Made by a program: the position numbers and the translations under genes. 32,965 nucleotides of DNA from Candidatus Wolfebacteria bacterium RIFOXYD12_FULL_48_21 (lineage in GTDB: Bacteria > Patescibacteriota > Minisyncoccia > UBA6257 > UBA9933): contig MGIW01000003.1 of assembly GCA_001793945.1 (NCBI GenBank), positions 193,630-226,594 on the forward strand, in the 5' to 3' direction. Shown piece after piece: positions 1 to 32,965 of the stretch (position 1 is the stretch's first letter; the number at the start of each line of letters is the position of its first letter). The notes under the pieces were generated by a model. The model was not told the DNA's origin and made no database searches. It saw only the letters and a list, made by a program, of their open reading frames with translations.

Positions 1-1219
<1,219 letters not shown>

Positions 1220-1348
1220 TCAGTATACCACATTGCGACGGAGCGATTGACAAAATAATGGCCGTGGAATAGAGTAATATCTTACAGCGAAGTGGCTATG
1301 CCAGTATCGCTGGTTGTACCTTGTAATATATCCAATGGGTTTTAGGAT

Positions 1349-1463
1349 GCGGGATTAGCTCAGTCTGGTAGAGTGCCTGAATACGACGACCGCGCCAACG
1401 GTCCCTTCATCGAGGCGCGTGTCGGACGGCAGGAGGCCGGGGGTTCGAATCCCCTGTCCCGCT
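1349..1463 (+). tRNA. Enlarged tRNA gene with a 41-nt insertion in the anticodon loop (reads as ACG if 1387-1427 is removed; isotype uncertain)
   Basis: Acceptor GCGGGAT/GTCCCGC, D-arm GCTC..GAGT, T-arm GGGGG-TTCGAAT-CCCCT, anticodon stem CCTG/CAGG. 115 nt in total; the insert folds as CGAC-CGCGCC...GGCGCG-T-GTCG. Confidence 0.75.
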
Positions 1464-1496
1464 CAATTCTTAATCATTGGAATGTAAAAAATGTGT

Positions 1497-1574
1497 TGAG
1501 ATGTAGCTCAGCCTGGGTAGAGCACCTTTGCGTTGCAAAGGAGGCCGGGGGTTCGAATCCCTTCATCTCAGCCA
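1497..1574 (+). tRNA. tRNA-Asn(GTT), CCA encoded
   Basis: TGAGATG/CATCTCA acceptor (T1-A72), G73, CCTTT-GCGTTGC-AAAGG anticodon arm, T-loop TTCGAAT, followed by CCA. Position 33 is C. Confidence 0.85.
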
Positions 1575-1594
1575 CAAGTTTCCCACTTGGTTGT

Positions 1595-1800
1595 AAGGGC
1601 ACACTTTGGGTGATCCCCAAAGAGGAGCCGTTTGTTCGAATGCGTAGAATGACTATGGTTGTTTGGTGCCGGAGAGCTGCCAACCAAAAATGTCGTTCGC
1701 ATTTCGGCTTACCAAACCGAAATGCGCGTATCGGATGCAGTATCCGTAGCGGCAGTGGGAATCATTGTTTCAAAACGACCTTCGGGTCGTTTTTTTGTTG
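1595..1800 (+). ncRNA. Candidate structured non-coding transcript ending in an intrinsic terminator
   Basis: Successive hairpins CTTTGGG-TGATC-CCCAAAG (1604-1622), CGCATTTCGG-N9-CCGAAATGCG (1698-1726) and CGGAT-N5-ATCCG (1732-1746), then a terminator at 1772-1797. No plausible ORF. Confidence 0.4.
1772..1797 (+). terminator. Intrinsic terminator
   Basis: AAAACGACC-TTCG-GGTCGTTTTTTT. Confidence 0.85.
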
Positions 1801-1827
1801 CGTAGCATTACTGTAAGATGCGGAAGT

Positions 1828-1905
1828 GTCATCCCGAGTGCAGTGGAGCGAAATCGAGGGATCTGCTCCCGCATACTGCAGATTCCTCGGCAGGCTCGGA
1901 ATGAC
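1828..1905. repeat. Dispersed GTCATYCC hairpin repeat (pair with 9990-10069)
   Basis: GTCATCCCGAG...TCGAGGGATCTGC...GCAGATTCCTCGGCAGGCTCGGAATGAC. Confidence 0.8.
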
Positions 1906-1914
1906 AATACAATA

Positions 1915-1940
1915 TAAACCCCCGAGACTTCGGGGGTTTA
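1915..1940. terminator. Bidirectional-type terminator hairpin at the 3' end of topA
   Basis: TAAACCCCCGA-GACT-TCGGGGGTTTA. Confidence 0.85.
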
Positions 1941-1951
1941 TGTGCTGCCGG

Positions 1952-3961
1952 CTATTCGGTTGTCTCAACTTCTTCTTCCTCTTTACTTTCCGGTTTTTTC
2001 CAGCTTGCCCAATCGCAATCCGGATAGCGGGAGCACCCATAGAATGAGCGCCCGCGTTTTGATTTCTTTTTTACGATATCGCCTTGGTTGCACTTCGGAC
2101 ATTTTCCCAGCGCCTTTTCTTCTTCGGTTAATATCTTTTTCGTGTTGCGGCACTCGGGGAAGCCGGAGCAGGCGAGAAACTTGCCAAAACGGCTGTACTT
2201 GATGAGCATTTGCTTGCCACAGAGTGCGCAGAGTTCGTCGGAAACTTCCAGGGCGCGCTCGATCTTCGGAACCTCTTTCATTTTTTGCTCGAGATTTTTT
2301 TCGAACGGTCCGTAAAATGCGCGGATCACTTCCTGCCACTGTTTGTGGCCCTCGGCTACTTCATCAAATTCATCTTCCATTTTTGCGGTGAACTCAACAT
2401 CGACTATTTGCGGGAAGTGGGCCACGAGCATGGTATTGACCGCTTCGCCTATTTCGGTCGGTTTGAATCGTCGCTGGTCCGTTTTTTCTACATAGTTGCG
2501 CGTTTGGATGGTCGAGATGGTCGGTGCGTATGTGGATGGGCGGCCGATGCCGTGTTCTTCGAGCACCTTAATGAGGCCTGCTTCATCGTAACGCGCGGGC
2601 GGTTCGGTGAAGTGCTGAATCGGCATGATCTTTTCCGCGTGCATGGGTTCGCCTTCCTGCAATGCCGGCATGATCTTTTCTTCGCCACTCGTCGGCATGA
2701 TCTTTTGGAAGCCGTCAAACACGGTCACTGTGCCGCTTGCGCGCAAGCCAAATGTTTTATGTGCCGCCGCATTTATTCCCTTGATCTCTATGGATGTGGT
2801 CTTGAAGACCGCTTGCGGAAGCTGGGACGCCATAAACCTGCGCCAGATCAATTCATAGAGCTTCTTAGCTTTCGGGTCGTCATTGATGGCAAACAATTCT
2901 GGCGAGAGCGCCGGGTTGGTTGGGCGAATGGCCTCGTGCGCTTCTTGCGCGAGTTTTGACTTTGTTTTAAATGCGCGCGGCGTGTCGGTCGCGTATTGTT
3001 CGCCAAGGTTTTCAAGGATCCATTTTTTTGCACCATCGAGCGATTCCTTGGAAAGGTTTACCGAGTCGGTGCGCATGTAGGTAATCAAACCCTTTTCATA
3101 CAGACCTTGCGCAATGGCCATGGTCTGCTTTGCGGAAAAGCGCAGTTTTTTACTGCCCTCCTGCTGGAGCGTGCTGGTGGTGAACGGTGCAAGCGGGTTC
3201 TTTTTGGATTCGCGCGCTTCTATTTTCGCTACGGAAAAGATCGATGTAGATAGCTGGTCTTCCAGTATATGCGCCGCTGCTTCCGTGGGGATGTCAAATT
3301 TGCCCAGTGTTTTTTCGTTTACGGCAACAAGATTGGCCTCCATGCTTATTTCCGAACCCTTTTTTACAAAAAGGGCCGACATGGTCCAGTATTCTTCCGC
3401 GATAAATTTTTTGATTTCTTCTTCGCGATCGCAAATAAGGCGGAGCGCGACCGATTGCACGCGGCCCGCGGAAAGACGCTTCATGACCTTTTCCCACAGG
3501 AATGGAGAAAGTTTGTAGCCGACCAATCGGTCGAGTACGCGGCGCGCCTGCTGTGCGTGCACGAGCGCTTCGTTGATGGCGCGCGGATGCTTAAGTGCTT
3601 CCTCTATTGCGGTCTGGGTGATCTCGTGAAATGTGATGCGCTGCACTTCGGATGCTGGGCGGTCCTTTAGTTTGAGCGCTTCGGTCAAGTGGTAGGCGAT
3701 GGCTTCCCCTTCGCGGTCTTCATCGGATGCTAAAATGACGACATCGGCCTTTGCCGCGTCTTTTTTTAGCTGCGTGACCCGTTTCTTTGCCTTTACCGGA
3801 ATGATATAGCTCGGCTCGAAGTTATGCTCGATATCAATAGCAAGCTTGCTCTTTGGCAGATCGCGAATATGACCGAATGACGATTCGACCTGATATCCTT
3901 TGCCGAGAAACTTCGATATGGTTTTAGCCTTGGTTGGGGATTCTACGATGACTAATTTCAT
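1952..3961 (-). CDS. topA: DNA topoisomerase I with C-terminal zinc ribbons
   Basis: MKLVIVESPTKAKTISKFLG...; ASDEDREGEAIAYHL; MRTDSVNLS; C-terminal CALCGKQ...CSGFPEC and CPKCNQG...CSRYPDC. Start set at MKLVIVESPTKAK rather than the upstream ORF start. Confidence 0.96.
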   Translation of the reverse strand: MKLVIVESPTKAKTISKFLGKGYQVESSFGHIRDLPKSKLAIDIEHNFEPSYIIPVKAKKRVTQLKKDAAKADVVILASDEDREGEAIAYHLTEALKLKDRPASEVQRITFHEITQTAIEEALKHPRAINEALVHAQQARRVLDRLVGYKLSPFLWEKVMKRLSAGRVQSVALRLICDREEEIKKFIAEEYWTMSALFVKKGSEISMEANLVAVNEKTLGKFDIPTEAAAHILEDQLSTSIFSVAKIEARESKKNPLAPFTTSTLQQEGSKKLRFSAKQTMAIAQGLYEKGLITYMRTDSVNLSKESLDGAKKWILENLGEQYATDTPRAFKTKSKLAQEAHEAIRPTNPALSPELFAINDDPKAKKLYELIWRRFMASQLPQAVFKTTSIEIKGINAAAHKTFGLRASGTVTVFDGFQKIMPTSGEEKIMPALQEGEPMHAEKIMPIQHFTEPPARYDEAGLIKVLEEHGIGRPSTYAPTISTIQTRNYVEKTDQRRFKPTEIGEAVNTMLVAHFPQIVDVEFTAKMEDEFDEVAEGHKQWQEVIRAFYGPFEKNLEQKMKEVPKIERALEVSDELCALCGKQMLIKYSRFGKFLACSGFPECRNTKKILTEEEKALGKCPKCNQGDIVKKKSKRGRSFYGCSRYPDCDWASWKKPESKEEEEVETTE

Positions 3962-3965
3962 GAGG

Positions 3966-4043
3966 GTGTAGTGAGGAGCATGTAGTACGGAGAACGCGGA
4001 ATGCATCTGGCGCATTCTACTCGCTGCGTGCTACTTACTGCGT
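3966..4043. repeat. Imperfect inverted repeat filling the dprA-topA spacer
   Basis: GTGTAGTGAGGAGCATGTAGTACGGAGAACGCG versus CGCATTCTACTCGCTGCGTGCTACTTACTGCG. Confidence 0.6.
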
Positions 4044-4919
4044 TTATATACTATATCCGTGTTCCGTTTCTTTTACCAACTCCGCCATGACGAGCGAAGT
4101 AAGTGCTGTGTTGATCGCGCGTGCCTCCATAGTAGTGCGTTCGGCAATTTTGTCAATCGACATCGGTTTTCCGGCTTCCGTGAGCACTTTCATGATCGCC
4201 CGCTCCATAGGGGTTGCTTCTTGTGCAAATAGAGACTGTTGCGGGGAAGATTGGGACTTTGGGTTGATGCCAAGGTCTTCATATATGTCGCTCGCCGCAG
4301 TTACCAGACGCGCGCCATCGCGGATGAGGCGATGGGAACCTATATAATTGGGATGGTCTGCGGGGCCCGGCACTACAAACACTTCGCGCCCTTGTTCGAG
4401 TGCAAATCGTGCGGTTGCAAGCGTCCCGGACCGTTCGGGCGCTTCGACTACTATAGTAGCCACACACAAGCCGCTTACTATCCTATTGCGCTCGAGAAAT
4501 TGGTTTGGGTAAGCGGGCGTGCCGGTTGGATATTCGGAGAGTATGGCACCGCCGTGAGCCAGTAGGTCGCTTGCCAGTGAAGTATTTTGCGCCGGGTAGA
4601 CATTGTCGAGCCCGTTTGCAAGAACGGCGATCGTTTTTCCGCTCGCCTCCAGTGCTCCCTTGTGCGCTACGGTGTCGATGCCGATCGCCAATCCACTTAC
4701 AATGACTATCCCATTTGCGGCAAGATCACGCGCGATGCGTTGGGCCATTATTTTACCTTGCGCGGTTGCTTTGCGTGTGCCGATGATCGCTATGCAGATC
4801 GAATCGGGATGCGGCAGCTGCCCGCGGCAGAATAAACGCGTAGGTGGATCCGGTATTTCTTTAAGCAGCGCAGGATAATTTTTGTCATCAAAGGAAACGC
4901 TCTCGATGATCTTTTTCAT
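4044..4919 (-). CDS. dprA: DNA processing protein DprA
   Basis: IAIIGTRKATAQGKIMAQRIARDLAANGIVIVSGLAIGIDTVAHKGAL; Rossmann-like DprA core plus C-terminal winged-helix-like segment. Start set at MKKIIESVSF. Confidence 0.93.
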   Translation of the reverse strand: MKKIIESVSFDDKNYPALLKEIPDPPTRLFCRGQLPHPDSICIAIIGTRKATAQGKIMAQRIARDLAANGIVIVSGLAIGIDTVAHKGALEASGKTIAVLANGLDNVYPAQNTSLASDLLAHGGAILSEYPTGTPAYPNQFLERNRIVSGLCVATIVVEAPERSGTLATARFALEQGREVFVVPGPADHPNYIGSHRLIRDGARLVTAASDIYEDLGINPKSQSSPQQSLFAQEATPMERAIMKVLTEAGKPMSIDKIAERTTMEARAINTALTSLVMAELVKETEHGYSI

Positions 4920-5003
4920 ATCACTATAGTATATCCTGTGCGCGGTCATTTGACAGTATGTGTGGTTGGCATAACAGTTGCTGCAGAGTATACTGAATAG
5001 CAT

Positions 5004-5528
5004 ATGGATCCCAAGAAGTATTCCATGCGCGCGCTGGCCATAGCACTGGCCATCATTTTTGTATTGAGCGGTGGTATTTGGTATGTGCGCACCGATATAA
5101 AAACGCGTACGAACGAAATAGGTCAAATGCGTTTCGATATGCAAAACAGGGAAATGTCCGTGGCTGCTTTGGCCCGCTTGCAAAGCGATGCGGAAAAGGC
5201 AAAACGCTATTTACCGTATGTGGAACAAATGCGCACGACCCGCGAACAGCTCCTTGGGTTTTCTACCGATATTGGGTTTCTTGCCCGACAGGCCGGGTTT
5301 TCCGGAACTCCCAAGTTTAAAGAAACAGTCGCTCCGCAAGCGGGAGACCTGTTGAAAACGAACTTTTCCTTGACGCTTGAAGGGCGTAGTGAAGCCGCCA
5401 ATCTGGGAACTTTTTTTGAATTAGTGGAAAAAAGCGCCTACATAGTCCGATTCGAATCCATTAGCGTTTCAAGGGCCGCCGCTGCCATAAGTGTTTCTAT
5501 GGAGGGGTATGTCATTTCATTTAAATAA
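5004..5528 (+). CDS. PilO-like single-pass membrane protein (putative)
   Basis: N-terminal TM helix, coiled coil, then a small alpha/beta domain (TNFSLTLEGRSEAANLGTFFELVEKSAYIVRFESISV) resembling type IV pilus PilO. Confidence 0.5.
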   Translation: MDPKKYSMRALAIALAIIFVLSGGIWYVRTDIKTRTNEIGQMRFDMQNREMSVAALARLQSDAEKAKRYLPYVEQMRTTREQLLGFSTDIGFLARQAGFSGTPKFKETVAPQAGDLLKTNFSLTLEGRSEAANLGTFFELVEKSAYIVRFESISVSRAAAAISVSMEGYVISFK

Positions 5529-5529
5529 T

Positions 5530-5742
5530 ATGGCACTATTGTCCGAAAAAAATAAAAAAAAGATACTGACATCCGTTATTGCAGCGATTATTTTTGCCGC
5601 TCTTGTTACCGCAGTCGTGTTCACGCTTGCATTTATACGGGATAGTCTTGGGAAAACCGTGGGCGAGCTTGACAGTGCAGGGAACGGGGAAATCCATTTT
5701 GAGCTTGAAAAGGCGGGTGGGCTGGGGATTGTCGCGGAATAA
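5530..5742 (+). CDS. Small single-pass membrane protein, unknown function
   Basis: Starts 2 nt after the previous stop; MALLSEKNKKKILTSVIAAIIFAALVTAVVFTLAF hydrophobic N-terminus. Confidence 0.6.
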   Translation: MALLSEKNKKKILTSVIAAIIFAALVTAVVFTLAFIRDSLGKTVGELDSAGNGEIHFELEKAGGLGIVAE

Positions 5743-5854
5743 AGGGCTGATGTTGATTTATTGGCCAAAGCGGTGTATATTTTTTGTTACTTGGGCGTGT
5801 AGTTCAGTGGTAGAACGCTGTCCTGATACTGATCGTATCAGCACGGCGGTCGGC

Positions 5855-6007
5855 TAAAACAAGAAAACATCAATCGAATAAGTAGTGCTTTGTGTGGGCG
5901 TGTAGTTCAGTGGTAGAACGCTGTCCTGATAAGACAGAGGTCGAAGGTCCGATTCCTTCCACGCCCACAGAGAGCAGTACTATCACGCAAGATGTTTTCT
6001 TGTTTTA
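5855..6007. repeat. 17-bp perfect inverted repeat flanking the nested tRNA
   Basis: TAAAACAAGAAAACATC (5855-5871) and GATGTTTTCTTGTTTTA (5991-6007). Confidence 0.95.
5896..5967 (+). tRNA. tRNA-Ile(GAT), intact, nested inside the interrupted copy
   Basis: GGGCGTG/CACGCCC acceptor; CTGTC-CTGATAA-GACAG anticodon arm; GAAGG-TCCGATT-CCTTC T-arm; A73. Confidence 0.92.
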
Positions 6008-6080
6008 CTCCTCTCCTTGTGCCGATAAGACAGAGGTCGAAGGTCCGATTCCTTCCACGCCCACAGAGAACAGCAGGAAT

Positions 6081-6154
6081 GGGTGTATAGCTCAGCTGGT
6101 TAGAGCGCTTCGTCGACATCGAAGAGGTCCCCCGTTCGAATCGGGGTACACCCA
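6081..6154 (+). tRNA. tRNA-Val(GAC)
   Basis: GGGTGTA/TACACCC; CTTCG-TCGACAT-CGAAG; CCCCG-TTCGAAT-CGGGG; position 33 is C. Confidence 0.88.
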
Positions 6155-6161
6155 CAAATAA

Positions 6162-6189
6162 AAACGCCGCCATGTCTTTGGCGGCGTTT
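6162..6189 (+). terminator. Intrinsic terminator after the tRNA cluster
   Basis: AAACGCCGCC-N8-GGCGGCGTTT. Confidence 0.85.
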
Positions 6190-6320
6190 CTATTCTAAAG
6201 GGGCTCAAATGCAACCCCTTGACAAGGCCCTATTTGTATGATACTCGCCAACTTGACACCGTTGGGAACCCCTGTTAGCCTTATAGCACGATCCTCGATA
6301 AGGGGATTTTGTATTGCAAC

Positions 6321-6830
6321 ATGAGCAGTAGTAAACGATTTTTAATCGTATTCGCCCTTCTGGGCGCTAATGCCCTCTTTGCAATGAAAGATCTTTCATT
6401 CGCTACCCAAGCGGCCAATCCTACCGGGTTCATCCCGAATCAGGACATATTGGCACTTGAAGGAGCGGTTGTCGCGCAGGCAGCAATGCCCCAGCGAGAA
6501 CCGATCGTTTATGTGGTTGACGAGAATGCTGCCGGACAGAAGTTCCGCAGTGTGACGGTCACCGGATATTCAAGTAGCGTCAATGAAACCGATAGCACCC
6601 CGTTTCTTACGGCCTCCGGGTCGTATGTGCGGGTCGGAGTTGCTGCAAGCAACTTCATGCCATTCGGTACCAAGTTCAAGTTGCCGAAACTCTTCGGCGA
6701 CCAGGTGTTCACGGTTGAAGACCGTATGAATGCCCGATACAACGGAACCAACTATGTAGATATTTGGTTCGCGGAAAAGTCGGATGCGATCCGTTTCGGA
6801 ACGCTCCCGGCGCAAATGGAGATCTTGTAA
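6321..6830 (+). CDS. Exported 3D (Asp-Asp-Asp) domain protein
   Basis: Signal-like N-terminus; FRSVTVTGYSSSVNETDSTPFLTASGSYVRVGVAASNFMPFGTKFKLP...FTVEDRMNARYNGTNYVDIWF. Confidence 0.75.
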   Translation: MSSSKRFLIVFALLGANALFAMKDLSFATQAANPTGFIPNQDILALEGAVVAQAAMPQREPIVYVVDENAAGQKFRSVTVTGYSSSVNETDSTPFLTASGSYVRVGVAASNFMPFGTKFKLPKLFGDQVFTVEDRMNARYNGTNYVDIWFAEKSDAIRFGTLPAQMEIL

Positions 6831-6869
6831 AGAGGTACCACCTATTCTGTAATCAATTAATATGTGAAG

Positions 6870-6904
6870 AAAAAGGACCGTCGCCGCAAGGTGCGGTCCT
6901 TTTT
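6870..6904 (+). terminator. Intrinsic terminator
   Basis: AAAAAGGACCG...CGGTCCTTTTT. Confidence 0.85.
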
Positions 6905-6982
6905 GTTTTGACAATTTGGGTTATGTATGGTATTGAGTACTTAGCTACAGCTTTGATAAAAAAATAGAGGGGGGATGAGCGA

Positions 6983-7462
6983 ATGGTTTTATTGACGGGG
7001 CCTATTGTCGGATGGTACCAAGGCATGCGGGCGTATTTCGACCCGGAATATCGGCGACCATTGCCTGCGCCTGAAGCTGCGGAGCAGTGGTTCACCAAAC
7101 GGGGTATGTTCGGGAGAACGACGCCCAAACAAAAAAAGGCGATCCTCAAGATAGTCCTTGATGAGATCCGGAAGAGCCGGGAAGCGTTTGGATTTTCACT
7201 GGAAGATCGGCATATATACAAGGAAGAATGGTTCTTCCTATATATTGTCGAGTGCGCCCGTGGGACAGATGCTATACGAGCCATGGGTTTCGACGATGTG
7301 CTCAAACATTTTGCGGTGAATATGGATATATTCTTTCGGAGCACCAGTGAGTACTATTTCAAGCGAGAAAAGGGTAAGCCCGGTTCGCGCTTGAAATATC
7401 GGTGCCACATGGAAGCCGTGCGCGCGGGTGTGTTGAACGAGATATTCAATAATGGGCTATAG
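6983..7462 (+). CDS. Hypothetical protein
   Basis: 159-aa ORF with Shine-Dalgarno-like AGGGGGG upstream; no family recognised. Confidence 0.7.
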   Translation: MVLLTGPIVGWYQGMRAYFDPEYRRPLPAPEAAEQWFTKRGMFGRTTPKQKKAILKIVLDEIRKSREAFGFSLEDRHIYKEEWFFLYIVECARGTDAIRAMGFDDVLKHFAVNMDIFFRSTSEYYFKREKGKPGSRLKYRCHMEAVRAGVLNEIFNNGL

Positions 7463-7483
7463 CGCTTATAAAGGGAGACGATC

Positions 7484-7681
7484 ATGCAGTTGGAATTGAT
7501 AGCATTTTTCGTGTTGGGATTGGTAGGTATTGGGTATGTGGTTTCAACCATTGCCAAAACGGTAAATAAGGAGACCGCCAAAGGGGTCGTTGTGTGGGGG
7601 TGTATTGCGATATCTCTGTGGATCCTGTATGTGGGAGGGTCTACGCTGATTTGGCTTTTTGAAAAAAACGCGGCGGGGTGA
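7484..7681 (+). CDS. Small two-TM membrane protein
   Basis: 65 aa, two hydrophobic segments, GGGAG upstream of ATG. Confidence 0.65.
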   Translation: MQLELIAFFVLGLVGIGYVVSTIAKTVNKETAKGVVVWGCIAISLWILYVGGSTLIWLFEKNAAG

Positions 7682-7714
7682 GCTGCGCCGGCGAGGACGC
7701 CGGGAAAGCGGAAC

Positions 7715-7740
7715 AAAAAGGCGGGTTTCCCCGCCTTTTT
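7715..7740 (+). terminator. Intrinsic terminator
   Basis: AAAAAGGCGGG-TTTC-CCCGCCTTTTT. Confidence 0.85.
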
Positions 7741-7835
7741 CTTAAATCTTGACATTGGGTATTTAAATTGTTATAAAATAACCAGCTTCATTAAGAGAAA
7801 GTTTATGCAGTTAACCCAAGCGAGGAGGGCGTTTT

Positions 7836-8261
7836 GTGGCTAAAAGAATCCAGTTTGCATTGCAGGTGTTGTTTGGTGGAATCCCGAAGGTGACCTTCGG
7901 GCTCCAAAAAGCTACTGCCATTTTCATGGCAGCCAGCGGGCGGTATGACGGCGACCAAAGCAAAGCTGTGCCGTTTGCCATTCTGGAAACTGCCAAGGCC
8001 ATGGGCGCCGAGGTGACGCTGTTTGAGGAGGTGGCGGACAAAAAAGAGGCCATCGTCGAGCGAATCAACGATCAGCATGAGCATGTGGCGCGTGTTACCA
8101 CAAGCACGGCGCTTGCCATCAAAAAGCTCGAAGCCGAAAAGGCCGACCTCGAGCAAGCGGCCAAAAATGTGCAGCAGCGGGCTGACGGAATGGTCAGCGC
8201 GTTGCAGCGCGACGCGGCCGACCTCGAGAAGGTCTCAGAGTTCTTTACCATTAAGAAGTAG
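7836..8261 (+). CDS. Coiled-coil protein, unknown function (GTG start)
   Basis: GAGGAGG 8-10 nt before GTG; heptad-rich C-terminal half (IKKLEAEKADLEQAAKNVQQRADGMVSALQRDAADLEKV). Confidence 0.65.
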   Translation: MAKRIQFALQVLFGGIPKVTFGLQKATAIFMAASGRYDGDQSKAVPFAILETAKAMGAEVTLFEEVADKKEAIVERINDQHEHVARVTTSTALAIKKLEAEKADLEQAAKNVQQRADGMVSALQRDAADLEKVSEFFTIKK

Positions 8262-8284
8262 ATCGGCCCAAGGGGCCGGTACCG

Positions 8285-8312
8285 ATCCGGGCAGCAATGC
8301 CCGGATTTTTTT
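8285..8312 (+). terminator. Intrinsic terminator between convergent genes
   Basis: ATCCGGGC-AGCAAT-GCCCGGATTTTTTT. Confidence 0.85.
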
Positions 8313-8808
8313 ACGCAATGTTAAATGTCACCGTGCGTGGATCTTCGCCTTTGAGCAGTCTGTCCACCATTTCGATTTCGGCAAGGATGCCGTCGATGAG
8401 GTCGTAAGATCTTGCTTCTTCGTGGGTGACCCACGCATATTCCACTGCGTCTGCATCGAGCTCCACCTCGCCTGAAGCATACGGGCAATAATAACTCAAT
8501 ACGATAACGGGCATGCCGTCGGGCCGAATGAATGCCATATCAAGCAAATAATCCACCTTACCTACTTCAAGGCCCACTTCTTCGCGAATTTCGCGGCGGA
8601 GGGAGCTTTCTACGGCAAAATACCAATGATCCGCAGTCGTCTTTGGCGTGGTCGTGTAATCGTTTGTTTCCAAGCCGCCACCCGGAACGGTCCACTTGTC
8701 TGGGAATGCCTTTTTATGCGGACTTCGTTTGGTTATAAGAAAGCGGCCATCTTTATGAATAATGGCAGTCGATGCGATGCGGTGATCCTCCCTGTTTTGT
8801 GATTCCAT
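8311..8808 (-). CDS. NUDIX hydrolase
   Basis: WTVPGGGLE...REIREEVGLEVG Nudix box with an insertion between the Gly-rich start and the REIREE helix. Confidence 0.88.
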   Translation of the reverse strand: MESQNREDHRIASTAIIHKDGRFLITKRSPHKKAFPDKWTVPGGGLETNDYTTTPKTTADHWYFAVESSLRREIREEVGLEVGKVDYLLDMAFIRPDGMPVIVLSYYCPYASGEVELDADAVEYAWVTHEEARSYDLIDGILAEIEMVDRLLKGEDPRTVTFNIA

Positions 8809-8851
8809 GCAAGTAGTATATAGGAAAAGCAAAAGACCCCTCAAGTACCCG

Positions 8852-9128
8852 GGTCATTCCGGCGGATGCCGGAATCCATCTTTTCGTACTTTTTTAATAA
8901 AGTACGGCAAAAATCGCGAGCGAGTAAAAATGGCGGAATGGGCTCTGAAATCTCTTACGAAACTGCTTGGTCGGAGCCGTAGAATGCATAGCGGCTCCGA
9001 CACTCGGGCACGTTGCACGCTCTACTGGGCTAGCAACGCCAAGTCGTCGCCTCCTGCGCGCCGCTCAGACACCGCAGTTTCTGAGGAGATTTCCATCGCC
9101 CATTTGATCCGCCATTTTCACAGGCTCG
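8852..9128. repeat. Multi-stem hairpin element, family A, copy 1
   Basis: ATTCCGGC-GGAT-GCCGGAAT; CGTACTTT-TTTAAT-AAAGTACG; long imperfect stem 8915-9128 (GCGAGCGAGTAAAAATGGCGG.../...CCGCCATTTTCACAGGCTCGC). 88-nt 5' part matches 13838-13925. Confidence 0.85.
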
Positions 9129-9138
9129 CAGCCTAAGA

Positions 9139-9173
9139 TACAAGAAGACGAGCTGTTAGCTCGTCTTCTTGTA
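9139..9173. terminator. Strong hairpin, likely terminator
   Basis: ACAAGAAGACGAGC-TGTTA-GCTCGTCTTCTTGT. Confidence 0.7.
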
Positions 9174-9183
9174 AAATATAGGG

Positions 9184-9257
9184 CGCACTCGGCCGGGCTC
9201 GAACCGGTAACCTCCCGCGTGACAGGCGGGTGCTCTAACCAATTGAGCTACGAGTGC
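9184..9257 (-). tRNA. tRNA-Asp(GTC)
   Basis: Reverse strand GCACTCG TA GCTC..GAGC A CCCGC-CTGTCAC-GCGGG ... CGAGTGC G. Confidence 0.92.
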
Positions 9258-9707
9258 AAAATAACTGACAACCTACAACCTATAACCGATAACAAGCATG
9301 CGGGCGGCTAAGAATGCAGAATGCAATGTGAAACTATTGTATAGAGAGAACGGCGTTTAGTCAATCGGGATGCTAACTAATAACCAATAACGGGGGAAGG
9401 GTATAAAGTATATGGTATAGGGTATACGGTATGGGAGGGGGGAGGGGAAGGAAAAAAGAGATGAGAGGTGCGAGATTGGAGATAAGAGATAAGAGGAAAG
9501 AGTGTCATCCTGATCCGCCAGCCGGCGGATCAGGATCTCGTGTTCTTCCGGAAAGATTCCGTCTCATGGGCCGGAATGACAAGGCGGGGAATAACAGATA
9601 ACTAATAACGGGATGCGGAGAGAGAGGTGCTCGTCAGCTGGCGGATTTGGGTTTCTGAAAATAATTCCATTTGGCGCATGGTTTGGTTGATAAAATTTAC
9701 TGTGGAG

Positions 9708-9736
9708 TTGACATACCCCATAGGGGTATATAAGAT
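9708..9736 (+). promoter_or_regulatory. Sigma70-type promoter with palindromic CsoR-like operator in the spacer
   Basis: TTGACA (9708-9713), 17-nt spacer, TAAGAT (9731-9736); ATACCCC-ATA-GGGGTAT at 9713-9729. Confidence 0.8.
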
Positions 9737-9742
9737 ACTCGT

Positions 9743-9982
9743 ATGAGCGACCCAAAAAAGGTATTGCAAAAAGACATCGCCAATCGTTTGGCCCGCATTG
9801 AGGGTCAGTTGCGCGGCATTCGCGGCATGGTAGTAGAAGAGCGTGATTGCATTGATGTTATTGCGCAGATCAGTGCCGTTCGACAATCGCTGGCTTCACT
9901 GGGTACGGAGGTGCTGAAAAATGACATACGGTGCAAGCAGTTGGATGACGGGTATATTAAGGCATTGTTTAATGTAAATTAA
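9743..9982 (+). CDS. CsoR/DUF156-family metal- or sulfur-sensing repressor
   Basis: RLARIEGQLRGIRGMVVEERDCIDVIAQISAVRQSLASLGTEVL; Cys36 conserved. Confidence 0.85.
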   Translation: MSDPKKVLQKDIANRLARIEGQLRGIRGMVVEERDCIDVIAQISAVRQSLASLGTEVLKNDIRCKQLDDGYIKALFNVN

Positions 9983-9989
9983 CTCATGT

Positions 9990-10069
9990 GTCATTCCGAG
10001 CGAAGCAGTACTCTGCGTAGTCGAGGAATCTGCAGCATAAAGCAGATCCCTCGACAGGCTCGGGATGAC
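9990..10069. repeat. Dispersed GTCATYCC hairpin repeat (pair with 1828-1905)
   Basis: GTCATTCCGAG...TCGAGGAATCTGC...GCAGATCCCTCGACAGGCTCGGGATGAC. Confidence 0.8.
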
Positions 10070-10119
10070 AATGCAAATATTGGATTCCGGCTTGGGGGCC
10101 GGAATGGCAGAAACAAGTT

Positions 10120-10455
10120 ATGAAAAAACCAATTGAAGTAACATTTGAAAATTTTAAGGAAGCGGTATTGGAATCGGACAAACCGGTGCTGGTGGATTTT
10201 TGGGCGCCGTGGTGCGGGCCGTGCGTTATGATGGGGCCGGTGCTCGATGCGATCGCAAAAGAAATGGGCGATCAATTGGTAGTGGCGAAGTTAAATGTCG
10301 ACGAGCCGACCAGTCATGAAATAGCAGCCGAGTATCACATTCAGAGCATTCCGAATATGCAGTTGTTCAAGAATGGGCAGGTGATCAAGCAGTTTGTCGG
10401 CTATCGTCCGCAGGATATATTGGAGGAAGAGCTGAGGGAAGCGCTGGAGCGGTAA
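10120..10455 (+). CDS. trxA: Thioredoxin
   Basis: VDFWAPWCGPCVMMGPVLDAIAKE; cis-Pro region SIPNMQLFKNG. Confidence 0.95.
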   Translation: MKKPIEVTFENFKEAVLESDKPVLVDFWAPWCGPCVMMGPVLDAIAKEMGDQLVVAKLNVDEPTSHEIAAEYHIQSIPNMQLFKNGQVIKQFVGYRPQDILEEELREALER

Positions 10456-10502
10456 TGTGTTCACAGCCGACAGTTCACGGTTCACAGAGGATGCGGATAT
10501 AT

Positions 10503-10607
10503 GTCATTCCGGCCCATTCGTCCGCCAGTTGGCGGATCAGGGTAAAACTCCGGCGAGAATCCAGTACAAACAGGAGTGGATTCCCGCTTTCGCGGGGATG
10601 ACAATGG
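10503..10607. repeat. GTCATTCC...GGGGATGAC repeat, copy 1
   Basis: Terminal inverted GTCATTCC/GGGGATGAC, internal ACTCCGGCGAGAATCCA and GTGGATTCCCGCTTTCGCGGGGATGACAA shared with 11721-11815. Confidence 0.8.
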
Positions 10608-10653
10608 CTTGGGGTTTGTTTTTTATCCTGATATAATCAGGTACAATCAATCT

Positions 10654-11592
10654 ATGGAAACGAAGAAACAGGAATCACAGATATTTGATACGGCGATCAT
10701 TGGTGCCGGGCCAGCTGGACTTTCCGCGGCGGTGTATCTTTCCCGCTATGCGTTGAGCTCTATTGTTATTGGCGATCTGTTTGGCGGAACAGCTACCAAA
10801 TCGCACGAGATAGGCAATTGGCTCGGCGATGAAAAGATCACCGGATTTGATTTTGCAAAAAAAGCGACCGAGCATGCAAAAAGTTACGGCGTGCCGTTTG
10901 CGGTCGCGCGCGTACGGGGAATAGAACGCGAAGACATTTTGTTTGCGCTTGAACTGGACAATGGAGAAACGGTGCATGCGCGCACCGTACTGCTTGCGAC
11001 TGGCATTGAACACCGTCACTTGAATATTCCCGGAGAAAAGGAGTTTTCCGGCAAGGGTGTTTCTTTTTGCGCTACATGCGACGGGTTTTTCTTTACCAAT
11101 AAAACCGTTGCGGTTGTTGGCGGCAGCGACAGTGCGGCTATTTCCGCGTTGTATCTTGCCGATATCGCCGAAAAAGTTTACATCATATACCGCGGTGGCG
11201 TATTGCGCGCGGAGCCATTTTGGAAAAAACGAATAGAAGAAAATAAAAAAATAGAGGTCGTGTACGATACGAACATCACTGAAATACAGGGAGCGGAAAC
11301 GGTTACTGCTATTGCGCTGGATCGCCCCCACAACGGAACGCAATCCATTTCGGTGGATGGTGTGTTTGTCGAGATTGGCGCCGATCCAAAGATCGACTTT
11401 GCTGAAGCATTGGAGTTGCGCGTTGATAACGAAGGGTATGTCGAGGTAAATAAAAGTTGTATGACCTCGGCTGACGGCGTGTGGGCCGCGGGTGACATCA
11501 CTACGGGCTCCGATAAGTTCAAGCAAATAGTAACGGCCGCTTCCGAAGGAGCTATTGCGGCGAATAGCATTCAGCTTTGGCTTAAAAAATAG
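10654..11592 (+). CDS. trxB: Thioredoxin reductase-like FAD/NAD(P) oxidoreductase
   Basis: IIGAGPAGLSAAVYLSR; CATCDG redox motif; AAGDITTGSDKFKQIVTAASEGAIAA. Confidence 0.9.
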   Translation: METKKQESQIFDTAIIGAGPAGLSAAVYLSRYALSSIVIGDLFGGTATKSHEIGNWLGDEKITGFDFAKKATEHAKSYGVPFAVARVRGIEREDILFALELDNGETVHARTVLLATGIEHRHLNIPGEKEFSGKGVSFCATCDGFFFTNKTVAVVGGSDSAAISALYLADIAEKVYIIYRGGVLRAEPFWKKRIEENKKIEVVYDTNITEIQGAETVTAIALDRPHNGTQSISVDGVFVEIGADPKIDFAEALELRVDNEGYVEVNKSCMTSADGVWAAGDITTGSDKFKQIVTAASEGAIAANSIQLWLKK

Positions 11593-11642
11593 AGATGAGA
11601 GAGTCGAGATAAGAGACACGAGAAATGGGGAAAAACAATGGC

Positions 11643-11704
11643 GCATGCCTCTGCGGCATCAGGAGGAGGGCTCTTTTTACCCTCCATCAGCCACAGAGGC
11701 ATGC
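11643..11704. repeat. Hairpin element, family B, copy 1
   Basis: GCATGCCTCTG ... CAGAGGCATGC around core GGCATCAGGAGGAGGGCTCTTTTTACCCTCCATCAGCC; core 35/38 identical to 22683-22720. Confidence 0.9.
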
Positions 11705-11720
11705 ACCTTTTTGTTGTGCT

Positions 11721-11815
11721 GTCATTCCCAACGCGGGTCCCGCATCAAGTACGGGATAAACTCCGGCGGGAATCTATAAAAATGGAAGTGGATCCCCGCT
11801 TCCGCGGGGATGACA
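11721..11815. repeat. GTCATTCC...GGGGATGAC repeat, copy 2
   Basis: See 10503-10607. Confidence 0.8.
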
Positions 11816-11898
11816 AGACGCTATATAATAGAGTATTGCTATTGCAATTACCCCCGTTCCTTTATTAATATACTTCCTCGGTTTATAATGGAATAATT

Positions 11899-13731
11899 AT
11901 GATGAAATTTTTGACGAAGAACATACTGTGGGCGATTGGAATCTTTTTTGTGATTGCGGTTTTGTTTTCCCTTGCGTATAAGGAAACTAAAGAGCCGATT
12001 CAAATGACGCTCGATCAGGTTGCTATTAAACTAAACGCGAATGAAGTTTCCAAAATAACCGTAAATGGCGATGCGCTTGCGCTCGAACTGAAGAATGGCG
12101 ATCTTGGCGTTTCAAAAAAGGAGGCCGAGGCTGGGTTGACGGAAACGCTTAGTAACTATGGCGTCGCCCCCGAAGCGCTCCAGCAGGTCAGCTTTTCCAT
12201 AAAGGAGGAATCCGGATTTAAGTTTTGGATGTCCATGCTGCTTCCGATCTTGTTGCCCATACTCATTATCGGTGCGATATTCTTCTTTATGTTCCGGCAG
12301 GCAAAGGGTGGAGCGAATCAGGCATTTATGTTTGGTAAGGCGAAGCTGAAAATGTTTATACCGTTCAAAGGAACGGTTTCGTTCGATGATGTTGCCGGGT
12401 TGAAAGAGGCAAAGCAGGAATTGATGGAAGTCGTTGATTTTTTGAAAAATCCGAAAAAGTATCTTGCAATGGGAGCAAAGATCCCGCGCGGGGTTTTGTT
12501 GCTCGGAGCGCCGGGTTGCGGTAAGACATTGTTGGCGCGGGCGGTTGCCGGGCAGGCTGGTGTGCCATTCTTTCACATATCCGCTTCTGAATTTGTGGAA
12601 ATGTTCGTGGGTGTCGGCGCTTCCCGTACGCGCGATGCGTTCGAGACCGCCAAAAAGGCGGCGCCATCCATTTTGTTTATCGATGAAATAGATGCCATTG
12701 GTCGCGAACGAGGCGCGGGTGTCGGCGGTGGGCACGATGAGCGCGAGCAGACATTGAACCAAATCCTCGTGGAAATGGACGGGTTCGACAAAGATACAAA
12801 TGTGATCGTATTGGCCGCCACCAACCGGCCTGATGTGCTTGACGCCGCGTTGTTGCGTGCGGGGCGGTTCGATCGACGCGTGATGGTGGACCTGCCCAAC
12901 ATGGAGGATCGTGAAGCGATCTTGAAGATCCATGGACGCGGCAAACCGTTAGCAAAGGATGTCGACCTCAAGCAGATCGCAGTGCGCACCCCCGGTTTTT
13001 CCGGAGCCGATCTTGAAAACATCATGAACGAGGGAGCTATTCTTGCGGCACGCAAGAGTGAAAAGCAGATTCCTCAACTCGACCTGTATGAAGCGATCGA
13101 AAAGGTATTGCTTGGACCGGAGCGCAAGAGCAAGGTTTTTTCGCAACGGGAAAGAGAGATTACGGCATATCATGAAGCAGGACATGCGCTTGTAGGCTCT
13201 TCGTTGAAGGACGCCGACCCGGTACATAAGATATCGGTCATCGCGCGCGGACATGCGGGCGGTTATACATTGAAGTTGCCGCTTGAGGAAATGTTCCTTA
13301 AAACGCGCAAACAGTTCTTGGCGGAGATCGCCACATTGTTCGGCGGGTATGCGGCTGAACAATTGAAATTCGGCGATAATTCGACCGGCGCATCGAACGA
13401 CCTTCAGCGTGCATCGGAAATGGCGCGACGGTTGGTGACCAAATATGGCATGAGCGACAAGCTTGGTCCGCAGACCTTTGGAAAGACGCAGGAGCTTGTG
13501 TTTCTCGGAAAGGAAATAGGACACGAAAAGAATTATTCCGAAAAGACCGCGGCGGAGATCGATGCCGAAGTAAAGCAATTTGTCGACCGTTCATATCAGG
13601 TCGCGAAAAAGATCATCAGCTCCCGCAAGGACGCGCTTGAAAAGATCGCAAAACGGCTTATTGAAAAGGAGACCATCGAAAAAGAAGAGTTCGACGCGAT
13701 GCTGAAGGATTTGAAGGTGAAGAAGGTGTGA
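11899..13731 (+). CDS. ftsH: ATP-dependent zinc metalloprotease FtsH
   Basis: [59 protein letters not shown]; two N-terminal TM segments. Confidence 0.97.
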
Positions 13732-13808
13732 GCGCGGAGCGCGAGATGTGAGACGAGAGGTATGAGGTAAGAGATATGAGGTGTGAGGTGTGAGATATGA
13801 GGTCAGCA

Positions 13809-13838
13809 ACACAAAAGCGGCGAAAGCCGCTTTTGTGT
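13809..13838 (+). terminator. Intrinsic terminator downstream of ftsH
   Basis: ACACAAAAGCGGC-GAAA-GCCGCTTTTGTGT. Confidence 0.85.
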
Positions 13839-14036
13839 CATTCCCGCGGAGGCGGGAATCTATCTTTTCGTACTTTTTTAATAAAGTACGGCAAAAATCG
13901 CGAGCGAATAAAAATAGCGGAATGGTCTTAGAAATTGTTTACGAACTCGAGAACTCGTCGTTGCTACGACTCAAACAGCTCGATTTTTGAGACAATTTCT
14001 TCTCGACCATTTGATCCGCTATTTTCACAGGCTCGC
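13838..14036. repeat. Multi-stem hairpin element, family A, copy 2
   Basis: ATTCCCGC-GGAG-GCGGGAAT; CGTACTTT-TTTAAT-AAAGTACG; long stem 13900-14036 (GCGAGCGAATAAAAATAGCGG/CCGCTATTTTCACAGGCTCGC). Confidence 0.85.
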
Positions 14037-14079
14037 AGATATAACGCGATTAAATACGGGGGCAGTAAATATGGGGTAC

Positions 14080-14108
14080 TTGAAGATTATTTCTCTGTGC
14101 AGTATAAA
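14080..14108 (+). promoter_or_regulatory. Promoter of the tRNA-Ile(TAT) gene
   Basis: TTGAAG-N17-TATAAA. Confidence 0.6.
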
Positions 14109-14116
14109 TAGGATAC

Positions 14117-14189
14117 GCGCCTATAGCTCAGTTGGTAGAGCGTCTCGCTTATACCGAGATGGTCCTTGGTTCGAGTCCAAGTGGGCGCA
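14117..14189 (+). tRNA. tRNA-Ile(TAT)
   Basis: GCGCCTA/TGGGCGC; TCTCG-CTTATAC-CGAGA (anticodon TAT); CTTGG-TTCGAGT-CCAAG; A73. Confidence 0.88.
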
Positions 14190-14332
14190 CAATATTAAGC
14201 GGGATTGAATTTTTTTCTCAGTGCGTTATTTCACAGATAGTGCGGTCTGCTTAGCCTACGGCGGATATCGTCTTCGTAGTAATCATTGGGGTAGTATGTA
14301 TCTGAAAAATTCAAAAATTTTTATAAAAACAA

Positions 14333-14357
14333 ACATCGCCGATATTATCGGCGATGT
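14333..14357 (-). terminator. Terminator overlapping the antitoxin stop codon
   Basis: ACATCGCCGAT-ATT-ATCGGCGATGT followed on the minus strand by a T-rich run. Confidence 0.75.
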
Positions 14358-14662
14358 TGTGCGGATTCCACGAGACCTACTTCTTTATTGAAGACGCGTG
14401 CTATTTTAGAAAGTGTCGTAATAGAAACGCTGTGTGTTCCCGACTCAATGCGTGCAATGACCGATTGAGGCATGTCCGCTTTTTCGGCAACCTGTTTTTG
14501 GGTTAATTTTTTTTGTTGTCGCAATGCCTTAATTTCATGCGCAAGATTAAGGCGGCTGATTTCTTCTGAAAACGATGTCTTAAAGTGCTCTTTTTTTGAT
14601 TTTTTTTCAATGAGCTTGGAAAGCGATACGAAATCACCCATTTCCTGCTTTTTGATGTTCAT
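14345..14662 (-). CDS. HigA-like XRE-family antitoxin
   Basis: HEIKALRQQKKLTQKQVAEKADMPQSVIARIESGTHSVSITTLSKIARVFNKEVGL helix-turn-helix; follows the toxin gene. Confidence 0.85.
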   Translation of the reverse strand: MNIKKQEMGDFVSLSKLIEKKSKKEHFKTSFSEEISRLNLAHEIKALRQQKKLTQKQVAEKADMPQSVIARIESGTHSVSITTLSKIARVFNKEVGLVESAQHRR

Positions 14663-14711
14663 TTTGGATTATTTTTTATGTGATGGAAAGCACTTAGTAT
14701 ATTATGGGCTA

Positions 14712-15011
14712 TTATTGCTCGCGTAGTTCTTTGTAGATTTTTTCAGCCTGTCGAATAACAGAGATAGGGGTCTTTTGAGACTTTTTTCTAAACGCATCTA
14801 CGACATATATTGTGTCATGAATGACAAAGAATATTATTCTATATTGTGCAATAATAATCTCCTTGATCTTTTTCCGTAATGTTTTTATCAATAATACCTC
14901 CGGCTTGTCTAATTCAAGAAATTTCAGGTGAGCCAGTAATTTGCCTGAGTCTACATCAGGCATTTTTTCGATGAAGTCTGAAACTTTTCTGAGTATGATT
15001 AATTTTTTCAA
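14712..15011 (-). CDS. HigB/RelE-like toxin (phage Gp49-like)
   Basis: LKFLELDKPEVLLIKTLRKKIKEIIIAQYRIIFFVIHDTIYVVDAFRKKSQKTPISVIRQAEKIYKEL. Confidence 0.85.
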   Translation of the reverse strand: MKKLIILRKVSDFIEKMPDVDSGKLLAHLKFLELDKPEVLLIKTLRKKIKEIIIAQYRIIFFVIHDTIYVVDAFRKKSQKTPISVIRQAEKIYKELREQ

Positions 15012-15065
15012 AAATGTTAAAGTACATTTAGTTTGAATTGTGACCTTTATGGATTATTTAAATGT

Positions 15066-15093
15066 AGTATAGCAAAATTGCTATATATGTCAA
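15066..15093 (-). promoter_or_regulatory. Toxin-antitoxin promoter with palindromic operator
   Basis: Minus strand TTGACA-N16-TATACT; spacer and -10 contain TATAGCAA-TT-TTGCTATA (15068-15085). Confidence 0.75.
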
Positions 15094-15226
15094 TAGGGGT
15101 GTGAGTTACTATTTCAGGCGTATGGTATACTAACCGCATAGGATCCTTTTCCTGTGGATTGTGGGCGGGGGCATACAGCACATGCTGTGAATTTGAAAAC
15201 AGAGTGCAAGAATAAATATCAAAAAT

Positions 15227-15562
15227 ATGGAAAGTAAACTTCACTTAAAAGAAAATCCGGAACTTAAGGATTTTCAAAATTATATAACCGAGATGCTGGA
15301 GGAGCGTGGGCTTGCGGGGCAGTCGATCGAGAGGATATTTATGCTGTTCACGGAGGAATGCGGGGAGCTGGCAAAGGCGGCGCGAAAAAGTGGCGGCATG
15401 CATGTGGACGGAAACTCGGAGCATTTTGAAGTGGCGCATGAGCTGGCCGATGTGTTTAACTATTTGTTGGACATCGCCAATTATTTCAATGTCGATTTGG
15501 AGCAGGCGTTCAGGGAAAAGGAGGAGATGAATAAAAAGCGGACATGGCAGCGACCGGAATAG
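15227..15562 (+). CDS. MazG-like nucleotide pyrophosphohydrolase
   Basis: FTEECGELAKAARKSGG...HELADVFNYLLDIANYFNVDLEQAFREKEEMNKKR. Confidence 0.85.
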   Translation: MESKLHLKENPELKDFQNYITEMLEERGLAGQSIERIFMLFTEECGELAKAARKSGGMHVDGNSEHFEVAHELADVFNYLLDIANYFNVDLEQAFREKEEMNKKRTWQRPE

Positions 15563-15694
15563 ATGCATTGTCATTCCGGGCTTGATCCGGAATCTCGTGT
15601 AAAGACTGCGAGATCCTGAAACAAGTTCAGGATGACATTTTTGTGTATTATCCCCCCGCATTCGCAGGAATGACAAAGTGGTGATATTTAAAAA

Positions 15695-16516
15695 ATGACA
15701 AGTATACGAGATTTGGAACAATTCAAAAAAACGGTGTGGGATTATTATCGCGCGAATCGGCGCTATTTTCCGTGGCGCAGAAACATAAACCCGTATCGCG
15801 TGTTGGTTTCGGAAATTATGTTGCAGCAAACGCAGGTTTCGCGGGGCGAGATAAAATACAAGGAGTTTTTGAAAAAGTTCCCCTCGTTTTCCGCGCTCGC
15901 AAAGGCATCGAACGCCGATGTGCTTATGGCGTGGCAGGGGCTTGGCTATAATCGACGGGCGCTGTATTTAAAGCGGGCTGCCGAGGTTGTTATGAATGAA
16001 TATAAAGGCAAGCTGCCGAGCGATCCGGCCATGTTGGTGAAGTTGCCGGGTATCGGTGTATATACCGCGGGCGCCGTATGCGCGTTTGCGTTCAATAAGC
16101 CGGTCGTGTTCATCGACACGAATGTTCGGCGGGTTTTTATTCATCATTTTTTTAACGAACGGGAAGAAGTGAACGATGTGGAACTTGTGCCATTAGTTGA
16201 AGCGACGCTCGATAAGGAAAATGCGCGGGAGTGGTATTCGGCACTTATGGATTATGGATCCATGCTTGGCGTAGAGGAAGAAAATGCAAACAAGCGGAGT
16301 GCGCATTATGTAAAGCAATCGAAGTTTGAGGGTTCGTTGCGGCAGGTGCGGGGGAAGATCGTAAAATATGTTACAAGTAGCATGCGACAAGTTACAAGAA
16401 AGAAGCTGCAAAAGGCGTTAGGGGAAACAGGGGGGCGGATAGATTTGGCTATCGCGGGGCTTCAAAAAGATGGGATCATTAGCGTTAGCCGAAGGCGAAT
16501 ATTCTTGGCGGAGTAA
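15695..16516 (+). CDS. MutY-like A/G-specific adenine glycosylase lacking Fe-S cysteines
   Basis: FPWRRNINPYRVLVSEIMLQQTQVSR...WQGLGYNRRALYLKRAA...LPGIGVYTAGAVCAFAFNKPVVFIDTNVRRV; no CX6CX2CX5C. Confidence 0.88.
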   Translation: MTSIRDLEQFKKTVWDYYRANRRYFPWRRNINPYRVLVSEIMLQQTQVSRGEIKYKEFLKKFPSFSALAKASNADVLMAWQGLGYNRRALYLKRAAEVVMNEYKGKLPSDPAMLVKLPGIGVYTAGAVCAFAFNKPVVFIDTNVRRVFIHHFFNEREEVNDVELVPLVEATLDKENAREWYSALMDYGSMLGVEEENANKRSAHYVKQSKFEGSLRQVRGKIVKYVTSSMRQVTRKKLQKALGETGGRIDLAIAGLQKDGIISVSRRRIFLAE

Positions 16517-16523
16517 TGAGTGG

Positions 16524-16563
16524 ATTGGTGTCCAAATGGACGATCGTCCATTTGGACACCAAT
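16524..16563. repeat. Perfect 40-bp palindrome, family D, copy 1
   Basis: ATTGGTGTCCAAATGGACGATCGTCCATTTGGACACCAAT followed by a T-run. Confidence 0.95.
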
Positions 16564-16622
16564 TATTTTTTTTTGCGAAGCGCCATACTTGTTGCGTTTA
16601 ATGAAAATGGCTACAATGCAAC

Positions 16623-17198
16623 ATGCGCATAGGAATTGATATTGATGAAATCATTGCGGCTACACTGGACGCGATGCTGGATTTTCATAATGGAATGTAT
16701 GGCACTGACCTGAAACAGGCGGATATTTTTAGTTATAAACTTTGGGAAGTGTGGGGCGGGTCTGAGGAGGAAGCAGTGCAAAAATGGAATGAATTTTTTG
16801 AAACGGATCATTTTGCCGGCGTGTGCCCCATAGTGGGAGCTTTCGCCGCGATGACGGTTTTAAAGGAGCGAGGGCATGAGCTGTTTGCTATTACCGCGCG
16901 TCCGCACCATATATCAAAAAAGACCGAGGATTGGCTCGATGAACATTTTCCCGCCGTATTTTCGGGAGTGCGTTTTGCCAACACGCATGGAGCGAGCGGC
17001 ATCAAATATAAAAAATCGGAACTGTGCGCCGAGTTGGGTATTGGTACGCTCGTTGAAGATGATCCACGACATGCCATGGATTGCGCGAGTAAAGGGATTA
17101 GTGTTATTTTGTTCAGTTACCCGTGGAACAAGGATCTTTCCGCAGAGAATGTATTCCGCGCGCTTTCGTGGGATGATGTGATACGGCTGGTTTCGTGA
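16623..17198 (+). CDS. HAD-family 5'(3')-deoxyribonucleotidase-like protein
   Basis: MRIGIDIDEIIAATLDAMLDFHNGMYG; ITARPHHISKKTEDWL; VEDDPRHAMDCASKGISVILFSYPWN. Confidence 0.8.
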   Translation: MRIGIDIDEIIAATLDAMLDFHNGMYGTDLKQADIFSYKLWEVWGGSEEEAVQKWNEFFETDHFAGVCPIVGAFAAMTVLKERGHELFAITARPHHISKKTEDWLDEHFPAVFSGVRFANTHGASGIKYKKSELCAELGIGTLVEDDPRHAMDCASKGISVILFSYPWNKDLSAENVFRALSWDDVIRLVS

Positions 17199-17241
17199 AA
17201 ATGTAACGACATCGCAAGTCGTTATTAAGAATACAGTGTAG

Positions 17242-17279
17242 TTGGTGTCCAAATTGACGACCGTCAATTTGGACACCAA
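17242..17279. repeat. Inverted repeat, family D, copy 2
   Basis: TTGGTGTCCAAATTGACG-AC-CGTCAATTTGGACACCAA. Confidence 0.95.
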
Positions 17280-17311
17280 TCCGGTTATCATGTGTATGGT
17301 ATAATTGGTCT

Positions 17312-17947
17312 ATGGATTTGATTCTTCTACGGGAGCGGAAAAGTAAGGCGGCGAAGATCGTAAAAAGGCTGAAAGAACTTTTTCCCGATGCAATGATCGC
17401 GCTTAATTATTCGAACAATTGGGAGTTGTTGGTGGCGGTCATTTTATCCGCGCAGTGCACTGATAAAAAGGTAAATGAGGTCACGGCTGAATTGTTTAAG
17501 AAATATCGGAAGTTGGACGATTATGTGAGCGTCGACCCGAAGGAATTTGAAGCTGATATTCATTCGACTGGGTTTTATCATAACAAAACAAAGAACATCC
17601 TTGCCGCGGCGAAAATGGTAAGGGAAGTATTTAAAGGGAGAGTGCCGAAAACGATGGAGGAATTGTTGCAGATCCCGGGTGTGGCGCGCAAAACGGCTAA
17701 TGTCGTATTGGGGACCGCCTATGGCGCGGCCGAGGGTATTGCCGTCGATACGCATGTTATACGCCTTGCCAATCTGCTCGGACTGACCACAGAGAAAAAT
17801 CCTGTAAAGATCGAGCGAGACTTGATGGCGATCTTGCCAAAGGATGAATGGATCGGATTTACCTATCGACTTATCAATTACGGCCGATCTTATTGCAATG
17901 CGCGACCGCATGACCATGCGGCATGCCCATTAAGTAATCTTAAATAA
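17312..17947 (+). CDS. nth: Endonuclease III with truncated Fe-S loop
   Basis: LVAVILSAQCTDKKVNEVT...LLQIPGVARKTANVVLGTAYG...IAVDTHVIRLANLLGLT; ends CNARPHDHAACPLSNLK. Confidence 0.93.
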   Translation: MDLILLRERKSKAAKIVKRLKELFPDAMIALNYSNNWELLVAVILSAQCTDKKVNEVTAELFKKYRKLDDYVSVDPKEFEADIHSTGFYHNKTKNILAAAKMVREVFKGRVPKTMEELLQIPGVARKTANVVLGTAYGAAEGIAVDTHVIRLANLLGLTTEKNPVKIERDLMAILPKDEWIGFTYRLINYGRSYCNARPHDHAACPLSNLK

Positions 17948-18022
17948 GAGGACCGGATTTCTTTATCCTTGCCGTATTTGCAGGTATACTATAAACAGTA
18001 TTCATCGTAACCATATATAATC

Positions 18023-18517
18023 ATGAAAGAAAAATATATTTTTAGCGGTATTGTGATAGTTGCGATACTTGTAATCGGTGTTATCGGGTATCGTTCCTTA
18101 TATCAGGGTGGAGCGGCACCTTTGTATGGCGACTCTCGGGAAGTACCAGCTGCTCCCATGCTAACAGGCGGATATACCGCGCCTGTTTCCGTGCCTGCGG
18201 TAGTTGCTCCGACAACACAGCCGGGCACTCCTTCGACTAAAGTGCAGCCGATCGTGCGGTATACTTCTACGGGATTTTCTCCTGCTCCGCTTGCCGTTTC
18301 GGCGGGAGATACGGTCGTATTTAGAAATGAAAGTACGGCTGGCATGTGGGTCGCATCGGCACCGCATCCGGTTCATACCGATTACCCGGGGTTTGACGCC
18401 ATGCGTCCGTATGCACAAGGGGAATCGTATTCTTTTACATTCACTCGCGTTGGTACATGGAAATATCATAACCATTTGAACCCTACCCATTATGGATCTA
18501 TTGTGGTCGCGGAATAA
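18023..18517 (+). CDS. Exported cupredoxin-like protein
   Basis: N-terminal TM/signal, Pro/Thr linker, FSPAPLAVSAGDTVVFRNES...HPVHTDYPGFD...GTWKYHNHLNPTHYGSIVV. Confidence 0.8.
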   Translation: MKEKYIFSGIVIVAILVIGVIGYRSLYQGGAAPLYGDSREVPAAPMLTGGYTAPVSVPAVVAPTTQPGTPSTKVQPIVRYTSTGFSPAPLAVSAGDTVVFRNESTAGMWVASAPHPVHTDYPGFDAMRPYAQGESYSFTFTRVGTWKYHNHLNPTHYGSIVVAE

Positions 18518-18639
18518 GCCATCGCGTTCATAGTTAACAGTTCTTGGTTCACGGAAAAATTTGCCAACTTCATGTTGGCGAATTTTGGTACTTACATCGA
18601 TCTATTACGATAAAAATTTTTACGGGGTATAATAAATAT

Positions 18640-20193
18640 ATGAAGACATTTATCGATAACCTGTTGGGTCGGGTGACTATGTATCGGCTCATGCTTTATT
18701 ACCTTAGTGCGCTGCTTATTGCCTCTATCGGGTGTTCACTCGCGGGAGTCATTCCCTATGATGCCGGCGATATTGTAGGTACCGTCGTTTTACTTGGCGT
18801 ATTTAGCTACCTATTTAACTGGTTTTTTGCCACGCTGTTTCGGGCAAAACAAAATCCCGAATCTCGGTTCATTACCGCGCTCATTCTTGCGTTTATCATA
18901 GGGCCGGTGTTCGTTGCCGGGGGAGGCGCGTTGGTGCTATTCGTCGCCGCGTTCGTTGCCATGGGTGCAAAATATCTGCTTGCCTATAAAAAAATGCATG
19001 TGTTCAACCCCGCCATCGTCGGTGCGCTTTCCGTCGCACTTGTTTTTAACTACGGATCGAGCTGGTGGGTCGGGTCGCCTTACTTGGTCCCCGTTATTCT
19101 GATTGGCGGCTTGTTGGTCGCTTATAAGATACAACGACTTGCCATGGTCGCGTCGTTTATGGGCGTGTTTCTCGCTTCGGTGGTGTTGGTAATGGGTGTT
19201 ACATGGAGGTCCTTTGATGTTGCTCTGAATACGCTGGCACATCCATGGATGTTCGCCCCTGCTTTGTTCTTCGCGTTTGTCATGCTGGTGGAACCGCTTA
19301 CCAGTCCGCAAAAAAGAAATGTGCAATATTATTATGCCGCGCTAGTCGGCGTGCTTGTTGTTGCCTATGGATATTTTACCGGCACTGCGCCATATGCATT
19401 TGAACTCGCGTTGCTTTCGGGCAATATATTCAATCGCGCGTTTTCTTTTGATCCGCGCGCGGTGCTTACCCTGCGCAAGAGGGAAGATGTGGCTAACAAC
19501 ACTACGAGTTTTTGGTTTGAGCCATCGCACCCCATTTCTTTTGTGCCGGGGCAATTCATGCAGTGGGAACTTCCGCATCGCCATCCCGACGATCGGGGCG
19601 TACGCAGATTTTTTACCATCTGTTCTTCTCCAACCGAGCAACGGGTCATGTTGACGACGAAGTTCTCGGAGCCCTCAAGTACATTTAAAACGACATTGCG
19701 AGCAATGCAAGAACAAGACGAGATCGTTACCATGCATGTGGCAGGCGAGTTTACCCTGCCGAACGATGACGGAACAACGCCGTGCGTGTTCATCGCGGGC
19801 GGGATCGGCGTAACGCCGTTCCGCAGTATGATACGATATATGCTTGATAAAAAAATTTCGCGACCCATTACGCTGCTGTATTCCAATAAGACGGCTTCCG
19901 ATATCGCATTCAAGCCTATCTTTGACGAGGCCGCGCTTGCTGGTTGGCTTAAGCCTGTTTATACCGTGACCGATACCGCTCCCTATGGGTGGAAGGGAAG
20001 AATTGGTTACATTACGGCGGATATGATCAAAGAAGAAGTCCCGGAATATATGAATAATCTTTTCTATGTTTCCGGGCCACAGCCCATGGTCGCCGCATTT
20101 CAAAAAATGCTCGGCGAAATGGGTGTTCCGAGTGATCGCATAAAAACCGACTTTTTCCCGGGGTATACGGAAACGCATCAGGCTACGGGATAA
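18640..20193 (+). CDS. RnfD/NqrB-like membrane domain fused to a ferredoxin-reductase-type FAD/NAD module
   Basis: Multi-TM N-terminus with MLVEPLTSPQKR, then PGQFMQWELPH...RFFTICSSP...FIAGGIGVTPFRSMIRYM...YVSGPQPMVAAFQKML. Confidence 0.85.
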   Translation: MKTFIDNLLGRVTMYRLMLYYLSALLIASIGCSLAGVIPYDAGDIVGTVVLLGVFSYLFNWFFATLFRAKQNPESRFITALILAFIIGPVFVAGGGALVLFVAAFVAMGAKYLLAYKKMHVFNPAIVGALSVALVFNYGSSWWVGSPYLVPVILIGGLLVAYKIQRLAMVASFMGVFLASVVLVMGVTWRSFDVALNTLAHPWMFAPALFFAFVMLVEPLTSPQKRNVQYYYAALVGVLVVAYGYFTGTAPYAFELALLSGNIFNRAFSFDPRAVLTLRKREDVANNTTSFWFEPSHPISFVPGQFMQWELPHRHPDDRGVRRFFTICSSPTEQRVMLTTKFSEPSSTFKTTLRAMQEQDEIVTMHVAGEFTLPNDDGTTPCVFIAGGIGVTPFRSMIRYMLDKKISRPITLLYSNKTASDIAFKPIFDEAALAGWLKPVYTVTDTAPYGWKGRIGYITADMIKEEVPEYMNNLFYVSGPQPMVAAFQKMLGEMGVPSDRIKTDFFPGYTETHQATG

Positions 20194-20241
20194 TTTACAA
20201 TTTAGAATTTTAAATTTGAAAAGGATTGCGAAAGGTTCGAT

Positions 20242-20721
20242 ATGTATATGAAGATTAAAAAAGGATTATGGTTTTCAATTTTGTTCGTTGGGGCGGCGAT
20301 ACTGTCTATTGGCGTGTTTGTGATTCATCCCGGATTTTTTCTTGTGCGGAAAAAAATCGGCAACGGTGTTACATTCCCCGATAGTCATATAAGCGTTTCT
20401 GTCGAGGTCGCTGATGATCCCTACTCGTGGAGCAAAGGGCTTATGTTTCGCGAATCGCTTTTGGACGGTAATGGCATGCTGTTCGTGTTTCCTAATGAAA
20501 AACCAAGGGCGTTTTGGATGAAGAACACGCTTATCCCGCTGGACATGCTATTTATTTCCGCCGACAAGCGGGTCGTCTCCATACAAAAAAATGTGGCACC
20601 ATGCGTAACCACGATATGCGTTTCTTATGCGTCGGAACATGATGCCATGTATGTGCTTGAGGTTAACGCTGGGTTTGCGGATCGGTATGGCATTACACAA
20701 GGGGATTTGGTTGAAATTTAG
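20242..20721 (+). CDS. DUF192 family protein
   Basis: SKGLMFRESLLDGNGMLFVFPNEKPRAFWMKNTLIPLDMLFISADKRVV. Confidence 0.88.
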   Translation: MYMKIKKGLWFSILFVGAAILSIGVFVIHPGFFLVRKKIGNGVTFPDSHISVSVEVADDPYSWSKGLMFRESLLDGNGMLFVFPNEKPRAFWMKNTLIPLDMLFISADKRVVSIQKNVAPCVTTICVSYASEHDAMYVLEVNAGFADRYGITQGDLVEI

Positions 20722-20845
20722 GGCTAACGGCGCGGCCGAGAAATTAAAAACCGCGACATTGAGTCGTGGGGATTTTGAAGAATGTTATAAACACCTTAAT
20801 TTTTTTTGCGCAGCAAAAGTTGCCGAATGTAAAAGTTTACGGTAT

Positions 20846-21310
20846 TTATAATTTGAATTCTTTGATCATGGCTTCATTGAACTTACAAATGCTCGATTCA
20901 GTATCAATATCAGCCCCGTATTTCTTATACATTTCTATCGCAGAACTATTCCACTTTGAAACTTGGAATTCAACCCTTTTACAATTTTCATTTTGTGCAA
21001 CTTCGAAGATTTTTTTTAATAATTTTTCTCCTATTTTATTGCCCCTATGAGCCTCTTTTACATATAAATCATCCAAATATAATGACTTGCCAACCCAAGT
21101 GTAATAAGCAAAAAAGAACACTGCCATCCCTACTATTTCTTTGTCATCAGTTTCGGCAATATAACATTGAAAGAAATCCTTTTCGCTCCTCATTTGTTCA
21201 ACAGAATTTGTGACTTTTTCCGGAGCTTTCTCGAAGACAGCAAGTTCCTTTATTAAAGACAAAATTGCAAAAAAATCTTCTTCTGTGGCTTTTCTGATCG
21301 TGATTTCCAT
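20846..21310 (-). CDS. GNAT N-acetyltransferase (diamine/SSAT-like)
   Basis: MEITIRKATEEDFFAILSLIKELAVFEKAPE...LYLDDLYVKEAHRGNKIGEKLLKKIFEVA...VSKWNSSAIEMYKKYGA. Confidence 0.88.
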   Translation of the reverse strand: MEITIRKATEEDFFAILSLIKELAVFEKAPEKVTNSVEQMRSEKDFFQCYIAETDDKEIVGMAVFFFAYYTWVGKSLYLDDLYVKEAHRGNKIGEKLLKKIFEVAQNENCKRVEFQVSKWNSSAIEMYKKYGADIDTESSICKFNEAMIKEFKL

Positions 21311-21558
21311 ACTTTTAGCGATAGCGAATACCGCATATAATGTGAGTACAATTTGATTATACACCATGCGTATATGGATATCTATGTGAAAAAGTCTTAG
21401 GATGCATTGTGGGCACTGAATTACAGTCCGCATCATAATTTGAAATTTAAGCAAAAATAGTTTAAGAATAAGGGATATTTTAGAGTAAGAAGTCGGAATC
21501 GGGAATCAAGCGGGTCATCTCTTTATTCGCGATTCATACTTCATGATTCATGTAAATT

Positions 21559-22113
21559 ATGGCAGGACATTCCCATGCGGCAAATGTAAAACATAAAAAG
21601 GCGGCGAATGATAAAAAGCGAGGGAAGATATTTTCCAAGCTTATTAAGGCCATATCCATAGCGGCCCGTGATGAGGCGAATCCGCAGTTCAATCCGCGCT
21701 TGCGCACGGCTATCGACACAGCAGTGGAAAATCAGGTGCCGAAGGAAAACATCGAACGGGCTATCAAAAAGGCGGCCGAGCCGGGAGAGGAGCTCGAAGA
21801 ATTGACCATGGAAGCATATGGACCCGAAGGTTCCGCGCTTATCATTACGGCCATTACCGATAACCGAAACCGCACCGTGAGTGAAGTGAAGCTAATACTA
21901 AAAAAACAGGACGCCAAGTGGGCCGACCCCGGAAGCGTGCTGTGGGCGTTTGATCACGACAATGAAGGTGGATGGCAGGCAAAGTTTCCGCAGGCGATCA
22001 CCGAAGACGGAAAGCAAAAGCTTGAAGCGCTTATCGAAGCGCTGGATGATCAGGACGATGTCGATGATATTTATGTGAATATAGATCTGAGTGTTAACGA
22101 GTTAACGAGTTAA
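21559..22113 (+). CDS. yebC: YebC/PmpR family protein, shortened
   Basis: MAGHSHAANVKHKKAANDKKRGKIFSKLIKAI...NPRLRTAIDTA...YGPEGSALIITAITDNRNRTVSEVKLIL. Confidence 0.92.
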   Translation: MAGHSHAANVKHKKAANDKKRGKIFSKLIKAISIAARDEANPQFNPRLRTAIDTAVENQVPKENIERAIKKAAEPGEELEELTMEAYGPEGSALIITAITDNRNRTVSEVKLILKKQDAKWADPGSVLWAFDHDNEGGWQAKFPQAITEDGKQKLEALIEALDDQDDVDDIYVNIDLSVNELTS

Positions 22114-22152
22114 CGGGTTGTAGAATTAGGAGAATCGCCATATTCATTAACG

Positions 22153-22176
22153 CGTTAACGCGCAAACGCGTTAACG
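22153..22176. repeat. GTTAAC-rich hairpin upstream of ruvC
   Basis: CGTTAACGCG-CAAA-CGCGTTAACG, with further GTTAAC words at 22092-22115. Confidence 0.8.
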
Positions 22177-22188
22177 GAATAATACCCT

Positions 22189-22662
22189 ATGAAAATTCTT
22201 GGCATTGATCCGGGAACGACGCGTATCGGATATGGACTTATTGAATCAAAGGGAAGCACTATAACGCTACTTGATAGCGGATTACTTAAGATCGCATCGG
22301 CCGATGCGCACGACCGGTTGGTTGACCTTGCCGATGCCTATACGGAGCTGTTACAAAGAGAGCAGCCCGAACTGATCGCATTTGAAAAACTGTTTTTTTC
22401 GAAAAATGTGACTACCGGGCTCGCTGTTGCGCAGGCGCGCGGCGTATTGTTGTATCTTACCGCAAAAGCGAGGGTGCCTTTTCTTGAGTTTTCCCCTACG
22501 GAGGTAAAGTCGCAAATAGCAGGACATGGATCTGCAGACAAACAAGCGGTCGCCACCATGGTAAAGCGTATCGTGGGAGCCGCTTCCATAGCGGGGCCTG
22601 ACGATGTGACCGACGCCATAGCCATCGCTATTGTTGCGGCGAATCATAAAAAGTTCATGTGA
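22189..22662 (+). CDS. ruvC: Holliday junction resolvase RuvC
   Basis: MKILGIDPGTTRIGYGLIE...IAFEKLFFSKNVTTGLAVAQARGVLL...DDVTDAIAIAI. Confidence 0.95.
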   Translation: MKILGIDPGTTRIGYGLIESKGSTITLLDSGLLKIASADAHDRLVDLADAYTELLQREQPELIAFEKLFFSKNVTTGLAVAQARGVLLYLTAKARVPFLEFSPTEVKSQIAGHGSADKQAVATMVKRIVGAASIAGPDDVTDAIAIAIVAANHKKFM

Positions 22663-22664
22663 TG

Positions 22665-22738
22665 ATCGGCAAATAATCGCGCGGCATCAGGAGGAGGGCT
22701 CCTTTTATCCTCCTTCAGCCGCGCGATTATTTGCCGAT
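22665..22738. repeat. Hairpin element, family B, copy 2
   Basis: 18-bp perfect stem ATCGGCAAATAATCGCGC/GCGCGATTATTTGCCGAT around core GGCATCAGGAGGAGGGCTCCTTTTATCCTCCTTCAGCC. Confidence 0.92.
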
Positions 22739-22802
22739 AAGCCGGAAGCTGCAAAAAAACCCGCCAAATGGCGGGCTTTGCGGGTTATTATCCCGTGTTT
22801 CT

Positions 22803-23438
22803 TCACTCGATAAGCAATTCGGCCGATCTGAATTTACGGGTAAGGGAGTGCAGGGCAAACCCGTGATTGTAAAATACCGCTCGTGCCATTTCCTCAGCAC
22901 AGTCTTCGCATTCTACGGTGTGTTTGTCGGCTGAAAGCCTGTGGCGCAATTCTTCAAAGAGGGCCAGCGTGATGGTACTTTTTGGGTGCGGCTCGTTACG
23001 GTGGAGCGTATCGACATATGCCTGAAGGTTATTGATATCAGGCACAACCACAATACTTATGGTGTATTTGGTAACCATTCCGTTTTCCGCCCAAAACACG
23101 GAACAAGACAGTTCGGTCGGTTCGGTATCGATCCGAACGATTTTCGCTCCGTTCAGGTGCTTGGTGCGCGTGTACAGCTCACCGGGAAAATATTTCTCGA
23201 CTTTACCGTCCGCGGAAACAATACACTTTTCTTCAAGACTGCGAAAGACGGTTAAATATCTTACCAATACCCCGTATCCGAAAATGACCGCCGCAAACCA
23301 TGGAATCACTAAATAATACAGAGCCTTATCGGATAGAAAAGACAGACCCACTCCACCGCTTAAAACAAGCAGGAGTAAGAAAATGCCAGATACCAACTGA
23401 CCTCGCGAAACTGCTTTCTTCGTATATGTCCGAATCAT
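22803..23438 (-). CDS. Hypothetical two-TM membrane protein
   Basis: 211-aa ORF; TM segments GQLVSGIFLLLLVLSGGVGLSFL and LYYLVIPWFAAVIFGYGVLV. Confidence 0.75.
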   Translation of the reverse strand: MIRTYTKKAVSRGQLVSGIFLLLLVLSGGVGLSFLSDKALYYLVIPWFAAVIFGYGVLVRYLTVFRSLEEKCIVSADGKVEKYFPGELYTRTKHLNGAKIVRIDTEPTELSCSVFWAENGMVTKYTISIVVVPDINNLQAYVDTLHRNEPHPKSTITLALFEELRHRLSADKHTVECEDCAEEMARAVFYNHGFALHSLTRKFRSAELLIE

Positions 23439-23717
23439 GCCAGAGCTCCTTTACCTATAAGGGTTGTAAAACTATTGAATATGTCCTGGTTTTCTTATAG
23501 CCTATATTGACTGAAATGTCAAAAGTACAAGTTGACAACTTCCCTGCGGCAAGTTATATTACCTATAGATTCCGCCTTGTGCGGATTTTCTATTTTATAT
23601 AATAGTCGTATACTTAGAATAACCTACAACCAATAACCGATAACTAATGACGGGGATGCCCGTGGAGTACGGATAGTGTGGTGTAAGCGCAGGCTAAAAA
23701 CTAAATAAAAATTACAT

Positions 23718-24968
23718 ATGTTAGATTTAAAATCACTCAATTACGCGATCAGGCAGATTTCGGAAGAAAAAGCACTTCCGGAAGAGCAGATATTGTCGGC
23801 CGTCGAATCGGCCATCGCCGCTGCATATAAAAAGGAATATTGCGGGAAGGGCGAGATCGTCCATGCCAAAATAGATACCGAGAGCGGTCAGTTTACCTTT
23901 TGGAAAACGAAGACGGTCGTAGATGAATCGACCGTACGCATTGTAGACGAAGAAGAAGAGCTTGCCGCCGCCGAGGCTGCGGCGGAAAAGGGAGCGGCTG
24001 TTGCTGAGCCGGTAGATGAAGAAGAACTGTTGCCGCGGTATAATCCGGATCGGCACATCATGATCGAGGAGGCCCGGGAAATAAAGAAGGATGCCGAGCT
24101 TGGTGACGAGCTTTCGTTTTCGCTTGAAGAAAAGCAGGATTTTGGCCGCATTGCCGCGCAGACCGCAAAACAGGTCGTTTTGCAAAAGATCCGCGAAGCC
24201 GAGCGCGATTCCGTGCGCAAGGAGTACCAAGGCAAGGAGGGCGAGATCGTGAGCGGTCTTATTCAGCGTGTAGAGCGTGGAAACACATTTATCGACTTGG
24301 GCCGTGCTGTTGGCGTAATGTTTTACAACGAAGTCATTCGCGGCGAGCGCTACAACATTGGCGATCGCATGCGGTTTTATGTCGTCGCGGTGCAGGACGA
24401 AGAGGGTAAGCGCCCGGGTATCATTTTGTCCCGCTCCCACCCGAAATTTGTCGCAAAGTTATTTGAAATGGAAGTTCCTGAAATCGCAGAGGGGCTCGTA
24501 GAGATTAAATCCATCGCCCGAGAGCCGGGTAGCCGTACGAAGATGGCCGTGCATAGCACGGAAGAGGGTATTGATCCGATCGGTGCGTGCGTCGGCCAGC
24601 GCGGAACCCGCGTCATGACCGTTACCAACGAACTGGGCAATGAAAAAATAGACATCATCCAGTGGCATGAAGATCCGGTCAAGTTCATCGCCGCCGCGCT
24701 TTCGCCGGCAAAGGTGACCCATGTGGAAGTACGCGATCATCGCGAAGCAAAGGTGCTCGTGCCGGAAGACCAGCTGAGCCTCGCTATCGGCAAAGATGGG
24801 CAGAATGCCCGTCTTGCAGCACGATTGACCGGTTGGAAGATCGACATTCGATCGCAGGCACATCCGGAAGCGGAGCAAGTAGGTGGCGTGTTCGGGCAGG
24901 CAGCAGATGAGGGTGCTGTGGATTTTGTGGAGGGAGAGCAGGCCCCGGTTGAATCGGCGGAGGAATAA
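23718..24968 (+). CDS. nusA: Transcription termination/antitermination factor NusA
   Basis: [16 protein letters not shown]1 domain [23 protein letters not shown] domains [53 protein letters not shown]. Confidence 0.95.
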
Positions 24969-24989
24969 GTTTTTTATTGTACGAGAGGT

Positions 24990-25090
24990 CGTATGAAATT
25001 GTTCCCGTCAACCCGCTCACGCCGTACGCTTGTTTAACATAAGCGTACGACTGCGCTTCCGTTTGGGTTTCCGAGGAACAATCCCATTCG
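24990..25090. repeat. Hairpin element, family C, copy 1
   Basis: TCAACCCGCTCACG-[CGTACGCTT-N9-AAGCGTACG]-CTGCGCTTCCGTTTGGGTT with outer ATTGTTCC/GGAACAAT. Confidence 0.85.
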
Positions 25091-25146
25091 ATATTCGAGT
25101 TATAAGAATTGCATAACTTTTATTCATCTAATTTTATTTAATTACT

Positions 25147-25671
25147 ATGGATTTTGAAAAACTGGGCGTGGGTAAAAAAGCCCCTGAAATTGTTACTGTT
25201 GTGGTGGAAATCCCGAAAGGCAGCCATAACAAATATGAATACGACGAAGAATCCGGCGTGTTCAAGCTTGATCGCGTGTTGTATTCCCCGATGCATTATC
25301 CGCTCGACTACGGATTCATTCCGCAGACCCGATCTGAAGACGGTGATCATCTCGATATGCTTGTTATCGGCAGCGACCCTGTCTTTACCGGATGCGTTGT
25401 CGATGTGCGACCGATTGGCATCATGCGCATGATCGATGCCGGCGAACTGGATGCGAAGATCATCGGCGTGCAGGCGAAAAATCCTCGCTTGAGCGCGATC
25501 AAGGATATCAGCGATGTAGAGACCCATAATCCGCACATGTTGAAGGAAATAGCCCATTTCTTTAAGGTGTATAAGGACCTTGAAGGGAAGAGCACCGAGA
25601 TTCAAGGCTGGGAGGGAAAGGACGCCGCAATCGCGGAGATCATGAAGTCGCAGGAAGCGTACAAGAAATAA
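25147..25671 (+). CDS. ppa: Inorganic pyrophosphatase
   Basis: VVVEIPKGSHNKYEYDEESGVFKLDRVLYSPMHYPLDYGFIPQT...DGDHLDMLVIG. Confidence 0.95.
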   Translation: MDFEKLGVGKKAPEIVTVVVEIPKGSHNKYEYDEESGVFKLDRVLYSPMHYPLDYGFIPQTRSEDGDHLDMLVIGSDPVFTGCVVDVRPIGIMRMIDAGELDAKIIGVQAKNPRLSAIKDISDVETHNPHMLKEIAHFFKVYKDLEGKSTEIQGWEGKDAAIAEIMKSQEAYKK

Positions 25672-25673
25672 TC

Positions 25674-25758
25674 GAGATACGAGGTGAGAGGTTAGAGGTT
25701 AGTGTAATGCGGATGCAAAACATTTTATCTCTTATCTCTAATCCCTATTCTCTAACTC
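25674..25758. repeat. GAGAGRT-type purine arm and complementary pyrimidine arm in the ppa-clpP spacer
   Basis: ACGAGGTGAGAGGTTAGAGGTTAG ... TTATCTCTTATCTCTAATCCCTATTCTCTAACTCGT. Confidence 0.65.
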
Positions 25759-25761
25759 GTT

Positions 25762-26349
25762 ATGAATTTAATTCCAACCGTAATTGAAAAAAGCTCCTAT
25801 GGGGAGCGGGCATACGATATCTATTCCCGACTGTTGCGCGATCGCATCATATTTTTGGGCGGTGTCATTGATGACAATGTCGCCAATACCGTCATCGCGC
25901 AGTTGCTTTTTTTGGCACACGAAGACCCAAAGAAGGACATCCAGCTGTACTTGAACTCGCCGGGTGGCTCGGTGACTGCGGGGCTCGCCATTTTGGATAC
26001 CATGAACTATATCAAGCCCGATGTGTCGACCATCTGCGTCGGCATTGCCGCTTCGATGGGCGCGGTGTTGCTCGCGGGCGGCAAAAAGGGAAAGCGTTTT
26101 GCACTCCCGAACTCCGAGGTCATGCTGCACCAGGTTATGGGCGGTTTCGAAGGGCAGGCATCAGACATCGAGATCAACGCCAAACATATTCTTCGCACAA
26201 AAGAAAAGTTGAACCAATTTCTTGCGAAAGCGACCGGACAGCCGCTTAATCGCGTTGAAAAGGATTCGGATCGGGACTTTTATCTTTCCGCAGCCGAAGC
26301 ACAGGCATACGGATTGATTGATGAGGTGTTGAAAGCGGGTAAAAAGTGA
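25762..26349 (+). CDS. clpP: ATP-dependent Clp protease proteolytic subunit
   Basis: [24 protein letters not shown]...[20 protein letters not shown]...[16 protein letters not shown]...[11 protein letters not shown]. Confidence 0.96.
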
Positions 26350-26356
26350 AAGAGTG

Positions 26357-26394
26357 ATCGCGAATAATGCGAATTGAAGGCAAATAATGCGAAT
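26357..26394. repeat. Left 38-bp inverted repeat flanking the GxxExxY gene
   Basis: ATCGCGAATAATGCGAATTGAAGGCAAATAATGCGAAT; 34/38 to the reverse complement of 26885-26922. Confidence 0.9.
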
Positions 26395-26426
26395 AAAAAT
26401 AACGCTTCATCCGAGGCGTTATTTTT
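26395..26426. terminator. Intrinsic terminator downstream of clpP
   Basis: AAAAATAACGC-N10-GCGTTATTTTT. Confidence 0.85.
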
Positions 26427-26452
26427 TGTCGTAGGTGTGATAAACTAATAGT

Positions 26453-26845
26453 ATGCCTCAGGAAGAAGCAGTCTTTTCGGAAGAAAGTTATAAAATTATT
26501 GGCGCTGCATTTAGCGTCTTTAATTATCTTGGATGGGGACTTCCGGAAAAGGATTATCAAAAAGCTCTTGTTGAAGAGTTCTTTGCACTGGGATTAAGCG
26601 CAAAAAAAGAGGTTTATATACCGCTTCAATATAAAACGGCAAATATTGGGCGATATTTTGCCGATTTTGTAATCAATGATAGAATCTTAGTAGAAATAAA
26701 AGTTGTGCCTAAGTTATCATATGATCATGCAAAGCAGGTTCTTACATATCTTAGGATTGCCAAACTTAAGTTGGGTATCCTCGTCTATTTTACCAAGGAG
26801 GGTATTAAATATCGTCGTATATTAAATTCACAAGTCGATTATTAG
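26453..26845 (+). CDS. GxxExxY protein (PD-(D/E)XK-like)
   Basis: SFNYLGWGLPEKDYQKALVEEF...GRYFADFVINDRILVEIKVVPKLSYDHAKQVLTYLRIAKLKLGILVYF. Confidence 0.85.
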   Translation: MPQEEAVFSEESYKIIGAAFSVFNYLGWGLPEKDYQKALVEEFFALGLSAKKEVYIPLQYKTANIGRYFADFVINDRILVEIKVVPKLSYDHAKQVLTYLRIAKLKLGILVYFTKEGIKYRRILNSQVDY

Positions 26846-26884
26846 CATTATTAAATTTAAATTCGCAGTATCCGCAATTATTCC

Positions 26885-26922
26885 ATTCGCATTATTTGCC
26901 TGTGATTTGCATTATTCGCGAT
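26885..26922. repeat. Right 38-bp inverted repeat flanking the GxxExxY gene
   Basis: ATTCGCATTATTTGCCTGTGATTTGCATTATTCGCGAT. Confidence 0.9.
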
Positions 26923-26929
26923 AACTCTT

Positions 26930-27949
26930 ATGAAAATAGCATTTTTTCAGATCGAAGATTGGGAGATTGATCATATCAAGCAACAGCTTGCCGGGCATGA
27001 ATTGTTTTTTACCGCCGATAAACTGTCTGCAGAGGCGCTCCCTGAGCAGCGTGATTTTGAGATCGTGTCCGTATTCGTGGGCTCAAAAATAGATCAAGCC
27101 GTTTTGGCGGCATTGCCGAATCTCAAATTAATCACGACCCGTTCGACCGGATTTGATCATATTGACCTGCCGATGGCGCAAAGTATGAATATCGCCACCG
27201 GTTATGTGCCGGGATATGGCGACAATACCGTTGCGGAGTTTGCATTTGGATTGGTGCTTGCCTTGTCGCGCAAGATCTACGAGTCGGTAGACCGGTTGCG
27301 GGAAACGGGCGTGTATTCCTATGTTGGTCTGCGCGGGTTCGATCTGCAAGGAAAAACAATGGGCGTGGTTGGTACGGGACGCATTGGGCAGCATGTCGTG
27401 CGCATCGCTAAAGGTTTCGGTATGAATGTGATCGCGTATGATGCATTTCCAAAATCGGAACTCGCCACCGAACTTGGTTTTGAATATGTGTCGTTTGATG
27501 ATTTGCTTGGTAGGGCTGATGTCATTTCGTTGCATGTGCCTTATTTGCCTACTACACATCATTTGATCAACATGGCTAATATTGGCAAGATCAAAAAAGG
27601 CGCGTTGCTTATCAACACGGCGCGCGGCGCGGTCGTGGAAACCGATGCGTTGGTAAAGGCGCTTGCCGACGGCATATTAGGCGGGGCCGGGTTGGATGTG
27701 CTCGAAGAAGAAGGTGTACTTGCCGATGAAAAGACCCTTGTGCTGTATGGGCATCCGGAAGAGCATAACCTGAAGACGGTCTTGGAAAATCATGTGTTGA
27801 TCGACATGCCAAATGTGCTCGTGACGCCACACAATGCGTTCAATACGCAGGAGGCTTTGCAGCGCATTCTTGATACCGATATCTGCAATATACAGGAGTT
27901 TATCGGGAAAGGGGTTGCAAAATGCCCGATTCCCGCGCCGAAGGTGTGA
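26930..27949 (+). CDS. D-isomer-specific 2-hydroxyacid dehydrogenase
   Basis: TTRSTGFDHIDLP; GKTMGVVGTGRIGQHVVRIAKGFGMNVIAYD; HVPYLPTTHHLIN; LINTARGAVVETDALVKAL; TPHNAFNT. Confidence 0.92.
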   Translation: MKIAFFQIEDWEIDHIKQQLAGHELFFTADKLSAEALPEQRDFEIVSVFVGSKIDQAVLAALPNLKLITTRSTGFDHIDLPMAQSMNIATGYVPGYGDNTVAEFAFGLVLALSRKIYESVDRLRETGVYSYVGLRGFDLQGKTMGVVGTGRIGQHVVRIAKGFGMNVIAYDAFPKSELATELGFEYVSFDDLLGRADVISLHVPYLPTTHHLINMANIGKIKKGALLINTARGAVVETDALVKALADGILGGAGLDVLEEEGVLADEKTLVLYGHPEEHNLKTVLENHVLIDMPNVLVTPHNAFNTQEALQRILDTDICNIQEFIGKGVAKCPIPAPKV

Positions 27950-28022
27950 GATTGGAGATTAGAGGTGGGAGATGAGAGATAAGAGGTGTGAGGTGGGAGA
28001 TAAGAGGTTAGAGATTGGAGGC
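27948..28022. repeat. Degenerate GAGAGRT/GAGGTGNGAG repeat tract
   Basis: GAGATTGGAGATTAGAGGTGGGAGATGAGAGATAAGAGGTGTGAGGTGGGAGATAAGAGGTTAGAGATTGGAGG. Confidence 0.8.
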
Positions 28023-28258
28023 GGGGATCCATTTTTTCCTGCAGTAGTAATATATAGATATTCAGGCTCTGGATCCCGGCTTTCGCCGGGATGACAAGGC
28101 GGGGGGAGGAGGGGGTATAAAGTACAAGGTATACGGTATGGGGGAATTACTAATTTTTAATTTCTAAATAAAACGCTGGATTCCGTCGTTTGCCGGTTGG
28201 CGGATTTGGGTTTCCGTGAGTCTGCTCCGTTTCGCTAAAGAAAGAGGACCATGGGGAT

Positions 28259-28284
28259 AAAACCACGACTTTCGTCGTGGTTTT
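28259..28284 (+). terminator. Terminator-like hairpin immediately upstream of the gap -10 box
   Basis: AAAACCACGAC-TTTC-GTCGTGGTTTT. Confidence 0.75.
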
Positions 28285-28299
28285 TGGTATACTGAGGGC

Positions 28300-29328
28300 A
28301 TGAAAAAAGTCGCTATTAACGGGTTCGGTCGCATCGGACGGCTGTTCTTCCGCAAAGCATTTGGAAATCCGAATTTTGAAATAGTCGCCATCAATGACCT
28401 TGGCGATGTAGAAAACCTTGCCTATCTGTTGAAATATGACACGGTCTATGGAAGGTATAAAAAAGATATTTCGTTCATCAAGAGCGAAGCGAAGAACGCA
28501 ATCATTGTAGACGGAAAAGAAATAACATTTGTATCTGAAAAAGATCCCGCATTGTTGCCATGGGGAGCGCTTGGCGTGGACCTCGTGGTCGAGTCGACCG
28601 GCGTGTATGAGTCGTTTGAAAAAAACCAAGCGCACATCAAAGCGGGTGCGAAGCGGGTGGTCATATCTGCGCCGGCAAAGGACGCTGACGGCGAGTTGGG
28701 TCGTACCGTACTTATGGGTATCAATGAAGAAGTGATGAAGACCTGCGTGGTCACTTCAAATGCTTCATGCACGACCAATAGCGTTTCACCTGTTGTTGCG
28801 GTGCTTTCCGAAAAGCTCGGCATTGCAAAGGCCATGATGACTACGGCACATGCATATACCAATACGCAGACCATGGTAGACAGCCCGGTAAAAGGAAGCG
28901 ATTTCCGTCGCGGACGAGCGGGTGCACAAAATATCGTGCCGTCGACCACAGGTGCCGCGATCGCGGTAACGCGCGCGTTTACGGCACTCGAGGGAAAGTT
29001 TGACGGTGTTGCATTGCGCGTCCCGGTTCCGACCGGATCTGTTGCGGATGTTACATTTCTTGCCTCCCGAAAAACGACCGTTGAAGAGGTTAATCAAATA
29101 TTGACCGATGCAGCGGCAACCGACCAATGGAAGGGCATTCTTGCCGTTACAAACGACCAGATCGTTTCGTCTGATACGCTAGGCCAAGAGGTTGGCGCGC
29201 TTGTTGACTTGCGCATGACTAAAGTTGTCGATGGCGACCTGGTAAAGGTCATGTCGTGGTATGATAACGAATGGGGTTATGTGGCAATGCTTGAAAAGCA
29301 TGTAGAGAAGTCGGTCAAGCTTGCATGA
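28300..29328 (+). CDS. gap: Glyceraldehyde-3-phosphate dehydrogenase, type I
   Basis: VAINGFGRIGRLFFRKAF; SNASCTTNSVSPVVAVL; WYDNEWGYVAML. Confidence 0.96.
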   Translation: MKKVAINGFGRIGRLFFRKAFGNPNFEIVAINDLGDVENLAYLLKYDTVYGRYKKDISFIKSEAKNAIIVDGKEITFVSEKDPALLPWGALGVDLVVESTGVYESFEKNQAHIKAGAKRVVISAPAKDADGELGRTVLMGINEEVMKTCVVTSNASCTTNSVSPVVAVLSEKLGIAKAMMTTAHAYTNTQTMVDSPVKGSDFRRGRAGAQNIVPSTTGAAIAVTRAFTALEGKFDGVALRVPVPTGSVADVTFLASRKTTVEEVNQILTDAAATDQWKGILAVTNDQIVSSDTLGQEVGALVDLRMTKVVDGDLVKVMSWYDNEWGYVAMLEKHVEKSVKLA

Positions 29329-29374
29329 CATATAAAAATTAAAGTCGGCAAATCAAATTTTTAGAGAGTACTCT

Positions 29375-29472
29375 CGCCAAATAAAATCGCTTCCCATCAA
29401 CCCGCTCACGAATTTTGCAAAGCAAAATCCTGCGCTTCCGCTTAGGTTGCCGGAAAACAATTTCATTTGGCG
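29375..29472. repeat. Hairpin element, family C, copy 2
   Basis: CGCCAAATAAAATCGCTTCCC...GGAAAACAATTTCATTTGGCG outer stem; TCAACCCGCTCACG-[ATTTTGC-AAA-GCAAAAT]-CTGCGCTTCCGCTTAGGTT. Confidence 0.88.
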
Positions 29473-29502
29473 TTTAGTCTGGCCAATTAGTCTATTGATT
29501 AT

Positions 29503-30021
29503 ATGATAATTTACATCGGAGCGGATCATCGCGGGTTTGCACTTAAGGAAGTGCTTAAGGCGCATCTTACGGATATCGGAAACGAAGTAGTGGATATGGG
29601 AAATGAAGTATTGGAAGATGGGGATGATTATCCCGATTTTGCCATCGAGGTTGCCAATGCCGTTTCTTCGAATCCGTTTGAAGACAGGGGTATTGTAATA
29701 TGCGGATCGGGCGTCGGTGTCGATATTGTTGCAAATAAGTTCCCTGATGTGCGCTCTGCCTTGGTTGCGAGCGCCGATCAGATTCGCGCCGCTCGTACCG
29801 ATGACAATGTGAATGTACTTGCACTTGCCGCCGATTTTACCGACGAGGCAACGGCAAAAAGTATCGCCGCCGCATTTGTTGAAACCGAATATGACGGGGC
29901 GGAGCCACACCAGCGGCGCATAGACAAGATAACCGACTTGGAACTTGGACCTATCGTGAGTGGGCCCGATGAGGAGGCTCCAGAAGCAGAAGCCGCAGAT
30001 TCAGAAGAGCAACCTGCGTAA
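29503..30021 (+). CDS. rpiB: RpiB/LacAB-family sugar-phosphate isomerase
   Basis: IYIGADHRGFALKEVLKAHL...VDMGNEVLEDGDDYPDFA...GIVICGSGVGVDIVANKFPDVRSAL. Confidence 0.93.
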   Translation: MIIYIGADHRGFALKEVLKAHLTDIGNEVVDMGNEVLEDGDDYPDFAIEVANAVSSNPFEDRGIVICGSGVGVDIVANKFPDVRSALVASADQIRAARTDDNVNVLALAADFTDEATAKSIAAAFVETEYDGAEPHQRRIDKITDLELGPIVSGPDEEAPEAEAADSEEQPA

Positions 30022-30024
30022 CTC

Positions 30025-30073
30025 ATGGCATAAAAAATACGACCTCTTGTGGAGGTCGTATTTTTTATGCCAT
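30025..30073. terminator. Bidirectional terminator between convergent rpiB and trpS
   Basis: 22-bp perfect stem ATGGCATAAAAAATACGACCTC-TTGTG-GAGGTCGTATTTTTTATGCCAT. Confidence 0.92.
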
Positions 30074-31078
30074 CTTTTTGGGGGTAGCTTTTTTTGTCAG
30101 CCCCATAACGAGCTTTACCTGATCCATTTTTTCAGTCGCTTTTTTCTGTGCTTTTTTGCGGCCTTTTTCGATGACCCTATCTATCTCGCTCGGCTTTCTT
30201 AGAAGCAATTTTTTACGAACTTGAAACGGGCGAAGCCCTTCAACCACCACTTCGGCAAGTTCTCGCTTGAATATGCCATAGTTTGCATCCGCGTACTTTC
30301 GCTCTATTTCTTTTATGGAAAGCCCTGCAAACCCGCGATAGATTCGTATAAGATTTGCGATGCCGGGTTTTTTCGTCGGGTTATAGGTGACCTTCGCGTC
30401 GGAATCGGTTACTGCGCGTTTGATCTTTTCTCGGATGACCTCGGGCTCATCGTCGAGAAACAAACATCCTTCCGGCATCGATTTTGACATTTTGCGAAGC
30501 GGATCGCTTAGGCTCATCAATCGGGGGACCTCCGTTAAAAGTGGTTCAGGCTCCTTCATGATCTTTTTGAATTGAGCGTTGAATTTTCGGGCGATCGTGC
30601 GGGTAAGTTCGAGATGCTGCAATTGATCTTCACCGACCGGCACGACATCCGTATCGTAAAGCAATACATCTGCCGCCATCAGTACGGGGTAATCGAACAA
30701 GCCGATGTTGATGTTTTCCTTTTGCGTCAGAGACTTGTCTTTGAACTGGGTCATGCGACGCAACTCGCCGAACGGAGTGATGCAGTTGAGCATCCATGTG
30801 AGTTCGCCATGTTCCGGAATTTGCGACTGCACAAAGATCACGGACTTTTCCGGGCTGATGCCCGCGGCGAGATAATCGGCCACGACATCGAGCGTTTGTC
30901 TGTATTTTTGGTTTGGAACAAACTCCGCTGTGATCGAATGCAGGTCGGCCACAAAGAAATAGCATTGGTATCTGCCCGAGTTTTGCAGGTCGACGAAGTT
31001 TTTCAGTGCGCCGAAATAATTTCCGATATGAAGTTTTCCGGTCGGCTGCATGCCGGAAAAGAGGATTGGCTTGGACAT
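30065..31078 (-). CDS. trpS: Tryptophanyl-tRNA synthetase
   Basis: SGMQPTGKLHIGNYFGAL; VPVGEDQLQHLELTRTIARKFN; LRKMSKSMPEG. Start set at MSKPILFSG; the ORF-track N-terminus is translated repeat. Confidence 0.96.
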   Translation of the reverse strand: MSKPILFSGMQPTGKLHIGNYFGALKNFVDLQNSGRYQCYFFVADLHSITAEFVPNQKYRQTLDVVADYLAAGISPEKSVIFVQSQIPEHGELTWMLNCITPFGELRRMTQFKDKSLTQKENINIGLFDYPVLMAADVLLYDTDVVPVGEDQLQHLELTRTIARKFNAQFKKIMKEPEPLLTEVPRLMSLSDPLRKMSKSMPEGCLFLDDEPEVIREKIKRAVTDSDAKVTYNPTKKPGIANLIRIYRGFAGLSIKEIERKYADANYGIFKRELAEVVVEGLRPFQVRKKLLLRKPSEIDRVIEKGRKKAQKKATEKMDQVKLVMGLTKKATPKKMA

Positions 31079-31079
31079 G

Positions 31080-31200
31080 GGGGAGATGGGAGGTGAGAGA
31101 TGGGAGGTGGGAGATGGGAAGTGAGAAATAACAGGCAAGTGAGTTAGCGGTTTCGTTTGAGTTTCTCGTGTCTCGTACCTCTCGCCTCATACCTCTCATT
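31080..31200. repeat. Purine/pyrimidine GAGAGRT repeat arms in the rnj-trpS spacer
   Basis: GGGAGATGGGAGGTGAGAGATGGGAGGTGGGAGATGGGAAGTGAG (31080-31125) and CTCGTGTCTCGTACCTCTCGCCTCATACCTCTCATT (31166-31201). Confidence 0.7.
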
Positions 31201-31201
31201 A

Positions 31202-32965
31202 TCACACATAGATTATTACCGGAAGGATCATCGGCCTTCGCTTTGTCTTAGTATACAGGAATTGGCCGATCTGGTCACGGATCAGGCCTTTCAGGTAGTC
31301 CATTTCCACTTCTTTGTGGGCCGGCATTTGCGCCAAGATGCCTTTGATCTTTTTGCGCATGTCTTCCACGATATTCACATTCTCTTTCAAGTAGATAAAT
31401 CCGCGCGATACGATGTCTGGGCTTTTTATGACCGTACCGGTTTTTTTGTCGAGCGTGGCAACGATGACCACCATGCCTTCTTCCGCAAGCATTTTGCGGT
31501 CACGCATGACGATCTCTCCTACATCGCCCACTCCCAATCCGTCCACCATAACATAGTGGGCGGGGAGTTGATGATCAAAATCCACTTGGAAACCGGTCTT
31601 TGAAAATTCGACGACCAGTCCGTTGTCCGCTACGATCGTGTTTTCCTTCAGTACGCCGCATTCCTGCGCCAATAGCGCATTGGTCGAACGCATAAAGTAA
31701 TAACCGTGGATCGGTACATAATACTTCGGCTTGACCGCCTTGATGATTGCTTTCAACTCGTCCGCAGTTGCGTGGCCGCTTGAATAAATGTCAGAATTTT
31801 TTGAGTGGTAGATGTGTGCTCCTTGGCGCGCGAGTGAATCCTTGAGTGTTTGCACGGCGCGTTCGTTACCCGGAATGATCGAAGACGAGAACATGATCGT
31901 GTCTCCCGGTCTTGTTTGGAACGAACGGTTTTCTCCCGTGGCGATCTTCATCAAACTCGCATTCGATTCGCCTTGTGCGCCCGTCGACAAGATGACGATC
32001 TGGTCGTCCTTGTACTTGTGTATGTCGGCGAGCTGAATGATCGTGCCCGGTTTTATTTTTATGTAGCCGAGGTTCTGCGCGATCTGCACATTTGTTTTCA
32101 TCGACAGTCCGGAAAAGGCGATCTTTTTGCCATGTTTTTCCGCCAGTGTGATGACCTCGCCTACGCGGGTAAGCATGGATGCAAACATTGCGATGACCAT
32201 GCGTCCTTTGGTTTTCAGGAAAATATCCTCTATATTGTCCATGATCAATTCACTGGACAGTGATTTGCCCGGAACTTCCGCGTTGGTGCTTTCAAGAAAA
32301 AGTCCATGAATACCCTGTTCGCCTACGCGCCTGAACTCGTCCAATCCATATTCAACGCCTTTTGCATCGTACTCTACCTTTACATCGGTTGCGTACACAA
32401 AATTACCCACCGGCGTTTTAAGCATGATGCTTATGGAATCCGGAATGCTATGAATGATGTTGAAGAACTCGAGCGTGAAGTTGTCCGATACTTTGATGAC
32501 ATCGCGATTTTTGACGATTTCTATGTCGAGCGGTGGCGTGTTTGGATAATCAGTCTGACGCTTTTTGATGATCTCCCGCGCGAGGGGAGTCGTGTAAATG
32601 GTCGGATTGCCAAGCTTTTCCATAATATGCGGAATGGCTCCGATGTGATCATAGTGCGCGTGCGTTACTACTATTCCGCGGATCTTGTGCTTGTTCTGCT
32701 CAAGATAGGTCGTGTTCGGGATGATATAGTCCACTCCTGGATTTTCTTCGCCTGCAAATTCAAGACCGGCATCAAAAATGACGATCTCGTCCTTGTATTC
32801 AAAGAATGACATGTTTCTGCCAATTTCTTCAAGACCTCCGAGTCCGCAAAATCGAACGATATCTTTTGCGGATTCGCGGAAGCCGGCGCGCTTTCCGTGC
32901 TCTGCGCGCAGTACGGTTCCCATCGGGCGTTCGGGCTTGAGCGGTTGATCGGTCGTTACCGGCAG
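31202..32965 (-). CDS. rnj: Ribonuclease J, partial (frame open to right edge)
   Basis: RFCGLGGLEEIGRNMSFFEYKDEIVIFDAGLEF; VTHAHYDHIGAIPHI; LSTGAQGES; GHATADELKAIIKAVKPKYYVPIHGYY. No stop upstream of the ORF-track Met (codons LPVTTDQPLKPERP continue to the edge). Confidence 0.93.
   Translation of the reverse strand: MPVTTDQPLKPERPMGTVLRAEHGKRAGFRESAKDIVRFCGLGGLEEIGRNMSFFEYKDEIVIFDAGLEFAGEENPGVDYIIPNTTYLEQNKHKIRGIVVTHAHYDHIGAIPHIMEKLGNPTIYTTPLAREIIKKRQTDYPNTPPLDIEIVKNRDVIKVSDNFTLEFFNIIHSIPDSISIMLKTPVGNFVYATDVKVEYDAKGVEYGLDEFRRVGEQGIHGLFLESTNAEVPGKSLSSELIMDNIEDIFLKTKGRMVIAMFASMLTRVGEVITLAEKHGKKIAFSGLSMKTNVQIAQNLGYIKIKPGTIIQLADIHKYKDDQIVILSTGAQGESNASLMKIATGENRSFQTRPGDTIMFSSSIIPGNERAVQTLKDSLARQGAHIYHSKNSDIYSSGHATADELKAIIKAVKPKYYVPIHGYYFMRSTNALLAQECGVLKENTIVADNGLVVEFSKTGFQVDFDHQLPAHYVMVDGLGVGDVGEIVMRDRKMLAEEGMVVIVATLDKKTGTVIKSPDIVSRGFIYLKENVNIVEDMRKKIKGILAQMPAHKEVEMDYLKGLIRDQIGQFLYTKTKRRPMILPVIIYV

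Follow-up and report, generated by a model that had tools for sequence, protein, structure and literature searches.

An intact tRNA-Ile(GAT) gene lies between the two halves of a second tRNA-Ile(GAT) gene in the 32,965-nucleotide stretch of Candidatus Wolfebacteria DNA analyzed here (hereafter the window). This locus probably represents a short, non-autonomous insertion element, one of a group that target tRNA genes and carry a replacement tRNA. The same architecture, which we term a nest, recurs in related genomes with a shared break point, the corresponding sites are empty in congeners, and for one tRNA the working copy has been exchanged within the genus.

An intact tRNA-Ile gene within a split tRNA-Ile gene

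The halves of the interrupted gene occupy 5793-5828 (5') and 6028-6063 (3'), and the intact gene between them (5896-5967) occupies the tip of a long, imperfect inverted repeat. ARAGORN and Rfam each make a single call at the locus, the inner tRNA-Ile(GAT) (5896-5967/8), and a genome search found no other intact GAT tRNA in the 878.7-kb genome, which has 44 tRNAs. The features of the locus are listed below, all on the + strand.

5793-5828 (+): outer tRNA-Ile(GAT) 5' half, positions 1-37; 100% identical to 5896-5931; native upstream flank GTGTATATTTTTTGTTACTT
5816-5848 (+): left-junction fold-back hairpin of the outer anticodon strand and the insert start, predicted in MFE and centroid folds
5829-6027 (+): 199-nt insert containing the intact tRNA (195 nt plus the 4-nt GATA repeat); not present in congeners G001, G002, and G003
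5855-5871 (+): left arm, 17-bp perfect inverted repeat, with an imperfect arm to 5902; shuffle test
5896-5967 (+): intact tRNA-Ile(GAT), the only one in the genome; Rfam RF00005 73.8 bits, ARAGORN, genome search
5991-6007 (+): right arm, 17-bp perfect inverted repeat, with an imperfect arm from 5960; shuffle test
6024-6027 (+): GATA, repeated at 5825-5828; target duplication or chance microhomology
6028-6063 (+): outer tRNA-Ile 3' half, positions 38-73; acceptor strand pairs 7/7 with 5793-5799

A 37-nt repeat that includes the 5' half (5792-5828 versus 5895-5931) shows 100% identity. The 3' copy matches the tRNA from position 28 onward with two mismatches (TGTGCCGATAAG for TGTCCTGATAAG), and ≈11 nt of 3' flank are common to the inner and outer copies (ACAGAGAGCAG / ACAGAGAACAG). 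Because the halves are identical to the inner gene, the nest is most likely young or has been kept uniform by gene conversion. No repeat of the 5' half's upstream flank precedes the inner copy. This flank is instead common to G002 and G003, where it precedes an intact tRNA-Ile, and the outer 5' half is therefore the native gene. All three congeners (G001, G002, and G003) have a single plain, unsplit tRNA-Ile at the same place and lack the insert.

The perfect 17-bp inverted repeat lies within arms of 48 nt (5855-5902/5960-6007) that are 79% complementary, an arm score reached by 0 of 300 shuffles, and the whole 271-nt region (5793-6063) folds with a z score of -9.3. The nested arrangement with its coordinates and sequence identity, the inverted repeat, and the GATA at both junctions had all been reported in a preliminary description of this DNA, and each was confirmed; the fold that it proposed to compute is the one given here. 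Two of its details required revision. The left junction was described as a hairpin, CTGATAC-TGATC-GTATCAG, which is present but is in fact part of a longer fold-back of the 5' half's own anticodon strand, CGCTGTCCTGATAC-TGATC-GTATCAGCACGGCG. The halves are likewise real, but the break assigned to 37/38 is unproven because GATA at both junctions allows it to be placed anywhere from 33/34 to 37/38, and 35/36, the site used in relatives, fits equally. The insert contains no ORF, no second copy of it was found in its own genome (E ≤ 0.001), and Rfam models detected no rRNA in the window.

Another tRNA gene of the window, at 1349-1463 (+), is tRNA-Arg(ACG)-like (Rfam 43.3 bits) and has a hairpin insert of ≈45 nt in its anticodon arm. 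The same gene occurs in congener G003 (L077) with a different hairpin sequence (74% identity). Because an intact Arg(GCG) is present elsewhere in the genome, this gene may represent a tRNA that is broken or has been repurposed. Two further tRNA genes of the same genome, a tRNA-Phe (G000:C6:184147-184455, L013 1677-1985) and an ARAGORN Arg(GCG) call that looks Met-like (G000:C6:33855-34131, L016 1207-1483), contain inserts of 235 and 203 nt, respectively. By eye, these two inserts look like group I introns.

Nested tRNA genes recur across the order

We searched 244 genomes of the order, all of them draft assemblies, and gathered 123 distinct tRNA-Ile(GAT) neighborhoods, 117 of which had enough flank for analysis. 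A 5' half lies upstream of the intact gene in 17 of these, a 3' half downstream in 20, and both in 9, compared with 3 and 1 half-copies in the reversed positions. For 166 other tRNAs from the same loci, a non-random control sample in that most are neighbors of tRNA-Ile or GIY-YIG genes, the corresponding counts are 3, 13, and 0. Most half-copy ends lie within one of the three tRNA loops (D-, anticodon, and T-). Position 36 is the exact first residue of six 3' halves (Ile, Ala), and position 35 is the last residue of four 5' halves (Ile, Val). When a nest is split in the anticodon loop, the break lies mostly between positions 35 and 36.

Eighteen nests were put together by eye after scripted screening and covariance models, so that this count is a lower bound and not a rate. 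All 18 have the part order 5' half, intact tRNA, 3' half, and eight isoacceptors are represented: Ile(GAT), Ile(TAT), Leu(TAG), Ala(TGC), Ala(CGC), Val(GAC), Val(CAC), and Thr(CGT). In 16 of the 18 nests, the two outer halves form a full 7/7 acceptor stem (G.T allowed), and in 14 the outer 5' acceptor strand differs from that of the inner tRNA. Two unrelated truncated copies would not yield this pattern, which is instead expected if a second gene has interrupted a displaced one, and the outer halves are thus parts of a single gene. In 12 of the 14 nests tested, the arms flanking the inner tRNA show complementarity exceeding that of at least 299 of 300 shuffles. The preliminary description had suggested a search for the arrangement in relatives and had held that plain tandem copies without conserved insert structure would speak against its interpretation. 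The congeners have plain single genes, and the more distant relatives within the order have nests with structured inserts.

In many relatives, the D-loop of the outer tRNA is replaced by two hairpins. G172 (L225) has neighboring tRNA-Ile and tRNA-Ala genes that are both nested and share the same D-loop hairpins. Homologous D-loop hairpins are also present at both the tRNA-Ile and the tRNA-Ala(TGC) loci of L228-L231 (genera g125 and g31), and in some of these genomes the neighboring tRNA is occupied on the opposite strand. A target duplication, possible in the window, was not seen in the other nests; in L035, the 5' flank is duplicated as well. A junction pattern, GGGGN{0,6}TAAGACAGAGGTC..., which proved too strict, retrieved two records from genome contigs, G172 and probably G069, each of which was already part of the sample, and no match among viral contigs.

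A second nest in the window's own genome involves tRNA-Leu(TAG). Its outer halves are of one type (type A, GCCGGGG/CCCCGGC), and its intact inner gene is of another (type B), with 57 of 82 positions identical between the two. G001 has an uninterrupted type A gene alone, G003 has an intact type A gene followed by a 3' remnant of type B, and G002 has the 5' part of type A followed by an intact type B gene. Across the four congeners, exactly one of the two alternative genes is intact in each genome, as predicted if selection maintains an essential gene and an inserted copy can replace it.

Structured modules and GIY-YIG genes are associated with the nests

Two structured modules recur in these loci. 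The D-loop double hairpin, R1, is present in 26 of the 244 genomes and in 22 genera, with up to 9 copies. Because a sample of 380 genomes from the phylum yielded only 2 matches, R1 is mostly confined to the order of the window; the covariance-model E-values behind these searches are rough. The T-loop module, R2, is a structured element of 105 positions that occurs in 58 of the 244 genomes and reaches 16 copies in one. A displaced tRNA 3' fragment forms its end, and an intact tRNA lies 7-133 nt upstream in 8 of the 10 loci read. The R2 model has 34 pairs, 17 of them changed on both sides, but these counts, like those for R1, come from small alignments and from RNAalifold structures of the same sequences and are biased toward those structures. 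Neither hairpin set matched an Rfam family in 20 related loci at permissive thresholds, at which only tRNA-like matches were obtained. A pattern for the dispersed repeat, AGTTCAGTGGGTTN{1,3}AAAGC, gave one match, and the covariance model succeeded instead.

The window's genome has 2 copies of R2 (G000:C5:82856-82971, L009, after tRNA-Arg(TCG); and L011 237-342) and 0 of R1. The window's insert has neither module, and its arms are unlike the common CCCCGCAC...GTGCGGGG ends. In G235, R1 forms tandem 179-nt arrays upstream of an intact tRNA-Phe. Arrays with a period of ≈179 nt, composed of a tRNA 5' part and the D-loop double hairpin, lie at 400-1060 of L236 (G235:C29), directly upstream of that gene, and at G234:C8:4043-4500; they look like the result of repeated insertion at a target that was regenerated each time. 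A weak R1 match in L249 (G215:C19) lies within ≈250-650 nt of the tmRNA gene, so tmRNA may also be a target.

A GIY-YIG ORF is found within the occupied tRNA in six loci (L109, L131, L132, L096, L199, and L215). The most complete of these is L199, which consists of an outer 5' half with D-loop hairpins, split between CG and C, a GIY-YIG ORF, an intact inner tRNA-Ala(CGC), and the outer 3' half. Of 30 GIY-YIG loci, 11 lie ≤300 nt from an intact tRNA, compared with an expected 5.6% (P = 4e-7). The genome of the window has 10 GIY-YIG genes, and its 199-nt insert contains no endonuclease ORF. GIY-YIG genes also repeatedly adjoin tRNA-Gln, mostly with the anticodon CTG (L198, L200, L204, L213, L214, L218, L222, and L022), the window's own genome included.

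Origin of the nested locus

We propose that the resident tRNA-Ile(GAT) gene was split in its anticodon loop by ≈195 bp of DNA, namely a pair of arms complementary to each other and, at their tip, a complete and functional tRNA-Ile gene. The outer halves would be the displaced gene, which would have lost its function, and the inner copy would be the working tRNA, with ordinary tRNA end-processing enzymes releasing it from any transcript. Insertions would be expected to survive only if one intact copy remains, because the tRNA is essential and encoded by a single gene. We further infer that these elements are mobile and that GIY-YIG endonucleases drive their movement: an element-borne enzyme would cut tRNA genes at their loops, and repair from an occupied copy would then insert the element. 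Short members such as that of the window would depend on GIY-YIG supplied in trans or would be relics. Several observations weigh against this proposal. Identical inner and outer copies with a common 3' flank would also be expected from local duplication. The inner tRNA retains the proposed cut site, and an active endonuclease would therefore need extra context to spare it. The insert of the window, moreover, has none of the ORFs, modules, and common ends of other nests, and the possible target duplication at its junctions is not seen in them. No viral contig contained the junction pattern searched for.

A mutational hot spot would involve no mobile element: tRNA genes would extrude as hairpins, hairpin-processing nucleases would cut the loop tips, faulty template-switch repair would yield partial copies, and selection would preserve one intact tRNA. 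Breaks do cluster in all three tRNA loops, and the window itself, with a left junction that is a fold-back of the 5' half and with its uniform copies and flank, has the appearance expected of such events. We nevertheless consider this explanation unlikely, since it does not account for the recurrence of the covarying modules R1 and R2, or of the conserved ends CCCCGCAC/GTGCGGGG, across different tRNAs and genera, for the difference between outer and inner tRNAs in most nests, or for the GIY-YIG ORFs inside the loci. A partial tandem duplication, in which one duplication ends and another starts in the anticodon loop, would also give the order 5' half, full copy, 3' half. One-sided partial copies are common, and the duplicated 5' flank of L035 fits as well. 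That half-genes usually meet at 35/36 with neither gap nor overlap, that the inner copy in the window lacks the upstream flank of the 5' half, and that outer halves match each other and not the inner tRNA make this origin very improbable; in its simple form it leaves both the common meeting point and the outer-inner differences unexplained.

A tRNA-carrying intron, with the outer halves spliced into a second functional tRNA-Ile, is more doubtful still. The tRNA introns of Archaea and eukaryotes have their canonical position at 37/38, the outer halves of the window would join into a perfect tRNA-Ile, and other tRNAs of this genome have putative group I-like introns. However, Rfam models for group I and group II introns match neither this site nor the loci of relatives. 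PF01974, the archaeal-type splicing endonuclease domain, has 0 matches at E ≤ 1 in the window's genome (97% complete), whereas controls were positive in all four archaeal genomes. The left and right junctions are predicted, by both the MFE and the centroid fold, to lie in separate hairpins, an arrangement that provides no bulge-helix-bulge across the exon junctions, and in many relatives the outer tRNAs would be unusable even if spliced because hairpins replace the D-loop. An assembly chimera might be suspected for a short repeat in a draft genome, but is barely conceivable given that the same architecture appears in many separately assembled genomes and that the copies and arms have diverged. 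Of the three readings offered in the preliminary description, insertion of an element carrying a rescuing tRNA copy is thus best supported, and the intron and simple tandem duplication were not upheld. The 4-bp duplication that it proposed agrees with GATA on both sides but has no parallel in other nests.

The recurrence of this arrangement for many tRNAs in related genomes suggests a genetic element of a poorly known type, one that disrupts tRNA genes and provides their replacement. A broader proposal, whose chances we regard as evenly balanced, is that the nests are traces left by a distinct class of selfish elements in this order. Such elements would break an essential tRNA gene at a fixed point of the anticodon, bring an intact tRNA, make the host dependent on them, and so substitute their own tRNA genes for those of the host. 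They would amount to a natural form of cleave-and-rescue, with a tRNA as the scaffold and structured modules in the D- and T-loops. Essential single-copy tRNA genes would be expected to be the worst insertion site, and their repeated splitting and replacement by an insert-borne copy would show how a selfish element becomes indispensable. Element-driven replacement would also account for tRNA gene turnover that is otherwise surprising in very small genomes, such as the switching of the working copy between two quite different Leu(TAG) tRNAs within one genus. Such loci mislead tRNA finders, which report the inner tRNA and either miss the outer halves or call them introns. The proposal also gives the many small GIY-YIG proteins of these bacteria a target that can be tested.

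Comparison with known systems

Our literature search found no report describing nested tRNA genes. Archaeal tRNA introns and split tRNAs resemble the window in that a tRNA gene is interrupted in the anticodon loop, but the window differs from them in its lack of a splicing endonuclease and of a predicted bulge-helix-bulge, and the functional tRNA appears to be the insert instead of the exons. A MITE-like derivative was considered and rejected: the insert has no second copy, and the GATA on both sides is unaccompanied by duplication in other nests. Assignment to three groups of mobile or inserted sequences, namely the mobile endonuclease ORFs (mORFs) of fungal mitochondria, the GIY-YIG insertions of CPR rRNA genes, and the tyrosine-recombinase integrative elements, was also rejected because the element of the window has neither an endonuclease nor an integrase ORF and lies outside rRNA genes.

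Tyrosine-recombinase integrative elements use tRNA genes as attachment sites (reviewed in PMC8371274). Both these elements and the nests have tRNA loops as targets, reconstitute an uninterrupted tRNA, and leave a displaced fragment behind; the integrative elements, however, encode an integrase and rebuild one end of the tRNA (PMC8371274). The insert of the window is, by contrast, only 199 nt long, too short for an integrase ORF and without one or any other ORF, and it carries an entire tRNA with both displaced halves flanking it. The rRNA genes of CPR bacteria carry GIY-YIG insertions that do not belong to the group I or group II introns and that lie at the tips or bases of stem-loops, according to the accessible part of one report (PMC11270868). 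These features are shared with nests of the order, and the hosts in both cases are CPR bacteria with small genomes; the same part of the report concerns rRNA genes, with no mention of tRNA and no replacement gene copy (PMC11270868), whereas the element of the window is located in a tRNA gene.

The mORFs of fungal mitochondria bring a replacement gene end to atp6, atp9, cox2, and nad3 in Glomus sp. and to atp6 in Allomyces macrogynus, and in one Glomus case the mORF encodes a GIY-YIG protein (PMC3630166). They replace the 3' end of a protein gene in fungal mitochondria, whereas the nests place a whole tRNA inside a broken tRNA in a bacterium, and the window copy, unlike mORFs, encodes no protein; an endonuclease ORF within the element is found instead in the six GIY-YIG-containing loci described above. 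Both systems involve an insertion, linked to an endonuclease, that disrupts a gene and brings in a diverged substitute for part or all of it; the native part is displaced and decays (PMC3630166). The combination of a displaced native part, an insert-borne replacement, and an empty site is present in the nests for both tRNA-Ile and tRNA-Leu(TAG).
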